Shown: positions 1 through 64,000 of the stretch, in pieces
How positions within the stretch are numbered: the first letter of the stretch is position 1
Layout: each line of letters begins with the position of its first letter
Source of the DNA: Streptomyces roseifaciens
Lineage (GTDB): Bacteria > Actinomycetota > Actinomycetes > Streptomycetales > Streptomycetaceae
Assembly: GCF_001445655.1 (NCBI RefSeq)
Contig: NZ_LNBE01000002.1
Span: forward strand, 620,001-684,000
Direction: 5' to 3'
DNA: 64,000 nt
Translations under genes and position numbers: made by a program
Notes under the pieces: generated by a model
Told to the model about the DNA's origin: nothing
What the model saw: the letters and a program-made list of their open reading frames with translations, nothing else
Database searches by the model: none

Positions 1-214
1 CGCGCCCGTCACCGACTACGACGCGGTCAGGGCCACCGAGGCGCACCGCTACCGCGCCTTCTTCCACGCGATGCTGCGCCAGGGCGTCTACCTGCCCCCC
101 TCGCCGTTCGAGGCGTGGTTCGTCTCCGCCTCCCACGACGACCGTGCCGTGGACCGGGTGCTGTCGGCCCTGCCCGCGGCCGCCAAGGCGGCCGCGGCGG
201 CGGAAGCGGCCTGA
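1..214 (+). CDS. hemL: Glutamate-1-semialdehyde 2,1-aminomutase, C-terminal end (partial)
   Basis: Only the last 70 codons are present; the gene enters from the left edge and stops with TGA at 212-214. The visible part contains the run [20 protein letters not shown], which I recognise as the conserved tail of actinobacterial HemL, followed by an Ala/Lys-rich end. HemL is a PLP enzyme converting glutamate-1-semialdehyde to 5-aminolevulinate for tetrapyrrole synthesis in the cytoplasm. The PLP lysine lies outside the window, so the call rests on the C-terminal signature alone. A strong hairpin follows directly. Confidence 0.82.
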
Positions 215-220
215 GCCGTA

Positions 221-268
221 CGCGCCGCTGCCGGGCCCGGTGACGTTCCCGGACCCGGCAGCGGCGCG
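221..268. terminator. Bidirectional terminator between hemL and the Ohr gene
   Basis: A perfect 15-bp inverted repeat (221-235 with 254-268) with a GC-rich inner part lies between two converging genes, 7 nt after the hemL stop and 15 nt from the Ohr stop. There is no T-tract, which is usual for Streptomyces terminators. Confidence 0.8.
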
Positions 269-282
269 AGCTCAAAGGCCGT

Positions 283-714
283 TCAGGACGTCAGCGAGAT
301 GCCGACCCGGATGCTGTCGCGCACCGCCTTGGAATACGGGCAGCGCCCGTGGGCCTGCTCCACCAGGGAGCGCGCGACCTCCTCCGGGACCCCCGGCAGG
401 GCGACGACGAGGTCGGCGCTGATCGAGTACCCGCTCTCGTCCCGCTCCAGATGGACCTGCGCGGAGACCGTGTCCCCGGACAGGGCCACCTTGGCCTCGC
501 GGGCCGACAGCCGCAGGGCGCTGTGGAAGCACGCCGCATAACCGGCCGCGAACAGCTGCTCGGGGTTGGTGGAACCGCCCGGGCCGCCGACCTCCTTGGG
601 CGCGGCCAGCCCCAGCTCCAGGACACCGTCCGACGAGCGCACGCGTCCGTTGCGGCCGTCGCCCGCCGACACCACACCGGCTGTGTAGACAACTCCCACG
701 GGAAAACACTCCAT
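283..714 (-). CDS. ohr: Organic hydroperoxide resistance protein, Ohr/OsmC family
   Basis: This is a 143-residue Ohr-type thiol peroxidase that reduces organic hydroperoxides in the cytoplasm. The two catalytic cysteines are visible: Cys62 in GYAACFHSAL and Cys125 in GRCPYSKAV, with the conserved NPEQLFAAGY helix before the first. Length fits the family (about 140 aa). The ATG at 714 has no obvious Shine-Dalgarno sequence. A GTG at 699 is preceded by GGAG nine bases upstream and gives a more usual 138-residue N-terminus, so the start is uncertain. No OhrR-type regulator is adjacent; the gene is monocistronic. Confidence 0.9.
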   Translation of the reverse strand: MECFPVGVVYTAGVVSAGDGRNGRVRSSDGVLELGLAAPKEVGGPGGSTNPEQLFAAGYAACFHSALRLSAREAKVALSGDTVSAQVHLERDESGYSISADLVVALPGVPEEVARSLVEQAHGRCPYSKAVRDSIRVGISLTS

Positions 715-825
715 TCACGATCGGAGAGCAGGAAAGGAAACACCCGGAACCTAGAAAACGGCTGCCCCGCAGGCCATACGGAACCCCGAACCGAACTGAT
801 CAGAAAAGGAAATGAGGAACCCGGA

Positions 826-1899
826 ATGGGCCCCCTGAACTCCCTGCGCGTCGTGGAACTCGCCGCCGGCGCCCCCACCGCCTACGCCGCCACCCTCCTG
901 GCCGACCTCGGCGCGGACGTCGTACGGATCGACCGCCCCGCACCCGGCGGCCGCCACCACGCCGCCGACCCCCTCGGCCGCGGCCGCCGTTCGTTCGCAG
1001 CCGACCTCAAGGACGAGAACGACCTGCGGACCGTACGCTCCCTGATCGACCGGGCGGACGTCTTCCTGGAAGGGCTGCGCCCCGGCATGTGCGAGCGCCT
1101 CGGGCTGGGCCCCGACGCCCTCACCGCGAGCAACCCGCGCCTGATCTACGCCCGCCTCTCCGGATGGGGCAGGAGCGGGGCCTGGGCCCAGCGCCCGGGC
1201 CACGACATCAGCTTCCTGGCCATGGCCGGCCTCCTGGACGGCGACCGCCCCGCCGATGCGCCCCCGGCTCCGCCCTCCACGTATCTCTCCACTTTCGCCG
1301 GCGGAGGCATGCTCCAGGCCCTCGGCATCCTGGCCGCCCTCCACGAACGCAGCCGCTCCGGCCGGGGCCAGGTCGTGGACGCGGCGATGGTCGACGGCGC
1401 GGCCATGCTGGACGTGATGGTCCGTCAGTGGCGGGAGCTGCCGGGCATGACCACGGTGACCGACGCCCCGTTCTACACCACCTACGTCTGCCAGGACGGC
1501 CTGTCCGTCGCGGTCGGCGCCATCGAGCCGCGCTTCTACGACACGCTCCTGGAGTGCCTGGCCCTCGACCCGGCCGCCCTGCCCGACCGCGCCGACGAAA
1601 CCGCCTGGCCCGCCCTGCGCGCACGCCTCGCGGAGGCCTTCGCGGAACACCCCCGCCACCACTGGACGAAGGTCTTCGACGAGCACGAGGCCTGCGTCGT
1701 GCCCGTCCTGGACGCCGCCGAGGCCCCCGGGCACCCGGCCCTGCAGGAACGGGGCACCTTCGTCGAGGTGGCCGGCGCCCACCAGCCCGCCCCGTCCCCG
1801 CGCTTCGGCCGCACCCCGGCGGCCACCCCGGCCCCGGCCCCCGCGCCGGGCGAGCACACCGCCGAGATCCTGGAGGCCTGGCAGGCACCGACGGGGTGA
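826..1899 (+). CDS. CaiB/BaiF family III CoA-transferase / alpha-methylacyl-CoA racemase homologue
   Basis: The 357-residue protein has the family III CoA-transferase layout: LADLGADVVRIDRP near residue 25, an AMACR-type PGHDISFLAMAG with His126-Asp127, then FAGGGM, SGRGQVVDAAMVDGA and IEPRFY. Mycobacterial MCR uses His126, Asp156 and a Glu in IEPxFY. Here the residue at 156 is Thr (codon ACT at 1291-1293), so the acid/base or nucleophile Asp expected in both racemases and transferases is missing. ATG at 826 follows an AAAGGAAATGAGG-like ribosome binding region. It is flanked by unrelated genes. The substrate is unknown and the enzyme may have altered chemistry. Confidence 0.8.
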   Translation: MGPLNSLRVVELAAGAPTAYAATLLADLGADVVRIDRPAPGGRHHAADPLGRGRRSFAADLKDENDLRTVRSLIDRADVFLEGLRPGMCERLGLGPDALTASNPRLIYARLSGWGRSGAWAQRPGHDISFLAMAGLLDGDRPADAPPAPPSTYLSTFAGGGMLQALGILAALHERSRSGRGQVVDAAMVDGAAMLDVMVRQWRELPGMTTVTDAPFYTTYVCQDGLSVAVGAIEPRFYDTLLECLALDPAALPDRADETAWPALRARLAEAFAEHPRHHWTKVFDEHEACVVPVLDAAEAPGHPALQERGTFVEVAGAHQPAPSPRFGRTPAATPAPAPAPGEHTAEILEAWQAPTG

Positions 1900-1914
1900 G
1901 CCCCCGATCCACCG

Positions 1915-1952
1915 GCGGCCGGAGAGGACGGGGCCCCGCCTCCTCCGGCCGC
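1915..1952 (+). terminator. Terminator after the racemase-like gene
   Basis: A 10-bp perfect outer stem (GCGGCCGGAG with its complement) and a partly paired GC-rich inner part begin 16 nt after the stop codon at 1899. Confidence 0.65.
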
Positions 1953-2068
1953 GCGGGGAGCGCGCCGCGCCGACCGACCTCTACGGCTGACGGCGTGCAA
2001 CTCGAGACCCAGGCCCTGCGGCACGGACTCCGGTCCCCGGGACCGATGCGGAGTCCGGCGGGCCTGCA

Positions 2069-2081
2069 TAACGTGTTCGGT
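2069..2081 (+). promoter_or_regulatory. -10 box of a probable leaderless promoter
   Basis: TAACGT (2069-2074) ends 7 nt before the ATG at 2082 and there is no Shine-Dalgarno sequence, so transcription probably begins at or beside the start codon. I see no confident -35 box. Confidence 0.4.
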
Positions 2082-3101
2082 ATGAACGCCATCGACACGA
2101 GCGGTGTGCTCGACGAAGCGCTGGAACGCCTGCACGCCTCGGGTCCCGAGCGGCTCGGGCGGCTCACCAACCACGCCCCGATGGTTGCCGAGGCCCTCGT
2201 GGCGCACGGCCGGCCGGCCGCGGTGCACCGCTGGCTCGACCGCTACGAGGAGCACCTCGAGGACTTCCCCACGCCCGTGGCCCCCGTCACCGACGCCGAC
2301 TGGGCCACCGCGCTGGGGGACCCGCGCCGGGTCGCCGACTGGATCGCGTACTTCACCCACGCTCTCTCCGCACAGGACTGGAGGAGCCTCCTCGCGACGT
2401 GGTGGCCGCGTCTCCTGCCCGGGATGTTCGGAGGGTCCACCCACCCCGTCATCCGGACCGGCCACGCCGTCCGCGCCCTCCTCGACCACGAGGAGAGCGA
2501 GCCCCGGCTGACCGAGCTGGCGCACGCCCTGGGCTACTGGGCCGCCCGGCACCACCCCCTCTCCGGCGTCACGTGGCTTCCCGGCGCCGCGGACGCGGAC
2601 GAGACCCTGGAGGCCGTGCCCCCGATCCGTGCCCGTGAGGGAGGGTTCCCCACCCGGCTGGCCCTCGTCGGCCGGCTGCCCGTCTGGTCCGGTGACGTGA
2701 CCGGTCCCGACGAGGCCCGGCAGCGGCTCGCCGAGCTGGTGCGCGCCACGACCCACCGCTACGCCACCCACGGCCACGGCGAGGCGACCATGCTGGTCCA
2801 CGCGGCCACCGCCCCCAACGCCGTACTGCGCAGCCTCCGCGCCCTCCCGCGCACCCTGTGGGTGCCGAGCCTGCACGCGGCATGGCAGGCGTCGGCCGCG
2901 GTGACGGCGATGTACGCCCCGGAGCAGCCCGTCGCCGCGGCATCTCCCGGGCGCATCTCCGCGGGAGAAGTCCTCGAACGCGCCCTGGCGCACGGCGACG
3001 AACACGTCATCAAGCTCACCGACACCGCCCTGGACGTCGGCGACGAACAAGCGCTCGCCGCCGCACTGCGTGCCGTCGAACTGAGCGCCCCCCTCTCCTG
3101 A
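2082..3101 (+). CDS. Questin oxidase-like protein (DUF4243 type)
   Basis: The 339-residue protein has the hallmarks of the questin oxidase-like family: LTNHAPMVAEAL near the N-terminus, WWPRLLPGMFGGSTHPVIRTGHAVRAL, ALGYWAARH, and a C-terminal HGDEHVIKLTDTAL. The fungal founder GedK opens an anthraquinone ring in a Baeyer-Villiger-like step. Bacterial members are mostly uncharacterised, so the substrate here is unknown. I place the start at ATG 2082, because longer in-frame extensions upstream are low-complexity and lack family similarity. A longer paralogue occurs at 26817-27935. No biosynthetic partner genes are adjacent. Confidence 0.75.
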   Translation: MNAIDTSGVLDEALERLHASGPERLGRLTNHAPMVAEALVAHGRPAAVHRWLDRYEEHLEDFPTPVAPVTDADWATALGDPRRVADWIAYFTHALSAQDWRSLLATWWPRLLPGMFGGSTHPVIRTGHAVRALLDHEESEPRLTELAHALGYWAARHHPLSGVTWLPGAADADETLEAVPPIRAREGGFPTRLALVGRLPVWSGDVTGPDEARQRLAELVRATTHRYATHGHGEATMLVHAATAPNAVLRSLRALPRTLWVPSLHAAWQASAAVTAMYAPEQPVAAASPGRISAGEVLERALAHGDEHVIKLTDTALDVGDEQALAAALRAVELSAPLS

Positions 3102-3324
3102 CGCCGGACTGCCGGCCACCGGCCGAAACCTGCTGGGCTGGTGGGACCGGTGGTTTCAATGGGGCGGGAACCACCCGTAGTTGCGAGGACAGGCACTCGT
3201 TCAGCCCAATACCTGGTGCGCCATTCGGGGTATGTGACATGTGGTACCCGGCCGGTATCGGTGTCTCGGATCCGGCACGCTCGTTTCTCGAGCACCCGCC
3301 CGGCGTACGGCGACAGGGGGCGAG
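3102..3324. other. Intergenic region before the giant gene pair
   Basis: No credible gene is present. It contains GGGTA and TACCC arms separated by 12 nt near 3227-3250, which could be an operator for the downstream pair, but I cannot assign a promoter. The GGGGGCGAG just before 3325 is the ribosome binding site. Confidence 0.3.
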
Positions 3325-6300
3325 ATGAGCACACCCGCACCGATCCGCATTCTGCGCGGCACCGACCTGCTGGACCTCTCCTTCGGATTTCCTGGGCTGA
3401 AGATCGACGACTCCGGGGGGAGGCGGCGGCTCGTCCGCGCGGATCCGCAGCGGGAGGGGCTGCTGGTCGTCACCTTCGGCCCCCAGCACGTCGTGGAGCA
3501 GGCGTTCAGCGATCAAGTGCCGGGCGAGTCCAGGGAACTCCCGGTGGACTCCCGGATCAGCGGCAGAAGCGTGCTGGTCTTCGAGGTCGGTCCGCAGGAC
3601 TTCATCGCCTACAGCGAGGAGGGGCTGCTCGACGCCATGCGCAGGCTCCCGATGCGCGTGGTCGACGCGGCCCGTGAACCCGAGACGGCACCGCTCGCCG
3701 TCACCATCCGGCAGGCCGGCCGCGGCGCCGGTGACAGCAGCGACTTCAGTGACAGCGGCGACGGCCGTGACGGCACAGCCAGGGCCATCGCCCTCGTACA
3801 GCTCCTGCGCACCACCGCCGAACTGACGGCCCGCTACGGCCTCGACGCCACCCTCGAAGCCGCCGCCGCGGCGGGAGCCGTGATCGAGACCTCGCCGATC
3901 GAGACCCCACTGACCGCGCCCCCACTGACAGCGTCACCACCGACCGAGACCGCACCGATCGAGACCACACCCACCGAGACCTCGCCTCCCGGCCGTGGCG
4001 AAGCCGCCCCGGCCGCACCCGCGGTGATCCGCCCCCAGGACCCCCTCGCCGACCCCGACCACCCCGCCACCGGCATCGAACTGCCCTACCGCCTCTACCT
4101 GTCCCCCTCCCAGAAGGGCCGCTGGACGCACCGGTCGGCGATCGCCGGTCCCGGCCCGGGGGAGCGCGTCGAGCTCTGGCACACCCGGCTGAACGGCGCC
4201 CGGGTGCGCGCCGTGTGGGACCGGGAGGGCGGCCGGACCCCCGGCCCCGTCGAGCCCTCCCCCTTCAGGGAGCCCATGACGCCGCGGGACCGGCACGACA
4301 TCGTCGAGCTCACCGCCAACGGCGGCCTGCTCAAGCCCGACGGGCAGCCCTACGTGCCGAAGCCCGTGGACGTGGGCAACCTGATGCTCTCGGCTGTGGG
4401 CGGCTGGCTGGACAGCCTCGGCACGTGGCCGGAGCGCCCCGTGGGCGTCTCGCTCTCGGAGTGGCGGCACCGCGCCTCGATGGGCCGGGACCACTACGTC
4501 AGGGTGATGCGGGAGGGGTACCTGTGCCCGTTCGGGCACAAGGCGGTCCACGTCCGGGTCACCGAGCGCAAGTTCGGCGACCCCCGCGGCACCTATCTGA
4601 TCCAGCGCGAGTTCGTCGTGGTCCGGCAGCCGCTGCGCACCTACGACCCCGGCACCCCGCTGCCGGCCGGCCCCGAGCCGGACAGCGATCTGGCGAACGT
4701 GCTGTTCCCGTTCACCAGCGTGCGCGTCGACACCGTCGTGACGCCGGATCTCCTCCCGCCCGCGGACCCCACGAAGTTCTTTCCGGCGACCGGCTCCGAG
4801 AACCCGTACCAGTTCAAGATCACAGCCGTCGACCACGCGGGGCGGATCGTGGAGTTCCGCACCCCGCTGCTCTTCCTCGACGAGACCAAGGCCTTCGGTG
4901 CCGAACTCGCCGCCGCCGTGGCGGAGTACAACCGCAAGGACCGGAACCCGCCCACGGCCGCGACGCCCGCCGCCGCGGTGGAGGTTCCCGTCGAGACCGG
5001 CGCCGACCTGCTCGGGCAGTCCGTGGCCCTCGCCCCCTCGGCCAAGCCCGACGACACCCGGCTCGAGGTGGCGCAGATGGTGTGGGGCATGGCGGCGCCT
5101 CCGGCCCTGGCCGGCCCCGGCAACCCGTCCGTCTCGAGGAACGCCCAGTTCGTACCGCAGCTCCGCTGGGCCCACGCCAACGTGCCCGCGGTCAGCAGCC
5201 TGTCCGGCGCCGACGCCACGGTGCCGGTGGCCTACGCCAAGCGCTACGCCCTCTCCGGCTTCTCGCAGGCCACCGACCCCGTCCGGCAGGCCAACAAGGG
5301 CCAGGTCTTCCTCAGCCTCCTCACCCCGGCCGGCTCGCCGCTGAAGCTGGACTTCCGGAATCAGCGCGACCGTTCCGGAGGGCTCTCGGCGCCCAGCATC
5401 GCCGTGGCGGGCCTGTCCCGGCTGACGGGGCCCGTCTCCGGCGTCGCGGCCGCCGCGGGCGGGGACCCGCTCGAACTCCTCGCGAACGGCACCTTCCAGC
5501 CGGACGGGTTCTTCCGCCCGCTGGACGGCATCGACACGATCGGCCCCAACCTGCTGGGCCTGATCCCGCTGGCGAAGGTGATCAAGGCGGTGGAGGGGCT
5601 CGGCAAGCTCCTGAACGTGCCGAACTTCTTCACCGAGACCATCACCGCCGTCACCGGCTTCCTCTCCGACCTGGGCCGTGTCCGGGAGCTGATCAGCCAC
5701 GAGATCGGCCGCTACCCGGCCGCGGCCCGCCGCGTCGTCGACACCGCGGAGACCTTCGTCAGGACCGTCGGCGACTTCATCGCGGAGCGGCTCCCCGGCC
5801 GCCCGCCCCCGACGACCCGGATGCGGGACGTCGACAACGCCTTCAACGCCTTCGCCGCCGCCCTGACCGACCTGCTGGCCGCCCTGCCCGCCGACGCCGA
5901 CCCCGGCGTCCGGGCCCTGCTGACCCGCGTCCGGCAGCAGGTCGCGACCTGGACCACCGCCGGGCAGGCCATCGCCCTCCGCGACGCCGTCGAGAAGGCG
6001 GCCCTGGGCGCCAGGCTCCCCGAGGCCGTCAACGCGCGCCTGGAGTGGAGCCCGGCGATCCAGAAATATCCGGCCGACGTGCCGGTCTTCGTCCCGGACG
6101 CCGACGGCCGGTTCTCGGTCGTCGTCGACCTGCGCGGATCCCTGCGCTCCGACCTGTCCGTCGGCGCGGACGTCACCTGCAGCCTGGAGCGCTTCAGCCT
6201 CCTCCTCGTACCCGCGTTCAACGCCCTGCAGCTGTCGTTCCGGCACGTCCGCTTCAGCGCACGCGCGGGCAGGAAGCCCGACATCGACGTCGTCCTCGAG

Positions 6301-7113
6301 AGCGTCGACTTCATCGGGCCCCTTTCCTTCGTCCGGACGCTGCGCCGGCTCATCCCCGTCGACGGCTTCAGCGACCCGCCCGCCATCGAGGTCACGCCCT
6401 CGGGCATCACCGCCCGCTACGCCCTGCCCCTGCCGAACCTCGCCATCGGGGTCTTCAGCCTGGAGAACCTGCGCCTGGGCGCCTACCTCGACCTGCCGTT
6501 CATCGGCCGGACGGTGGAGATCGGCTTCTTCTTCTGCACCCGCCAGGCGCCCTTCCGGCTCACCGTCTCCCTGCTCGGCGGCGGGGGCTTCTTCGGCATC
6601 GTGCTGACCCCCGAGCGGGTCGCGGTGCTGGAAGCGGCCCTGGAGTTCGGCGCCGCGCTGTCGATGAACCTCGGGGTGGCGAGCGGGAGCCTGTCGGTGA
6701 TGGCGGGCATCTACTACCGCCTGGAGCTGCCCTCCAACGCGTCGCGGCTGACCGGGTACTTCCGGGCCCGTGGCGAGGTCGACGTCCTCGGCATCGTCTC
6801 CGCCTCCATCGAGATCTGCCTGGAGCTGACCTTCGAGCCGCCGAACACGGTCTCCGGCCGGGCCCGGATCTCCATCAGCGTGCACATCGGCTTCTGGTCG
6901 CAGTCGGTCACGATCGAGTGCGAGAAGCGCTTCGTGGGCTCGTCGGCCTCCCTCACCGCCCCGACCGGCGAGGCTGCCCCGGCCATGGAGGCGATCGGTG
7001 CCGGCCGTCCGGTCACCTTCGCCGAGATGATGGCGCCCTACCCCGACCCGGTCACGGGTGTCCGGCGCGACCCCGTCGCCGAGTACTGCACGGCCTTCGC
7101 GGAAGTGAGCTGA
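3325..7113 (+). CDS. Giant protein of unknown function, 1262 aa (first of a pair)
   Basis: I do not recognise this family. ATG 3325 follows a GGGGGCGAG ribosome site. There is no signal peptide and no clear membrane helix. Residues 1-130 look like a compact alpha/beta region. Residues about 185-225 are a Thr/Glu/Pro repeat linker (ETSPIETPLT, TETAPIETTP). A large middle part follows, including an alpha-helical stretch near 740-900 (FFTETITAVTGFLSDLGRV onward). The last 300 residues are strongly beta-stranded with alternating hydrophobics (GIVLTPERVAVLEAALEFGA, LSVMAGIYYRLEL), like a beta-sandwich or barrel wall. The next gene begins 4 nt after the stop, so the two proteins are probably made together and may form a complex. 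Confidence 0.85.
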   Translation: MSTPAPIRILRGTDLLDLSFGFPGLKIDDSGGRRRLVRADPQREGLLVVTFGPQHVVEQAFSDQVPGESRELPVDSRISGRSVLVFEVGPQDFIAYSEEGLLDAMRRLPMRVVDAAREPETAPLAVTIRQAGRGAGDSSDFSDSGDGRDGTARAIALVQLLRTTAELTARYGLDATLEAAAAAGAVIETSPIETPLTAPPLTASPPTETAPIETTPTETSPPGRGEAAPAAPAVIRPQDPLADPDHPATGIELPYRLYLSPSQKGRWTHRSAIAGPGPGERVELWHTRLNGARVRAVWDREGGRTPGPVEPSPFREPMTPRDRHDIVELTANGGLLKPDGQPYVPKPVDVGNLMLSAVGGWLDSLGTWPERPVGVSLSEWRHRASMGRDHYVRVMREGYLCPFGHKAVHVRVTERKFGDPRGTYLIQREFVVVRQPLRTYDPGTPLPAGPEPDSDLANVLFPFTSVRVDTVVTPDLLPPADPTKFFPATGSENPYQFKITAVDHAGRIVEFRTPLLFLDETKAFGAELAAAVAEYNRKDRNPPTAATPAAAVEVPVETGADLLGQSVALAPSAKPDDTRLEVAQMVWGMAAPPALAGPGNPSVSRNAQFVPQLRWAHANVPAVSSLSGADATVPVAYAKRYALSGFSQATDPVRQANKGQVFLSLLTPAGSPLKLDFRNQRDRSGGLSAPSIAVAGLSRLTGPVSGVAAAAGGDPLELLANGTFQPDGFFRPLDGIDTIGPNLLGLIPLAKVIKAVEGLGKLLNVPNFFTETITAVTGFLSDLGRVRELISHEIGRYPAAARRVVDTAETFVRTVGDFIAERLPGRPPPTTRMRDVDNAFNAFAAALTDLLAALPADADPGVRALLTRVRQQVATWTTAGQAIALRDAVEKAALGARLPEAVNARLEWSPAIQKYPADVPVFVPDADGRFSVVVDLRGSLRSDLSVGADVTCSLERFSLLLVPAFNALQLSFRHVRFSARAGRKPDIDVVLESVDFIGPLSFVRTLRRLIPVDGFSDPPAIEVTPSGITARYALPLPNLAIGVFSLENLRLGAYLDLPFIGRTVEIGFFFCTRQAPFRLTVSLLGGGGFFGIVLTPERVAVLEAALEFGAALSMNLGVASGSLSVMAGIYYRLELPSNASRLTGYFRARGEVDVLGIVSASIEICLELTFEPPNTVSGRARISISVHIGFWSQSVTIECEKRFVGSSASLTAPTGEAAPAMEAIGAGRPVTFAEMMAPYPDPVTGVRRDPVAEYCTAFAEVS
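3886..3985 (+). repeat. Thr/Glu/Pro-coding degenerate repeat
   Basis: Imperfect repetition of codons for IET, TET, PLT and SPP units produces a disordered linker inside the first giant protein. Codon-level variation suggests old slippage expansion. Confidence 0.6.
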
Positions 7114-7116
7114 GCC

Positions 7117-10100
7117 ATGCCCGAGACGATCCGGTGGACCGTACTGCCCGACGGGCCCGCCGCCGACGGCAAGCTCCGGCTGACCGTCCTGGTCAGCCCG
7201 CGCCTGACCGGCGGGGACACCCTCAGAGCCTTCCGGAGCTTCCTGGACTGGCCCGGGACCCTGCGCGCCTGCGCGGCGGCGCTCCAGGTGGAGTTCAAGG
7301 GCCCCGGCGGGACGGTGGCGGTGCCCACCGAGCCGCAGACCGGGCGCTTCCCGCCCGCCGACAGCGCCCTGTGGCCGCAGCTGTTCGGCCCCGACACGAA
7401 GGTGAGCCCGCCCGGAGGCGCCCTGGCCGCCGCCCCCGAGGGGCCGCCCGTCCTGCGCTCGTTCCCCAGCAGGGCCGTCCACGAGCAGATCAGGGGGCTG
7501 TACGAGGCGGCGGTGACCGCCACGGCGGAGCGCCGGGCGTTCCCCGGCAGCGGCGGTTCCGGGCAGGCGGCAGCCTCGGCCGCCTCCGGCCCCGGCACGG
7601 GCGCCGGAGCCGCCCCGGCACCGCGGGGGAGCTGGGACCACCCCGAGCAGGGGGATCTGCTGGACAACCTCACCGGCACCATCCTGGGCTTCTCCCGGGA
7701 CGTGGCCACCGGTTACGGCCGGCTCGACAGCCTGATCCGCGGGACGTCCGGCACGTCGGACACATCCGGCACGTCGGACACATCCGGCCCGTCCGACGGC
7801 GGCGATCCGCACGCGGCCCCGGCGGCGAACCCCTACCGGCCGCTGCACATGGACCGCAGCAGCGCCTCGTACCGGGAGGACAGCGCCCTGCTGGGGCTCG
7901 CCGAGATGTACCGCTTCTACGACCGCGCGACGCCCGCGCGCCCACCGGCCCCGGCCACCGGCCGGGACGGCGCAGCCGCCGACGGCCCCGCCGACGCGGC
8001 CCCCGCGGACCCGCCTCCGCCGCCCCCTCCACCGGTGCCTCCGGACCTCGACTTCCACGCCGCGTGCGCCCTGCTCGCGGACTACCCGGAGCTCCTGCGC
8101 CGCTTCGGCCTGGCCCTCGACCTCCTGGTCACGCCCCCGCCCGGGCTCGCCGACCGGTGGCAGGCGCGGGTGTCCTTCACCGCCCCCCACGGAGGGCTCA
8201 ACGCCGACGAGAGCCTGCGGCCGTGGACCGCGCTGCGCCACGTCGAAGGCCGCCGCTTCGAGGCGTACGCGGCCGACGACGGGCTCTACGGGCACCGGAT
8301 GCTCAAGCTGGGCGCCGACGAGGTCCACACCCTCGACCTCGACGTGGACGGCGCGGCGATGAAGTACGTGGAGTTCTCCCGCGTCCTCGACCAGCTGCTC
8401 ACCCGCGCGAGCGATCCGGCCAAGGCGAACTCCGGCGACCCCACGGCGCTCCCGGCGCTGCACGGCGCGGGCCTGACCGTCCTCTACGAGGGCCGCGACG
8501 CCTCGCTCGCCGACCAGATGGAGGCCGACGCCCGCCACACGGCCGGAGTCGGCCCCGACGGCGGCCCGGTCGCCTCGGCGGTCCTCGACGCCGCCCACCT
8601 GGTGCGCGGCTACCGCGTCGACGTCGGCGTCGTCGACGAGGCGACGGGCCGCGTCGTCGCCTGGTTCCCCCTGTGCGCCCGTACCGGCGACTACGCCATC
8701 CGGCGCGCCGGCCTGCCGCCCGTGCCCATCACGGCGGGCCCCGACGAGGGCCACGTCAAGGCCACCGCCGTCACCCGCGACAAGCAGGGCGTCAACCAGC
8801 TCTTCGTCCACCAGGCGCTCTTCGGCTGGCACGGCTGGAGCCTGGCCGCGCCCCCGCCCGGCCGGACCATCGGGGCGGACAACCTGCCCCGGGTGCCCGA
8901 TCCCGAGGTCTCGGACCGCTTCCCGCTGGACGTCAGGTTCCGGCCGACGGCCGGAACCCTGCCCGCCCTGCGCTACCGCCGCACCTACCGGCTGCGCGCC
9001 CGGCTCGTCGACCTCGCGGGCAACAGCCTCGGCCCCGGCGCCCCGGCCGTGGAGGGCACCGCGACCGACCCGGTCACGTACGGGCGCTGGGAGCCAGTCC
9101 CGCCGCCCGCGATCGTTCCCCGGTGGCCCTTCCTGGAAGGCGAGTCGGAGCCGAGGCTGGTCATCCGCAGCACCGTCGACGAGGACGGACGGCCCATGTC
9201 GCCGCTGGAGTGGGCGCAGCGGAGGAACGCCGAAGTGCCCGACCACGGGCCGGGCGACCCCCTCGACGGCCCCGACCGCCGCTACCGGCACTTCGACGAA
9301 CGGCACGTCAGCCCGCCCAAGTCCGCGCTGCTCATGGCGGAGCAGCACGGGCAGTACGACGGCGCCTTCGGCCCCGGCAGGCCGGATGCGGTGCGCGAGG
9401 CGTACTTCGCCGCCGCCTCCCGGGAGTCCGGCACCTATCTCGACACGGTCGTCCGCCTCGCCGAGAACCCGCGCGTCACCCGCGACCTGAAGGCCCGGCA
9501 CGAGATCCACGTCGTCAAGCACAACCCGCACGACACCTCTTCCCTCACCGGGCTGCCCGTCGAGCGCGGCAGCGGCCTCAAGCAGGGCGAATACGTCATC
9601 CACAACGCCGATCAGCTCCTGCTGCCCTACCTGCCCGACGTCCTGGCGCGCGGCGTGTCGCTGCGCGGACTGCCCGGCACGAACGCCCCTGAGACGTACG
9701 ACTTCACCGGGCCCTGGCCGCAGGCGCGGCCGCTGCGGCTGAGGATCGAGGAGGGCGACGGCCCGCCGACCCCGCCGCGGGGCGGCGTCGTGACGGTCTT
9801 CCTGCCCAAGGGCGAGACCGTGACGGTCCGCATGAGCTGCCGGGTCGACGCCGCGGACCTCGGTGTCTTCCGCATCTGGCAGCTCCTGACCGGCTCGCCC
9901 CTGTGGCAGGACCCGGTGCGGCTGCCGCAGCAGAAGAAGGACGAGCTGACCGCCGCGGCGGCGGCCGGCGAGAACTGGATGATCACGCCGTGGGTGGACG
10001 TCACCCTGGTGCACGCCGTGGAACGGCCGCTGGAGCCCCCGGCGCTGGGCGAGCTGTCGTTCTTCCGCGAGGAGGGGAAGACCTCCGCCGAGCTCTCGGG

Positions 10101-11445
10101 CACCGTGCACTCCCACGCGAAGAGCACCGGCCGGATCGACCTCGACGCGACGTGGACCGAGTGGCACGACGACGTGACCGAGCCCGCCCCGCAGCAGGTC
10201 ACCGGGCACGCCCACGTGGGCGAGGTCACGGTGGAGCCCTTCGAGGACGACCTGCGGATCGGCGGCTTCCGCCACGAGGTGCGGCACGAGTTCCGCGACA
10301 CCCGGCACCGCAACGTGACCTGCACCCCGACCGCGACCACGCGCTTCCGGGAGTACTTCCACCCGGCGATCACCGACCGGACCGAGCTGATCACCAACCG
10401 GGGTCCGGACAGCCGGGGACCCTCCGGCAACGGCTGGCCGGTGCTCAGCACCCGCCGTCCCGAGCCGCCCGGGGTGAGTCACCTCGTGCCCACCTTCGGC
10501 TGGGAACGCACCGTCGACCGCGTACGGCACCAGGTCACCCAGGTCCGCCGGCACGCCGGGGTCCGCGTGTACCTCAAGCGCCCCTGGTTCTCCTCCGGTG
10601 ACGACGAACTCCTCGCCGTCGTCCTCGACCCGGGCAGCCGGCTGCCGGCCGAACTCGTCACCCGGTGCGGCATCGACCCGGTCTGGGCGGACGACTCCGT
10701 CCTGCCCCGCCTGCGGCCGGGCAACTTCCCGAACGCCGGGCGCACGGCCTCCGGCGTGCTCGCCGAGCGGGTGGGCAATGCCCCGGTGACGGTGCCGCTC
10801 GTGGCATTCGCTCCGGAGTTCGACCGGCCGTCGGGGCTGTGGACCTGCGACATCGACGTGGACCTCGGCGACCTCGCCGACAGCCCCGCCTACTTCCCGT
10901 ACGTGCGACTGGCGCTCGCCCGCTACCAGCCGTGGTCCCTCGACCCGCTGCACCTGTCGAAGGTCGTGCTCTCGGAATTCGTCCAGCTGCTGCCCGACCG
11001 CACGGTCACCGCCGCCATGACGGCGGGGAACCGGTTCCGCATCGAGCTGAGCGGCCCGGCCGCCGCCAACGCGGCCGGTGAGGCGGCCGGGACGGGCTCG
11101 ACGGCGATGGCCGCGAGCCGCCGTGTCCTCGCCACGGTGCAGAAGCGCGGCAGCGGAACCGGCGACCTCGAATGGACGGCCGCCGGCTCTCCTGTCGAAC
11201 TGACCTGCACGGCGCGCGGCACCGGCTTCGTATGGGCCGGCGAGGTCACCCCGCCGGCCACGGCGCTGCTCACCGAATACCGTCTCCTGATCGAGGAGTA
11301 CGAGACCTACCTCACCGACCCGTCCACGGCCACCGGCACGATCACGGCCGGCGGCACCGTACGCCCGGTGGGGCGGCGGCTCGTGCACGCCGATTACTTC
11401 GGCCTGACGGTGACGCTGCTGGGCCGGATCGTCCTCCAGAAATGA
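7117..11445 (+). CDS. Giant protein of unknown function, 1442 aa (second of a pair)
   Basis: I do not recognise this family. The ATG lies 4 nt after the upstream stop, which argues for translational coupling. Visible regions: an N-terminal part to about residue 190, a GTSGTSDTSG linker near 208-228, a Pro-rich linker (eight consecutive prolines near residue 298) and then a long region rich in beta-strand patterns. Recognisable landmarks are SYREDSALLGLAEMYRFYDR, QGVNQLFVHQALFGWHGWSL, EYVIHNADQLLLPYLPDVLA and, near the C-terminus, GTGFVWAGEVTPPATALLTE. No signal peptide, membrane helix, nucleotide-binding loop or protease motif is evident. It is likely a structural or assembly protein partner of the preceding gene product; this is inference from size, coupling and lack of enzyme motifs. 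Confidence 0.85.
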   Translation: MPETIRWTVLPDGPAADGKLRLTVLVSPRLTGGDTLRAFRSFLDWPGTLRACAAALQVEFKGPGGTVAVPTEPQTGRFPPADSALWPQLFGPDTKVSPPGGALAAAPEGPPVLRSFPSRAVHEQIRGLYEAAVTATAERRAFPGSGGSGQAAASAASGPGTGAGAAPAPRGSWDHPEQGDLLDNLTGTILGFSRDVATGYGRLDSLIRGTSGTSDTSGTSDTSGPSDGGDPHAAPAANPYRPLHMDRSSASYREDSALLGLAEMYRFYDRATPARPPAPATGRDGAAADGPADAAPADPPPPPPPPVPPDLDFHAACALLADYPELLRRFGLALDLLVTPPPGLADRWQARVSFTAPHGGLNADESLRPWTALRHVEGRRFEAYAADDGLYGHRMLKLGADEVHTLDLDVDGAAMKYVEFSRVLDQLLTRASDPAKANSGDPTALPALHGAGLTVLYEGRDASLADQMEADARHTAGVGPDGGPVASAVLDAAHLVRGYRVDVGVVDEATGRVVAWFPLCARTGDYAIRRAGLPPVPITAGPDEGHVKATAVTRDKQGVNQLFVHQALFGWHGWSLAAPPPGRTIGADNLPRVPDPEVSDRFPLDVRFRPTAGTLPALRYRRTYRLRARLVDLAGNSLGPGAPAVEGTATDPVTYGRWEPVPPPAIVPRWPFLEGESEPRLVIRSTVDEDGRPMSPLEWAQRRNAEVPDHGPGDPLDGPDRRYRHFDERHVSPPKSALLMAEQHGQYDGAFGPGRPDAVREAYFAAASRESGTYLDTVVRLAENPRVTRDLKARHEIHVVKHNPHDTSSLTGLPVERGSGLKQGEYVIHNADQLLLPYLPDVLARGVSLRGLPGTNAPETYDFTGPWPQARPLRLRIEEGDGPPTPPRGGVVTVFLPKGETVTVRMSCRVDAADLGVFRIWQLLTGSPLWQDPVRLPQQKKDELTAAAAAGENWMITPWVDVTLVHAVERPLEPPALGELSFFREEGKTSAELSGTVHSHAKSTGRIDLDATWTEWHDDVTEPAPQQVTGHAHVGEVTVEPFEDDLRIGGFRHEVRHEFRDTRHRNVTCTPTATTRFREYFHPAITDRTELITNRGPDSRGPSGNGWPVLSTRRPEPPGVSHLVPTFGWERTVDRVRHQVTQVRRHAGVRVYLKRPWFSSGDDELLAVVLDPGSRLPAELVTRCGIDPVWADDSVLPRLRPGNFPNAGRTASGVLAERVGNAPVTVPLVAFAPEFDRPSGLWTCDIDVDLGDLADSPAYFPYVRLALARYQPWSLDPLHLSKVVLSEFVQLLPDRTVTAAMTAGNRFRIELSGPAAANAAGEAAGTGSTAMAASRRVLATVQKRGSGTGDLEWTAAGSPVELTCTARGTGFVWAGEVTPPATALLTEYRLLIEEYETYLTDPSTATGTITAGGTVRPVGRRLVHADYFGLTVTLLGRIVLQK
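7741..7800 (+). repeat. 18-bp tandem repeat in coding sequence
   Basis: The unit GGCACGTCGGACACATCC occurs twice in tandem with flanking partial copies and encodes a Gly-Thr-Ser-Asp-rich linker. It stays in frame, so copy number could vary without disrupting the gene. Confidence 0.7.
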
Positions 11446-11484
11446 GAAAGGAAAGACGTATCCGACCGGCGCCGCTCAATACCT

Positions 11485-11497
11485 CGGGGTTTCCCCG
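11485..11497. terminator. Weak hairpin between convergent genes
   Basis: CGGGG-TTT-CCCCG lies between the end of the second giant gene and the lectin gene on the opposite strand. Only five base pairs form the stem, so this is a weak candidate. Confidence 0.3.
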
Positions 11498-11523
11498 ACC
11501 CGGGGCTTCAATTCCTCGGGGCT

Positions 11524-11967
11524 TTATCCCCAGCGCTGGAGCTTGCCACCGGCATCGATTCCTGCGTAAATGCCGTTGCTGCTGTTCGTGCCCAAGGTCT
11601 TGCCGGTGGCCTTGTTGGTGAGCCGCCAGCCGTTGGAGAGCTTCGTCTCGTACCACTTCTGGTAATTGCTGCCGTCGCACGAGACGGTGCGGAGCTCGCC
11701 CTTGTAGTGCTCAAGGCAATCGCCGTTGTAGCCCCCGGCGCGCAGGACGAAGGAGCCGTCGCTCTTCTTGGTCTCCCACCAGTTCGCGTATCCGGAACCG
11801 CAGTCGCCCACTGCGGCGATGCCGGCGATGTGGGACAGGCACTTGTTCGTGCCCTTGTTCTTCCAGGTGACGCTTCCGTCGGCGAAGGCGTCGCCCGAGC
11901 CGGCGAGGAGCAGAGCGGGCGCGATGACCGCTGCCGCCGCGAGCCTGCCCATCAGGCGCTTCCCCAT
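11524..11967 (-). CDS. Small secreted ricin-type beta-trefoil (lectin-like) protein
   Basis: The 147-residue protein starts with a classical Sec signal peptide (MGKRLMGRLAAAAVIAPALLL, predicted cleavage after Ala29 in AFA-DG). The mature 118 residues resemble one ricin-B domain: repeated W-K/YETK units (NWWETKKSDGSF, QKWYETKLSNGW), paired Cys residues and a terminal LQRWG. It would act outside the cell as a carbohydrate-binding or cell-surface protein; no catalytic domain is attached. It is transcribed toward the giant gene pair and has its own upstream region, so it is not part of their operon. Confidence 0.75.
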   Translation of the reverse strand: MGKRLMGRLAAAAVIAPALLLAGSGDAFADGSVTWKNKGTNKCLSHIAGIAAVGDCGSGYANWWETKKSDGSFVLRAGGYNGDCLEHYKGELRTVSCDGSNYQKWYETKLSNGWRLTNKATGKTLGTNSSNGIYAGIDAGGKLQRWG

Positions 11968-12123
11968 GAAATTCCCCCTGTTGGCGTTGAATCGAAACTG
12001 CTTGTTGCCGCCACCGACCCTACAACGATCAAGATCGCATTGCCACGCGAGCCCGGACCGCCCCAGCGGGCGCCGCAGCGGCCGGGAGAAGCACGGGGAA
12101 TTTCTCGGGCATCGCTGAATATT

Positions 12124-13713
12124 TCATATGGCCCCGGCCAAAGGCGGATTTGGCGCCCAGGTGGTACGCAGCAGCTTCTTGTCGGGCTTGCCGACAGCGG
12201 TGAGCGGAATACGGTCCACGACGTGCACGGCGCTCGGCGCGTACATCGCCCCCTTGCGCTCCGTCACGAAGCCCCGGATCCGCTCGCGCCACGCTTCGCC
12301 CGCCGCGCCGTGCCCCTCCTCCTGCCCGGCCGCAGGGACGATCGCGACGTGGACCTCCTCGCTCTCGTCCGCGCGCCGCACCCCGAACGCCGCGCACTGT
12401 GCGACGGCGGGGTGTTCGAGCAGGAGCTGCTCCAGCTCCGCCGGATAGACGTGCCCGCCGACCACGACGACCATGTCCTTGAGCCGGTCGACGAGATGGA
12501 GGTAGCCGCCGGCGTCGAGGTAGCCGACGTCGCCGGTACGGATCCAGCCGTCGCGCAGCACCTCCGCCGTCAGCTCGGGCTGCTGCCAGTAGCCGCTCAT
12601 CATCATGGGGGTCCGGACGTGGACCTCCCCGGCCTCCCCGGGAGCCACGGGCCTGCCGTGCCCGTCGCGTATCGCGATCTCGACGCCCGGGGCCGCGCGT
12701 CCGGCCGTGGCCCGGCCGCCGCGCCCCGTCACCGTGTGCTCGTGGGGCAGCACCTCGGTGATGTTGCCCGCCTCCGTCTGCCCGTACCAGCCGTGGAGCA
12801 CCGGCCCGAACGCCTCGGCCGCGCTGCGCAGCCGCCGGGCCGAGACGGCGGTTCCGCCGTAGGCGATGCGGCGCAGCGCGGACACGTCGGTGTGCGGCAG
12901 GTCCGGGTGGTCCAGCAGCTCGTACAGCAGGGGCGGCAGCAGCCACACGTCGGTGATGCGCTCGCGCGCGAGGGCGGCCAGCACGGCCCCGGCGTCGAAG
13001 GCGGGCTGCAGGACCACGGCGCCCCCTGCGAGGAGCGTGATGTCGGCGACGATGCCGGCCATGTGCGCGAGCGGGATGCAGGCGAGGAAGCGGGGCTGCG
13101 ACCCGGACGGGATCCTGCCGGCGTGCAGGGCCAGCATCTGCCGGTACGGGCCGTGGGCCATCCGGACGCCCTTGGGCATCCCCGTGGTGCCTCCGGTGAA
13201 GCGGATGCACCAGTCGTCCCCGGCGCGCGCCGCACCCGCCACCGGCCGCGGGGCACGGAGGGCCGCGCGGGCCAGGAGGTCCTCGCCGAAGGGGGCGGGG
13301 CCGAGAGCGAGCACGGCGGGGACCGGGGCCCGGGCGAGCAGCGCCTCGGCGGCCTCCCGAGCGGCGGGGACGGCGAGCAGCATCGAGGCCCCGACGCCGG
13401 TCACGATCTGCGCCTGCACCTCCGGGGCCGTGCCCTCGGTGAGGAAGACCACGCGGGCGCCCAGGAGGTTCGCCGCGTAGCGGGCGAGGAGCGCCTCGGG
13501 CTGGTTGCCGGTGAGGAGCACGACGGTGCTGCCGCGGCCGATGCCGCGCGCCGCCAGCTCCGCGGCCGCGCGGCGGACGTCGTCGCACAGCTCCCCGGCC
13601 GGGACGGTACGGCCCTCCGCGGTGATCAGCGCGGGTTGCCCGGGGGAGCGCGAGAGGACGTTCAGGATGGTCTCGGCGTAACTCTCGTACGGCGGGGGCG
13701 GGTTGTCGGTCAT
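12124..13713 (-). CDS. AMP-binding acyl-CoA synthetase (ANL superfamily)
   Basis: The 529-residue enzyme activates a carboxylic acid as acyl-AMP and transfers it to CoA or a carrier thiol. Motifs in order: RFTGGTTGMPKGV (P-loop-like phosphate motif, near residue 185), GWYGQTEAGN (A5), the adenine-ribose binding GWIRTGDVGYLD (A7), DRLKDMVVVVGGHVYPAE (A8 hinge) and the C-terminal catalytic lysine in GKPDKKLL (A10). All expected residues are present and the length is normal. It is divergent from a LysR regulator with a 119-bp shared region, and probably under its control. The acid substrate cannot be read from sequence. GAAAGAGG upstream of ATG 13713 serves as ribosome site. Confidence 0.87.
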   Translation of the reverse strand: MTDNPPPPYESYAETILNVLSRSPGQPALITAEGRTVPAGELCDDVRRAAAELAARGIGRGSTVVLLTGNQPEALLARYAANLLGARVVFLTEGTAPEVQAQIVTGVGASMLLAVPAAREAAEALLARAPVPAVLALGPAPFGEDLLARAALRAPRPVAGAARAGDDWCIRFTGGTTGMPKGVRMAHGPYRQMLALHAGRIPSGSQPRFLACIPLAHMAGIVADITLLAGGAVVLQPAFDAGAVLAALARERITDVWLLPPLLYELLDHPDLPHTDVSALRRIAYGGTAVSARRLRSAAEAFGPVLHGWYGQTEAGNITEVLPHEHTVTGRGGRATAGRAAPGVEIAIRDGHGRPVAPGEAGEVHVRTPMMMSGYWQQPELTAEVLRDGWIRTGDVGYLDAGGYLHLVDRLKDMVVVVGGHVYPAELEQLLLEHPAVAQCAAFGVRRADESEEVHVAIVPAAGQEEGHGAAGEAWRERIRGFVTERKGAMYAPSAVHVVDRIPLTAVGKPDKKLLRTTWAPNPPLAGAI

Positions 13714-13790
13714 GGGCCGGGCCTCTTTCGGAGTGAGGGGGATGCCCGGAGGCTACGGGCGCGGCGCTCATGCAGTCCAAGACCAAACCG

Positions 13791-13806
13791 GGCATGTAAA
13801 GATGCC
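13791..13806. promoter_or_regulatory. Candidate LysR operator in divergent promoter region
   Basis: GGCAT (13791-13795) and ATGCC (13802-13806) form a perfect inverted repeat with a 6-nt spacer in the 119 bp between the ligase and LysR genes. A further GATGCC half-site lies at 13741. LysR proteins normally bind such dyads and autoregulate. Confidence 0.45.
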
Positions 13807-13832
13807 TGGAGAGTTATAAGGGGGGCGAACGG

Positions 13833-14726
13833 ATGGACCTGCTGTCACTGCGCTGCTTCCAGGTCGTTGCGCGCCATGAGCACATCAGCCGGGCGGCTGC
13901 GGAGCTGCACGTCGCCCAGCCCTCGGTGAGCCGGACCATCGCACGGCTGGAAGCGGAGCTGGGCGTCCCGCTCTTCGACCGCCGCGGCCGCCGCATCCGC
14001 CTCAACCAGCACGGCGCCGCCTTCCTGCGCCGGGTCGACCGGGCGCTCGGCGAACTCGAGGACGGACGCCGCGAACTGGCCGACGCCGCCGGAGGCGAAG
14101 GCGGCACCGTGACGGTCGCCGCCGAAACGCTGCTGACCCTCGCCGGGCTGCTCGCAGGCTTCCGCGCGGCCCACCCGGGCGTGGAAGTCCGGCTGTACCA
14201 GGCGACCGCGGACGCGATGGCGGACCGGCTCCGCACGCGCGAAGTGGACTTCGGCCTGGTGTCCCAGCCGCTCGCGGGCCCGGCGCTGACCTCCGTCGAA
14301 CTCCTCCGGGAGGACGTGCTGCTCGCCGTGCCCGCCGGGCACCGGCTGGCCGGGAAGGAAGGCGTCGACCTCGCCGCGCTGGACGGGGAGCCGTTCATCA
14401 CGCCCAGCCCGGGGCACTGGCAACGCATCCTCGCCGACCGGCTGTTCGCCCGGGCGGGGGTCCGCCCCGCGATCGTCTGCGAAGGGAACGAGCCGGGCGC
14501 GATCCTGGACCTCGTCGGTGCGGGGCTGGGGGTCGCCCTGCTCCCGGCCATGGCACGCGACACCGGCGGCCGCGGGACGGTCGCCTGGGCGCGGCTCGCC
14601 GCGCCCGACTGCCACCGGGTGCTGTGGCTCGCCCGGCACGAGGACGCCTACCCGACCGCCGCGTCCCGCCGCTTCGGCGACTTCGCCGTCGAGCACTTCG
14701 CGGCGGCGTGCCGGTCTCGAACGTAA
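13833..14726 (+). CDS. LysR-family transcriptional regulator
   Basis: The 297-residue protein has the LysR N-terminal winged helix-turn-helix (LRCFQVVARHEHISRAAAEL, then PSVSRTIARLEAELGVPLFDR, residues 5-52) and a co-inducer binding domain from about residue 90 (TVTVAAETLLTLAGLLAGFR). ATG 13833 follows AAGGGGGGCGA. It is divergent from the acyl-CoA synthetase, the usual arrangement for a LysR regulator and its target. It likely responds to the acid or CoA ester handled by that enzyme, which is inference. Confidence 0.9.
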   Translation: MDLLSLRCFQVVARHEHISRAAAELHVAQPSVSRTIARLEAELGVPLFDRRGRRIRLNQHGAAFLRRVDRALGELEDGRRELADAAGGEGGTVTVAAETLLTLAGLLAGFRAAHPGVEVRLYQATADAMADRLRTREVDFGLVSQPLAGPALTSVELLREDVLLAVPAGHRLAGKEGVDLAALDGEPFITPSPGHWQRILADRLFARAGVRPAIVCEGNEPGAILDLVGAGLGVALLPAMARDTGGRGTVAWARLAAPDCHRVLWLARHEDAYPTAASRRFGDFAVEHFAAACRSRT

Positions 14727-14769
14727 GATCAACGACGTTGAGAAACAGACCGAGGGGTAGGGAAACGGG

Positions 14770-15480
14770 ATGGACGTCGACGCCGTCGCCTTCGACGTGT
14801 TCGGGACGCTGACCGACTGGCGCTCCGGCGTGGCCGCCGAACTGGCCCGCGTCGGCGCCCGCACCGGTCTGCAGGCCGACTGGCCCGCCGTCGCGGACGC
14901 CTGGCGCCGCCGCTACCGGCCGATCCTGGACAGGGTCGTGGGCGGAGGCATGCCCTGGCAGCCGCTCGACGAACTCCACCGGCTCATGCTCGACGACCTG
15001 GTGACCGAGTACGGGCTCGACGCCCTCGGCGACGCCGAACGCGAGGAACTCGTCCGGGCGTGGCACCGGCTGCGCGCCTGGCCCGACGCCGCGCCCGGCC
15101 TGGAACTGCTGCACGGCAGCCCGCTGGTCACCGCGACACTGTCCAACGGAGGACTCGGCGCCGTGACGCGCCTCACCAAACAGGCAGGGCTCCGCTTCGA
15201 CTGCATCCTGTCGGCCGAACTGGCCCGCTCCTACAAGCCGGACCCGCAGGTCTACCTCATGGCCGCACGGCTGCTGGGCGTGGAGCCCCGGCGCCTGCTG
15301 ATGGCGGCCTGTCACCCCGACGACCTGGAAGCGGCGGCCGCGGCCGGCCTCCGCACCGCCTTCATCCCCCGCCCCCTGGAATGGGGCCCGGACTCCACCG
15401 CCGCCGCTGCCCCTGCCGGCGTCGACCTCGTCGCCGACGACGTGCCCGCTTTGGCCCGCGCCCTGACGCGGACGAAGTGA
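14770..15480 (+). CDS. Haloacid dehalogenase, type II (HAD superfamily)
   Basis: The 236-residue enzyme has the full L-2-haloacid dehalogenase signature: nucleophile Asp9 in AFDVFGTLTDW, TLSNGG (motif II Ser/Asn), Lys in SYKPDPQVY (motif III) and ACHPDDLEAA (motif IV). The alpha-helical cap lies between about residues 15 and 100. It hydrolyses 2-haloacids or is a related HAD phosphatase-like enzyme; a physiological haloacid is not implied by the neighbourhood. It begins 43 nt after LysR and could be read from the same transcript. Confidence 0.85.
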   Translation: MDVDAVAFDVFGTLTDWRSGVAAELARVGARTGLQADWPAVADAWRRRYRPILDRVVGGGMPWQPLDELHRLMLDDLVTEYGLDALGDAEREELVRAWHRLRAWPDAAPGLELLHGSPLVTATLSNGGLGAVTRLTKQAGLRFDCILSAELARSYKPDPQVYLMAARLLGVEPRRLLMAACHPDDLEAAAAAGLRTAFIPRPLEWGPDSTAAAAPAGVDLVADDVPALARALTRTK

Positions 15481-15529
15481 CCCCGAGGGCTCTCCGATCC
15501 GCGTGTGACGGGCCTCACGTCCTGTCGGC

Positions 15530-15568
15530 TTGACCTTCACATATGTGTGAGGGTTTCAGGATCACGGC
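15530..15568 (+). promoter_or_regulatory. MerR-type promoter and operator of the MFS gene
   Basis: TTGACC (15530-15535) and CAGGAT (15557-15562) are separated by an overlong spacer of 21 nt. That spacer holds the dyad TCACA-TATG-TGTGA (15537-15550). CAGGAT ends 6 nt before ATG 15569 and no Shine-Dalgarno sequence is present, so the mRNA is probably leaderless. Overlong spacers with a central dyad are typical of promoters that MerR proteins activate by twisting DNA. Confidence 0.6.
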
Positions 15569-16876
15569 ATGTCGATAAGCAAAACGGAGCCGTCCGTTGA
15601 ATCCGTAGCCGGTGTCGTCCAGGAGAAGCAGGAGAGGAAGGAGTCCCGGGGAGGGGCCGAGGGGCCGAAGGGGAAGCGTAAGGGGGAGCCGAAGCGGGAG
15701 CGCAAGGAGGAGAAGCTTCCGCTGATGGCGCTGCTGGCGCTGGCCACGGCCGTGTTCATCACGAGCCTGACGGAGACGCTGCCCGCGGGCGTGCTGCCCG
15801 CGATGAGCGGTGACCTGGGGGTGAGCGAGTCCGCCGCCGGCCAGACGGTCACGATCTACGCGATCGGCACGGCCCTCACGGCGATCCCGCTGACCGCGGC
15901 CACCGCCGGGTGGCGGCGCAAGGCCCTGCTGCTGACGGCGATGGGCGCCTTCGCCGTCGCCAACACGGTCACAGCGGTCTCGGCGAACTACCCCCTGACC
16001 ATGGTGGCCCGGTTCGTGGCCGGTGTGGCGGCGGGCCTGGCCTGGGCGCTGCTGGCCGGCTACGCGCGCCGCATGGCGCCGGTCCCCCTGCAGGGCAAGG
16101 CGATCGCGATCGTGATGACCGGCATCCCGCTCGCCCTCTCGCTGGGCGTGCCCGCGGGCACGTTCCTGGGCAAGGCGCTGAGCTGGCAAGTGGCGTTCCT
16201 GGTCATGACGGGTCTCACGCTCGTCGTCATCGCGTGGATCGTGGCGACGGTGCCCGACCACCCGGGGCAGAAGCGCGGCGAGCGCGAGCCGATCCTGCGG
16301 GCCCTGAAGGTGCCCGGCGTGGCGCCGGTCCTCTTCGTCGTGACCGTCTTCGTGCTGGCCCACACCATCCTCTACACCTACATCGCCACCTTCCTCGACC
16401 GGCTCGGCATGGGCGGCTCGACGGACCTGGTCCTGCTGGTCTTCGGTGTGGCTTCCCTGCTCAGCATCTGGATCGTCGGTGCCCGGATTCACCGCCGGCT
16501 GCGTTCGCTGACGGTTCTCAGCGCGCTGCTGGTCGCCGCCGCTGCGGCCATCCTGGCCGGGCTCTCCGACAGCCCCGCGCTGGTCTACGTGGCGGCGGCG
16601 CTGTGGGGCCTGGGCTGGGGAGGCGCTCCGACGCTCCTGCAGACCGCCGTGGGCGACGCGGGCGGCGAGCAGGCCGACGCGGCGCAGGCCATGCTCGTCA
16701 CCCTGTGGAACGTGGCCATGGCCGGCGGTGGAGTCGTCGGCGGCGTCCTCCTCGGGCTGTGGGGCACCACCTCGTTCCCCTGGAGCGTGCTGGTGCTGCT
16801 GGTGCCGGTCCTGGCCGTCGTGCTCGCCGCCCGGGCGCACGGCTTCCCCGCCGAACGCGCGAGTGCGAATTCGTGA
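15569..16876 (+). CDS. MFS transporter (drug/sugar exporter type, 12 membrane helices)
   Basis: The 435-residue protein has a charged 55-residue N-terminal extension (EKQERKESRGGAEGPKGKRK) followed by about 12 hydrophobic segments. The first, LMALLALATAVFITSLTETL, is close to the DHA1/Cmx-AraJ type, and the motif A-like loop is RRKALLLTAMGAFAVAN. It is probably an inner-membrane proton-driven exporter of a small toxic or signal compound. Its promoter carries a dyad also found before the MerR gene at 17029, so it is the likely MerR target. The unusually basic N-terminus may be cytoplasmic and interact with lipid heads. Confidence 0.88.
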   Translation: MSISKTEPSVESVAGVVQEKQERKESRGGAEGPKGKRKGEPKRERKEEKLPLMALLALATAVFITSLTETLPAGVLPAMSGDLGVSESAAGQTVTIYAIGTALTAIPLTAATAGWRRKALLLTAMGAFAVANTVTAVSANYPLTMVARFVAGVAAGLAWALLAGYARRMAPVPLQGKAIAIVMTGIPLALSLGVPAGTFLGKALSWQVAFLVMTGLTLVVIAWIVATVPDHPGQKRGEREPILRALKVPGVAPVLFVVTVFVLAHTILYTYIATFLDRLGMGGSTDLVLLVFGVASLLSIWIVGARIHRRLRSLTVLSALLVAAAAAILAGLSDSPALVYVAAALWGLGWGGAPTLLQTAVGDAGGEQADAAQAMLVTLWNVAMAGGGVVGGVLLGLWGTTSFPWSVLVLLVPVLAVVLAARAHGFPAERASANS

Positions 16877-16901
16877 ACGCCCATGTGGCACATGAGCCTT
16901 A

Positions 16902-16928
16902 CCCCCGGGGGGAAACAGCCCCCGGGGG
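16902..16928 (+). terminator. Terminator after the MFS gene
   Basis: Two copies of CCCCCGGGGG separated by GAAACAG make a 10-bp perfect stem 26 nt after the stop codon. It should isolate the MFS transcript from the MerR gene. Confidence 0.75.
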
Positions 16929-16982
16929 CGGCCGTGTGACAGGAGCGCACCGCTCCGCGACCCGGTGTGTATGCTCGAACGA

Positions 16983-16996
16983 TCACACGTATGTCA
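16983..16996. promoter_or_regulatory. Second copy of the MerR-type operator
   Basis: TCACACGTATGTCA matches the reverse complement of the operator at 15537-15550 at 12 of 14 positions and lies 33 nt before the MerR start codon. This suggests autoregulation and links MerR to the MFS gene. Confidence 0.55.
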
Positions 16997-17028
16997 AGGG
17001 CCGACACGGCGGACTGCGAGGGCGGATC

Positions 17029-17409
17029 ATGCGGATCGGGGAGCTGTCGGAGCGCACCGGCACGTCCCGCCGGTTGCTGCGCTACTACGAGGAGCAGGGG
17101 CTGATCGTCTCCCAGCGCTCCCCGAACGGCTACCGCCACTACGACGAGCGCTTCGTGGACCGCATCCTGCAGATCAGGGGGCTGCTCGACGCCGGGCTGC
17201 CCACGCGCATCATCAAGCAGATCCTTCCGTGCCTGGACAAGCCCCGCGTCATCCACTTCCCCGACGCGACGCCGGAGATGCTCAGCACCCTCGAACTCGA
17301 ACGCGACCGCATGACCGAGCGCATCGAGTGCCTGATCCGCAACAGGGACGCCGTGTCCGAATACCTGGACACCGTGCGCACCAACCGCCGGCCGGAGGTG
17401 GCGGCGTGA
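17029..17409 (+). CDS. MerR-family transcriptional regulator
   Basis: The 126-residue regulator has the MerR DNA-binding domain at the N-terminus (MRIGELSERTGTSRRLLRYY, then EEQGLIVSQRSPNGYRHYDE) and a dimerising coiled coil at about residues 80-115 (STLELERDRMTERIECLIR). There is no large effector domain. Cys67 in LPCLD and Cys96 are present, but there is no metal-binding loop typical of MerR/CueR. ATG 17029 follows GAGGG. The stop overlaps the next gene by GTGA. The shared operator suggests control of the upstream MFS exporter. Confidence 0.9.
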   Translation: MRIGELSERTGTSRRLLRYYEEQGLIVSQRSPNGYRHYDERFVDRILQIRGLLDAGLPTRIIKQILPCLDKPRVIHFPDATPEMLSTLELERDRMTERIECLIRNRDAVSEYLDTVRTNRRPEVAA

Positions 17410-17846
17410 CGGACGGGGCCGGGACGTGGACGCCGGGGGAGCCCGGCGTTCTGCAACTGCCCTCCGGACGCCTCGTCAGGGGCCGTGGACTGCGCAGGCC
17501 CCTGCCCGCCGGCCCGGCGCCCTCCTTCGCCGTGCACCTGCTCGGAAAGCAGCCTCCCGAAGTTCCGTGGGAGGCCCGCTGGCTGCCCTGGCCGGACTTC
17601 CGGCTGCCCCGCAGCGCCGCGGACGCCCGTGCTGCCTTCCACGAGGCGTGGAAGCGATCCGCGGCCGAACGCGTCGAGATCGCCTGCGGCGGCGGCCGGG
17701 GCCGGACCGGCACGGCGCTGGCCTGTCTCGCCGTCCTCGACGGGGTCCCCGCCGACAGCGCCGTGGACTTCGTACGCCGCCACTACGACCGGCACGCCGT
17801 CGAAACCCCCTGGCAGAAGCGCTACGTCCGCCGCTTCACCGCCTGA
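17406..17846 (+). CDS. Protein-tyrosine-phosphatase-like protein
   Basis: The 146-residue protein has the CX5R phosphate loop as CGGGRGRTG (Cys94, Arg100) and an upstream WPDF (Asp64) that matches the WPD general-acid loop. It is therefore a compact cysteine-based phosphatase acting on phosphotyrosine or a small phosphate ester. Its GTG start overlaps the MerR stop (GTGA), so translation is coupled to the regulator. Such coupling suggests a role in the same response, but the substrate is unknown. Confidence 0.8.
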   Translation: MTDGAGTWTPGEPGVLQLPSGRLVRGRGLRRPLPAGPAPSFAVHLLGKQPPEVPWEARWLPWPDFRLPRSAADARAAFHEAWKRSAAERVEIACGGGRGRTGTALACLAVLDGVPADSAVDFVRRHYDRHAVETPWQKRYVRRFTA

Positions 17847-17898
17847 CGCCACGGCACGGCTCGCGACGCCACGCCACGCCACGACCGCGGGCGGTCAG

Positions 17899-17932
17899 GT
17901 ACTCAGGTCCCGGACCGGGACGATCTGAGTAC
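17899..17932. promoter_or_regulatory. 34-bp nested palindrome
   Basis: Outer arms GTACTCAG/CTGAGTAC and inner arms GTCCCGG/CCGGGAC are all perfect, with only A and GAT unpaired. It lies 52 nt after the phosphatase gene and 45 nt before the next ATG. It could be a terminator or a two-part operator overlapping the downstream promoter. Confidence 0.55.
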
Positions 17933-17964
17933 GGCGGCGGATGTCCGCCGGTGGGCGCGGTTCG

Positions 17965-17977
17965 TAGGGTCCGGCAC
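17965..17977 (+). promoter_or_regulatory. -10 box of leaderless promoter
   Basis: TAGGGT (17965-17970) ends 7 nt before ATG 17978. TGTCCG at 17942-17947 is a possible -35 at 17 bp. There is no ribosome binding site, so the mRNA probably begins at the ATG. Confidence 0.5.
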
Positions 17978-18358
17978 ATGGAGAACACCGGCACCGCGTC
18001 CGACACCCGCGCCCCCGCCCCCGGCCCGAGCCGCCCCGGCGTCCCGCCGCGGCGCACCGCCGGCGACTGGATCTGGCTGGCCGTCGTCGCGGTGGTCGTC
18101 CTCGCCCTCGGCGCCTTCGTCGGGGTCATGGGACCTCTGCTCGCCATCGCCTGCGACTCCTGCCAGGACGGCGTCCGCGGCCCGCTGCGTTTCGGCGGAG
18201 AGATGGCTGTCGCCTGGGGCGCCGTGCCGCTCGTCACCCTGGGGACGGTGATCGGCATCTTCGTGCCCCGGGGCGGCGCCCGGGTGGGCGCCTACGGGCT
18301 GGGGGCCCTGGCGGTCCTGTTCACCGGGATGCTGATCCTCGGCCAGTACGCGACCTGA
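17978..18358 (+). CDS. Small membrane protein of unknown function (three helices)
   Basis: The 126-residue protein has a Pro/Ala-rich cytoplasmic N-terminus of 30 residues, then three hydrophobic segments (WIWLAVVAVVVLALGAFVGV, AVAWGAVPLVTLGTVIGIFV, AYGLGALAVLFTGMLIL). Between the first two is a short loop with CDSC that could form a disulfide or bind metal. I recognise no family with a known role. It has its own probable leaderless promoter and stands alone between the phosphatase and DUF1266 genes. Confidence 0.75.
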   Translation: MENTGTASDTRAPAPGPSRPGVPPRRTAGDWIWLAVVAVVVLALGAFVGVMGPLLAIACDSCQDGVRGPLRFGGEMAVAWGAVPLVTLGTVIGIFVPRGGARVGAYGLGALAVLFTGMLILGQYAT

Positions 18359-18477
18359 CCGGCCCTGCGCGGCCCACGGCCCCCGCTTCCCTGCCGCGGA
18401 GAAGCCGCCGCTACCGTACTCACGCGATCTTGAGGCCGTCACCAGGCCCGGACCGGAACGGAACCACGAGGAGTCCC

Positions 18478-19728
18478 ATGCACGCGGCAGCCCACGACGA
18501 GGCGCACGACGAGTTCTTCCCGCTCGTCCCGGCACCGCAGGACGGTTCCCGCTGGCAGGCGCCCACCGATCTGGAGCAGTACCTGTACAGGCTCGGCCGG
18601 GCGGACAACGCGTACGCGTACCTCCGCACGCTCGCGATCGAGGGCGTGTACTACCCGGTGCGCCTCGACCACGCGCAGGCCGCCGGCGAGGACGAGCGCC
18701 CCATGCTGACCATCGGGACCCCCGACGGGCAGACCGCCGCGCAGGTCTACACCCCGGGTCTGCTGCCGCGCCCGCACCCGTTCCTCGTCTACGAGTACAC
18801 GACCCTCGGCGCGCTCGCGCAGATCGTCCCCGACGACGTGGACGTCCTCGCCGTCAACCCGGCCACGCCCTGCGAGCAGTACTTCCTCGTCAGCGACGAG
18901 GAACGCGACGTGTGGCTGGACCTGCACCACGAGCTGTTCTCCTCGGACGAGCTGATGGACCGTGTGGTGACCCGGCGCACCGGCGCCCCCGCGCCCGGCC
19001 CGCTGCTGCACGGCCTGGCCTGCGGCGCCCACCTGTGCTTCGCCAACGGCGACGCGTGGAACACCCTGCACTGGCACGGCATGGGCTACCGCGGCGAGGT
19101 CGAGCGGATCGCCGACAGCTGGGGCGTGCACGGCCGCGAGGACTGGCTCTCGATACAGGAGCGGCTCCTCGGCCTGGACGTGAGCCCCTGGTACTGGGAC
19201 TTCGTCCTGGGAGCGCGCAGCGCGCTGGCCCGCGCGCGGGGCGGCCGCGTCGATCCCGCGGAGTGGCGCAACACCGTGGAGTCGACGCTGCGCGTTCGCG
19301 CCCAGGAGGGCGGAGCCGCCGCGGACGACGCCGAGCTCGCCGGCCTCGTGGCCCACCTGCGCGCCCTGGTGGGCGAGATCCTGCGCTACGAGGCCCGCTT
19401 CCGCGCCGACGGGCTCCTGCCGCCGGACGGCTTCGTGCGCACGATCGCCGCCTGGGACATAGGCCGCGGTTCCAAGATGGCCCGCTGGGGCCGGGGCGCG
19501 CGGTACGCCACGGAGACCGAGATGCACACGGCGATCGAGCGCGCGTCCCGGGAGGCGCAGGCCGCCTACGACTCGTGGGAGGAGTTCTCGGCCGGCTACG
19601 TCCTGGGCCGGTGCCTGCACTTCGACGAGGAGGAGTTCGGACCCTGGTACACGACGGTCCTCGACGCCCACCGGGCACTGACCACGGACCCGGAAAGCCC
19701 GTGGCGGACGGTGCCCTTCAAGGGCTGA
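18478..19728 (+). CDS. DUF1266 domain protein
   Basis: The 416-residue cytoplasmic protein carries a DUF1266 domain at the C-terminus (about residues 200-400). The domain signature runs WDIGRGSKMARWGRGARYAT, then SWEEFSAGYVLGR and the terminal DPESPWRTVPF. The first half (about 20-170) looks like an SseB-like domain, including MLTIGTPDGQTAAQVYTPGL. No catalytic motif is visible. ATG 18478 follows CACGAGGAG. Proteins of this kind often occur near polymorphic toxin or immunity loci, but no such genes are adjacent here. Confidence 0.75.
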   Translation: MHAAAHDEAHDEFFPLVPAPQDGSRWQAPTDLEQYLYRLGRADNAYAYLRTLAIEGVYYPVRLDHAQAAGEDERPMLTIGTPDGQTAAQVYTPGLLPRPHPFLVYEYTTLGALAQIVPDDVDVLAVNPATPCEQYFLVSDEERDVWLDLHHELFSSDELMDRVVTRRTGAPAPGPLLHGLACGAHLCFANGDAWNTLHWHGMGYRGEVERIADSWGVHGREDWLSIQERLLGLDVSPWYWDFVLGARSALARARGGRVDPAEWRNTVESTLRVRAQEGGAAADDAELAGLVAHLRALVGEILRYEARFRADGLLPPDGFVRTIAAWDIGRGSKMARWGRGARYATETEMHTAIERASREAQAAYDSWEEFSAGYVLGRCLHFDEEEFGPWYTTVLDAHRALTTDPESPWRTVPFKG

Positions 19729-19750
19729 ACGGTGCCTTCACGGGCAGAGG

Positions 19751-19764
19751 CCGGAGGACTCCGG
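19751..19764. terminator. Short hairpin between convergent genes
   Basis: CCGGAG-GA-CTCCGG lies between the DUF1266 gene and the ATP-grasp gene on the other strand. The loop is very tight, so function as a terminator is only possible. Confidence 0.35.
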
Positions 19765-19800
19765 GTGCGCCCTGACGCCCATGGTGAACATGCAGCCCGG

Positions 19801-20667
19801 CTACCGCACCCCGGCCAGGGCCTCCAGCAGCAGGCCCGGGCCGGCGCCCCGCGGCAGGTCGCTGACCTGTCCGTCCCCGGCCTCCACCACCCGCCACACC
19901 CCGTCCTCCCGAGGCGCGAGGTCGGTGGTGACGAACCGGCAGTCCAGGGCCGCGACCAGCGGTGACACCGCGTCGAGGACCGGCGCGGGCCGCAGGCCGG
20001 GGCGGTCCGGGTGGGCCGTCACGAGGACGGGGCGCCCGTCGACCCACCACGCGCGGGCCTCGCCGGCCTCCGTGAAGCGCTCGAAGGCCCGTATCACCAC
20101 GCCGCCCGCGAGGAAGTCCTCCTGAAGCGCGACGAAGCGGGCCACCACGGCGGCCAGCCGCTCCGTGTCGGCCAGGTCCGGTACGTAACACGCCTCGTGC
20201 CACTCGTGCTTGCGGGACTTGACGAAGTCCTTGACGATCGCGGGCCCGCCGCCGAGGGGCGCCGTCAGGGCCGCGAGCTCGCGCGCGCCCGGGGCGTGAC
20301 CCGGTCGGGCGGGCAGCCACACGCTCCGCGGGGTGACGGGGGCGAGCGTGGAGTACCAGCCCGGCAGCTCGTGCGCGCGGCGATAGGCGTCGGGCGAGGT
20401 CAGCAGCGTGACCCCGCGGTCGGCGAGCGCACCGGCCAGCTCCGCGTACCGCCCGGACGGCACCATCCAGCCCCGGTACCAGGCCGCCCCGGCCCCGCGC
20501 GGCACGCCACGGACCGCGCCGGAGACGTCCCCGGCCAGCAGCGCGTCGTGATCCAGCAGCGCGGTCCGCAGCCCCAGCCCGCGGGCGGCGCGGGCCTCGT
20601 CGGCGAAGTGCGGGTCCGCCCGCCGGGAGCCGAGCGGGTCGCTGCAGAAAACGATCAAGGGTGCCAT
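19801..20667 (-). CDS. ATP-grasp protein of the R2K clade
   Basis: The 288-residue protein has the R2K ATP-grasp core: GPAIVKDFVKSRKHEWHEAC with the extra Arg/Lys pair, FLAGGVVIRAFERF, and the metal-binding VVEAGDGQVSDLP. The first 100 residues form an alpha/beta pre-grasp part (PLIVFCSDPLGSRRADPHFA). The family is predicted to ligate an amino group to a carboxylate and is often found in conflict or peptide-modification contexts; no substrate is known. The start codon at 20667 lies inside a 7-bp inverted repeat and has TAGGGT 7 nt upstream, consistent with a leaderless mRNA. It is divergent from the SDR gene. Confidence 0.75.
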   Translation of the reverse strand: MAPLIVFCSDPLGSRRADPHFADEARAARGLGLRTALLDHDALLAGDVSGAVRGVPRGAGAAWYRGWMVPSGRYAELAGALADRGVTLLTSPDAYRRAHELPGWYSTLAPVTPRSVWLPARPGHAPGARELAALTAPLGGGPAIVKDFVKSRKHEWHEACYVPDLADTERLAAVVARFVALQEDFLAGGVVIRAFERFTEAGEARAWWVDGRPVLVTAHPDRPGLRPAPVLDAVSPLVAALDCRFVTTDLAPREDGVWRVVEAGDGQVSDLPRGAGPGLLLEALAGVR

Positions 20668-20680
20668 GTGCGGCACCCTA
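20659..20680 (-). promoter_or_regulatory. Leaderless promoter element and start-codon hairpin of the ATP-grasp gene
   Basis: On the minus strand TAGGGT (20680-20675) ends 7 nt before ATG 20667. GGGTGCC (20659-20665) and GGCACCC (20672-20678) form a perfect inverted repeat around the start codon that could mask it or bind a repressor. Confidence 0.45.
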
Positions 20681-20762
20681 GCCGTCGCGCCCCGGGCGGG
20701 AGCAACCGCATTCCGCGCGGACGAGGCCCCGCAGACACCCGGAAGGCCCAGCTTCGCCTGCG

Positions 20763-20778
20763 CGGAACGACCGTTCCG
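20763..20778. promoter_or_regulatory. TetR-like palindrome before the SDR gene
   Basis: CGGAACG-AC-CGTTCCG is a near-perfect 16-bp palindrome ending 15 nt before ATG 20794. No TetR gene is adjacent, so any regulator would be encoded elsewhere. Confidence 0.4.
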
Positions 20779-20793
20779 GGAGAGCGTGTGGGT

Positions 20794-22335
20794 ATGGAGA
20801 CGACGCCGGAGGGGCACGCCCGGCCCGGCGGCAGCACCGGGCGGCCGCCGCTGGTGCTGGTCGCGGGGGCCACGGGCTACATCGGGGGCCGGCTGGTGCC
20901 CGTCCTGCTCGGTGCCGGATACCGGGTGCGCTGCCTGGTGCGCGACCCCCGGCGGCTGCGCGACCAGCCGTGGGCCGACCGCATCGAGGTCGTCCGGGGC
21001 GACGTCACCCGCCCGGACACCCTCGCCGGCCCCTGCGAGGACGTCGACGTCCTCTACTACCTCGTGCACGCGCTGGGCACCGGAGCGGACTTCGAGGAGA
21101 CCGACCGCCGGGCGGCCCTCGCGGTGGGCCGGGCGGCGAAGACGGCCGGAGTGGGCAGGATCGTCTACCTCGGCGGGCTCGCCCCGCGCCAGGTGGCCGA
21201 GCGCGAGCTCTCGCCCCACCTGCGCTCCCGCTCCGAAGTCGGACGGATCCTGCTGAACAGCGGAGTCCCCACCGCCCAGCTGCGGGCCGCCGTCATCATC
21301 GGCTCCGGCTCCGCCTCCTTCGAGATGCTGCGCTACCTCACCGAACGACTGCCCGTGATGGTCACCCCCAGCTGGGTCGCCACCCGCATCCAGCCCATCG
21401 CCGTGCGGGACGTCCTGCGCTGCCTCCTCGCCGCCGCCCGGCTCCCGCCCGACGTCAACCGCGGCTTCGACATCGGCGGCCCGGACGTCCTGACCTACCG
21501 GCAGATGATGATGCGCTACGCGGCCGTGGCCCGCCTGCCCCGACGGCTCATCCTCCCTGTGCCCGCCCTCACCCCCCGCCTGTCCAGCCTCTGGGTGGGC
21601 CTGGTGACCCCGGTGCCCGCCTCGATCGCCCGCCCGCTGGTGGAGTCGCTGCGCCATGAAGTCATCTGCCGCGAAAACGACTTCGCCCGCTACGCCCCCG
21701 CCCCTCCCGACGGCCCGATCGGTTTCAACGAAGCGGTCCGCCTCGCCCTCAAGCGGGTGCGCGACACGGACGTGGCCACCCGCTGGTCCTCCGCCTCCCT
21801 GCCCGGCACCCCCAGCGACCCGCTGCCCTCGGACCCGGACTGGTCGGGCGGCACGCTCTACGAGGACCGCCGCGAGGCGCACATCGAGGCCCCGGCCCGC
21901 GAACTGTGGCGCGTGGTCGAGGGCATCGGCGGCGAGAACGGCTGGTACTCCTTCCCCCTGGCCTGGTCCCTGCGCGGCCTGCTCGACCGGCTGGCCGGCG
22001 GCGTGGGCCTGCGCCGCGGCCGGCGCGACCCGTACGCGCTGCGCCTCGGCGACTCCCTGGACTTCTGGCGCGTGGAGGAGATCGAACGCGGCCACGTGCT
22101 GCGCCTGCGCGCGGAGATGCGGCTGCCCGGCCGCGCCTGGCTGGAGCTGACCGTCACGCCCGACGGCCCCTCCCGCTCCACCTACCGGCAGCGGGCCCTC
22201 TTCCGCCCCCACGGACTGGCCGGACACGCCTACTGGTGGAGCGTGTCCCCCTTCCACGCGATCGTCTTCGGAGGCATGGCCCGCAACATCACGCGGCGCG
22301 CCCTGCAGGAAGCGGCCCGGCCCGGGCTGGAGTGA
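20794..22335 (+). CDS. SDR-family NAD(P)-binding protein fused to a DUF2867 domain
   Basis: The 513-residue protein has an atypical/extended SDR half (residues about 20-320) with GATGYIGG as the Rossmann loop and no standard YxxxK pair, like NmrA or complex I subunit-type SDRs. It is followed by a DUF2867 domain (about 345-510) with REAHIEAPARELWRVVEGIG, NGWYSFPLAWSLRGLLDRLA and a terminal YWWSVSPFHAIVFGGMARNI. The fusion is known in actinobacteria but has no assigned substrate; a lipid- or polyketide-binding role is only inference. A palindrome precedes the gene and a strong hairpin follows. Confidence 0.85.
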   Translation: METTPEGHARPGGSTGRPPLVLVAGATGYIGGRLVPVLLGAGYRVRCLVRDPRRLRDQPWADRIEVVRGDVTRPDTLAGPCEDVDVLYYLVHALGTGADFEETDRRAALAVGRAAKTAGVGRIVYLGGLAPRQVAERELSPHLRSRSEVGRILLNSGVPTAQLRAAVIIGSGSASFEMLRYLTERLPVMVTPSWVATRIQPIAVRDVLRCLLAAARLPPDVNRGFDIGGPDVLTYRQMMMRYAAVARLPRRLILPVPALTPRLSSLWVGLVTPVPASIARPLVESLRHEVICRENDFARYAPAPPDGPIGFNEAVRLALKRVRDTDVATRWSSASLPGTPSDPLPSDPDWSGGTLYEDRREAHIEAPARELWRVVEGIGGENGWYSFPLAWSLRGLLDRLAGGVGLRRGRRDPYALRLGDSLDFWRVEEIERGHVLRLRAEMRLPGRAWLELTVTPDGPSRSTYRQRALFRPHGLAGHAYWWSVSPFHAIVFGGMARNITRRALQEAARPGLE

Positions 22336-22397
22336 AGGGGCCGGCCCGGACCGGCGTGAAAAGGGCCGGCCAGGGCCGGAGCGAAGGAGGCCGGGGG

Positions 22398-22424
22398 AGC
22401 CGGTCCGCGTCCGGCGGACCGGCT
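22398..22424. terminator. Bidirectional terminator
   Basis: AGCCGGTCCGC and its perfect 11-bp complement enclose a 5-nt loop, between the converging SDR and coiled-coil genes. The preceding 60 bp are filled with GGGCCGG repeats. Confidence 0.75.
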
Positions 22425-22448
22425 ACGAGCCGTACGCGCGCGTACCGG

Positions 22449-23270
22449 TCACGAAGGGCCGGGACGGTCGTCGATGACGATCACCGTCCGCCCCCGCGCC
22501 GCCTCCCTTCCCCCTGCGCCTTGACGGTCGTCCGGGCGGACGGTGTCCACGACCTCGGCGATGCGCTCGTAGAACTTCGTGGCCAGAGCACAGTCGCCGG
22601 GGTCGCCGCCGGGGCCCTGATGCTTGACGGCGTGCAGGGCGGTGAGGATCGCCATCAGACTGCGACCGGACACGACGACGCGTGCCTGGCCGTCCTCGGC
22701 CGTGACCTCGCCGGGCACCCTGAAGTGGGCGTTCCGTGCGGCCTGCTCCACGATGTACGCCCAGGTGTCGCGGTGACACACCAGCTCCGCGGCGCCGATT
22801 CCCGCGGCCTTTTCCAGCCGCTTCTCCAGCGTCTCCTCACCGGCCTCCGGCTGCGCGCCTTCGAGGATCTCCGCGGCGGACTCCGTGCCGGCCTCGGCGC
22901 TCGCGTCCGCGGGAGGCACGGGGCCGGGGTGCGGTGTCCGTTCGGCCTCGCGAGGCCCGGAACGACCTTCGGCGGCCTCCCGGCAGGCAGCCCGCAGCTC
23001 CTGCCGCAGCGCTTCGTTCTCCCGGCGGGTCTCCGCGACGTCCTCGCGCACCCCGGTCAGCGCGCGCCGCAGATCGCGCAGCTCTTCGTGCAGCTCACCC
23101 AGCCTGCCGCCCAGGCCGCCGCCGAGCTCCTGACGCAGTCCGTCGTTCTGGCGGCGCAGTTCCTGAAAACCCCCCCGGAGCGACTTGCACATCTCGCTCC
23201 GCAGACCGGCTATGGCCTCTCCGAGCTTCCTCAGCGGCTCCTCGTCCGGCGATTTCCCCCACCTGAACAT
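22449..23270 (-). CDS. Coiled-coil protein of unknown function
   Basis: The 273-residue protein begins MFRWGKSPDEEP and then has a long coiled coil at about residues 12-100 (heptads in LRKLGEAIAGLRSEM, RRQNDGLRQEL, TRRENEALRQEL). A low-complexity acidic linker and a globular C-terminal half (about 150-250, HRDTWAYIVEQAARNAHFRV, LMAILTALHAVKHQ) follow. No signal peptide or enzyme motif is seen. GGGGAG precedes ATG 23270. I cannot assign a function; the shape suggests a self-associating scaffold or sensor. It faces the beta-propeller gene across a 167-bp divergent region. Confidence 0.75.
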   Translation of the reverse strand: MFRWGKSPDEEPLRKLGEAIAGLRSEMCKSLRGGFQELRRQNDGLRQELGGGLGGRLGELHEELRDLRRALTGVREDVAETRRENEALRQELRAACREAAEGRSGPREAERTPHPGPVPPADASAEAGTESAAEILEGAQPEAGEETLEKRLEKAAGIGAAELVCHRDTWAYIVEQAARNAHFRVPGEVTAEDGQARVVVSGRSLMAILTALHAVKHQGPGGDPGDCALATKFYERIAEVVDTVRPDDRQGAGGREAARGRTVIVIDDRPGPS

Positions 23271-23437
23271 GCGGCTCCCCGTCCCTGCGGTCAGTCCGTT
23301 GACCGGAACCGTTCAAGGATCCCGGCCCGTCCGATGAGGAGGAGAGAAGTCCGTTAAGGGTGGCTTGTTCCCGTCTCATGGCCGTCCGGAACGGCCTGGT
23401 TGCACGGGCCGCTCCGGGCGTCCCCGAGAATGCGGGG

Positions 23438-25030
23438 ATGCGCGCGATACCTGACCAACCGTTTCTCGAAGCCGGCCGTCCGCACTGGGCCGCAGTGAGC
23501 GCCGACGGGCTCTGGCTGGCCACACAGGCCTCCGGGGCGGGGCCCGGCGGCGGGTCGCGGGTGGCGTTCTACAGGAAGAGCGACTTCTCCCTGTGGGACC
23601 TCGTGGAGGTCGACCAATACGTGGATGCGTTTGCGTTCCACCCGGTCCTCCCGCTGTTCGCGATCTCCACCGAAGGGGGTGAGGACCGGAATCGCACGGG
23701 CGGCTTGTTCCTCTACGAACCGCAGGCGCGGCGCCTCGTCTCCTTCCCCGTCACCGGCGTGGGCGTGACGGCGCTGCGCTGGCTCGACGAGCGCAGGCTG
23801 CAAGTGGTCTTCTCCGAACCGGACCTCTCCTACGAGCGGGACGGCGAGGACGCCTTTGCGCAGTGCGTCGTCGAGCGCGAAGCCTGGCTGGGCGTCGAGG
23901 AAGGTGAGATCGACCTGGAGACGCGGAAGGCCCTTGCGGACGGGGACGTCGACTGGGGCCCGCCGCCGGAACCCGGCTACCGGGTGGGCGACCGCCTCGT
24001 CGCTCTGGCCGCCGAGGCGGGGCAGACCTGGGTGTTCCGGGACACCGTCATGGCGGTGGAGGCGCTGCGGGACGGCCGGGTGCTCTGCAGCCTGCTCAGC
24101 AGCAGCCTGCTGGAGTGCTGGTCGTCCGAGGGCTCCCTGCTGTGGTCCGTGCCCGTGCCCGAGGACACCTTCCAGCGCTCCGGCTGCCAGCTGTACGTGG
24201 CGCCGGACGAACACACGGCGTGGGTCACCGTGCTCGTCGGCGACAGTTCCAACAGGCGGACGCTGCTCCAGCGGGTAGACCTCGCGGACGGAACGATCGT
24301 CGCCGAGCACGAGGTCGACTTCCCGGCCCGGCTCGCCGCGCGGACCGACGGCGCGTGGGCGGCCCGTGACTCGCGCGACCTGTTCCCGCCGGCCAGGTGG
24401 CCGCCCTCCGAGACGCCCGTGTTCACGCCCACGGGCCGTCAGCTGGGCACAGTGGCGCTGGGGGAGTGCGACAGGTCCTTCGAATTCGGCATCCGCCGCT
24501 CCCCGCACCTGCTGTTCCTGCAAGGCGACGGTGGTGAGCCCCTTCCCGAGAAGTGGGCGGTCGAGGCTTCTCCCCGGGGCATCGAGCCCCTGTTCCCGCT
24601 GCGGTGGGAGGAGTGCCCCGCCGGACGCATCGGTGGCGGGCCCGGCGTGTACGTCGAGGACGGCCTGGGACCCGGGCTCGTCCACGTCGCCACCACCGTC
24701 GAAGGGCCGTTCCTGCTCCGCCGGGCGTTCCCCCACGGCGAGGTGGTGTGGGCGCACCGCATGGATGCGGAGGTCCGGGCGGTGGACGCAGAGGGCGGGC
24801 TCCTTTACGCGGTGACCGGCGCGAAGGAGCTGCTGACCCTGCGGCCGGCCGACGGCGAGACGGTACGCCGCCGGCCGACGGCCGTGCGCGCGCACGACTT
24901 CACTCCCATGAGCCTGAGCGTCGCACCGGGCGGGGCCGTGTTCATCGGAACGGCCGAGGGACGGATCCTCGTGCTTGACCGGCCGGAAGAGCGGGAGGAA
25001 GAGCGGGAGGAAGAGCCGGAGGAGCTCTGA
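23438..25030 (+). CDS. Beta-propeller (WD40/quinoprotein-like) cytoplasmic protein
   Basis: The 530-residue protein consists of repeated four-strand blade patterns (HWAAVSADGLWLATQASG, DAFAFHPVLPLFAISTEGG, VTALRWLDERRLQVVF, FTPMSLSVAPGGAVFIGTAE). It ends in an acidic Glu/Arg tail (EEREEEREEEPEEL). No signal peptide is present. I chose ATG 23438 over an in-frame ATG at 23360 because GAGAAT lies 6 nt before it and the longer N-terminus is not family-like. Such proteins usually mediate protein contacts. No partner is identified, although the coiled-coil gene is divergent from it. Confidence 0.75.
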   Translation: MRAIPDQPFLEAGRPHWAAVSADGLWLATQASGAGPGGGSRVAFYRKSDFSLWDLVEVDQYVDAFAFHPVLPLFAISTEGGEDRNRTGGLFLYEPQARRLVSFPVTGVGVTALRWLDERRLQVVFSEPDLSYERDGEDAFAQCVVEREAWLGVEEGEIDLETRKALADGDVDWGPPPEPGYRVGDRLVALAAEAGQTWVFRDTVMAVEALRDGRVLCSLLSSSLLECWSSEGSLLWSVPVPEDTFQRSGCQLYVAPDEHTAWVTVLVGDSSNRRTLLQRVDLADGTIVAEHEVDFPARLAARTDGAWAARDSRDLFPPARWPPSETPVFTPTGRQLGTVALGECDRSFEFGIRRSPHLLFLQGDGGEPLPEKWAVEASPRGIEPLFPLRWEECPAGRIGGGPGVYVEDGLGPGLVHVATTVEGPFLLRRAFPHGEVVWAHRMDAEVRAVDAEGGLLYAVTGAKELLTLRPADGETVRRRPTAVRAHDFTPMSLSVAPGGAVFIGTAEGRILVLDRPEEREEEREEEPEEL

Positions 25031-25133
25031 ACGGCGCCCCCTACTGGATGTTCAGCCTCACGGGGTGCGCCGGGTCCGCCGGGCGTGAAGACGCGGAGCT
25101 CGCCGTAGCCGCCCCACGGTGACGGACGGCCCG

Positions 25134-26198
25134 TCAGCTTCCGCCTCCGCTGCTGCTGTCGGAGCTCGAACCGCTGTCGCTGCTGCTGCCGCCGCCGGAG
25201 TCGCCCGAGTCCGAGCCGCCGCCCGGGCCCGAGTCACTGCCGAACCCGCCGATGATGTCGGACAACCACGCCGTGGAGTCCGTGGAGTCCGAGCCGACGC
25301 CGCACTCGGTGAGGAGGTCGCACAGGGGTGCGTCGTCCAGCGCGCCGGTCCCGTCGAGTGCCAGCGCCAAGGCCACCCCACCGGTGGCCGCGGCAGCCGT
25401 GGCCACCGCGCCGGTTGCGTACGGGGAGCGGGAGCGGGGGCGCCGTGCGTTCTTCACCAGGTCCTGGCCGGCGGGCGTTGCGGGCGCAGGGTCGGGCAGC
25501 ACGCTGGTGCCGACCAACTTGCACGCGATGCCGGCGAGGGCCAGCAGGACGGTGACGGTCAGGCCGTGACGAGGGGCGGAGAACGCGTCGCCGGAATCGG
25601 TCGTGTCGAAGGAGGACACCATCGTGACCAGTGCCAGGAACGCCAGCACCGGATACACCTTGGCGCACAGGCGCAGCAGCAGGTGAGCGATGCGGAACCG
25701 CCGGCAGTGAGCGGCGTCGAAGGCCAGGCCGCGCTCGACGAGCGAGGCGCCGATGGCCGCGGTCTCCTGATGGCCGATCAGCCTCTCCCGGAGGTCGCGC
25801 AGGGCGATCGGCGTCCTGTGGCGCTCGGCTTCGGCGCACGCGGCGGTGATCGCCCGCTCGACGGGTGTGCGCGCCAGGGTTCCGGGGGCGGGGGAGACGA
25901 GCCCTTGGTGGTCGATGTCCAGCAGCCCGTCCTGCTGCATGGTGAGCAGCGCGGTGTCGGCGGTCCGCGGTGCGCCTCCCCGGAGCCAGGCGATCTCCAG
26001 TACGTCGCGCGCGGCGCCGCCGGCGGCCGGCTGTCTTCCCCACCGGGCGGCGGTGGTCATGGACGCGAGCTCCGGGCCGTGGGCGGGTGGCCGGCTGTGC
26101 TGGAACCGGCGTACGCGGGCCTGCAGCAGCCAGCCGTACGCCGCGCTCAGGGCGGCGAGGGCGTAGCCGGGTATGAGGATGAAATACCCGAAGGGCAT
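25134..26198 (-). CDS. TIGR04222-type membrane protein
   Basis: The 354-residue protein matches the actinobacterial TIGR04222 architecture: an N-terminal helix (FILIPGYALAALSAAYGWLL), a domain containing EIAWLRGGAPRTADTALLTM and GLLDIDHQGLV with TPVERAI, then membrane helices near 165-190 (VYPVLAFLALVTMV) and 215-235. It ends in a Gly/Ser/Asp-rich tail of about 50 residues in place of the Gly/Cys-rich tail often seen. The role of the family is unknown. AAGGAAG precedes ATG 26198. Confidence 0.8.
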   Translation of the reverse strand: MPFGYFILIPGYALAALSAAYGWLLQARVRRFQHSRPPAHGPELASMTTAARWGRQPAAGGAARDVLEIAWLRGGAPRTADTALLTMQQDGLLDIDHQGLVSPAPGTLARTPVERAITAACAEAERHRTPIALRDLRERLIGHQETAAIGASLVERGLAFDAAHCRRFRIAHLLLRLCAKVYPVLAFLALVTMVSSFDTTDSGDAFSAPRHGLTVTVLLALAGIACKLVGTSVLPDPAPATPAGQDLVKNARRPRSRSPYATGAVATAAAATGGVALALALDGTGALDDAPLCDLLTECGVGSDSTDSTAWLSDIIGGFGSDSGPGGGSDSGDSGGGSSSDSGSSSDSSSGGGS

Positions 26199-26266
26199 GG
26201 TGGGTTCGTCTTCCTTTGGTGAGGAGCGGAACGCGTTCCGCCCGCGGCGTCCCGCGGCGACGGAGC

Positions 26267-26758
26267 CTACCTCTGCACCTCGCGGACCCAGGCGGTGAGC
26301 CCCGCCAGGAACCCCGCCCGCTCGTCGGCCGACAGCCCGTCCAGGGCGCGCAGCAGCGGCTCGGTGCGGCGGACGATGAAGGTTTCGAGCGGCGGGCGGA
26401 ACTCCTCGGCCAGGGACACCAGGACCCGGCGGCGGTTCGCCGGGTCCTCGGCCCGTTCCACGATCCCGGCCCGGCTCAGGCCGCCGACCAGGTCGCTGGC
26501 GGTGGGCAGCGACACCTGGAGCCGCCGGGCGATCTCGCTGACGGTCAGCGGCTGCCCGGCCAGCAGCTGGGGCAGGACCGCGCCGTGACGGGGGGTCAGC
26601 CCGTGGGTCTCCATCGCCTCGCGCAGCGGTGCCGGCATCAGTGCCCGTACCACCGCTCCTCGGTAGAACGGCTCCAACAGCGGTACGAGGCCGACGACTT
26701 CGAGCTCGGCCGGTGTCGGCTTCCGCGGGGCCTTCCCGGTCTCTGGGGTGTGCTGCAT
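26267..26758 (-). CDS. MarR-family transcriptional regulator
   Basis: I set the start at ATG 26758 (163 aa), not at an ATG 60 bases further upstream that would overlap the divergent gene start. TACACT lies 6 nt before 26758 in leaderless fashion. The winged helix is visible as GQPLTVSEIARRLQVSLPTA, then SDLVGGLSRAGIVERAEDPA and NRRRVLVSL, with long helices at both ends for dimerisation. It is divergent from the second questin oxidase-like gene. A perfect TCCAAA-CTA-TTTGGA palindrome lies between them, so it probably represses that gene and itself. Confidence 0.87.
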   Translation of the reverse strand: MQHTPETGKAPRKPTPAELEVVGLVPLLEPFYRGAVVRALMPAPLREAMETHGLTPRHGAVLPQLLAGQPLTVSEIARRLQVSLPTASDLVGGLSRAGIVERAEDPANRRRVLVSLAEEFRPPLETFIVRRTEPLLRALDGLSADERAGFLAGLTAWVREVQR

Positions 26759-26816
26759 ACTACGAGTGTATATGGTTTTGATCTCCAAACTATTTGGATA
26801 ATCGAAGGGTCTTGCC
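26759..26816. promoter_or_regulatory. Divergent promoter with MarR operator
   Basis: This 58-bp region is strikingly AT-rich. TCCAAA (26784-26789) and TTTGGA (26793-26798) form a perfect dyad with a 3-nt centre. TACACT on the minus strand (26770-26765) ends 6 nt before the MarR start. GATAAT (26797-26802) is a candidate plus-strand -10. A MarR dimer on the dyad would block both directions. Confidence 0.6.
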
Positions 26817-27935
26817 ATGACGTCGATCGGCTACAGCGATGCGCTCAACGATGCTCTGGAACGGATGGACGACCTCGGGTACGAGCGCGGGCAGGGCGTC
26901 GACCTCGCCAACCACGGCCCCATGGGCGCCGAGGCGCTCGCCCTGCTCGGGCAGGAGGACGAGGTCGCCCGCTGGGTGGTGCGCTACCGCAAGGCGATGG
27001 AGCACCACGAGCCCCCGGCCGCCCGCTTCGCCCTGGACCCCGCGGACGAGTCCTCGTGGCGCCCCGCCCTCGGGGCCTTCGACCGGGCAGGGGACTGGGA
27101 GCGGCTCTTCGCCCGCGAACTGGCCGACGCCCACTGGCGCGAGGTCCTCGCCCGCTGGTGGCCGCGCCTGATCCCCGGCCTGTTCGCCGGCCTGACCCAC
27201 GGCCTCATCCGCACCGCCCACGCCGTACGCGGCCTGTACGCGGTCGCCGGCGAGCCGACTCCCCTCCAGCTGAACGAGCTGGCCCGCGGCCTGGCCTACT
27301 GGGCCGCCCGGTACGCCGAACTCCCCGGCCGCCCGCGGCTCGGCGGCTCCTACGACCTGCCCGCCGCCGTCGCCGCACTGCCCCGCGTGGCCCCGGACGG
27401 CCCGATGGGCCCGGGCGCCGCCCGCCACCGCCTGGACACGCTCGACCGGCTGCCCGGCTACGACGAGTCGCTGGGCCGGCTCGCCCCGGAGCAGGCGCCC
27501 CGGCTGCTGAGCGAGATGACCCTCCAGTTCGCCGACGTCTACCTCGGCCACCCCGAGGTGTTCCCGGTCCCGCTGATCCACGGCGTCACCGCCCCCGCCG
27601 CCGTCCGCATCGTGCTCCCGCACCTGCCGTACGAACTGCACGAGCCGACCCTGGCCCGGCTCTGGCAGGTGCACACCGCCTTCCTGCTGGCCTTCACCAC
27701 CGACCGGCGCGAGGAGGGCACGGACGCCTGGCGGTCGGAAGCGCGGGACCTGCCCCCGCTGGACGAACTGGGCGCCCGGGCCGCCGAACACGGCGACGAG
27801 CACGTCATCAAGTTCACCGAGGCGTGCCTGCGCGAGTACGCCCTGCGCCCCGACCCGCGCTACCCGGCCGCCGCCTACGCCGCGCAGCGGCGGATCACCC
27901 GCCTGGACGACGGCGGGGCGGTGCGGGGGGTCTGA
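26817..27935 (+). CDS. Questin oxidase-like protein (DUF4243 type), second copy
   Basis: The 372-residue protein shares with the 2082-3101 product the blocks NHGPMGAEAL, WWPRLIPGLFAGLTHGLIRT, AHAVRGLYA, ARGLAYWAARYAE and the C-terminal EHGDEHVIKFTEACLREY. It is a divergent paralogue rather than a recent duplicate. The conserved His and Glu/His clusters may bind cofactor or substrate, as inferred for GedK-like oxidases. A MarR operator in front suggests induction by a small aromatic compound. Its 3' end overlaps the convergent protease gene by 41 bp. Confidence 0.78.
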   Translation: MTSIGYSDALNDALERMDDLGYERGQGVDLANHGPMGAEALALLGQEDEVARWVVRYRKAMEHHEPPAARFALDPADESSWRPALGAFDRAGDWERLFARELADAHWREVLARWWPRLIPGLFAGLTHGLIRTAHAVRGLYAVAGEPTPLQLNELARGLAYWAARYAELPGRPRLGGSYDLPAAVAALPRVAPDGPMGPGAARHRLDTLDRLPGYDESLGRLAPEQAPRLLSEMTLQFADVYLGHPEVFPVPLIHGVTAPAAVRIVLPHLPYELHEPTLARLWQVHTAFLLAFTTDRREEGTDAWRSEARDLPPLDELGARAAEHGDEHVIKFTEACLREYALRPDPRYPAAAYAAQRRITRLDDGGAVRGV

Positions 27936-30117
27936 GCGCCCGGCCGCCGACGTCGCCGTGGGCGATGGCGCCCAGGAACGCGTGGTAGGTGTCCGCCCGC
28001 TCTCGCGCCGACAGGGGGCGCGTGTTCACCGGGCGGGCTTCGGCCTCCTGCTGCCGGGTCACGTGGGCCCGTAGCCTCGCCCGGTGCTCGTCGTCCCAGT
28101 TGCGGAGTGTCCAGGACGCCTCGCCCTCGTCGTGGCCGGCGAACCGGAACACCACGACGCACAGGCACACGAAGAAGACGGTCATCAGGACCTGGCCGAC
28201 ATCGTGCAGCAACACCCCGGCGACCAGGACCGCGCCGAACACGAAGCCCGCCTTCAGCAGGCCTCCCCGGAGAGTCGCCAGGCCGGCCGGGATCCACATC
28301 CGCGGGCGCCGGAGAGGCGGCTGATAGGCGGCACCCATGCGTACGGCCTTCGGTAGCCGGGCGGCGTAGGCCGACAGGGTCGGCAAGGGCAGGTGCCAGG
28401 AGATCGCTGCGGCCATGGACGGCCAGGTCATGCCCCATACGAGCCAGGCCGCGGCAACCGACAGCACACCCCAGGCCCCCAGCCACAGCGTCACGCGGAC
28501 AGCCGCCCCCAGCCGGGCGGCGGGTGTGCACCGGGCGGCCTCGTAGGCGGCCCACTGACGTTCGTGTTCGGCAAGGGCGGCCGCGAAGGCACGGGCTTCC
28601 TCCTCGCGTGCCGCTTGTTCGGCCCGCTGCTTGGCCTCGTGTGCTGCCTGCTGCGCGAGCCGCTCCGCATCGACCGCGGCGTAGGCGGCGAAGTCGGTGC
28701 GCACGAGCCGCCCGACGGGGGAGTCCGGGTCGCCGCCCTCCGCGCACAGCTGGTCGTACCATCCGACTCTTCCGGTGGCGGGAGGCACCACACGCCCGAG
28801 GGCGGTACGGATCCGTTCCCCGGCCAGGGGACCGGGCAGGAGGGCCGCCAGCAGGAAGCCCCGTGCGCCGCCCTCGGCCCACTCCCGGGCAGGAGCCGGC
28901 AAGCAGACCGCCCCTGCCACCTGCCGCCAGGCCTCCCAGGCGCCCTCCCATGCCTCCTGCGTCCCGCGCAGGCCGCGCAGCTCGGTGAAGGCGGCCAGGG
29001 CATCCAGCAATCCGCCCGCGCAGAGGTCCCCGTAGACCTCCGCCGCCGGGCCGTCGGTGTCCAGGCGGCCTTCCCGGCACGCCGTGGCCAGCGACTCCAG
29101 GGTCACGCGAGCCCCCTTCCAGACCACCTCCCCGTCCGGGTCGAGCCAGCCCAGCAAGTGCAGGACCTTCAGGTCGGGCGTCACGCCCGGATCCGTCAGC
29201 CGACGGTCGATCAGGTTGCGCCGGCCCTCGACGTCGTCGGTGAACGGGTCGTCGAACTGCTGCAGCCACGCCAGCAGATCGCGCCGGCCGTCGGCGGGCT
29301 CGGAAGGGGTGCCCGTACGGTCGAAGAACTGCTGCCGGGCGGCGGTCCAATGTGCGCGGACGGTCTCCGCCAGGTCCCGCGGCGCCGAGTGCAGCGCACC
29401 GGCCAGGGCGAGCGGCTTCCTCGTCCGCGCGGCCGACGACAGTTCGGTGACGACCGGCGCGGCCCCGGCATGACGGGTGAAGACGTCGACGAAGGACGCG
29501 TCGCCGAGCAGGGTCCTGCCCTTGACCGCTTCCAGCCGCTGGTGCCGCCAGTTGCGGGGAGCCTCCGCCACGACGCCCAGCAGCAGCCCGTCGGCGAAGA
29601 GCGCAGCGCCCGACATGCCCTCCCACGGCGAATTGCCGCTCGCCGGCTCCGGCGAGACGTCCTTGACGTCCAGGACGTACCGGTTGCGGACGATGCCCGA
29701 CCCGGGGCGCAGCGCGCACTCGATGTGTTCGATGTCCACGCCCCGGGACCTGTCGTGCTGGGCGCGGGGGAAGCCCATGGCCTGGCAGCCGCGGAGGGGT
29801 GAGTCGTCCGTCAGCCGCGCCCAGTGCACGGGGGAAAGCCGGTCGGCGGTCTCCGGCCGGACGAGGTCGCTGCCGGAGGCCAGCAGGGCGGCATCGCACG
29901 CCCCCTCTCCGCGCCACACCACCCGGGCGCCGTGGCTGCCCGTGCCGCCCACCACCGTCACCCGCGCCTCGGGCGCGTCCCCGACGACGTGGGCGGCGGT
30001 GAGGACCAGCCGCGGCGTCAGCAGATAGCCGCTGCCCCGGCCGCCGGTGATCTGCACGGCGGCGACGCGGTTGTGCTCGGGGCCCACCGGCCGGTCGGCG
30101 CGTAAGGTGCCGCTCAC
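27895..30117 (-). CDS. Trypsin-like serine protease with C-terminal membrane helices (Trypco2-linked)
   Basis: The 740-residue protein opens with a trypsin-fold domain. Its triad is visible as His43 in VLTAAHVVG, Asp76 in ACDAALL and Ser170 in GMSGAALF. Residues about 200-500 form a helical region resembling those used for effector association in conflict systems. A charged coiled stretch (QQAAHEAKQRAEQAAREEEA) follows. Two hydrophobic blocks near residues 555-585 and 640-675 probably anchor it in the membrane. The GTG start overlaps the Trypco2 gene stop (GTGA), so the two are co-translated. Predicted role: a membrane-tethered protease switched on in stress or phage defence; this is inference. 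Confidence 0.78.
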   Translation of the reverse strand: MSGTLRADRPVGPEHNRVAAVQITGGRGSGYLLTPRLVLTAAHVVGDAPEARVTVVGGTGSHGARVVWRGEGACDAALLASGSDLVRPETADRLSPVHWARLTDDSPLRGCQAMGFPRAQHDRSRGVDIEHIECALRPGSGIVRNRYVLDVKDVSPEPASGNSPWEGMSGAALFADGLLLGVVAEAPRNWRHQRLEAVKGRTLLGDASFVDVFTRHAGAAPVVTELSSAARTRKPLALAGALHSAPRDLAETVRAHWTAARQQFFDRTGTPSEPADGRRDLLAWLQQFDDPFTDDVEGRRNLIDRRLTDPGVTPDLKVLHLLGWLDPDGEVVWKGARVTLESLATACREGRLDTDGPAAEVYGDLCAGGLLDALAAFTELRGLRGTQEAWEGAWEAWRQVAGAVCLPAPAREWAEGGARGFLLAALLPGPLAGERIRTALGRVVPPATGRVGWYDQLCAEGGDPDSPVGRLVRTDFAAYAAVDAERLAQQAAHEAKQRAEQAAREEEARAFAAALAEHERQWAAYEAARCTPAARLGAAVRVTLWLGAWGVLSVAAAWLVWGMTWPSMAAAISWHLPLPTLSAYAARLPKAVRMGAAYQPPLRRPRMWIPAGLATLRGGLLKAGFVFGAVLVAGVLLHDVGQVLMTVFFVCLCVVVFRFAGHDEGEASWTLRNWDDEHRARLRAHVTRQQEAEARPVNTRPLSARERADTYHAFLGAIAHGDVGGRALRPPAPPRRRPGG

Positions 30118-30431
30118 AGCGAGCCGGCACCGGCCAGGCCGGACACGTCACCTTCGTCGTCGGCGGAGATGAGCACGGGCTCCCCGTCGGCCCGGACGGG
30201 CTCGAGGGTGAGCGACACGCGGTGCGTGCGCGTCCGGCTCATGCCGGCGTCGGTCTCCCCGGAGACGACGAAGGCGCGTATCCCGCCCCGCGCACGGGCG
30301 TCCTTGCGCAGTTCGACGGTGAACTCCAGCGCGATCGGGCCCACCTTGAAGGCGACGTCGCTTCCGGCGCCCTGAGCGGCGGCACTCATCAACTCGTCCC
30401 GCACGGCCTGCACCGCCTCGGCGAGCTCCAT
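30114..30431 (-). CDS. Trypco2 domain protein (trypsin-co-occurring domain)
   Basis: The 105-residue protein has the Trypco2 pattern: ELAEAVQAVRDELMSAAAQG, then FKVGPIALEFTVELRKDA and THRVSLTLEPV. These small domains occur beside trypsin-like proteases and NTP-dependent conflict systems and are thought to be regulatory or recognition modules. ATG 30431 has GGGG-type signals close upstream. A TTG six codons earlier with GAGGGGG before it is an alternative start. The stop overlaps the protease GTG start. Confidence 0.78.
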   Translation of the reverse strand: MELAEAVQAVRDELMSAAAQGAGSDVAFKVGPIALEFTVELRKDARARGGIRAFVVSGETDAGMSRTRTHRVSLTLEPVRADGEPVLISADDEGDVSGLAGAGSL

Positions 30432-30511
30432 GTCCCCGGACCCCAACGCATCCCCCTCGTACTGTCGTTCGTCTCGAAAATATGCTGACTCAGAGTAAAG
30501 CAGGTGGTGCC

Positions 30512-31153
30512 TCACGCCCCCGGGGCGACGGCTTCCAGGTCGGCGATGCTGCCCGACATGATCGTCCGCACGTGCTCGGTGATGTGCTCCGCGGGCCAGT
30601 CCCACCAGGCCACCGCCAGCAGCCGGGCGACGTCCTCGGCGCCGTAGCGGGTGCGGATGAGACGGGCGGGGTTGCCGCCGACGATCCCGTAGTCGGGCAC
30701 GTCCGTGGTGACGACCGAGCCCGAGCCGATGATCGCGCCGTGCCCGATCCGCACACCGGGCATGACGGTGGTGCCGTAGCCGAACCAGACGTCGTTGCCG
30801 ACGACGGTGTCGCCGCGGCCCGGCAGGCCGGTGAGCAGGTCGAAGTGCTCCGCCCACGAACCGCCCATGGTGGGGAAGGGAAAGGTCGACGGGCCGTCCA
30901 TGCGGTGGTTGGCGCCGTTCATGATGAACCGCACCCCCGTGCCCAGCGCGCAGAACTTGCCGATGACCAGCTTCTCCGGCCCGTAGTGGTAGAGCACGTT
31001 GCGCGTCTCGAACGCGGTCGCGTCGTCCGGGTCGTCGTAGTAGGAGTACTCCCCGACCTCGATCAAGGGGGACTTCACCAGCGGCTTGAGCAGGACCACA
31101 CGGGGCTGGCCGGGCATCGGGTGGAGCACGGTCGGATCGGCGGGAACGGGCAT
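30512..31153 (-). CDS. Vat/CatB-type xenobiotic O-acetyltransferase
   Basis: The 213-residue protein is a left-handed beta-helix acetyltransferase. It carries the Vat/CatB block FIMNGANHRMDGPSTFPF with the catalytic His in NHRMDG, hexapeptide repeats (VVGNDVWFGYGTTVMPGVRI) and the C-terminal GNPARLIRTRY. It would transfer acetyl from acetyl-CoA to a hydroxyl of streptogramin A, chloramphenicol or another small molecule. Activity against a drug is not proven by sequence. AAGGAA precedes ATG 31153; a longer in-frame start at 31195 lacks a ribosome site. Confidence 0.85.
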   Translation of the reverse strand: MPVPADPTVLHPMPGQPRVVLLKPLVKSPLIEVGEYSYYDDPDDATAFETRNVLYHYGPEKLVIGKFCALGTGVRFIMNGANHRMDGPSTFPFPTMGGSWAEHFDLLTGLPGRGDTVVGNDVWFGYGTTVMPGVRIGHGAIIGSGSVVTTDVPDYGIVGGNPARLIRTRYGAEDVARLLAVAWWDWPAEHITEHVRTIMSGSIADLEAVAPGA

Positions 31154-31334
31154 GGCGAACCATTCCTTACGGAGACGAGGGCAAGGGCAGGGCAAGGACC
31201 AGGACGAGGACGCACCGGTCTCCGGTCCATGATCGCAGCGCCGGTTCCGGCCCGCTCCGGTGGCTCGGCATCACTGCGGGAACCGATCGGGTGCCGGGCC
31301 GTCGAGTCTGCCGCGACGGGGCGGCGCCGCTCCG

Positions 31335-31346
31335 TAGCATCGGTAC
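31335..31346 (+). promoter_or_regulatory. -10 box of leaderless promoter
   Basis: TAGCAT (31335-31340) ends 6 nt before ATG 31347 and no Shine-Dalgarno sequence is present. Confidence 0.45.
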
Positions 31347-32180
31347 ATGACGACGACGCAGGTCCCGGGCTACGTGTTCGACAACGAGCATGCGGAGGCC
31401 GCCGAACAGCACCGCTGCCTGGCCGATGCGTACGACGCCTTCACCACCCGCCGTCTGTCCCGCCTTCCCCTCGCGCCGGGATCGGTGTGCCTGGAGGTGG
31501 GGGCGGGCGGCGGCAGCGTCGCGCGATGGCTGGCGGAAAGGGTGGCTCCGGGCGGCTCGGTGCTGGCCACGGACGTCAAGCCGCAGCACACCCCGCCCAC
31601 GCCCGGCGTGGAGGTGCTCACCCACGACATCACGCGCGACCCCCTCCCGGAGGGCGCCTTCGACGTCATCCATGCCCGGCTGGTGCTCCTGCACCTGCCC
31701 GAGCGCATCGATGTGCTCCGGCGCCTGGTTGCTGCGCTCAAACCCGGGGGCTGGCTGCAGCTCGACGAGTTCGACGAGACCACGTACGGGCCGCTGATCC
31801 CGCTCGGCGCATCGGGGGACGCGGCCGCCGAGGCGTACCGGAGCTACCTCGGGGCCAAGCTCCGCCTCCTGGAATCCGCCGGCGCGGACCTCACTTGGGG
31901 ACGGTCCGTGGCCACGGCCATGCACCGGGCCGGTCTCGTCGGCATCGACGCGGAGCCGGAGGTCCAGCAGTGGCGCGCGCACTCGCCGGGAACGGCCCTG
32001 CAGGTCCACAACACGCGGCTCCTGCGGGACCGGTTGCTCGCAGTGGGCATGACGGAGGATCAGCTCGAAGAGGCGGGTGCGGCCATGAGTCACCCCGACT
32101 TCCTGGCGAGCTCCTGCCTGATGTACTCGACTCAAGGGCAACGGCCCCAGAGCGCACCTGCGGCTACCGGGTCCGCATAG
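31347..32180 (+). CDS. Class I SAM-dependent methyltransferase
   Basis: The 277-residue protein has methyltransferase motif I VCLEVGAGGGSVARWLAERV (residues about 50-69), motif II VLATDVKP, post-motif FDVIHARLVLLHL and LKPGGWLQLDE. It resembles small-molecule methyltransferases of the UbiE/COQ5 type. The acceptor is unknown. It is divergent from the Vat-like gene across 193 bp and has a probable leaderless promoter. Confidence 0.85.
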   Translation: MTTTQVPGYVFDNEHAEAAEQHRCLADAYDAFTTRRLSRLPLAPGSVCLEVGAGGGSVARWLAERVAPGGSVLATDVKPQHTPPTPGVEVLTHDITRDPLPEGAFDVIHARLVLLHLPERIDVLRRLVAALKPGGWLQLDEFDETTYGPLIPLGASGDAAAEAYRSYLGAKLRLLESAGADLTWGRSVATAMHRAGLVGIDAEPEVQQWRAHSPGTALQVHNTRLLRDRLLAVGMTEDQLEEAGAAMSHPDFLASSCLMYSTQGQRPQSAPAATGSA

Positions 32181-32201
32181 CTGAACCCTCGCGGGAGAAG
32201 T

Positions 32202-32239
32202 GGTCCCGGGGCGGCCCTTACGGGGCCCGCCCTGGGACC
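32202..32239. terminator. Bidirectional terminator
   Basis: GGTCCCGGGGCGG and CCGCCCTGGGACC pair at 12 of 13 positions across a short loop. The hairpin lies between the methyltransferase and the convergent lipoprotein gene. Confidence 0.75.
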
Positions 32240-32247
32240 GGACGGGC

Positions 32248-32802
32248 TCAGGAGTGCCAGATCTCCTTGATGGTCTTCACCTTGCCCTCGGAGTCGAGCG
32301 TGATGTCGTAGATGTTCCCGGAGCAGCTGTACGGCGACTTCACGGCCGAGCTGTTCGTCATGCAGTCACCGGCGTGCGTCCACAGCTCCCCGACGGGGAC
32401 CGTCTTGGTGGCGCCGCCACCGGTGGCCAGCTCCGCCTTCACGTTCTCCGAGAACAGGTAGTAGTTGGCCTTGCCGTCGCCGCGGTAGATCCAGTCGTTG
32501 GGCGTGCAGGCGGGCTTGGCGTCCTTGGCGGACATCGACCCCTTGGACGGGGGCGCGGCGACCTCGACCATCTTGTGGCCGGCCGGCAGCTTCGGCGGCT
32601 GCCCGCAGTCGCCGCCGCCGTTGTCCGCAGAGCCGCTGCCGCTGTTCCCGCCGTTGCCGCCGCTGCCTGCGCTCGGCTTCGCCGACGGCTGGGAGGAGGC
32701 GCCGGAGCCGGTGGCGGTGTCCTCCTCGGGCCCGCAGGCGGTGGCGGCGCCCAGCGCGGCCACGACGGCGACGGTACTGATGAGACGTCGAGTGCGAGTC
32801 AT
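32248..32802 (-). CDS. Putative lipoprotein of unknown function
   Basis: The 184-residue protein begins with a signal sequence (MTRTRRLISTVAVVAALGAA) and a lipobox ending in ATAC-G, so Cys23 would be lipidated. A Ser/Gly/Asn linker follows. The mature domain (about residues 65-184) has six further Cys residues (for example GDCGQPP, PACTPNDWIYRGDG, GDCMTNSS, YSCSGNIYDITLDSEGKV), suggesting disulfides. No family is recognised. GGGGGAT precedes ATG 32802. It would sit on the outer face of the membrane. Confidence 0.75.
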   Translation of the reverse strand: MTRTRRLISTVAVVAALGAATACGPEEDTATGSGASSQPSAKPSAGSGGNGGNSGSGSADNGGGDCGQPPKLPAGHKMVEVAAPPSKGSMSAKDAKPACTPNDWIYRGDGKANYYLFSENVKAELATGGGATKTVPVGELWTHAGDCMTNSSAVKSPYSCSGNIYDITLDSEGKVKTIKEIWHS

Positions 32803-32926
32803 TCTTGATCCCCCGTGGTGAAATGTGACGTGATCATGATCGATCGAGGGGGATTTCTACACCACGGAGCAGGTCAAGATCCAATCGGCGTGACGAGCGT
32901 CAGCCCCTAGGGTCGGCCCGCCGGGG

Positions 32927-33715
32927 TCAGATCACATCCCACGGCGCGGCGTCGTACAGCCGCTTCAGCATGCGTACGGGCTCCGCGTCCAGGGGGAACG
33001 GCACGTCGTCGATGAGCGGCACGGGAGAGACGCCGAGGGAGTTGCAGACGAACGCCGCGTCGAAGCGCGCCACCTCGTCCAGCCGCACCGCCTGCCGCCG
33101 CCACGGCAGGCCCGCCCGGTCCAGCTCCCGCTGCAGCACCAGCATGGTGATGCCGTCCAGGGCGGGGGCCGAGGGCCAGACCACCGTGTCGCCGTCGAGG
33201 AAGCCCACGTTGGTGATGGCGCCCTCGGTCACCGTGCCGTCGGGCTCCACCAGCAGCGCCTCGTCGAAGCCCGCCGCCTTCACCTGCCGCAGGTGGTGGA
33301 CCTGCCCGAAGACCCCCACGTGCTTGAGGTGGGCGCTGGGCCGGGCGTACGGGACGCTGCGCACCCGCTGCGGGCCCGGTTCCGGCACGGCGGGCCGCAG
33401 GATGACCGCGGTCACCGTCCTGTCGCCCGGCTCCGGCGCGTACACGTAGACCCGCGCCGATGCGTCGCGCACTCCCGCCTCGGCCAGGGCGTGCCGGATC
33501 CGGTCCCGCACCAGCTCGCCGTCCAGCCCCTCGCCGAACAGCTCCTTGGTGGCCGTGTCCAGCCGGGTGAGGTGGAAGTCCAGCCCGCGCACCCGGCCGT
33601 CCCGGACCTGCATGGCGGTCATGTGCCCGTAGCCGCCCATCAGCGCGAGGAACAGCGGGTCGGCATCGAGGGCACGGCCGTCGACCTGGACGTACGGGGT
33701 GGAAAGATCGTTCAT
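32927..33715 (-). CDS. Class IV (branched-chain/ADCL-like) PLP aminotransferase
   Basis: The 262-residue protein has the fold IV transaminase layout. HLKHVGVFGQVHHLRQVKAA supplies the lysine region, EALLVEPDGTVTEGAITNVG is the conserved E-G/S-N block and DGITMLVLQREL the phosphate-binding part. These fit aminodeoxychorismate lyase or D-amino acid/branched-chain aminotransferase relatives; I cannot separate these. On the minus strand TACGGT ends 7 nt before ATG 33715, suggesting a leaderless mRNA. It is transcribed away from the FUSC gene terminus. Confidence 0.8.
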   Translation of the reverse strand: MNDLSTPYVQVDGRALDADPLFLALMGGYGHMTAMQVRDGRVRGLDFHLTRLDTATKELFGEGLDGELVRDRIRHALAEAGVRDASARVYVYAPEPGDRTVTAVILRPAVPEPGPQRVRSVPYARPSAHLKHVGVFGQVHHLRQVKAAGFDEALLVEPDGTVTEGAITNVGFLDGDTVVWPSAPALDGITMLVLQRELDRAGLPWRRQAVRLDEVARFDAAFVCNSLGVSPVPLIDDVPFPLDAEPVRMLKRLYDAAPWDVI

Positions 33716-33722
33716 GCTCACC

Positions 33723-33728
33723 ACCGTA
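33723..33728 (-). promoter_or_regulatory. -10 box of leaderless aminotransferase promoter
   Basis: The minus-strand hexamer TACGGT is followed by 7 nt and then ATG 33715. Confidence 0.4.
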
Positions 33729-33768
33729 CGTCGCGGGGGAGGGGGACGGGCGGCAGCCGGCGTCGCGC

Positions 33769-36114
33769 TCAGCGAGCGGCCTCGGCCCTGCGGACGACCC
33801 GGGCCGCGTCGTGCGCCACCCCGGTGAGCCACGCCTCGGTGTCGGCGATCAGCAGGACCGTGCCGGGATCCGTTTCTGGGCCTGTGTCTGGGCCTGTGCC
33901 TGTGTCCGTATCCGCGTCCGCATCCGGCATCTGTGCCCGCACCTGCGCCTGCGCCTGCGCCTGCGCCTGCGCAACCGCACAGCGCAACGGCGCCGATTCC
34001 GCCGCCGGATACGGTCCGGAGAGCTGCGGCACGTCCGCCCCCGCCGAGCGGACGACCTCGGTGGCCCGCAGGCAGTCGTCCGCCACGCGGTCGGCCAGGG
34101 CCACGAGCAGGGCGGTCGCGTCCGCGGGCAGTTCCCTGCCGTCACCGTCCCGGCGGGCGGCGAGCAGCAGTTCGCCGCCGCTGACGGTGTGGTGGCCGGG
34201 CTGCATGGCCGTCTCCCAAGGAGGAGTCGCCCGGTCCCGGCCGGTGTGCTCCGTCCGGTACTGGGTGTGGGCCGCCTGGGCGAGGAGCATCGCGGCGTGG
34301 GCCGGGCGCAGGGGATCCGTGGAGCAGGCGTGGGCACCGGCGCGGTCGCGGCCGTAGCCGTGGTCACGGCCGTGGTCATGGCCTAGGGCCCGGCCGGGGC
34401 CGTGGCACAGCCCGAGGGTCACCGCCTTGCATGCCTCCGCGCCCCGGACCATGAAGTTCACGACGGAGCGCCGCAGTTCGCCGCCCGCTCCCTTGGGCCA
34501 CGCGAGCAGGCTCGCCGCGGCACCCAGGGACCCTCCGATCACCACGTCGAGGAGCCGCACCGCGGGCAGATGCCGGTCCGGGGGCAGGATCTGGGCGAAG
34601 AGCAGGATGAGGACGAGGGTCAGCGCGGCCTGTGTCCAGGCGGTGCCCAGTACAGGGCCCACGCCGAATCCCACCAGGAACACGACGGGCGCCGCGGCGA
34701 TGTAGAAGGCCGGGGTGTCGCCCACCACGACGAGCATCAGCGTCGCGAGCGCCGCGCCGACGGCCACACCGAGGAACGCGGGCGGCAGGGCGCCCCGGGT
34801 GTCCGCGGCCGAGGTGCGCATCAGGCTGAGGATCGTCAGCAGCACCCAGAAGCCGTGCGGCAGATCCAGGGCACCCACGATCAGCCGTGCGCCCGCCAGC
34901 GCGATGGCGAGGCGCAGGGCGTTCTGCAGGAGGACCGAGCGCGGGGTCAGGTGCAGCCGCAGCCGTCGCCACCACCGGGCGGGAGGGCGCAGCGCGGCGT
35001 ACGGGAACGGGCCGCCCGGCCGCTGCCACCGGGCGTCGAGCGGCGCCCCGAAGGCGATCCGGGCGCCCTCGCCTGCCAGCAACGCGCCCGTGGCGGCCGC
35101 CTGGACGACCGAGTCCTGCCGCAGCCGCAGGGCCGTGACGCCCGCGAGGCGCCGGGCCCGGCCCGTGCGGAAGGAGGACAAGGCCGTGGCCAACGCATCG
35201 TCGCGCGGCCCGGGGGAGCCGGAGCGCAGCACCCGCCCGGTGCCCCGCAAGGCCGCCGCGGTGCGGTCCAGCAGGTGCGCGGCGGCGGGGTCCGGTCCCC
35301 TGGCACCGGCGAGCAGCCGGTCCAGCTGAGCCCGTACGTGCCGCACGGCCGCACGGACGTCGTAACAGGCGCGGTCCCGCAGCGACGCGGACGTGGGGCG
35401 CTCCGCAGGCGCCACCCGGGACAGCAGCGTCGCCTGCAACGCCAGGTAGGCCGCTTCCTGGTCCCGCTGCGCGGCCGAGCGGTCCGCGGCCCCGTCGTCA
35501 CCCGCACCGGAACCGGAACCGGAACGGGCCATGAGGCGCCCGGTGGAGGCGCAGTAGCCGGCCACGGCGTCCACGGCGTCGGCGAGGAGGACCCGGTACG
35601 GGACCGGCTGCTCGTCGCGCCACAGGAGCCGGTCGACGAGGGCGGTCAGCAGGATCCCCACCGTGAGCCCGCCGAGCCGCTCGCCCAGCGACCCGGGGTC
35701 GTACGGCGGGAAGCACGGGAGCAGGTAGTACAGCTGGAAGGCGGAGGCCAGCCCGCCCAGGCGCGGCCCGCCGACCCCCAGGTACGAGGCCGTGAAGCCC
35801 ACCACGAACATGCCGCAGGCGGCGCTCCACGAGTGCGCCGCGAGCAGCGTGCCGGCGGTGACCAGGACCCAGCCGGCGGGCAGCACCGCGAGGAACGTCC
35901 GAGTCCGCTGCTCCGCGGGCCCCGGGACCTGGGAGAACAACGTCAGCGGCAGCGCGCCGAACAGGGCGTAGAGGGCCATGCCGGGCGCGCCGAAGCCGTA
36001 GCGCAGGGTGTAGAAGCCGGTGAGCCCGGCGACGGCGGCCCAGGTCGCACGCCGGAGGTGCTCCGGCCCCTGCTCCTGCCGCAGCAGCCACCGGAGCGGG
36101 CCGGTCACCTCCAC
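33769..36114 (-). CDS. FUSC-family membrane transporter (aromatic acid exporter type)
   Basis: The 781-residue protein has the FUSC arrangement of two blocks of hydrophobic helices (residues about 25-165 and 400-530) with a long cytoplasmic domain between and after them. Landmarks are LRWLLRQEQGPEHLRRATWA, PHGFWVLLTILSLMRTSAAD with TRGALPPAFLGVAVGAALAT in the second block. Family members export aromatic acids or relieve membrane stress. The C-terminal 170 residues contain a low-complexity Ala-Gln and Asp-Thr repeat. Start ATG 36114 is the first Met of the hydrophobic-leading frame. No periplasmic adaptor gene is adjacent, as expected in a Gram-positive. Confidence 0.85.
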   Translation of the reverse strand: MEVTGPLRWLLRQEQGPEHLRRATWAAVAGLTGFYTLRYGFGAPGMALYALFGALPLTLFSQVPGPAEQRTRTFLAVLPAGWVLVTAGTLLAAHSWSAACGMFVVGFTASYLGVGGPRLGGLASAFQLYYLLPCFPPYDPGSLGERLGGLTVGILLTALVDRLLWRDEQPVPYRVLLADAVDAVAGYCASTGRLMARSGSGSGAGDDGAADRSAAQRDQEAAYLALQATLLSRVAPAERPTSASLRDRACYDVRAAVRHVRAQLDRLLAGARGPDPAAAHLLDRTAAALRGTGRVLRSGSPGPRDDALATALSSFRTGRARRLAGVTALRLRQDSVVQAAATGALLAGEGARIAFGAPLDARWQRPGGPFPYAALRPPARWWRRLRLHLTPRSVLLQNALRLAIALAGARLIVGALDLPHGFWVLLTILSLMRTSAADTRGALPPAFLGVAVGAALATLMLVVVGDTPAFYIAAAPVVFLVGFGVGPVLGTAWTQAALTLVLILLFAQILPPDRHLPAVRLLDVVIGGSLGAAASLLAWPKGAGGELRRSVVNFMVRGAEACKAVTLGLCHGPGRALGHDHGRDHGYGRDRAGAHACSTDPLRPAHAAMLLAQAAHTQYRTEHTGRDRATPPWETAMQPGHHTVSGGELLLAARRDGDGRELPADATALLVALADRVADDCLRATEVVRSAGADVPQLSGPYPAAESAPLRCAVAQAQAQAQAQVRAQMPDADADTDTGTGPDTGPETDPGTVLLIADTEAWLTGVAHDAARVVRRAEAAR
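33870..33976 (-). repeat. Hexanucleotide-type microsatellite inside the FUSC gene
   Basis: GCCTGC units (about five in a row) and degenerate GTGTC/GCCTGT units encode alternating Ala-Gln and Asp-Thr/Gly-Thr residues near the C-terminus. The repeats are in frame. Confidence 0.6.
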
Positions 36115-36194
36115 GACGGCTCCCGGCCGGCGGGGGGACGCGTCACGCTTGTCACCCTAGGCGAACCGCGCACCTTCGCAACCGGGACCGACCC

Positions 36195-36239
36195 TTCGCG
36201 ACGGCGTTCCGCCTCCCTTTCGTGACGGCGTTCCGCCTC
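36195..36239. repeat. Direct repeat, 21 bp, period 24
   Basis: Two copies differing at one base (core GACGGCGTTCCGCCTC) lie at 36195-36215 and 36219-36239 in the intergenic region between the FUSC gene and the anchored protein gene. They could be tandem binding sites or a local duplication. Confidence 0.55.
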
Positions 36240-36251
36240 GGTTCTCCACCG

Positions 36252-36812
36252 TCAGTTCTCCACGGTCTGGACCCGCGGCGGATGGCCGTTCCACGTGACG
36301 AACACCGACGTCGTCTTCGTGCCGGCCATGAAGTCCACCCGGATCCAGGCGCTCTGCTTCCACACCCGCATCTGCCACCCCTCCTCCGGCGTCGCCGAGA
36401 CGAGCGTGGCGGAGCTCTCGCCGAGGTCGAAGACCGCCCGGCCGCCCCGGACCGGATAGCTCTTCACTTCGCCCGCGCCCGGCTGGGCTTGGGCCTCGGG
36501 GCTCTGCGCCGACCCGGACGCGGCTCCGGACCCGGGCGCAGACGTGTCCGGGGCCGGGGGCGCGAGTTGCTTCCCGGAGGGGGACGCGGTGCCCGGTGGT
36601 GAGGGGGAGGGCAGCGGGCCCGGTGTACGGGTCGAGGAGGCCGGTTCGCCTATGGCCGGTGCCGCTGTGCCGGAGATCGGCAGCGCGCGCGGCGGCTCGT
36701 AGGCCGTGCCCGCCAGCACGGTGCGCACCCCGTACCAGGACACCGCCATGGCGGCCGCGGTCGCCAGCATCCACGCCAGGGCCTGCATGATTCCTCGTCT
36801 CACCTGGCTCAT
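36252..36812 (-). CDS. Membrane-anchored extracytoplasmic protein of unknown function
   Basis: The 186-residue protein has one N-terminal helix (LAWMLATAAAMAVSWYGV), a 75-residue Pro/Ser/Gly-rich wall-spanning linker and a small C-terminal domain (about 115-186). The domain contains YPVRGGRAVFDLGESSATLV and SAWIRVDFMAGTKTTSVFVT, a beta-rich pattern. It lies 33 bp from, and divergent to, a two-component system. It may therefore be a target or an accessory sensor of that system; this is inference. No family is recognised. Confidence 0.75.
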   Translation of the reverse strand: MSQVRRGIMQALAWMLATAAAMAVSWYGVRTVLAGTAYEPPRALPISGTAAPAIGEPASSTRTPGPLPSPSPPGTASPSGKQLAPPAPDTSAPGSGAASGSAQSPEAQAQPGAGEVKSYPVRGGRAVFDLGESSATLVSATPEEGWQMRVWKQSAWIRVDFMAGTKTTSVFVTWNGHPPRVQTVEN

Positions 36813-36832
36813 AGTGCCTCACCCGTATGGCG

Positions 36833-36845
36833 TACGGTGCGGGCC
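36833..36845 (+). promoter_or_regulatory. -10 box of leaderless response regulator promoter
   Basis: TACGGT (36833-36838) ends 7 nt before ATG 36846. The 33-bp space to the divergent gene leaves no room for a normal leader. Confidence 0.45.
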
Positions 36846-37568
36846 ATGGCAAGACTGCTCGTGGTCGAGGACGACCCGTTCGTGCGTTCCGCCCTCATCC
36901 GGCAGCTCACCGAGGCTTCGCACACCGTGCGCAGTGTCGGGACCGCTCTCGAGGCGTTGCGCGAGGTGGCGCAGGTCGGCTTCGACCTGGTCATCCTCGA
37001 CCTGGGGCTGCCGGATCTCGACGGGGCGCAGGCGCTCAAGATGCTGCGCGGCATTACCGACGTACCGGTCATCGTGGCCACCGCCCGGGACGACGAGGCC
37101 GAGATCATCCGGCTGCTCACCGACGGCGCCGACGACTACCTGGTCAAGCCGTTCTCCGTGGCGCACCTGACCGCACGCATGGCCGCCGTGCTGCGCCGTT
37201 CGGGCCGGGGCGGGCCGGCGGGCGAGCCCGCGCCGTCCGCCGCGCTTCAGGTCGGCGGCCTGTCGGTCGACCCCTTGCGCCGGCTGGCGGAACTGGACGG
37301 CGCCCCACTGGACCTGACGCGCCGTGAATTCGACCTGCTCGCCTACCTGGCCGGCCGCCCGGGCGTCGTCGTCCCGCGCAAGGAGCTCCTCGCCGAGGTC
37401 TGGCAGCAGTCCTACGGGGACGACCAGACCATCGACGTGCACCTCTCTTGGTTGCGCCGCAAGCTCGGCGAGACCGCCGCCAGCCCGCGCTACCTGCACA
37501 CCGTCCGCGGGGTCGGGGTGAAGCTGGAGCCCCCGGCGGCGGGGACGGCGCTCCCGGAGCAGCCGTGA
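36846..37568 (+). CDS. OmpR-family response regulator
   Basis: The 240-residue regulator has a receiver domain with Asp9, Asp10, phosphoacceptor Asp52 (LVILDLGLPD) and Lys101 (DDYLVKPF). A winged-helix trans-activation domain follows (about 140-228, LDLTRREFDLLAYLAGRPG, TIDVHLSWLRRKLGE). I prefer ATG 36846 to the GTG at 36837, because residue numbering then fits the family and TACGGT is placed for a leaderless start. It overlaps the histidine kinase by GTGA and is the cognate partner. The signal is unknown. Confidence 0.92.
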   Translation: MARLLVVEDDPFVRSALIRQLTEASHTVRSVGTALEALREVAQVGFDLVILDLGLPDLDGAQALKMLRGITDVPVIVATARDDEAEIIRLLTDGADDYLVKPFSVAHLTARMAAVLRRSGRGGPAGEPAPSAALQVGGLSVDPLRRLAELDGAPLDLTRREFDLLAYLAGRPGVVVPRKELLAEVWQQSYGDDQTIDVHLSWLRRKLGETAASPRYLHTVRGVGVKLEPPAAGTALPEQP

Positions 37569-38989
37569 GATGGGCGCTCGTCAGGGTTTCGCTGGCCGTC
37601 ACGGTGATGGTCGTGCTGGCCTTCGCCGTGCCGCTCGGCCTGGTGGTCAAGGAACTGGCCCGGGACCGGGCCTTCGCCGATGCCGAACGGCAGGCCGCCC
37701 AGATCCGGCCCGCGCTCGCCATCACCACCGACCGCGACCAGCTGGAACGGGCGGTCGCCAGCTCACAGGCCGGCGGGGACGGACGGATGGCCGTCCACGT
37801 ACCCGGTAACGACGACAAGCAGAACGGCGACAAGCAGAACGACGACACACAGCAAGGCGCGGGCGCCGAAGGGCACAAGGCGTACGACATCGGCCCGCGC
37901 CGGGCCGACCCGCGGGACGTGGAGACCGCCCGCCGCGGCCGCTCCGCCGTCACCTCCGTGCCCGGTGGCTACGCCCTGCTGCAGCCGACGGCCCTGAGCA
38001 CCGGCGAGTTCGCGGTGGTCGAGGTGTACGTGCCGCATCGCGCCGTCGGCAACGGAGTCACCACCTCCTGGGCGATCCTCGCCGGCGTGGGCCTCGGCCT
38101 GATCGCCGGTTCCCTCGTCACCGCGGACCGCCTCGGCCTGCGCCTGGTACGCCCGGCGGAGCGGCTCGCGAAGGCGGCCGCCGAGCTGGGGGAGGGCAAG
38201 CTGGGCGTCCGGGTACGCGAGGACGGGCCGGCGGAACTGCGGGCCGCGGCCGTCGCGTTCAACTCCATGGCCGACAAGATCGTGCAGCTGCTCTCCAACG
38301 AACGCGAGCTCGCCGCCGACCTCTCCCACCGCCTGCGCACCCCGCTCACCGTCCTGCGCCTGAACGCCGCGTCGCTCGGCGAGGGCCCGGCCGCCGAGCA
38401 GACCCGCGCCGCCGTGGCCCAGCTGGAGCGCGAGGTCGATCAGCTGATCCGTGCGGCCCGCGAGCAGGGCGAGCAGAAGGAACGGCCCACGCTCGGCTGC
38501 GACGCCAGCGAAGTGATCCGCGACCGGATGGACTTCTGGTCCGCGCTCGCCGAGGACGAGGGCCGCACGGTCCGGCTCTCGGGTGTCGACGCGACCGTAC
38601 GCGTCCCCGTCGCCCGCCCCGAACTCGCCGCCGCACTGGACGCGATGCTCGGCAACGTCTTCCGGCACACACCCGAGGGCACTGCCTTCGCGGTCGACGT
38701 GCACCACAGCGACGACGCCGTCATCGTCCTCGTCTCCGACGCGGGCCCGGGCATCGCCGACCCGGACGCCGCACTGCGCCGCGGCCACGGCGCCGGCGGC
38801 CCCGGTTCCACCGGCCTCGGCCTGGACATCGTGCGCCGCGTCGCGGAGTCGACGGGCGGCGACGTACGGATCGGGCGGTCGGTGCTGGGCGGCACGGAGG
38901 TGCGGGTGTGGCTCTCGCCGGACGGCGGCGGATCCAAGGGCCGTGAGCGCCGCCGCCGGCGGGTACGGCGCGGCCGGTCGCGCCGTTGA
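37565..38989 (+). CDS. Sensor histidine kinase
   Basis: The 474-residue kinase has a first helix at residues 5-28, an extracytoplasmic sensor region (about 30-165) and a second helix at 167-187. A HAMP domain follows, then the H-box ADLSHRLRTPLTVLR (His255), N-box DAMLGNVFRHTP, G1 VSDAGPGI and G2 GSTGLGLDIV. All catalytic motifs are intact. The sensor contains a hydrophilic Asn/Asp/Lys/Gln insertion (NDDKQNGDKQNDDTQQ) built from a 15-bp DNA repeat. The GTG start overlaps the regulator stop. The C-terminus is a basic Arg-rich tail. Confidence 0.92.
   Translation: MRWALVRVSLAVTVMVVLAFAVPLGLVVKELARDRAFADAERQAAQIRPALAITTDRDQLERAVASSQAGGDGRMAVHVPGNDDKQNGDKQNDDTQQGAGAEGHKAYDIGPRRADPRDVETARRGRSAVTSVPGGYALLQPTALSTGEFAVVEVYVPHRAVGNGVTTSWAILAGVGLGLIAGSLVTADRLGLRLVRPAERLAKAAAELGEGKLGVRVREDGPAELRAAAVAFNSMADKIVQLLSNERELAADLSHRLRTPLTVLRLNAASLGEGPAAEQTRAAVAQLEREVDQLIRAAREQGEQKERPTLGCDASEVIRDRMDFWSALAEDEGRTVRLSGVDATVRVPVARPELAAALDAMLGNVFRHTPEGTAFAVDVHHSDDAVIVLVSDAGPGIADPDAALRRGHGAGGPGSTGLGLDIVRRVAESTGGDVRIGRSVLGGTEVRVWLSPDGGGSKGRERRRRRVRRGRSRR
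37814..37840 (+). repeat. 15-bp-period repeat in sensor domain coding sequence
   Basis: GACAAGCAGAAC occurs at 37814-37825 and 37829-37840. It encodes DKQN twice in the extracytoplasmic loop and is unusually AT-rich for this genome. Confidence 0.65.
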
Positions 38990-39170
38990 CCCCGACGCCG
39001 CACCCGTGGCCGGCACCCCTCATTAACCCCCGCCGATGCGTTCCTTAACGCAGCCATAAGGAGCGGGCCCGGGAAGCCGATTCGACGATTTGCCTGTTTT
39101 GGTCTCGCTAGCGTGCCGCACGTACCCACCCCCCAACCCCACCCCCCAACCCAGAACAGGCAGGCACGCG

Positions 39171-40649
39171 ATGGGTTCCTCCGCACACCGCCGACGAGTG
39201 AGCCGCAAGGCGAAGCTCGCCGGCGCAGGCCTCGCCGCGGCGATCGCGACGGGCGCCGCGTTCACCCTCACCGGCACGGCGCAGGCCGCCTCGGTCGGCG
39301 CGGCCTTCTCCCGGACCGGCGCCTGGTCGGACGGCTACACCGGGCAGTACGTCCTCACCAACGACACGGGCAAGGACCTGTCGGGCTGGAAGCTCACCTT
39401 CGACCTCCCGGCCGGCGCGAAGATCACCTCGCTGTGGAACGGCAAGCACACCGTCAGCGGCCGCAGCGTCACCGTCGAGCCGGAGAGCTGGAACGCGACG
39501 ATCGCCCCCGGCAAGTCTGTGACCGTCGGCTTCGTCGCCGCCGGCAGCGGGGTCGGCGCCGGCGCGGCCGACGCCCCGGCCAACTGCCGGATCAACGGCA
39601 CGAAGTGTTCCGTGGACAAGGACCCCGGCCCGCAGCCCTCGGGGTCCACGGGGGCCACGGGTTCCACCAAGCCCACCGATCCCACCACCCCCACGTCCGC
39701 CCCGCCCCAGCCGCAACCGCAGCCGACCGTGACCTCCCCGGCCCCCGGCGGCGCGAACGCGGCCTTCGCCCCGTACGTCGACACCTCCCTCCACCCCACC
39801 TACGACCTCCTGGACACCGCCAAGAAGACCGGCGTCAAGAACTTCAACCTCGCCTTCGTCACCTCCGGGGGCGGCTGCACGCCCAAGTGGGGCGGTGTCA
39901 CCGGCATCGGGAGCGACCCCGTGGCGCAGCAGATCGGGAAGCTGCGCGCGGCGGGCGGCGACGTACGGGTCTCCTTCGGCGGCGCCGCCGGTTCCGAACT
40001 GGGGCTCGTCTGCTCCTCCGCGGACGAACTCGCCGCCGCGTACGGCAAGGTCGTCGACGCCTACAAGCTCACCAAGGTGGACTTCGACATCGAGGGCGCG
40101 GCCCTGCCCAACGCCGCCGCCAACACCCGGCGCGCCCAGGCGATCGCCTCGCTCCAGAAGAAGCACCCCGGCCTCGACGTCTCCTTCACCCTCCCGGTCA
40201 TGCCCACCGGGCTCACCCAGGAGGGCGTCGACCTGGTCGGGAACGCGAAGAAGAGCGGCGTCTCCGTCTCCGCGGTCAACATCATGGCGATGGACTACGG
40301 GTCGTCCTTCAACGGCGACATGGGGCAGTACGCGATCGACGCCGCCACCGCGACGCAGGCGCAGGTCAAGGGCGTGCTGGGGCTGAGCGACAAGGCCGCG
40401 TGGAAGGCCGTGGCGGTCACCCCGATGATCGGTGTCAACGACGTGGCCGCCGAGGTCTTCAAGGTCGACGACGCGGCGCAGCTGGCCGCGTTCGGCCGGT
40501 CCAAGGGGATCGGCTGGCTGTCGATGTGGTCCGCCGCGCGCGACAAGCAGTGCCCGGGCGGTGCGCAGAACTCCGCATCCGCGACCTGCAGCTCGATCGT
40601 CCAGGACGAACTCGCCTTCACCAAGGCGTTCGCGGCCCGCAAGGGCTGA
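39171..40649 (+). CDS. Secreted GH18 chitinase with N-terminal CBM2 domain
   Basis: The 492-residue enzyme has a Sec signal peptide (cleavage after AQA, residue 39) and a CBM2 carbohydrate-binding domain at about 40-145 (GAWSDGYTGQYVLTNDTGKD, two Cys). A Pro/Thr linker and a GH18 catalytic domain from about 195 follow. The catalytic centre is VDFDIEG with Glu308; Asp304 and Asp306 are present, but the first Asp of the classical DGxDxDxE is replaced by Lys/Thr, as seen in one actinobacterial GH18 subgroup. It hydrolyses chitin outside the cell. An AA10 LPMO follows after 135 bp, a sensible chitinolytic pair. Confidence 0.88.
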   Translation: MGSSAHRRRVSRKAKLAGAGLAAAIATGAAFTLTGTAQAASVGAAFSRTGAWSDGYTGQYVLTNDTGKDLSGWKLTFDLPAGAKITSLWNGKHTVSGRSVTVEPESWNATIAPGKSVTVGFVAAGSGVGAGAADAPANCRINGTKCSVDKDPGPQPSGSTGATGSTKPTDPTTPTSAPPQPQPQPTVTSPAPGGANAAFAPYVDTSLHPTYDLLDTAKKTGVKNFNLAFVTSGGGCTPKWGGVTGIGSDPVAQQIGKLRAAGGDVRVSFGGAAGSELGLVCSSADELAAAYGKVVDAYKLTKVDFDIEGAALPNAAANTRRAQAIASLQKKHPGLDVSFTLPVMPTGLTQEGVDLVGNAKKSGVSVSAVNIMAMDYGSSFNGDMGQYAIDAATATQAQVKGVLGLSDKAAWKAVAVTPMIGVNDVAAEVFKVDDAAQLAAFGRSKGIGWLSMWSAARDKQCPGGAQNSASATCSSIVQDELAFTKAFAARKG

Positions 40650-40784
40650 CGCGCTTCCCGTTCCCCGTCCCCCAACCCCCCACGTAGAAGCCCCCCACAT
40701 CCCCCCACACCGCCCCGCACGTCCGGCACCCCCCACCTCACGGCCGGCGTGCGGGGCCACCCCCTCACCCACAAGGAGACCCTC
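40650..40784. other. C-rich spacer between chitinase and LPMO genes
   Basis: The region has runs of CCCCC/CCCCA on the plus strand and no gene. No strong hairpin is seen, so read-through from the chitinase is possible. AAGGAG before 40785 is the LPMO ribosome site. Confidence 0.4.
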
Positions 40785-41846
40785 ATGCGCACGCGTCACA
40801 AGGCCGTACGGATGACTCTGCTCGGCGCCGCCCCTCTCGCGCTCACCGCGCTGACCGCCGTACCGGCCGAGGCACACGGCTCCATGACGGACCCGGTCAG
40901 CCGGGTGTCCGCCTGTTTCGCCGAGGGGCCGGAGCACCCTCGTTCGGCCGCCTGCAAGGCGATGGTCGCAGCGGGCGGCACCCAGCCCCTCTACGACTGG
41001 AACGAGGTCAACATCGGCGATGCCGCCGGGCGCCACCGCCAGATCATCCCGGACGGCAAGCTGTGCAGCGCGGGCCGCGCCAAGTACAAGGGGCTGGACC
41101 TGCCGCGCGCCGACTGGCCCGGCTCGAAGCTGGCGCCCGGCAAGCACACCTTCCGGTACCGGGCGACCGCACCGCACCGCGGCACGTTCGAGCTGTACCT
41201 CACGAAGGACGGCTACGACCCGAAGAAGCCGCTGAAGTGGTCCGACCTGGAGGCCAAGCCGTTCGCCAAGGTCACCAACCCCACGCTGAAGGACGGGAGC
41301 TACGTCTTCGACGGCACCGTCCCGAAGCGGTCCGGCCGCCACCTCGTGTACAGCGTCTGGCAGCGCTCCGACAGCCCTGAGGCCTTCTACACCTGCTCGG
41401 ACGTGGACTTCGGCGGGAAGGGGAAGGCGGCGACGGCGGCGCAGGCCGCAGCCCCGGCCGCGTCCGCTCCCAGCGACCGGCAGATAACAGAGGAGGCCGC
41501 GAAATCGACCGTCGACCACGGCGGGCACGGCGGTGACGGCCCCGGCGACAGCGGCCACGGCGCGGGAGGTAACGGCGGGAACGGGCATGCGGAGAAGAGC
41601 CACGGTGAGAACGGCCGGGCCGGTTCCGACGGAAAGGCCGGCGCCGGAGACGTCGGTGCCGGAAACGAGCCCCGGTCCGCGGTGAAGGCGGCCAACGCCC
41701 CGGCCGCCCAGGGCGGGCGTCTAGCGGAGACCGGTGGTGACGACCGTACGGCCATGCTGGCCGTCGCGGGCGCCGGCGTCCTGGCAGTCGGTTCCGCCAC
41801 CTTGTTCCTGGCCGTGCGGCGCCGCTCCGCCCGCAACCACGCCTGA
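40785..41846 (+). CDS. AA10 lytic polysaccharide monooxygenase with LAETG sortase signal
   Basis: The 353-residue protein has a signal peptide cleaved after AEA (residue 30), which exposes the copper-binding N-terminal His31 (HGSMTDPVSR). The second histidine-brace residue is His131 in RATAPHRGTFELYLT. The AA10 domain runs to about residue 210. A 100-residue Gly/His/Asn-rich flexible linker (HGGHGGDGPGDSGHG) follows. The C-terminus has LAETG (313-317), a hydrophobic helix and a basic tail RRRSARNHA, a full class E sortase sorting signal. It therefore oxidatively cleaves chitin or cellulose while covalently attached to the cell wall. AAGGAG precedes ATG 40785. Confidence 0.9.
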   Translation: MRTRHKAVRMTLLGAAPLALTALTAVPAEAHGSMTDPVSRVSACFAEGPEHPRSAACKAMVAAGGTQPLYDWNEVNIGDAAGRHRQIIPDGKLCSAGRAKYKGLDLPRADWPGSKLAPGKHTFRYRATAPHRGTFELYLTKDGYDPKKPLKWSDLEAKPFAKVTNPTLKDGSYVFDGTVPKRSGRHLVYSVWQRSDSPEAFYTCSDVDFGGKGKAATAAQAAAPAASAPSDRQITEEAAKSTVDHGGHGGDGPGDSGHGAGGNGGNGHAEKSHGENGRAGSDGKAGAGDVGAGNEPRSAVKAANAPAAQGGRLAETGGDDRTAMLAVAGAGVLAVGSATLFLAVRRRSARNHA

Positions 41847-41860
41847 GGCCCGGGCCCTGG

Positions 41861-42430
41861 TCAGCCGTTGCGGCCGGGGCCGGTAGGCCGGTGCCATGTG
41901 TCCGTCGGGCCGACCGGCACCACGACGGGAGGGTGGCGCCGCGGCGGCCGTACCGCCCCGCGGGCGTCCTTCACGTCCGCCTCGTCGGGGTGGACGACCA
42001 TGACGGGGCCGCGGGCGTGCCGGAGGCAGTGGCGGCTGACCGAGCCGTGGAGGAACCGGTGCCACAGCCCGTGGCTGCCGGCGCCCAGCACCAGCATGTC
42101 CGTGTCGTGCCGGGCGCTGGCCACCAGGGCCGGTCCCGGCTCCGCGCGGACGATCCGCGGGGCCACCCTCAGGCGGAACGGTGCGGCGCCGAGCGCCCTC
42201 TCGCACGTCTTGGTCAGGGCCCTGCGGGCCTGGGCCTCCCAGTGCGCGCGGACGTCGGCCGGGGCGGGCTGCAGGGCGTCCGCCGCCTCCCCGCCCGGCG
42301 GCGACCAGGCCAGCACGGGACACAGGGCCGCGCCGTGGCGGGCCGCCTCCTGCGCGCCCTGCCTGAGCGCGGCGACACTGCCCGCCGAACCGTCCACGCC
42401 TACGACGACGCGCTCCACCGTTCGCGACAT
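41861..42430 (-). CDS. Universal stress protein (UspA family)
   Basis: The 189-residue protein has the Usp fold start ERVVVGVDGSAGSVAALRQG and the ATP-binding G-x2-G-x9-GS motif (GAGSHGLWHRFLHGSVSRHC), ending in VMVVHPDE. A Pro/Arg-rich tail of about 35 residues is extra. The start at 42430 follows GAGGAGG. It is likely an ATP-binding stress or dormancy protein. It stands alone, with a hairpin upstream. Confidence 0.87.
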   Translation of the reverse strand: MSRTVERVVVGVDGSAGSVAALRQGAQEAARHGAALCPVLAWSPPGGEAADALQPAPADVRAHWEAQARRALTKTCERALGAAPFRLRVAPRIVRAEPGPALVASARHDTDMLVLGAGSHGLWHRFLHGSVSRHCLRHARGPVMVVHPDEADVKDARGAVRPPRRHPPVVVPVGPTDTWHRPTGPGRNG

Positions 42431-42537
42431 ACCGTCCGCCTCCTCGGGATTCGTCTGTCCGCTGTACGGCAACGTGATCCACGTTACGAAGCGCCCGCCC
42501 GATGCGTATCGGCCTAATGGGTGGCAAATCGGGTGAT

Positions 42538-42559
42538 ACCCCCTCCGGTCGGAGGGGGT
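42538..42559. terminator. Terminator after the epimerase operon
   Basis: ACCCCCTCCG-GT-CGGAGGGGGT is a perfect 10-bp stem located 70 nt beyond the epimerase stop on the minus strand. It separates that operon from the stress protein gene. Confidence 0.65.
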
Positions 42560-42628
42560 GTGCGAGGCCTCGCCACCCTCCTCACGGATGGTGACGGGCC
42601 CGCCACTGCTCGGACCCGACCGGACCGA

Positions 42629-43663
42629 TCAGACCTGATAGCGGTCCGGGGCGAAGAGGTGCAGGTTGTCCCGGACCCAGTCCGAGGTGCGGGCCAGGCC
42701 CTCCTCCAGCCCCACCCGGGGCTGCCATCCGGCCCACTCCCGGGCCCGGGTGTTGTCCGACAGCAGCCGCTCCACCTCACTGCCGGCGGGCCGCAGCCGC
42801 GACGGGTCCACCACGACCTTCGCGTCCCGGCCGGAAGCCCGGACCAGTGACTCGGCGAGGTCGCCGATGGAGATCTCCCGCCCGGTGCCGAGGTTGACGG
42901 CGTGCCCCACGGCCCGGTCGCAGTCCGCGAGCGCCAGGAAGCCCTCGGCGGTGTCGGTGACGTAGGTGAAGTCGCGCGTCGGCGACGTGGACCCCAGCCG
43001 GATCTCCTCGGCCCCCGAGTGCAGCTGCGCGAGGATCGTGGGGATCACCGCCCGCGCCGACTGCCGCGGTCCGTAGGTGTTGAAGGGCCGCACGACCGTC
43101 ACCGGCAGCTCGAAGGAGTGCGCGTAGGACAGGGCCAGCATGTCCGCGCCGATCTTCGAGGCGGAGTACGGCGACTGCGGCTGCAGCGGGTGCTCCTCGC
43201 TGATCGGCGCGGTCAGGGCGGTGCCGTAGACCTCGCTGGTCGACGTGTGCACCATGCGTCGCACACCGTGGCGGCGGCAGGCCGCGGCCACGTTCTCCGT
43301 ACCGGCCACATTGGTCTGCACGTACGCTTCCGGCGACGCGTAGCTGTACGGAATGCCGATCAGGGCCGCCAGGTGGAAGACGGTGTCGCACCCCGCCACC
43401 GCGTCCATCACACGCCCGGCGTCGCGGACGTCCCCGGCGAGCGTCTCCACCGGCGAACCGGGCCCGAGGTAACGGGCGAGGTGGCCGCGCTCGGCGTACG
43501 GCTTGTAGTGCACGAGCACCCGGACGCGCGCCCCGCGCTCGACGAGCAGGTCGACGAGGGTCGACCCGATGAAGCCCTCGGCTCCGGTGACCAGCACGCT
43601 GCGTCCGGCCCAGTCGGTGGTGTCGTTCAGCTCAGTGGTCATTGCAGTGGTCATGCCGGTCAT
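42629..43663 (-). CDS. NAD-dependent epimerase/dehydratase (extended SDR)
   Basis: The 344-residue enzyme has the Rossmann loop GAEGFIGS, DVRDAGRVMDAVAGCDTVFH, the catalytic SPYSASKIGAD (Tyr-x3-Lys) with STSEVYG, and VRPFNTYGPRQSARAVIPT. These are typical of nucleotide-sugar 4,6-dehydratases, 4-epimerases or UDP-GlcA decarboxylases. The ATG at 43663 overlaps the MurG-like gene stop (ATGA). Two further in-frame ATGs follow closely, but overlap favours the first. With the MurG-like glycosyltransferase it probably makes and transfers a modified sugar to a lipid acceptor. Confidence 0.85.
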   Translation of the reverse strand: MTGMTTAMTTELNDTTDWAGRSVLVTGAEGFIGSTLVDLLVERGARVRVLVHYKPYAERGHLARYLGPGSPVETLAGDVRDAGRVMDAVAGCDTVFHLAALIGIPYSYASPEAYVQTNVAGTENVAAACRRHGVRRMVHTSTSEVYGTALTAPISEEHPLQPQSPYSASKIGADMLALSYAHSFELPVTVVRPFNTYGPRQSARAVIPTILAQLHSGAEEIRLGSTSPTRDFTYVTDTAEGFLALADCDRAVGHAVNLGTGREISIGDLAESLVRASGRDAKVVVDPSRLRPAGSEVERLLSDNTRAREWAGWQPRVGLEEGLARTSDWVRDNLHLFAPDRYQV

Positions 43664-44856
43664 GCGTGGTTCCTCTCAACAGCCTGGAACGGAAAGGGAT
43701 TCGCGGGGGCGCGGCCTGCCAGGCGCAGCGCCCACGCCGCCATGAGGTCGGCCGCGAGGGCGTGCGTGCCCGGGGTGGCCGCGGTACCCATTGCGGCGAG
43801 CCGGGCCGGGTCGGCGAACAGGGGCTCGATCAGGCCGGCGAGCCGGTCGCCGGTGGCTTCGCCGTCGGGGAGCAGGAGCCCCGCGCCGGCGTCCGAGAGC
43901 ACCCGGGCGTTGTGGGTCTGGTGGTCGTGCGGCGCGTGCGGGTACGGGACCAGGACCGCGGGCACGCCCACGCTCGACAGCTCCGCCACCGTCGCCGATC
44001 CCGCCCGGCACACCATGACGTCGGCGGCCGCGTAGGCGAGGTCCATCCGGTCGAGGTAGCCCACCGCGGTGGCCACCCGGTCGCCGCCCTCGGCGGCGAG
44101 GCGGGCCCGTACCTGCTCCAGTGCGCCCGGCCCGGTCTTGATCACCAGGTGGACGTCCGGCCGCCCGCGCCACCGCGAGGCCAGCTGGAGCGCCGCCTCC
44201 GTCAGCCGTGCCGCGCCCAGGCTCCCGCCGTTGAAAAGCACCAGCCGCGTGCCCTCCGGCACCCCGAACCAGCGGCGGGCCTCCCCGCGCAGAGCCTTCC
44301 GCCCGCCCCGGTCGAGCCCTGCGACGTCGCTGACCAGCGGCATGCCGACCGTCTCCGCGCGCAGGGCCGTACGCGCCGGCAAGTGCTCGCGGGTGCGGTC
44401 GAAGGCGAGCGCGATGTGCGGGGTGAGGGTCGCAGCGAAACGGTTCGCCCTGCCCGGCACCGCATTCGACTCGTGCACCAGCACCGGCCGGCGCGCCATC
44501 CGCGCCCCCAGCACCGCGGGCGCGCTCGGATAGCCGCCCATGCCCACGACGACGTGCGCACCCTGCTCCTCGATCACGCGCTGCGCCTGTCTCCCCGAGC
44601 GCAACAGATCGGCGGGGAGCAGGTACCGGCGGGCCCCGAGCGAGGAATCGAAGGGGATCATGTCCACGGTGTGGAGCCGGTATCCCGCATCCGGTATCAG
44701 GCGGGTCTCCAGACCGCGTTCCGTACCGATGAAACTGATGACGGCGTGCGGCACTGCTCTGCGGAGCGCGTCGGCGACCGCCAGCCCGGGGTAAATGTGA
44801 CCACCGGTCCCGCCTGCGCCGATGACCACCGAAAGGTTGTCGTCTGCTGTAGCCAT
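43660..44856 (-). CDS. MurG-like UDP-GlcNAc transferase outside the division cluster
   Basis: The 398-residue GT28 enzyme has the MurG loops GAGGTGGHIYPGLAVADALR (N-terminal), HVVVGMGGYPSAPAVLGAR, FNGGSLGAARL and the donor-binding CRAGSATVAELSSVGVPAVL. Standard murG lies in the dcw cluster, and none of those genes (murC, ftsQ, ftsZ) is here. It is therefore a second copy or a specialised relative. It could add a sugar to lipid I or another polyprenyl-linked acceptor. The coupled epimerase suggests a non-standard sugar donor. I see no clear ribosome site at ATG 44856. Confidence 0.85.
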   Translation of the reverse strand: MATADDNLSVVIGAGGTGGHIYPGLAVADALRRAVPHAVISFIGTERGLETRLIPDAGYRLHTVDMIPFDSSLGARRYLLPADLLRSGRQAQRVIEEQGAHVVVGMGGYPSAPAVLGARMARRPVLVHESNAVPGRANRFAATLTPHIALAFDRTREHLPARTALRAETVGMPLVSDVAGLDRGGRKALRGEARRWFGVPEGTRLVLFNGGSLGAARLTEAALQLASRWRGRPDVHLVIKTGPGALEQVRARLAAEGGDRVATAVGYLDRMDLAYAAADVMVCRAGSATVAELSSVGVPAVLVPYPHAPHDHQTHNARVLSDAGAGLLLPDGEATGDRLAGLIEPLFADPARLAAMGTAATPGTHALAADLMAAWALRLAGRAPANPFPFQAVERNHA

Positions 44857-44913
44857 GGCCGCAGCTTGGCGAAACGCTTTAAGAACCCACTAAGAAAAAC
44901 CCTCGCCGGCAGG

Positions 44914-45462
44914 CTAGCGGCGGCGGGCCGACCACTCCTCCCGGGTCAGGACGTATTCGACGTCGCCGTGCTCGTCGCCCTCGACCGGGTAGGGCCAGTC
45001 CTCGACGTACGTGCGGGAATGCGAGAGCCCGCACTTCTCCATGACGTGGCGCGAGCCCGCGTTCACGAACATCGTGTTCGCGGTGATCCGGTCGTAGCCC
45101 AGCTCGCCGAATCCCTTGTCGATGAGGGCGAGGGCGCCTTCCGTCGCGTAGCCGCGGCCCCAGGCGGCCCTGCGGAGCCGGTAGCCGAGGTCGGCCGAGC
45201 CGGCGGGGGCGTTCTCGAGGGGGCGGAGGCAGTGCCAGCCGATGAATTCGCCGGTGTCCCGCAGGTGCGTCGCCCAGAAGCCGCCGCGCAGCATCCGCTC
45301 GAAGGACTCGGCGCGGATCTCGGCCCGTGTCATGGGGCGGCCGCCCGTGATGTACCGCATGACCTCGGGGTCGCCGTCGAGTCCGACGACGAGGTCCAGG
45401 TCGGCCTCGGTGTCGGCGAACGGGCGCAGGGCCAGGCGGGCGGTGGTGAGGAAGGTGGTCAT
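44914..45462 (-). CDS. GNAT-family N-acetyltransferase (RimJ/RimL type)
   Basis: The 182-residue protein begins with TARLALRPFADTEADLDLV. It has the acetyl-CoA binding run RRAAWGRGYATEGALALIDK and the C-terminal NAGSRHVMEKCGL, all typical of RimJ/RimL-like transferases. The acceptor may be a ribosomal N-terminus or a small amine. It is followed after 57 bp by the MurG-like gene on the same strand and may be co-transcribed. Confidence 0.87.
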   Translation of the reverse strand: MTTFLTTARLALRPFADTEADLDLVVGLDGDPEVMRYITGGRPMTRAEIRAESFERMLRGGFWATHLRDTGEFIGWHCLRPLENAPAGSADLGYRLRRAAWGRGYATEGALALIDKGFGELGYDRITANTMFVNAGSRHVMEKCGLSHSRTYVEDWPYPVEGDEHGDVEYVLTREEWSARRR

Positions 45463-45534
45463 GTGGGGATCTTCGTCAGGGCGTGCTGCGGGCGCCAGCC
45501 GATTTCCCGAGCGACGGGTTCCTCAAGGGGTTGC

Positions 45535-46617
45535 TCACCGGGCGCGCTGTACGTTCCACAGCGGCAGTCCCTCGAAGAAGGCCACCGCCTCCTCGCGCCA
45601 GTGCGCACGCCAGCCGGAGGCCTCCCCGGCGGCCTCCTCGGCGTGGCGGAGCATCGCGGCCCGGAGCGCGTCGTCCACGCCGTGTTCCCGGGCGATCCGG
45701 CGGATGCGGTCGATCGTCTCGGCCGTGCAGCCGGGGTCGCCGAGCGCGGACTCCAGCAGGCTGCGCTCCGCGGCCGTGGCGGCGGCCAGGACCGCGCGCA
45801 CGGCGTAGCTGCGGCGGCCGGAGCGGATGTCGGAGCCCGGTGACTTCCCGATGACGTTCTCGTCGCCGAAGAAATCGAGGTAGTCGTCGCGCATCTGTCC
45901 GCTGATGCCGGCCGGTGTCGCGTAGCGGCGCAGCCGCTCGTCGTGCTCGGCCAGGTGCTCGCCGGCGGCCAGCAGCCCCAGGCGCAGCGGGGCGAGGATC
46001 GAGTACCGGGTGGTCTTGTACTCGCAGACGGTGTGCAGCAGGTCCTCGGACGGCAGGGGCTGGAAGTCGCGTTCCAGGTCGGCGATCTGGCCGGCAACGG
46101 TCTCCGCGCCCGCACGCAACTGCACCTCCAGCATGGCCTGCTTGCGCTCCGCGGGGGCGTCCGCCCCCAGCAGGACGTGCATGGACAGGAAGGACGCGAG
46201 GTCTCCTGCGAGCACGGCGAGCCCCAGTGCGGTGCCGTCGTCCCCGGGGAACTCCCGGCGGTAGGCGTAGTACGTGGACGGGCCGCCGCGGCGCACGGGC
46301 GAGTCGTCGATGATGTCGTCGTGGACCAGGCCGTGCGTCTGGAGCAGTTCGATGCTCAGCGCGGCCTCCTCCAGGCCGGGCACCTGCTCGTCGGTCACCA
46401 GCCGGGCCGCCTCGTACAGCAGGGCGACCCGCAGGCGCTTCCCGCCGCGCAGGGAGAGGTCCCGCAGGAGTTCCAGGCAGCGGGGGGTGAAGCGGCTGAG
46501 CGGCGGGGTGTCGAGGCTCTTCGCGAGGGAGTCGAAGTACGCCTCGAAGCGGGTGTCGAACCGGTGCCGGTAGCCGGCGACCCGCTGCTGGGCGGCGGCC
46601 GCGGTCGATTTGTCCAT
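45535..46617 (-). CDS. Polyprenyl (GGPP-type) diphosphate synthase
   Basis: The 360-residue enzyme has both Asp-rich motifs of E-isoprenyl synthases: LVHDDIIDDSPVRRG (residues 98-112) and GQMRDDYLDFFGD, with GGKRLRVAL binding IPP. The residues four and five before the first motif are Gly96 and His95, not the bulky aromatics that stop chain growth at C15, so a C20 or longer product is likely (inference). It could feed terpenoid, quinone or carrier-lipid synthesis. No terpene cyclase is adjacent. The ATG at 46617 has only a weak GGTGG ribosome site. Confidence 0.88.
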   Translation of the reverse strand: MDKSTAAAAQQRVAGYRHRFDTRFEAYFDSLAKSLDTPPLSRFTPRCLELLRDLSLRGGKRLRVALLYEAARLVTDEQVPGLEEAALSIELLQTHGLVHDDIIDDSPVRRGGPSTYYAYRREFPGDDGTALGLAVLAGDLASFLSMHVLLGADAPAERKQAMLEVQLRAGAETVAGQIADLERDFQPLPSEDLLHTVCEYKTTRYSILAPLRLGLLAAGEHLAEHDERLRRYATPAGISGQMRDDYLDFFGDENVIGKSPGSDIRSGRRSYAVRAVLAAATAAERSLLESALGDPGCTAETIDRIRRIAREHGVDDALRAAMLRHAEEAAGEASGWRAHWREEAVAFFEGLPLWNVQRAR

Positions 46618-46662
46618 GGGACCACCATTTCAGCAGGTCAGGAGCTCGGGGATGCGCCTTCA

Positions 46663-47739
46663 TCATCGCATCGGCCCGGCACCCGACCGACGGTGAAGGC
46701 CGGGTCCGTGAGCGTTGGCCGGTCCCCCGGGGAGCAGCCCGGCCGCGGCCAGGTCCCGCCACAGTTCCTCCGGCACCTCCGTGCCGGCCAGGCGGACATC
46801 CGTCGTGACCTCGGCCGCGCTGCGCATGCCGACGAGCACGGAGGCCACCGCGGGGTGCCGGGCCGGCCAGGCCAGTGCTGCTGCGGGCAGCGGTACGCCG
46901 TGGGTCTCGCATACGGCGGCGATGCGCTGCGCCCGCGCCACCGATCGTTCCGGCGCCCGCCGGTAGTCGTAATAGGCGCCCGGGCGCGGGTCGGCCAGGA
47001 TGCCGCTGTTGAACACTCCGGCCGCGACGACGGCCACCCCGCGCCGCTCGCACAACGGGAACAGCTCGCGCTGTGCGCCGCCGTCGAGCAGGCTGCAGCG
47101 TCCCGCGCACAGCACCACGTCCGGGTCGGTCTCGGCGACGAACCGGGTGAGCATCGCGGCGTCGTTCATGGCGATCCCGATCGCCTTCACCACGCCCTCG
47201 TCGCGCAGCCGGGCCAGCGCCGGGAACGCCTCACCGGCCGCCTGCTCCCAGTGGTCGTCGGGATCGTGGACGTACAGCACGTCGACCCGGTCCACGCGGA
47301 GGCGGTGCAGGCTGCCCTCCAGGCTGCGCAGCACTCCGCCCCGGCTGTAGTCGCGCACCCGCGCCCGGTCCCGGCCGACGGCGAACTCCCCGCCGTCCCC
47401 GCCCTGCGGCACTCCGGCGTTCGGATCGGCGTCGGCGAGGACGCGGCCGACCTTGGTGGAGATGGTGAACGCGTCCCGCGGCACTCCGGCCAGGGCCGCA
47501 CCGAGACGTTCCTCGGACAATCCGGCTCCGTAGTGCGGAGCGGTGTCGAAGTAGCGGACGCCGGCTTCCCAGGCCGCTCGGACGGCCCCTTCCGCCGTGG
47601 CCGCGCCGACCGGGCGGAACAGTCCGCCGAGCGCCGCGCCGCCGAAGCCCATCCGGGTGACCGGGAGACCGGACCGGCCGAGCGCGGCGTACCCGGCCGG
47701 GCCACCGGGCAGGGCGAGGGACACCGGAGAGGCGGTCAC
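46663..47739 (-). CDS. Aldo/keto reductase (D-threo-aldose/fucose dehydrogenase type)
   Basis: The 358-residue protein has AKR landmarks: [17 protein letters not shown], the active-site Asp/Tyr in [48 protein letters not shown] and the C-terminal NADP-binding [11 protein letters not shown]. It resembles D-threo-aldose 1-dehydrogenases that oxidise L-fucose or similar sugars. The GTG start at 47739 overlaps the sugar transporter stop (GTGA), so the two form one uptake-and-oxidation unit. Confidence 0.85.
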
Positions 47740-49202
47740 CGGGCACCCGCCCGGTCCTCGCATTCCCCGCACTCCCCACGGCCCCCGCGTTTCCCGTCCT
47801 CCCCACGGCCTCCGCCCGCCCCGCGCTGCCGCCAGTACCGTTCGATCTCCTCCAGCGACCGCCCCGCCGTCTCCGGAACCCACCGGGCGACGTACCACGC
47901 GGCCACTACGGACAGCACCGCGAAGACCGCGAACACCGAGCTGCCGACCGCCTCCAGCACGTCCGGGAAGACCAGGGAGAAGACGAAGTTGAGCAGGTAC
48001 TGCGCAAAGGTCACCACGCCCATGCCGACCGCCCGGGCCCGCAGCGGCAGCACCTCGGGGCAGTACAGCCAGAACACGGGGCCGAGACCGAACCCGAAGG
48101 CCAGGGTGTAGACGAACACGCACGCCACGGCGAGCGGTCCGACGTCCGGGAAGACGGCCAGCACCACCATCGGCGGCGCCTGCGCGGCCAGCGAGACCGT
48201 CAGCATCCGCACCCTCCCCAGCCGCTCGACGAACGGCAGGGAGACGGCTGTGGACAGCACGAGCGCCGTGCCGACGCAGTAGTTCGCCACGGTGCCGGCA
48301 CCGGCGCTCCCGCCGCCGGCGACGTGGGAGAAGATGACCGGCGCGTAGTACACCACCGCGTTGATCCCGGTGAAGACCTGAAAGAACGTCAGCACGAGGG
48401 TGATGCCCAGCGCCGGACGGTACCCGCCCAGCAGTTCGCGCAGGCCCGCGTGCCGGCCGGCCAGACCCGCGCGGATCTCGGCCACCTCCTCGTCCGCACT
48501 GCGGACGGTGGCGCGCAGGCGGCGCAGCACCCGGCGCGCCTCGGCCTCCCGGCCGCGCAGCATCAGCCAGCGGGGTCCGGGCGGGCTGACGAGCATCCCG
48601 GCCAGGAAGACGACGGCGGGGAGCGCCCCCAGCCCCAGCATCCACTCCCACGCGCCGGCCGCCGACAGCGCGTCGCCCACCGCGTAGGCGAGCAGGATGC
48701 CGACGTTGACCGAGAGCTGGTACAACGCCGTGATCCGGCCCCGCAGTCGTCCGGGGGCGAGCTCGCTCAGATAGATCAGCCCGAACATGTTGGCCAGGCC
48801 CACGGCGAAGCCGAGCACGAACCGGGAGACCATCAGCACCACGACGTCCTGCGCGACGCCGCAGCCCACCGAACCGGCCACGAAGACCGCACCGGCCAGG
48901 ATCAGCAGGTGCCGCCGGTCCCAGCGCCGCGCCGCCAGCGCACCGCCGACGATCGCCGGCAGCGCGCCGAGCAGCATCAGGCCGGTCACGAGGCCCTGTT
49001 CGGTGGAGTCCAGGCCGAAGCGCTCGGTCAGGGGCTTCAGTGCGCCGGAGATCGCCCCGGCGTCGTAGCCGTACAGGATCCCGGAGAGACCGCCGAGCAC
49101 GGCCACGAAGTGCACCAGCCGTGGGGCCTTCTCGCCCACCTGGCCGCCGGCCCGCCCATCGGCATGGTCGTCTGTACGGGACGCCGGCTGCGCCTCGGTC
49201 AC
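47736..49202 (-). CDS. MFS sugar porter
   Basis: The 488-residue transporter has 12 predicted helices and sugar-porter signatures: [39 protein letters not shown] with [28 protein letters not shown] and the C-terminal [20 protein letters not shown] 49202 is chosen because GGGAGGG lies just upstream and it fits the family N-terminus. It should import a monosaccharide by proton symport. The overlapping aldo/keto reductase would oxidise the imported sugar. Confidence 0.9.
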
Positions 49203-49349
49203 GGGCCCTCCCAGGATCGGTGAACCGGGGTGGCGCGGCGCCGGCTTCTCCGGGGACCGCCCGTGATGACGGAGCCGCCTGGTGAGCGTGAGCAGCAGCC
49301 AGCATGACGACCGGGCCGTACGGCCGCAAGACCGGCCCCCGCGGCACCA

Positions 49350-49370
49350 CCTGCCCCGCACGGGGGCAGG
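49350..49370. terminator. Terminator after the CopD-like membrane gene
   Basis: CCTGCCCC-GCACG-GGGGCAGG forms an 8-bp perfect stem 26 nt beyond the stop of the minus-strand membrane gene. Confidence 0.6.
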
Positions 49371-49395
49371 CGGCTCGCCGGAACCGGCCGGTGCG

Positions 49396-50013
49396 CTAAC
49401 TCTGGCTGTTCAGGAAGCCGATGACGACGGCCCCCCACCAGCAGATCTGGGAGACGAGGGCGGTGGCGCCGCCCCAGGCCAGCAGGCGCGGTGCGGGTGA
49501 CGCGGAGGACTGCTCCGCCATGCGCTTGTTGAGGAGGCCCGCCTGCAGGCCGTTGAGGCCGAGGAGGAGCACCAGCACCAGTTTGACGGCGGTGAGCGTG
49601 GAGGACGGGCTGGGGTGGAGCAGCATGCCGCTGAGGACGAGTCCCACGAGACCGGCCCAGATGGGCAGGTGCAGCCGGCCCGCGCTGCCGAGGGCCTCCT
49701 GGAGGCTGCAGCGGCCCGTGATCCACAGCAGCCCGTAGTAGTCGGCGACCAGCACGGCGCCGAAGCCGAGGACGAGGCTCGCGAGGTGGACGAAGAGCGC
49801 GGCGGTGTGGAGCGTCGCGTCGGCCGTCAGGTGGAAGGAGATCCACACGCAGGCCGCCCAGGCCGCGCACAGCACGAGCGCGGCGCCGGCCACCGTCCAC
49901 CAGGAGTCGTACAGGCTCAGCGGCCGCGCGTGGCGGGCGCCGGAGGTGAGGGTGCGGGTCGGTTCAGGCGGGCGGACGACGGACAGCGGCGTCTCGGACG
50001 GAAGAGCGGACAC
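49396..50013 (-). CDS. Multi-pass membrane protein of unknown function (CopD-like topology)
   Basis: The 205-residue protein has about five hydrophobic segments ([93 protein letters not shown]). Histidines sit in or near the helices ([18 protein letters not shown]). The pattern resembles CopD or cytochrome-like membrane proteins, but no clear haem motif is present. I chose GTG 50013 because GGGAG lies 8 nt before it; the longer frame upstream is not hydrophobic or conserved-looking. Confidence 0.65.
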
Positions 50014-50382
50014 GCGGAATTCTCCCAACACAGGCCCTCGCGGCAGACGCGGGACCTTACAGCGGAAAGGCTTATCGATGACCGGCCGTGCGTTACCGGC
50101 TTGTTGCCGGAATGAGACTTTCTCGGGGAACGGCCGGGCTCGGTGCCCGATAAACCTGAACACTCTCGGGAGGAAATCGCAAGCTGCGCAGGTCAGGAAG
50201 GGAATCGGCGGCTATTGATCCGCGCGCATTCCCGGCCGGTCGGTGAATTGACGGCCGCGGAATGGTGATCGCTTTTCTTTGGAATGTGTGACGCGGCACA
50301 TTTCTTGGGCGGGTGAGTGAGTGCACATGGGCGGGGGGGTTTCGGGCCTGCCTTCCGGGGCAGGTCCGAAACCCTCGTGGAA
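50014..50382. other. 369-bp intergenic region with collagenase terminator
   Basis: No credible gene is present. The left part is the upstream region of the membrane gene and includes an AATGTG-N8-CACATT dyad (50283-50302) of unknown role. The right part holds the collagenase terminator described separately. Base composition here is less GC-rich than the neighbours. Confidence 0.5.
50338..50373 (-). terminator. Terminator of the collagenase gene
   Basis: GGTTTCGGGCCTGCC and GGCAGGTCCGAAACC pair at 14 of 15 positions with a 6-nt loop, 10 nt beyond the collagenase stop on the minus strand. Confidence 0.8.
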
Positions 50383-52761
50383 TCAGCCCCTCAGCGGTCC
50401 TTCACAGGTGAAGTCCGCCGTTCCCGCGGGGCGGTCCGACCAGAGGTCGACCTTGCCGAAGGAACAGTTCATGTCGGCGAAGTTGTTGGTGCCCTTCTTC
50501 GTGCGGTCGAGGATGAAGTAGTCGACCGTCCCGGACATGTCCTTGAAGACCAGGTCGGGGCTGCCCGGGCTGCTCAGGTTGGCGGTGATGCGGCCGGTGC
50601 AGGTGAAGCGGGGCCGCTCCGGGGCCTCGTTGGTGCGGCATTCGGGCGTGATGCCGGTGGTGGCCTTGAAGGAGGCGCGGACCGTGGCGGGGTGGCCGGC
50701 GTCCAGCCCGCCGACGGGCGTGAACGAGGTGTTCGGCACGTACAGGTCCTTGACCTTGGCGATCTGCTGGTCGAGGAAGGTGTCGTACGCGCGCTGCAGG
50801 CCCGTGTCCCGGCCGAGCCGGTCGCGCCAGGCGTCGAAGCCCGCGACGTCGTTCGCGCGGAGGTGGCCGTACATCTCCTTGAGCAGCGAGGGGCGCTCGG
50901 CCCACAGGAACTCGAAGAACGTGCCGGCGTAGGAGTAGAAGCGGAAGCCGTCGCGGTCGTACTCCGCGTGCAGCAGCTCGTACACGCTCATGCGCGGCTT
51001 GGTGCCGCCCGCCGTGTCGTTGATGATGCTCTGGACCAGGGACTTGCGGACCTTGATGCCCTCGCCCCGGGTGGCGCCGTCGAAGAACTCGGCCGTGCCC
51101 TCGTCCATGGCGGTGGTGCGGTCGCCCTGGTACCAGGGGCCCTCGCCGAAGGAGCCGGGGACGGCCCAGCGCCCGTTGAGGTAGTGGGTGTACTCGTGCC
51201 GGAAGAGCTCCTCGAGCGTGAGCGTGGAGTCCTGGGGGACGCGCCGCTCGTACGTGTAGAAGGTGGCGCCGTTCTCGATGTAGATGCCGCCGTTGTTGGT
51301 GCCCATGCCGGTCAGCAGCGGGTGGTAGACCTCGTAGTCGGCGCGGGAGGCGTACAGCACGATGTTGAGCGTGGTGTTGGTGTCGCCCGCCAGCGGCTGC
51401 TCGGTGCCCAGGACGCGGTGGAACTGCGCCTTGACCTGCTTGCTCGCGTAGTAGAGGCGGTCGACGGTGGCGCGGGGCAGGGCCGTGCGGACCTTGATGG
51501 CGCCGTTGTCGTACGTGTAGGTGGACGGGAAGATGCGGCGCTCGATGTCGGCCTTGCACACCCCGTACTGCTTGCAGGCGTCGAACTCGATCAGCCAGGT
51601 GACGACCTTGGCCCAGGGCTCGCTGCCCTCGCCGAAGTTGCCGGTCGTGGTGGACAGCAGCCCGCCGAGGTCGGACGTGATCCGGCCCCTGAGCGCGTCG
51701 ATCTGGCCCATCCGCCCGTACTCCCCGACGCCGTCGCGCACCACCCAGGCGTTGGACGTGCCCTTGAGGTGGGTGTGGCCGGCGAAGGCCTTGAAGGCCG
51801 CGCGGTAGGAGGCGTCGGCCGTGACGGCGGCGTGGAAGGCGGTGTCGTGGTTGCCGGGGTAGACGCCCAGGTAGTTGAGCGAGAGCGCGGCGAGCGCGGC
51901 ACCGGCCCAGGAAGTGTCCTTGTTGGTAGCGGAATGCGCGGCGTCCATGGTGGCCAGGACGCGCTGGACGAGCGGAAGCTGGTGCTGGCGCAGGCCCGGG
52001 GAGCTGGCCGCGTAGAGGGCCTCGCGCAGGGTCTCGGCGTTGGTGCGGGTCGCGTCGAAGGTGCGCGAGGCGGTGCCGAAGGCGGACACCGCGCGGCGAA
52101 TCGCCTCCACGGTCGGCGCGTCGGTGAGGTCGATCTCGCTGCGGGAGAAGTCGTGGTACGCGACGGCGTGGAGGTAGGTGAACATCTCCAGCAGGTGGCT
52201 GTTGTTCTTGCCGTCGTGCGCCGCGGCCAGGCTCTCGATCCGGCGGGAGACCGCCTGGACGTGCGGCCTGGACATGACCGGGACCAGCCGCTGGTCCCAG
52301 GTCCAGATGAGCGTGCGCAGGCAGCCGTCGGCGGTGACGGCCCGGTCGGCGAGGAAGTCGGCGAACTGCTCGGGGGCGAGGCGCGTGATGCCGTCGAGCG
52401 TGCACGGCACGGCGGTGCCGCCGAGGGTGGCGCGGGGCGGTACGGCCGTGGGCTTCGGCTTGGCCGTGAGAGCGCCGGGGACGCGGCCGTTGGTGAGGCC
52501 GCCGGGGGCGGTGGGGGAGGCGGCGGCCGGCTCGGGCGCATTCGCCAGCCGGGTGACCTCGTCGAAGGGGTTGGGCGTGGGGGTGTCCTGCCGCACGCCC
52601 GCCGCCGGCGGCGGGGCGGACGTGGCGGAGGACGGCTTGGCCGCGGGCGAGGGGGAGTCCGCGTGAGCGGGCTGGACGGCGGTGGCGCAGAGCGCCGTGG
52701 CTATGGCGGTGGTGAGCAGGGATGCGCGCAGGGATCTGCGCAGCGATCTGGAGTGGGTCAC
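50383..52761 (-). CDS. Secreted M9-family collagenase
   Basis: The 792-residue metalloprotease has a Sec signal peptide (RSLRASLLTTAIATALCATA, cleavage near QPAHA), a Pro/Ala linker and the M9 activator region. The zinc site HEYTH is at residues 522-526, with the downstream ligand Glu554 in MDEGTAEFF 28 residues later, as in clostridial collagenases. The last 100 residues form a Cys-containing beta domain. It degrades collagen or gelatin outside the cell. GTG 52761 has AGGAG upstream. A minus-strand promoter with an operator shared with the peptide importer lies 170-200 bp upstream, and a strong terminator follows. Confidence 0.9.
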   Translation of the reverse strand: MTHSRSLRRSLRASLLTTAIATALCATAVQPAHADSPSPAAKPSSATSAPPPAAGVRQDTPTPNPFDEVTRLANAPEPAAASPTAPGGLTNGRVPGALTAKPKPTAVPPRATLGGTAVPCTLDGITRLAPEQFADFLADRAVTADGCLRTLIWTWDQRLVPVMSRPHVQAVSRRIESLAAAHDGKNNSHLLEMFTYLHAVAYHDFSRSEIDLTDAPTVEAIRRAVSAFGTASRTFDATRTNAETLREALYAASSPGLRQHQLPLVQRVLATMDAAHSATNKDTSWAGAALAALSLNYLGVYPGNHDTAFHAAVTADASYRAAFKAFAGHTHLKGTSNAWVVRDGVGEYGRMGQIDALRGRITSDLGGLLSTTTGNFGEGSEPWAKVVTWLIEFDACKQYGVCKADIERRIFPSTYTYDNGAIKVRTALPRATVDRLYYASKQVKAQFHRVLGTEQPLAGDTNTTLNIVLYASRADYEVYHPLLTGMGTNNGGIYIENGATFYTYERRVPQDSTLTLEELFRHEYTHYLNGRWAVPGSFGEGPWYQGDRTTAMDEGTAEFFDGATRGEGIKVRKSLVQSIINDTAGGTKPRMSVYELLHAEYDRDGFRFYSYAGTFFEFLWAERPSLLKEMYGHLRANDVAGFDAWRDRLGRDTGLQRAYDTFLDQQIAKVKDLYVPNTSFTPVGGLDAGHPATVRASFKATTGITPECRTNEAPERPRFTCTGRITANLSSPGSPDLVFKDMSGTVDYFILDRTKKGTNNFADMNCSFGKVDLWSDRPAGTADFTCEGPLRG

Positions 52762-52930
52762 CGATGACTCCTGTGTGGGAGGTGTGGGTTGCCGCGCGCA
52801 CACGAGGTGATGGGCGTGCACGCGGCAAAGCGGAAACAGCGGAAACAGCGAAGACCGTGGCGCAAGGGGTGATTCAACTGCCGTCTGACAGGCGGCACGT
52901 GGGGGACTGCTGCTGCGCCATGTCATGCGT

Positions 52931-52959
52931 AACGTAGTAATGTGAAATGGTACTGACAA
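52931..52959 (-). promoter_or_regulatory. Collagenase promoter with regulon operator (site A)
   Basis: On the minus strand TTGTCA (52959-52954) and TACGTT (52936-52931) are exactly 17 bp apart. The spacer plus -35 contains the motif which reads on the plus strand AATGTGAAAT, three variable bases, ACTGACAA (52939-52959). The same arrangement occurs at 58731-58759, so a repressor bound here would block RNA polymerase. Confidence 0.7.
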
Positions 52960-52970
52960 CCCCTCAGGCG

Positions 52971-53953
52971 CTACGGGTTGTGCGCGAGGGCGAAGTGGCA
53001 GGCCACCTCACGCGCCTCGCCCGGCGCGGCGACCCGCAGCAGCGGCGCCTCGGTCCGGCAGATCTCCTGCGCCATGGGGCAGCGCGGGTGGAACGTGCAG
53101 CCGGGCGGGGGAGCCGCCGGGCTCGGGGGGTCGCCGAGCAGGGTGATCCGCTCGCGCGTCCGCTCGGCGGCCGGGTCCGGCAGCGGCACCGCCGAGAGCA
53201 GGGCCTGCGTGTACGGGTGGGCCGGGGCCGCGTACACGCGCTCCTTGTCGCCGACTTCGACGATCCGCCCCAGATACATCACGGCCACCCGGTCGCACAC
53301 CCGCTTCACCACCGACAGGTCGTGGGCGATGAAGAGGTAGGCGAGCCCGAGTTCACGCTGGAGCCGCTCCATCAGATTGACGATCTGGGCCTGCACGGAG
53401 ACGTCCAGGGCCGAGACCGGTTCGTCGGCGACGATCAGGCGCGGCCCCGTGGCGAGCGCGCGGGCTATGCCGATGCGCTGCGCCTGCCCGCCGGAGAACT
53501 CGTGCGGATAGCGGTCGATGTGCTCGGGGATGAGCCCGACCAGCTCCATCAGCTCCGCCGCCCGCTTGCGCGCCCCGGCCGCCGGCACGCCCTGGATCAG
53601 CAACGGGTCGGCGATGATGCGGGCCACCGTCTGGCGCGGGTTGAGGGAGGAGTGCGGGTCCTGGAAGACCATCTGCAGGTCCTTGCGCAGCGGCTTGAGC
53701 TCGCGCCTGCCGAGCCGGCTGATGTCGCGGCCGTCGTAGGTGATCGACCCCGTCGTCGGCTCCAGGAGCCGTACGATCATGCGGCCGGTGGTCGACTTGC
53801 CGCAGCCGGACTCGCCCACCAGGCCCAGGGTCTCGCCCGCCGCCAGGTCGAAGGAGACGCCGTCGACGGCCCGGACGGGTGCCGCGCGGCCCCGCTTGCC
53901 CGGGAAGGTCATGGTCACGTTCCGTACGGACAGCAAAGGTGCGGTTCCGGCGG

Positions 53954-53957
<4 letters not shown>
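52971..53957 (-). CDS. Oligopeptide ABC transporter ATPase (DppF/OppF type)
   Basis: The 328-residue ATPase has Walker A GESGCGKS (48-55), signature [15 protein letters not shown], Walker B LIVADEP and the C-terminal oligopeptide/dipeptide extension with the Cys-containing [20 protein letters not shown] that may hold an iron-sulfur cluster in this family. ATG 53957 overlaps the DppD-like gene stop (ATGA). It is the last gene of the importer operon and energises peptide uptake. Confidence 0.92.
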
Positions 53958-54987
<1,030 letters not shown>

Positions 54988-54988
<1 letters not shown>

Positions 54989-55974
54989 CAGTACCTCACT
55001 CGCGGGTCGACGACGGCGTAGAGCAGGTCGACGGCCAGGTTGGCGACGACGATGAAGGCGGCCGCCATCAGCGTGACGCCGAGGATGACCGGCTGGTCGC
55101 CGGTGGACAGCGCGCCGTAGAAGAGCCGCCCGATCCCCGGGAGCCCGAAGATCGACTCGGTGATGACGGCGCCCGCGAGCAGCCCGCCCAGGTCCATGCC
55201 GAAGAGGGTGAGGATCGGCGTCATGCCGGCCCGCAGCCCGTGTTTGACGACGACGGTGCGGCGGGGCAGGCCCTTGGCGCGGGCGGTGCGGATGTACGGC
55301 TCCGCCATCGTCTCGATCATCGAACTGCGGCTCTGGCGGGCGTACATGGCGGCGTAGAGCACGGCCAGCGCCAGCCAGGGCAGGAGCAGGTTGGACGCCC
55401 AGCGCAGGGGGTCGTCGCCGAGGGGCACGTACTGCGGGTACGGCAGCAGCCCGGCCGTCCGGATCAGGCCGTAGATCAGCATCATCGAGGTGAAGTAGAC
55501 GGGCAGCGAGGCCGCGGCGACGGCGCCGACCATCAGGGCGCGGTCGGTGAGGGTGTCCTTGCGCAGGGCCGCGGTGACGCCGGCGCTCAGGCCGAGCGCC
55601 AGCCACAGCACGGCCGCGCCCAGCGCCAGGGAGGCGGAGACCGGCAGGCGGTCCGTCAGCAGGTCCCAGACCGCCTCGGAGTTCTCGTAGGAGTAGCCGA
55701 GGCAGGGGAAGGCGCAGTGCAGGGCGTAGCGGCCGCTGCCCATGGTGCGGCCGGTGAAGATGCCGGTGACGAAGTCCGCGAACTGCCGCCACAGCGGCCG
55801 GTCCAGGCCCATGTGGGCGCGGATGGCCTCCAGGCGGTCGGTGCTGCAGGACTTGCCGCAGGCGGCGGCCGCGGGGTCGGAGGGCAGCACGTAGAAGACG
55901 GTGAAGGTGACGGCGGCGATGGCGACGAGCACGCCGGCGACGGCGAGCAGGCGGCGGCCGAGGTAGAGGGTCAT
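54988..55974 (-). CDS. Oligopeptide ABC transporter permease (DppB type)
   Basis: The 328-residue permease has six hydrophobic helices, starting with RRLLAVAGVLVAIAAVTFTV. The EAA loop is EPYIRTARAKGLPRRTVVVK and the family block GGLLAGAVITESIFGLPGIG is present. An extracytoplasmic loop with four Cys (CGKSC, HCAFPCLGYSYEN) is notable. ATG 55974 overlaps the stop of the other permease (ATGA). Confidence 0.92.
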
Positions 55975-56918
55975 GTGCGGCCGCTCCTCGGGTCGAGGAC
56001 GTCGCGCAGCGCGTCGCCGAGCAGGGTGAAGGCGAGGACGGTCAGGAACAGGCAGGTGCTCGGGATGACGAAGTACATGGGGTCCGTGTCGTAGAAGCCG
56101 ACGCTCTCGGCGATCATCTGGCCCCAGGAGGGGGTGGGCGGGCGGACGCCGACGCCCAGGTAGCTCAGGGCCGCCTCGGTGGCGATCATGCCGGGGACGA
56201 TGAGGGTGGTGTAGGCGATGACGGGCCCGGCGACGCCGGGGAGGATGTCGCGGGTGAGGATGCGCCAGGGCCCGGAGCCGCCGACGCGGGCGGCGTCGAC
56301 GTACTCGCGGTGCCGGAGCGAGAGGGTCTGGCCGCGTACGACGCGGGCGACGCCGGGCCAGCCGAAGAGGCCGATGACGGCGGTCATCAGCAGGATGCGG
56401 TTGACGTCCTTGGCCACCGACATCATCGCGATCATGAAGATGAGGGAGGGGAAGGACATCGTGAGGTCCATCAGCCGGGAGAGCACGGCGTCGGTGCGGC
56501 CGCCGAAGTAGCCCGCCGTGATGCCGGCCGCCGTCCCGGCGAGCACGACGATCGCGGTGGCGGTGAGGGCGATCAGCAGCGACACCTGGGCGCCGTGCAC
56601 GACCCGGGCGAACAGGTCGCGGCCGGTGACGGGTTCGACGCCGAGCCAGTGGTCGGCGGAGATGCCGCCCAGCGGTCCGAGGGGCCGGCCGCCGAGGTAG
56701 GGGTCGACGGCGGTCTTGTCGAACTCCTCGGGCGACCAGCCGGCGAGCGAGCTCAGCAGCGGGGCGCCCGCCGCCATCAGCAGGAAGAGTGCGACGACGA
56801 CGAGGGAGACCTTGACGGCGGTGCGGCGGCGCAGTTCGGCACGGGCGAGCTGCCAGGGCCCGCTGCCCGCGGGGACGGCCGCCGGGGCGGGTGGGGCGGT
56901 GTTCGCGGTGGTGGTCAT
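55971..56918 (-). CDS. Oligopeptide ABC transporter permease (DppC type)
   Basis: The 315-residue permease has an N-terminal helix (VSLVVVALFLLMAAGAPLLS), a substrate-facing loop and the EAA motif REYVDAARVGGSGPWRILTR with a C-terminal DPRSGRT. It follows the binding protein gene after 13 bp. Gene order in this operon is A-C-B-D-F, whereas A-B-C-D-F is more common. Confidence 0.92.
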   Translation of the reverse strand: MTTTANTAPPAPAAVPAGSGPWQLARAELRRRTAVKVSLVVVALFLLMAAGAPLLSSLAGWSPEEFDKTAVDPYLGGRPLGPLGGISADHWLGVEPVTGRDLFARVVHGAQVSLLIALTATAIVVLAGTAAGITAGYFGGRTDAVLSRLMDLTMSFPSLIFMIAMMSVAKDVNRILLMTAVIGLFGWPGVARVVRGQTLSLRHREYVDAARVGGSGPWRILTRDILPGVAGPVIAYTTLIVPGMIATEAALSYLGVGVRPPTPSWGQMIAESVGFYDTDPMYFVIPSTCLFLTVLAFTLLGDALRDVLDPRSGRT

Positions 56919-56931
56919 GGCGTGACGGCCC

Positions 56932-58677
56932 TCAGTCCCGGCTCTTGGCGGGGTCCTTGAGGCCGACCGTGGCGTAGTCGATCTGTCCGCCGAAGGAGGT
57001 GTGCCCGTACGCGCCCGCGATGTTGGTGCCCAGGACCAGCGGCCACCGCCGGACGAGCACCGGGACGGCCGGAGCCTGGGCGAGGATCCGCCCGTCGAGC
57101 TGCTGCCAGGCCCCGGCGGCCTCCTTGGCGTCGGTCATGGCGGCGATCGCGTCCATCCGCTTCATCGTCGCGTCGTCGCGGAAGAGGGAGTGGTTGCCGG
57201 AGTTGCCCTTCTCCTTGATGAAGCGGCCGTCGAAGACGAAGGGCAGGAAGGTGGAGCCGGAGGGGTAGTCGGGGCACCAGCCGGTGTAGACCATGTCGGT
57301 GCGGTTCCCGGTGTCGCCGATGGTGGCGTAGAAAGCGGACGGGTCCACGGTCTCGATGGTGACCTTGATGCCGGCCCGGGCCAGGGCCTGCTGGATGGCC
57401 TCGGCCCGGCCCTTGTCGCCGACCGACGCGGTGATCTTCGTCGAGAAGCCGTCGGGCTTGCCGGCCTCCTTCAGCAGCTGCTCGGCCTTCTCCGTGTCGC
57501 CCGTCGCGGGGATCTTGAGGGTGTCGGGCTGCTTGCCGCCGAAGAGGGTCGCCGGCATGTAGGCGGTCGACAGGTCGTTGAAGGCGGGGCCGCCGGAGGA
57601 GGTGAGGACGGCGTCCCGGTCGAGGGCGTACTGCACGGCCTGCCGGACCTTGGCGTTGTCGAAGGGCGCTCTGCCGGTGTGCATCTGGACCATGTCGGTG
57701 CAGTTGGTGGACTCGGCGAGCAGCCGCTCCCGCACCCCGGCGTCGGGCAGGACCTTCGCGGCGCTCTCCGGCCGCAGGGCGCCCCAGGAGACGGCGGAGG
57801 CGTCCGCGCCCTGGCTCGCTATCAGCCGGTCGTCGATCTGGTTGGCCTTCAGGCCCATCATGACGACCAGCTTGTCCGGGTACGCCTTGCGGACTTCGTC
57901 CGTCGCGGGGTCCCAGTGCTCGTTGCGGACGAGGACGAGCTTCTTGCCGCGCGCGTAGGAGTCGACTTTGTACGGGCCGGAGGAGAACGGCCGGTTGTCG
58001 TACTGCGGGCCCTTGTCCTGCGCCTGCGGTACGGGCGCGAAGGTGGGCATGACCGTGGCGTTGGGGAACTCGGCGAACGGCTTGCGCAGTTCGAAGACGA
58101 TGGTGCGGTCGTCCGGCGTCCTGATGGAGTCGAGGTGCTTGCCCTGGGCGGGGCCCCGGTAGCCCTCGGCGCCCACGAGGTAGCGGGCGGCGTAGTCGGC
58201 GCCGCCGGGCAGGTCGGGGGAGAAGGACCGCTCGACGTTGTACTTGACGTCCTGCGCGGTGACGGGTGAGCCGTCCTCGTACTTCACGCCCGGCTTGAGG
58301 TGGAACGTCCACGTCCTGGCGTCGGCGGACGGCGAGCCCAGGTCGGTGGCGAGGTCGGGGACCAGTTCGCCGCCCTGCGCTCCGGGCGAGGCCTTGTACG
58401 TGACCAGGGTGCGGTAGAGCAGCCGGGTCCCGAAGTCCATGTCGTTCATGACCCAGTTGCGGGCCGGGTCGAGGTGGGTGAAGTCCTGGTTGGACAGCAC
58501 CGTCAGCGTGCCGCCCTTCTGCGGGGTGCCGCCGATCGCCTTGCCCTCGTGGGCGGCGGGGTTCCTTCCGCCGTCCTTGCCTCCGGCCGACCGCTTCCCG
58601 CCGGAACACCCGGCCGTCCCCAGGGCGAGGGAGGCCGCCAGCATCGCGGCCATGGCAGTACACGTGCGCTTGTTCAT
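56932..58677 (-). CDS. Peptide-binding lipoprotein of ABC importer (SBP family 5, DppA type)
   Basis: The 581-residue protein has a lipoprotein signal (MAAMLAASLALGTAGC, lipid-bearing Cys24). It shows the family 5 pattern: HLDPARNWVMNDMDFGTRLLY, DARTWTFHLKPGVKYEDGSP with VTAQDVKYNVERSF, and WCPDYPSGSTFLPFVFDGRF. It captures peptides outside the membrane for the adjacent permeases. Its promoter has the same operator and spacing as that of the collagenase, which suggests import of collagen fragments rich in proline and hydroxyproline; the ligand itself is inference. Confidence 0.9.
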   Translation of the reverse strand: MNKRTCTAMAAMLAASLALGTAGCSGGKRSAGGKDGGRNPAAHEGKAIGGTPQKGGTLTVLSNQDFTHLDPARNWVMNDMDFGTRLLYRTLVTYKASPGAQGGELVPDLATDLGSPSADARTWTFHLKPGVKYEDGSPVTAQDVKYNVERSFSPDLPGGADYAARYLVGAEGYRGPAQGKHLDSIRTPDDRTIVFELRKPFAEFPNATVMPTFAPVPQAQDKGPQYDNRPFSSGPYKVDSYARGKKLVLVRNEHWDPATDEVRKAYPDKLVVMMGLKANQIDDRLIASQGADASAVSWGALRPESAAKVLPDAGVRERLLAESTNCTDMVQMHTGRAPFDNAKVRQAVQYALDRDAVLTSSGGPAFNDLSTAYMPATLFGGKQPDTLKIPATGDTEKAEQLLKEAGKPDGFSTKITASVGDKGRAEAIQQALARAGIKVTIETVDPSAFYATIGDTGNRTDMVYTGWCPDYPSGSTFLPFVFDGRFIKEKGNSGNHSLFRDDATMKRMDAIAAMTDAKEAAGAWQQLDGRILAQAPAVPVLVRRWPLVLGTNIAGAYGHTSFGGQIDYATVGLKDPAKSRD

Positions 58678-58730
58678 CAGTGGTCACTCCGTGAACAGTC
58701 GAACAGCCGGACGGCTGAAATGTGACCCGT

Positions 58731-58759
58731 AACATAGTAATGTGAAATTGCACTGACAA
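58731..58759 (-). promoter_or_regulatory. Importer promoter with regulon operator (site B)
   Basis: On the minus strand TTGTCA (58759-58754), a 17-bp spacer and TATGTT (58736-58731) drive the peptide importer. The plus-strand motif AATGTGAAAT, TGC, ACTGACAA spans 58739-58759. The site also lies 46 nt before the divergent aminopeptidase gene and could control both directions. Confidence 0.72.
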
Positions 58760-58804
58760 GGCGTCAGTCGCTCCGTTACCCACCTGTGTCCGAGGAGGAG
58801 TCCC

Positions 58805-60175
58805 GTGCAGGAACCCGCAGTTGCCGCGATCCGTACGGTCAGTCACGACCTGCCGGTTTCGGCCGAGTTCGAGGCGTTCATGGCGAACGGCTGGGCGGCG
58901 ACACCGCTGCCCGCCGACATCCGGCTGCCCGTGGCGGACCTCGCCGCGGCGCGCCGCGCGAAGCTGTCGGCACGCTTTCCCGGCGAGCGGCTGATCGTGC
59001 CCGCGGGCGAGTTCAAGGTCCGCTCCAACGACTGCGATTACCGCTTCCGCCCGCACAGCGCCTACGCCTGGCTGACCGGACTGACCGGCGAGGACCAGGC
59101 CGGTCACGTGCTGGTCCTGGAGCCCGACGGCCCGCACTGGCACGAGGCGGTGCTGTACGTGCGGCCGCGGTCGCCGCGCGCCGGTGCGGAGTTCTACCGC
59201 GACCGGCGCTACGGCGAGTTCTGGGTCGGCCGCCGCCCCGACCTCGCCGAGGCCGAGCGCATGACCGGCATCCGCTGCGCGCACCGGGAGGACTACGACC
59301 GGCTGCCGCCGGGCCGCGACGCGTCCGGCGACGACGAACTCGCCGCCGCCCTGAGCGAACTGCGCCTGGTCAAGGACGCGTGGGAGGTCGAGCAGCTGCA
59401 GCTGGCCGTGGACCACACCGCCGCCGGCTTCGAGGACGTCGTGCGGGCGCTGCCCCGCGCCCTCGCCCACCCGCGCGGCGAGCGGTGGATCGAGGGCGTC
59501 TTCGGCCTGCGCGCCCGCGCCGAGGGCAACGGCCCCGGCTACGAGACCATCGCGGCCTCCGGCGCGCACGCGTGCGTCCTGCACTGGATACGCAACGACG
59601 GCCGGCTCGACCCCCGCGAACTCCTCCTGCTGGACGCGGGTGTCGAGACGGACACCCTCTACACCTCCGACATCACCCGCACCCTGCCGCTGTCCGGATG
59701 CTTCTCGCCCGTGCAGCGGCAGGTCTACGAACTCGTCCTCGCCGCCCAGGACGCGGGCATGGCCGCCCTCAAACCGGGGGCGAGCTTCCGCGACTTCCAC
59801 CGGGCCGGCATGCGGGTCATCGCCGAGGGGCTCGCCGAGTGGGGCGTGCTCAAGAGCGCCGAGGGCGATTTCCACCGCCGGTACACCCTGTGCAGCAGCG
59901 GCCACATGCTCGGCCTGGACGTCCACGACTGCGCCCAGGCGCGGGCGGACGCCTACCTCGACGGCGTCCTGGAGGAGGGGCAGGTCCTCACCGTCGAGCC
60001 GGGGCTCTACCTCCAGCCCGACGACGAGACGCTGCCGGCCGAACTGCGCGGCATCGGCGTGCGGATCGAGGACGACCTGGTCATCACGGCCGACGGGGCC
60101 CGGCTGATGTCGCACGCGCTGCCCCGCACGCCCGACGCGGTCGAGGCGTGGATGGGCGAGCTCCTCGAGGGATAG
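58805..60175 (+). CDS. pepP: Xaa-Pro aminopeptidase (aminopeptidase P, M24B)
   Basis: The 456-residue enzyme has an AMP_N domain (about 45-180, FKVRSNDCDYRFRPHSAYAW) and an M24 pita-bread domain. The five metal ligands are visible: Asp277, Asp289 (TSDITR), His367 (GHMLGLDVHD), Glu398 (TVEPGLY) and Glu422 (RIEDD). It removes an N-terminal residue before proline, which is needed to break collagen-type peptides (Gly-Pro-Hyp). No signal peptide is present, so it acts on imported peptides. GTG 58805 follows GAGGAG. It is divergent from the importer with operator site B between. Confidence 0.92.
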   Translation: MQEPAVAAIRTVSHDLPVSAEFEAFMANGWAATPLPADIRLPVADLAAARRAKLSARFPGERLIVPAGEFKVRSNDCDYRFRPHSAYAWLTGLTGEDQAGHVLVLEPDGPHWHEAVLYVRPRSPRAGAEFYRDRRYGEFWVGRRPDLAEAERMTGIRCAHREDYDRLPPGRDASGDDELAAALSELRLVKDAWEVEQLQLAVDHTAAGFEDVVRALPRALAHPRGERWIEGVFGLRARAEGNGPGYETIAASGAHACVLHWIRNDGRLDPRELLLLDAGVETDTLYTSDITRTLPLSGCFSPVQRQVYELVLAAQDAGMAALKPGASFRDFHRAGMRVIAEGLAEWGVLKSAEGDFHRRYTLCSSGHMLGLDVHDCAQARADAYLDGVLEEGQVLTVEPGLYLQPDDETLPAELRGIGVRIEDDLVITADGARLMSHALPRTPDAVEAWMGELLEG

Positions 60176-60230
60176 GCGAACTCCCCCGGAGGATCGGGGA
60201 ATCGTCAACCACAAGGTACGGACCGGCTCT

Positions 60231-60267
60231 TGGCAGCACGCAGTGCAATGTGAAATATTACTGACGT
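60231..60267 (+). promoter_or_regulatory. Oxidase operon promoter with regulon operator (site C)
   Basis: TTGGCA (60231-60236) and AATATT (60254-60259) are 17 bp apart. The regulon motif AATGTGAAAT, ATT, ACTGAC spans 60247-60265 and overlaps the -10 and start region. The outer arms CAGT and ACTG (60241-60263) make it an imperfect dyad. Transcription would begin at about the GTG at 60266, giving a leaderless mRNA. Confidence 0.6.
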
Positions 60268-61417
60268 GCTCATGAGCAACTCCTCCTCGGACGTCATCGT
60301 CGTCGGAGCGGGTGTGGTCGGCGCCGCCTGCGCCTACTACGCCGCCCGCAGCGGCCTCTCCGTCACCGTGGTCGACCGCGGCCCCGTCGCCGGCGGGACC
60401 ACGGGCGCCGGAGAGGGAAACCTCCTGGTCTCCGACAAGGAACCCGGACCGGAGCTCGAACTGGCCCTGCTCTCCACGCGGTTGTGGCACGAGCTGGCCC
60501 AGGAGCTCCCGGCCCGGATCGAGTACGAGGCCAAGGGCGGCCTCGTCGTCGCCTCCGACGCCGCCGCCATGGCCGCGCTGCGGAAGTTCGCCGCCGCGCA
60601 GGCCGGGGCGGGCGTCACGGCCGAGGAGATCCCGGCCGACCGGCTGCACGACGTGGAGCCGCACCTGGCCCCCGGCCTCGGAGGCGGCTTCCGCTATCCG
60701 CAGGACGCCCAGGTCCAGCCCGCCCTCGCCGCCGCCCACCTGCTGCGCGCCTCCGGCGCCCGGGTCCGTACCGGAGAGGAGGTCACCGCCGTCCTCACCG
60801 GTGCGGACGGAGAGGTGCGGGGCGTGCGTACGGCGGCCGGCGAGCTGCACGCCCCCTTCGTCGTCAACGCCGCCGGCACCTGGGGTGGCGAGGTGGCCCG
60901 GCTCGCCGGCGGGCACCTGCCCGTACTGCCCCGCCGGGGCTTCGTGCTCGTCACCGAACCGCTGCCGCGCGTGGTGCGGCACAAGGTCTACGCGGCCGAC
61001 TACGTCGCCGACGTGGCCAGCGGCTCGGCGGAGCTGCAGACCTCCGCGGTGGTCGAGGGCACCCCGGCGGGCCCGGTCCTGATCGGCGCCAGCCGCGAAC
61101 GGGTCGGCTTCGACCGCACCCTGTCGGTGGAGGTGCTCCGGCGCCTCGCCGCCCAGGCCACGGCCCTGTTCCCGGTGCTGGCCGGAGTACGGGCCCTGCG
61201 CACGTACGCCGGATTCCGCCCGTACCTGCCCGACCACCTGCCCGCCATCGGCCCCGACCCCCGCGTCCCCGGGCTGCTGCACGCCTGCGGCCACGAAGGC
61301 GCGGGGATCGGGCTCGCCCCCGCCACCGGCCTGGCCGTCGCCCGGCAGCTGACGGGCGGCGAACCCCCGCTCGACCTCGGCCCGTTCCGCCCCGGCCGCT
61401 TCGCCCCGGCCGCCTGA
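60266..61417 (+). CDS. FAD-dependent D-amino acid/D-hydroxyproline dehydrogenase, beta subunit type
   Basis: The 383-residue flavoprotein has the FAD loop VGAGVVGAACAYYAARSGLS, GGTTGAGEGNLLVSDKEPGP, and the C-terminal ACGHEGAGIGLAPATGLAVA with YAGFRPYLPDHLPAIG. This is the DAO/opine oxidase beta-subunit type. With the next two genes it matches the three-subunit D-hydroxyproline (or opine) dehydrogenase layout, oxidising cis-4-hydroxy-D-proline to 1-pyrroline-4-hydroxy-2-carboxylate. GTG 60266 or ATG 60272 may be the start; there is no ribosome site and site C overlaps it. The three stops at 61408-61454 arise from a tandem repeat. Confidence 0.83.
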   Translation: MLMSNSSSDVIVVGAGVVGAACAYYAARSGLSVTVVDRGPVAGGTTGAGEGNLLVSDKEPGPELELALLSTRLWHELAQELPARIEYEAKGGLVVASDAAAMAALRKFAAAQAGAGVTAEEIPADRLHDVEPHLAPGLGGGFRYPQDAQVQPALAAAHLLRASGARVRTGEEVTAVLTGADGEVRGVRTAAGELHAPFVVNAAGTWGGEVARLAGGHLPVLPRRGFVLVTEPLPRVVRHKVYAADYVADVASGSAELQTSAVVEGTPAGPVLIGASRERVGFDRTLSVEVLRRLAAQATALFPVLAGVRALRTYAGFRPYLPDHLPAIGPDPRVPGLLHACGHEGAGIGLAPATGLAVARQLTGGEPPLDLGPFRPGRFAPAA

Positions 61418-61454
61418 ACCCCCGGCCGCCTGAACCCCGGGCCGCCTGACCCCC
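61408..61454 (+). repeat. Three tandem copies of a 16-bp unit carrying the stop codon
   Basis: The unit GGCCGCCTGAACCCC occurs about three times in a row, the first copy containing the TGA of the oxidase gene. It looks like recent slippage duplication of the gene end. Confidence 0.65.
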
Positions 61455-61504
61455 CTTCCCGCGTCCGCCCGTTGCCCCGCACCGTCCCGAGAGGAGGCCC
61501 GCAC

Positions 61505-61819
61505 GTGGCCCGTACCCCCGCCGACCTGGTCAGGGCGGAGCCCGACCCGCCCTTCGAGATCACCTTCGACGGCCGTACGGTCACCGCCCTGCCCGGCCAG
61601 TCCGTGGCCGCCGCCCTGTGGGCGGCGGGCATCCTCGCCTGGCGCACCACCCGGTACGGCGGCCGCCCGCGCGGGGCCTTCTGCGGCATCGGGCAGTGCT
61701 ACGACTGCCTCGCCACCGTCAACGGCGAGCCCAACCGCCGGGCCTGCCTGGTGCCCGCCCGGCCCGGGGACGCGATCACCACCCAGGAAGGACACGGCCG
61801 TGCCGGGCTCGCCGTCTGA
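61505..61819 (+). CDS. Small (2Fe-2S)-binding protein, gamma subunit type
   Basis: The 104-residue protein has a ferredoxin-like fold start (FEITFDGRTVTALPGQSVAA) and four cysteines Cys60, Cys65, Cys68 and Cys81 (FCGIGQCYDCLATV then NRRACLV), enough for one [2Fe-2S] cluster. It corresponds to the gamma subunit of heteromeric D-hydroxyproline/opine dehydrogenases and passes electrons from the flavin subunits. GTG 61505 follows GAGAGGAGG. It overlaps the next gene by 20 bp. Confidence 0.85.
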   Translation: MARTPADLVRAEPDPPFEITFDGRTVTALPGQSVAAALWAAGILAWRTTRYGGRPRGAFCGIGQCYDCLATVNGEPNRRACLVPARPGDAITTQEGHGRAGLAV

Positions 61820-63404
61820 ACCGTACGACCTCGCCGTGATCGGCGCGGGACCCGCCGGCCTCGCCGGGGCCGCCACCGCTGCCCGGCTCGGCCTGTCCGT
61901 CGCCGTCCTGGACGCCGCCGCGCAGGTAGGCGGCCAGTACTTCCGTCACCCCGCCCCGGGCCTGGGCGCCGCGCACCCGCAGGCCCTCCACCACGACTGG
62001 GCCGCCTTCACCGAGCTGCGCGGGCGCTTCGAGGTGAGCGGCGCCGCGCACTTGGCCGGGCACCACGTGTGGGCCGTCACGCGGCGGGACGAGGAAGTGT
62101 GGAGCGTGCACGCGCTCGTGGGCGAGGAGGGCGGCGCGAACGCGGGACGCGCGGGCGGTGCGGCCTCCGGCAGCGGCGGGGCGGGCGCAGCCGTCTCCGG
62201 CACCGGGAGCGACGACGTTTCGGGTACCCGCAGCAGCGGCACCGGAAGAAGCTGCGAAGGCCGCACCGAAGCGAGCTTCAGCGGCGAACGCGAGCGCCCC
62301 GTGCGCCTGCACGCCCGCGCCGTGCTCTTCGCCACCGGCGCGGGCGAGCGGCAGCTGCCCTTCCCCGGGTGGACCCTGCCCGGCGTCGTCGGGGCCGGTG
62401 GCGCCCAGGCCATGCTGAAGTCCGGGCTCGTCCTGCCCGGGCAGCGGATCGTCGTGGCGGGCAGCGGTCCGCTCCTGCTCGCCGTCGCCTCCTCGCTCGC
62501 CGCCGCCGGCGCCCGCGTCCCCGCGGTGGCCGAGGCGTCCGGCTACCTCGGCTACGCCCGCAGGCCGGGCGCCCTGGCGGCCAACCCCCACAAGCTCCTC
62601 GAAGCCGCCGTCCACGGCACGGCACTCGTGCGCCACCGCATCCCGCTGCACACCCGCAGCGCGGTCACCGAGGTGCACGGCACCGACCGCGTCGAGGCCG
62701 TCACCGTCTCCCGGCTCGACCGCGACTGGCGGCCCGTGCCCGGCACGGGCCGCCGCATCGCCTGCGACGCCCTGGCCGTGGGCCACGGGCTCGCACCGCA
62801 GACCGAGCTCGCCACCGGCCTCGGCTGCGAGACCCGGCGCACGCCCGACGGCACGCACGCCCTCGTCCTGGACGGCCTCCAGGAGACCTCGGTGCCCGGC
62901 CTGTGGGCCGCCGGCGAGGCCGGCGGGACCGGCGGCTGGCAACTCGCCCGCGTCGAGGGCGAGCTGGCGGGCATCGCGGTGGCCGCCCGGCTGCGGGCGC
63001 TCCCCGCGCTCACCCGGAGCCGGCGCGTACGGGACCTGGCCCGGCGCCGCGACCGCATGCGCGCCTTCGCCGACGCCATGGCCGCCGCCCACGCACCCGG
63101 CCCCGGCTGGACCGCGTGGCTCGACGACGACACCGACGTCTGCCGCTGCGAGGAGGTGACCGCCGGAAGCATCCGCGAGGCCGTCACCGAATTCGGCGCC
63201 CGGGACGCCCGGACCGTCAAGCTCCTCACCCGGGCCGGCATGGGCTGGTGCCAGGGCCGGATGTGCGGCGCGGCCGTGGCCTGCCTCGCGGCGTCCGGTA
63301 CGGCGCAGGGGACCGTACCGCCGTCCGCCGAGCGCAGGCCGCTCGCCGTGCCCGTACCGCTGGGCTCCCTCGCCGCCGGACCCGAGGAACCCGGAGACGC
63401 CTGA
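61800..63404 (+). CDS. Pyridine nucleotide-disulfide-type FAD oxidoreductase with BFD iron-sulfur domain, alpha subunit type
   Basis: The 534-residue flavoprotein starts VIGAGPAGLAGAATAARLGL (FAD loop) and has the second loop VAGSGPLLLAVASSLAAAG. A C-terminal BFD-like domain has four cysteines at 448, 450, 484 and 489 (VCRCEEV, WCQGRMCG). This matches the alpha subunit of heteromeric opine/D-hydroxyproline dehydrogenases. A Gly/Ser/Thr-rich insertion of about 55 residues lies at 108-163, inside the usually compact FAD domain. The GTG at 61800 overlaps the gamma subunit gene by 20 bp, so the three subunits are co-translated. Confidence 0.85.
   Translation: MPGSPSEPYDLAVIGAGPAGLAGAATAARLGLSVAVLDAAAQVGGQYFRHPAPGLGAAHPQALHHDWAAFTELRGRFEVSGAAHLAGHHVWAVTRRDEEVWSVHALVGEEGGANAGRAGGAASGSGGAGAAVSGTGSDDVSGTRSSGTGRSCEGRTEASFSGERERPVRLHARAVLFATGAGERQLPFPGWTLPGVVGAGGAQAMLKSGLVLPGQRIVVAGSGPLLLAVASSLAAAGARVPAVAEASGYLGYARRPGALAANPHKLLEAAVHGTALVRHRIPLHTRSAVTEVHGTDRVEAVTVSRLDRDWRPVPGTGRRIACDALAVGHGLAPQTELATGLGCETRRTPDGTHALVLDGLQETSVPGLWAAGEAGGTGGWQLARVEGELAGIAVAARLRALPALTRSRRVRDLARRRDRMRAFADAMAAAHAPGPGWTAWLDDDTDVCRCEEVTAGSIREAVTEFGARDARTVKLLTRAGMGWCQGRMCGAAVACLAASGTAQGTVPPSAERRPLAVPVPLGSLAAGPEEPGDA
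62121..62288 (+). repeat. Low-complexity Gly/Ser-coding insertion in the alpha subunit gene
   Basis: About 168 bp encode a run rich in Gly, Ser, Ala and Thr that breaks the FAD domain after VHALVGEEGG and before RPVRLHARAVLF. It is in frame and is not a recognisable domain. Confidence 0.6.
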
Positions 63405-63438
63405 ACCACCGCCCCACCCGCGCTCGTACACGTCCCAC

Positions 63439-63458
63439 GCCATAGAACGCCATAGAAG
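63439..63458 (+). repeat. Tandem 10-bp repeat before the DapA-like gene
   Basis: CGCCATAGAA occurs twice directly, immediately before the GAAGGG ribosome site of the gene at 63469. Confidence 0.55.
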
Positions 63459-63468
63459 GGTTACCGGT

Positions 63469-64000
63469 ATGACCGCCTCCTCCTGGACCCCCGACCGCCC
63501 CTGGCGCGGCATCATGGTCGCCACCACCCTCCCGCTGCGCCCGGACCTCTCCGTCGACTACGACGCCTACGCCGAACACGTCCGCCGGCTCGTCGAGAAC
63601 GGGTGCGACGGCGTCGTCCCCAACGGCTCCCTCGGCGAATACCAGACCCTCACCCCGCAGGAGCGCGCCCGCGTCGTGCGCACCGCCGTCGAGGCGGCCG
63701 GGGACGGGGCGCGGGTGATGCCCGGCGTCGCCGCGTACGGCAGCGCCGAGGCGCGCCACTGGGCCGAGCAGGCCGCCGAGGCGGGCTGCGGCTCCGTCCT
63801 GCTGCTGCCGCCGAACGCCTACCGCGCCGGCGAACAGGCCGTCCGCGCCCACTACACGGAGGTCGCCGCGGCCGGGATACCGGTCGTCGCCTACAACAAC
63901 CCCATCGACACGAAGGTCGACCTGACCCCGGCCCTGCTGGCCCGGCTGCACGCCGACGGCAGCATCGTGGCCGTCAAGGAGTTCACCGGCGACGTCCGGC
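63469..64000 (+). CDS. DapA-family lyase/deaminase, probable 1-pyrroline-4-hydroxy-2-carboxylate deaminase (partial)
   Basis: The first 177 codons are present; the gene runs off the right edge. The protein starts WRGIMVATTLPLRPDLSVDY and has the family block CDGVVPNGSLGEYQTLTPQE, the YNNPIDTKVDL segment and the Schiff-base lysine Lys170 in VAVKEFTGD. The DapA fold covers aldolases and deaminases. The upstream hydroxyproline dehydrogenase subunits make the Pyr4H2C deaminase the best guess, giving 2,5-dioxovalerate (2-oxoglutarate semialdehyde) and ammonia. GAAGGG precedes ATG 63469. A 2-oxoglutarate semialdehyde dehydrogenase and an epimerase would be expected further right. Confidence 0.78.
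   Translation, partial: MTASSWTPDRPWRGIMVATTLPLRPDLSVDYDAYAEHVRRLVENGCDGVVPNGSLGEYQTLTPQERARVVRTAVEAAGDGARVMPGVAAYGSAEARHWAEQAAEAGCGSVLLLPPNAYRAGEQAVRAHYTEVAAAGIPVVAYNNPIDTKVDLTPALLARLHADGSIVAVKEFTGDVR

Follow-up and report, generated by a model that had tools for sequence, protein, structure and literature searches.

A probable collagen and hydroxyproline utilization regulon gathered at one locus of Streptomyces roseifaciens

A 64,000-nucleotide stretch of the Streptomyces roseifaciens genome (the window) very probably holds the central part of a regulon for the use of collagen and hydroxyproline (Hyp), gathered in one place under a HypR-like repressor. In this soil bacterium, genes for a collagenase, an importer and the enzymes that would burn Hyp adjoin one another, under what looks like a single DNA switch. 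This reading draws on gene content, protein families, catalytic motifs, a common conserved motif and recurrent linkage, all established by computation. We also consider it reasonably probable that collagen breakdown in Streptomyces is generally wired to Hyp sensing. A HypR-type operator would then stand at nearly every M9 gene (in both of two groups), at the importer, at aminopeptidase P and, in some species, at an M6 protease gene, and a dispersed regulon would have condensed repeatedly into islands of differing gene order, the window being a complete one.

Gene content of the island

All families that the earlier note had named are present according to Pfam: an M9 collagenase, a peptide ABC importer, aminopeptidase P, a three-subunit dehydrogenase and a DapA-family enzyme. 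The island genes lie on one contig and run past the window end; the island closes with the regulator at 67620 or, with the M6 protease included, at 68854. The same note had called for extending the contig and held that its reading would suffer if no epimerase or semialdehyde dehydrogenase lay nearby; both an epimerase-family gene and a 2-oxoglutarate semialdehyde (KGSA) dehydrogenase-like gene are present downstream on the same contig, together with an FCD-GntR regulator. One locus holds all four Hyp-pathway enzyme families (epimerase, three-subunit D-Hyp dehydrogenase, deaminase and KGSA dehydrogenase). The genes are as follows:

50383..52761, - strand: M9 collagenase, secreted-type, with HEYTH zinc motif and signal-peptide-like N-terminus
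52971..53957, - strand: OppF/DppF-type ATPase (ABC_tran + oligo_HPY)
53954..54988, - strand: OppD/DppD-type ATPase (ABC_tran + oligo_HPY; start from a codon-usage gene finder)
54988..55974, - strand: permease, OppB/DppB type (BPD_transp_1)
55971..56918, - strand: permease, OppC/DppC type (BPD_transp_1 + OppC_N)
56932..58677, - strand: peptide-type solute-binding lipoprotein (SBP_bac_5, E 1.7e-74; lipobox-like N-terminus)
58805..60175, + strand: aminopeptidase P (Xaa-Pro aminopeptidase) type (AMP_N + Peptidase_M24)
60266..61417, + strand: D-hydroxyproline dehydrogenase-type beta subunit (DAO, E 9e-70)
61505..61819, + strand: D-hydroxyproline dehydrogenase-type gamma subunit, 2Fe-2S (Fer2_4, E 1e-27; C-x4-C-x2-C-x12-C)
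61800..63404, + strand: D-hydroxyproline dehydrogenase-type alpha subunit (Pyr_redox_2 + Fer2_BFD)
63469-64377, + strand: DHDPS (DapA)-family gene (DHDPS, E 4.5e-49; Lys in VAVKE), interrupted by the window end at 64000
64438-65442, past the window: proline-racemase/hydroxyproline-epimerase family gene (Pro_racemase, E 6.9e-129)
65439-66809, past the window: aldehyde dehydrogenase (Aldedh, E 1.7e-124)
66940-67620, past the window: GntR/FCD regulator, 226 aa (FCD 94 bits, GntR 57 bits)
67670-68854, past the window, same contig: M6 metalloprotease (M6 domain over its cut-off)

The collagenase matches Peptidase_M9 at 161 bits (E 3.8e-47) and M9_N at 39 bits (E 7.5e-10), carries its HExxH motif as HEYTH at residue 522 with a glutamate-containing DEGTAEF stretch downstream, and has ColT, ColH and ColG as its nearest solved chains; with the NCBIfam ColA model it scores 352 of 1550 bits, under the cut-off. 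Given the signal-peptide-like N-terminus, its start most likely lies near 52761 rather than at 52959.

The Opp/Dpp importer set is complete, with SBP_bac_5, two permeases and two ATPases bearing oligo_HPY tails. Its solute-binding lipoprotein reached no NCBIfam equivalog cut-off, and the substrate model is unspecific. The genome has two AMP_N genes, one of them the island aminopeptidase P. Proline- and Hyp-rich peptides are the predicted substrates of the importer, and aminopeptidase P would have its role in collagen peptides.

A pair of active-site cysteines marks epimerases and racemases, and the epimerase-family protein has such a pair (Cys91 in MCGHG, Cys255 in SPCGTGT); it scores 352 of 376 bits with the 4-Hyp epimerase model and 349 of 556 with that for proline racemase, both under cut-off. 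The best model for the aldehyde dehydrogenase is KGSA dehydrogenase, yet at 358 of 770 bits, and 2-oxoglutarate semialdehyde is its presumed substrate. PDB sequence searches gave no match for this protein at 1e-80, and none for the dehydrogenase alpha subunit at 1e-15. Because the epimerase, the alpha subunit, the aldehyde dehydrogenase and aminopeptidase P fall below their NCBIfam cut-offs, these models do not fix the substrates of the Hyp enzymes and aminopeptidase P. The beta subunit corresponds in family and order to SCO6289 of S. coelicolor as described in PMC6608401, and position and family suggest that the regulator is the counterpart of SCO6294 (HypR).

Proposed working

The secreted M9 collagenase would convert collagen or gelatin into peptides, of which those rich in proline and Hyp would be taken up by the five-gene ABC importer, and a dedicated aminopeptidase P would strip residues ahead of proline. 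The epimerase is then predicted to turn trans-4-L-Hyp into cis-4-D-Hyp, which the three-subunit dehydrogenase would oxidize to pyrroline-4-hydroxy-2-carboxylate; deamination by the DHDPS-family enzyme would yield 2-oxoglutarate semialdehyde, and the aldehyde dehydrogenase would produce 2-oxoglutarate. Until a Hyp-derived signal appears, the FCD-GntR HypR-like repressor may keep four promoter regions off through ATGTGAMATNNYACTGA-type operators.

An operator-like motif at the island promoters

The motif ATGTGAMATNNYACTGA occurs at the promoters of the collagenase, the importer and aminopeptidase P, the dehydrogenase and the regulator:

52940..52956, + strand: ATGTGAAATGGTACTGA, upstream of the collagenase; 30.8 bits, third in 95 kb, exact core
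58740..58756, + strand: ATGTGAAATTGCACTGA, in the gap from which the importer operon and aminopeptidase P diverge; 32.6 bits, second in 95 kb, exact core
60248..60264, + strand: ATGTGAAATATTACTGA, at the Hyp operon start; 34.3 bits, top in 95 kb, overlapped by an opposite-strand match at 60240-60256 (18.8 bits)
66815-66831: site before the regulator, 25.1 bits, containing the 11 bases TACAATGTCAC

These four island promoters account for the top four motif sites in 95 kb, the best elsewhere reaching 12.8 bits, and exact copies of the 15-base core number just three across the 8.64-Mb genome, each of them within the island. At this locus, no motif site was found before the deaminase gene or the M6 gene. 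The claim of the earlier note that the genes are regulated together is borne out to this extent: a common operator-like motif stands at four promoter regions, and a GntR-type regulator, which we infer binds these sites, adjoins them.

By its sequence the motif is related to the published HypR site of S. coelicolor. TACAATGTCAC is the 11-base site reported at the S. coelicolor hypR promoter (PMC6608401); the regulator site agrees with it at 11/11 positions, and agreement with the published 11-base core is 10/11 for the importer/aminopeptidase P site, 8/11 for the collagenase site and 7/11 for the dehydrogenase site. As a scanner the published core did no better than chance, with 13 window matches at up to two mismatches vs 16.4 expected and, in a further scan, 7 vs 5.25 expected. 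Because it was too weak for this use, a matrix was trained solely on 80 dehydrogenase promoters of relatives, then softened and shortened to 17 positions. Its threshold of 9.6, set after the controls had been seen, is the highest score among 55 control promoters.

At all 29 collagenase promoters scored, the matrix score exceeded the top value from the 55 control promoters and from 1240 random stretches; the 29 come from 34 loci, the other five having no scorable promoter because they are cut by the locus edge. Partial passes were found at regulator promoters (19/65) and at the starts of M6 (7/17), deaminase (44/71) and second-racemase genes (1/15), and none at the starts of epimerase (0/65), aldehyde dehydrogenase (0/38), alpha (0/78), gamma (0/78) or oppB/C/D/F genes (0/102).

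The HypR unit might consist of the collagenase and the Hyp operon only, with the importer and aminopeptidase P as general peptide scavengers that lie between them by chance. Such a role would fit the unspecific substrate model of the importer. In three close relatives (L011, L012 and L014), collagenase and aminopeptidase P have no importer between them, and across the dehydrogenase gene tree its presence has switched at least 16 times. Against this alternative, the motif passes the threshold at 28 of 28 solute-binding protein promoters and at 27 of the 28 scored for aminopeptidase P; among the former, the 14 whose site is distinct from that of the dehydrogenase all pass. In at least two genomes (L174 = G064 and L193 = G055), an M9 gene remote from the Hyp operon has the motif in common with aminopeptidase P. 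We regard this alternative as unlikely.

Linkage and the motif across Streptomyces

Comparison of gene order, which the earlier note had proposed, showed that collagenase, importer, aminopeptidase P and Hyp genes co-occur repeatedly. The 10-kb flanks of the dehydrogenase gene in 66 named relatives contain a collagenase in 29 cases, the solute-binding protein in 27, OppB in 24, aminopeptidase P in 24, an aldehyde dehydrogenase in 36 and the regulator in 57; the count took in loci with full 10-kb flanks, and the set is biased because it is made up of closest relatives. Gene order at the S. hiroshimensis locus (L010) is identical to that in the island.

It is also conceivable that the operon serves free Hyp or D-proline from plants or another source, collagen being incidental. 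Hyp also occurs in plant cell walls (PMC6608401), the epimerase-family protein gets nearly equal scores with the epimerase model and that for proline racemase, and there is no collagenase within about 10 kb in 37 of 72 scored relatives and no M9 gene at all in 48 of 121 genomes of an even Streptomyces sample. However, 25 of the 38 island-type M9 genes in that sample (three matches under the Pfam cut-off excluded) lie less than 20 kb from a dehydrogenase beta-subunit homologue, and M9 genes that are not so linked keep the motif. The motif exceeds 10 bits in 57 of 60 further M9 genes (60 of 92 were scanned, leaving out the 25 linked island-type genes along with 7 from the other group's 54), and in 52 of the 60 it has the expected place, 1.1-1.7 kb before the M9 domain. 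Four passes lie more than 2 kb upstream and one (L120) just 98 bases before the domain; two of the 57 are weak (11-12 bits). Of the three misses, L113 and L116 run into a contig end and L141 is a plain miss. We judge a supply of free Hyp or D-proline to be quite improbable as the operon's main purpose.

The exact 17-mer occurs at 43 sites in the 121 genomes, vs none for the reversed control, and all 30 of the sites that were fetched adjoin homologues of island genes. A chance neighbourhood of unrelated catabolic genes is highly implausible even though collagenase linkage comes and goes, since linkage is far above the roughly 0.5% expected by arithmetic from genome size and the motif is common to the island promoters. 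With at least 13 changes of collagenase linkage on the dehydrogenase gene tree, the island is not a fixed block. In a phylum-wide draw of 296 actinobacterial genomes, M9 was found in four, all Streptomyces.

Relation to known systems

The earlier note had taken the full route to be undescribed as a unit, a view that gives way to two published systems, the HypR regulon (PMC6608401, 2019) and the Colwellia cluster (PMC7883544, 2021). In S. coelicolor, HypR is a repressor of an M9 collagenase gene as well as of the Hyp operon; HypR binding and induction by L-Hyp were demonstrated, and deletion of the epimerase gene abolishes growth on L-Hyp (PMC6608401). That regulon, as described there (SCO6289-SCO6294, SCO5912, SCO5281), also has the island's DAO, Fer2_4, alpha, DHDPS and Pro_racemase families, together with an M9 collagenase, a regulator of the FCD-GntR type and an operator related to the one here. 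Unlike here, the S. coelicolor collagenase gene lies elsewhere by locus number, the account in PMC6608401 places no KGSA dehydrogenase gene near the operon, and no importer or aminopeptidase is named among its HypR targets; S. roseifaciens gathers collagenase, importer, aminopeptidase P and Hyp genes in one island.

The 21-kb collagen-utilization cluster of Colwellia, described in PMC7883544 for MAG BB5 and for two species of the genus, likewise joins an M9 collagenase to transport and peptidase genes and to those for 4-Hyp epimerase, D-Hyp dehydrogenase and KGSA dehydrogenase. As presented there, this gammaproteobacterial cluster has MFS and TonB-dependent transport, peptidyl-prolyl isomerases and a PutR-type regulator, with no HypR operator described, whereas the island has an ABC importer; among the island genes (50383-69484), Pfam found no secreted peptidyl-prolyl isomerase and no MFS or TonB-dependent transporter. 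The Lhp pathway of Pseudomonas aeruginosa (LhpA, LhpB/E/F, LhpC), in the description given in PMC6608401, has the same epimerase, three-subunit D-Hyp dehydrogenase and deaminase families, without a collagenase or peptide importer; the S. coelicolor and P. aeruginosa Hyp proteins are only 33-41% identical (PMC6608401).

What is new is the actinobacterial island, its repeated linkage, and the importer and aminopeptidase P as probable HypR-type targets. A regulatory link known from one species would come closer to a rule for the whole genus, with its operator defined, and a prediction is made as to which importer and peptidase deliver collagen peptides to the Hyp pathway. Scattered and linked forms of one regulon become open to comparison, and the island is a compact candidate cassette for the conversion of collagen or gelatin waste.

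Proline racemase paralogues

A second proline-racemase paralogue, with 35-39% identity, is present at 15 loci, with the Cys/Cys residues in all 15. For the two paralogues tested, the best NCBIfam model is trans-3-hydroxy-L-proline dehydratase, at 244 and 233 of 540 bits, far under the cut-off. In a protein search that scored 8000 candidates, the 120 matches listed were mostly Streptomyces members of the proline racemase family.

The collagenase-to-regulator island

The best reading of the genes between 50383 and 67620 is that they form a collagen-to-2-oxoglutarate regulon gathered in one place, which a HypR-like repressor would control. The island runs past the end of the window in the same contig (gene starts from a simple codon-usage gene finder):

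50383-52761, minus strand: M9 collagenase
52971-58677, minus strand: two Opp-type ATPases, two permeases and an SBP_bac_5 protein (solute-binding protein, SBP)
58805-60175, plus strand: aminopeptidase P
60266-63404, plus strand: DAO (beta), Fer2_4 (gamma) and Pyr_redox/Fer2_BFD (alpha) subunits of a D-hydroxyproline dehydrogenase type enzyme
after 63404, interrupted by the window end, plus strand: DHDPS-family gene (deaminase)
past the window, same contig: proline racemase family gene, aldehyde dehydrogenase, GntR/FCD regulator, M6 metalloprotease, RibD_C protein

All the families claimed in the earlier note, from M9 collagenase, importer and aminopeptidase P to the dehydrogenase subunits and a DapA-family gene, are thus present, and extending the contig, as it proposed, brought in genes of epimerase, semialdehyde dehydrogenase and GntR/FCD regulator type. 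Among NCBIfam models, the proline racemase family gene scores highest with 4-hydroxyproline epimerase (352 bits against a cut-off of 376; the proline racemase model gives 349), and the aldehyde dehydrogenase with alpha-ketoglutaric semialdehyde dehydrogenase (358 bits, cut-off 770); because these scores fall below the cut-offs, both names are best guesses. As read from sequence, catalytic motifs are intact in the island proteins.

The genome holds one M9 gene, one epimerase match, two AMP_N genes and two dehydrogenase beta homologues. The second beta homologue (59% identity) lies elsewhere, at G000:C4:3246686-3247855, where a genome search for the operator found no site with fewer than two mismatches.

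An operator-like motif at the island promoters

Motif discovery in 80 beta-subunit promoters gave ATGTGAAATATTACTGACGT, whose first 17 positions, softened, served as the scoring matrix. A match passed if it scored above the highest values reached among 55 control promoters (9.6 bits) and 1240 random stretches (9.4 bits). Passing were all 80 training promoters, 29/29 collagenase, 28/28 SBP (14/14 where the SBP site is separate), 27/28 aminopeptidase P and 19/65 regulator promoters, and 1/15 second-racemase starts; these counts are not independent events, given the relatedness of the loci and the single site that serves both genes of a divergent collagenase/aminopeptidase P pair. No start passed among the epimerase (65 scored), aldehyde dehydrogenase (38), alpha-subunit (78), gamma-subunit (78) and oppB/C/D/F (102) genes.

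Across the window plus 31 kb, a pooled matrix ranks the sites at the four island promoters highest (34.3, 32.6, 30.8 and 25.1 bits). The best site outside the island scores 12.8 bits, at 32815-32831; it has an overlapping opposite-strand partner of 8.8 bits, and the minus-strand gene that it precedes by about 50 bases encodes 171 aa. The exact sequence TGTGAMATNNYACTG occurs three times in the 8.64-Mb genome, every time inside the island. Allowing up to two mismatches gives 72 occurrences and, in the reversed control, 50, so that little can be read into weak matches.

Relation to HypR

The HypR protein of S. coelicolor, also of the FCD-GntR family, is reported to bind CTNTGC(A/C)ATGTCAC and to repress targets that L-Hyp induces, namely the Hyp operon (SCO6289-6293), SCO5912, which encodes an M9 collagenase, and SCO5281; deletion of the epimerase gene abolishes growth on L-Hyp (PMC6608401). 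The S. coelicolor Hyp operon has no KGSA dehydrogenase gene nearby (PMC6608401).

The site upstream of the island regulator, read on the other strand, is TACAATGTCAC, exactly the sequence reported for the hypR site of S. coelicolor. Of the 11 bases of the core TGCAATGTCAC, the importer/aminopeptidase P site departs at 1, the collagenase site at 3 and the dehydrogenase site at 4, the last having an overlapping opposite-strand match with two mismatches. Because a scan with the published core alone does not set the island apart from the rest, we infer binding of these sites by the island regulator from position, family and conservation.

Gene content, motif and linkage were computed for the island itself, and the regulator's function is by analogy with S. 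coelicolor. The substrates of the importer and the aldehyde dehydrogenase, the role of the peptidase and the identity of the inducer are at best presumptive. In vitro, HypR binding in S. coelicolor is reported as unaltered by L-Hyp, D-Hyp or L-Pro (PMC6608401). Within the Hyp operon of 44/71 relatives, a strong operator-like motif immediately precedes the deaminase gene, and we therefore speculate that a downstream pathway intermediate might be the signal; the window has no such motif at 63404-63469.

That the island genes work as one functional system, as the earlier note held, is well supported, and the grouping is real. The claim of novelty fails, in that the pathway, its regulator and the collagenase link are in print (PMC6608401), and a 21-kb collagen-utilization cluster is reported from Colwellia (PMC7883544). 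Among the titles and abstract openings listed by searches of open-licence papers, we found no other description of a Streptomyces collagenase-importer-Hyp island. The new elements are the joining of these genes in one physical island, the likely membership of the importer and of aminopeptidase P, and the presence of the motif at almost every Streptomyces M9 gene tested.

Recurrence in Streptomyces

Since the closest-relative set was chosen by closeness, 121 Streptomyces genomes were also sampled evenly. M9 genes occur in 73 of these and fall into two score groups, 332-433 versus 140-177 bits, the window's (165 bits) belonging to the latter, island-type group. A beta-subunit homologue lies within 20 kb of 25/38 island-type genes and of 9/54 in the other group; 33 of the 73 genomes have such linkage. 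Some linkage is perhaps hidden by draft assemblies, since 7/38 and 18/54 genes, respectively, have no homologue on their own contig. In a phylum sample, M9 was met in 4/296 genomes, each Streptomyces, and not outside the genus.

The test of upstream regions took in 60/92 M9 genes: 13 from the island-type group, all unlinked, and from the other group 9 that are linked and 38 that are not. With the pooled matrix, 57/60 exceed 10 bits, a level met by 1 of 145,936 background positions, and 52 have their best match 1.1-1.7 kb upstream of the catalytic domain, the position expected of the gene start. Exact copies of the 17-mer ATGTGAMATTGYACTGA number 43, in 32/121 genomes (reversed control, 0); all 30 fetched sites adjoin homologues of island genes, and the remaining 13, judged by coordinates alone, are no more than 5 kb from a match to M9, the beta subunit or the epimerase.

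The closest-relative set comprises the 80 named loci nearest by beta subunit, 66 of them with full 10-kb flanks. These 66 include collagenase in 29, SBP in 27, OppB in 24, aminopeptidase P in 24, aldehyde dehydrogenase in 36, the regulator in 57 and the M6 gene in 13. The entire island in identical order recurs at 1/80 loci (L010, S. hiroshimensis), and the collagenase may be upstream and divergent, directly upstream and co-directional, further upstream, or downstream. On a quick beta-subunit gene tree of 81 rows, 72 of which carry a scored state, the collagenase changes in presence at least 13 times and in arrangement at least 15 times; the importer changes in presence at least 16 times and aminopeptidase P at least 12 times.

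The motif precedes 7/17 M6 gene starts scored (loci L013, L021, L022, L025, L028, L051 and L063), so in some species a second secreted protease may join the regulon; the M6 gene of this contig has no match before its start.

In 15 loci of relatives (L026, L029, L031, L033, L035, L037, L044, L046, L052, L060, L066, L068, L071, L072 and L089), the neighbourhood also encodes a second member of the proline-racemase family (35-39% identity, Cys/Cys), directly after the collagenase in L026 and L035. The 562-aa database protein P0029 has DHDPS and proline racemase domains in a single chain, possibly a deaminase-epimerase fusion or an artefact of its 3.8-kb contig.
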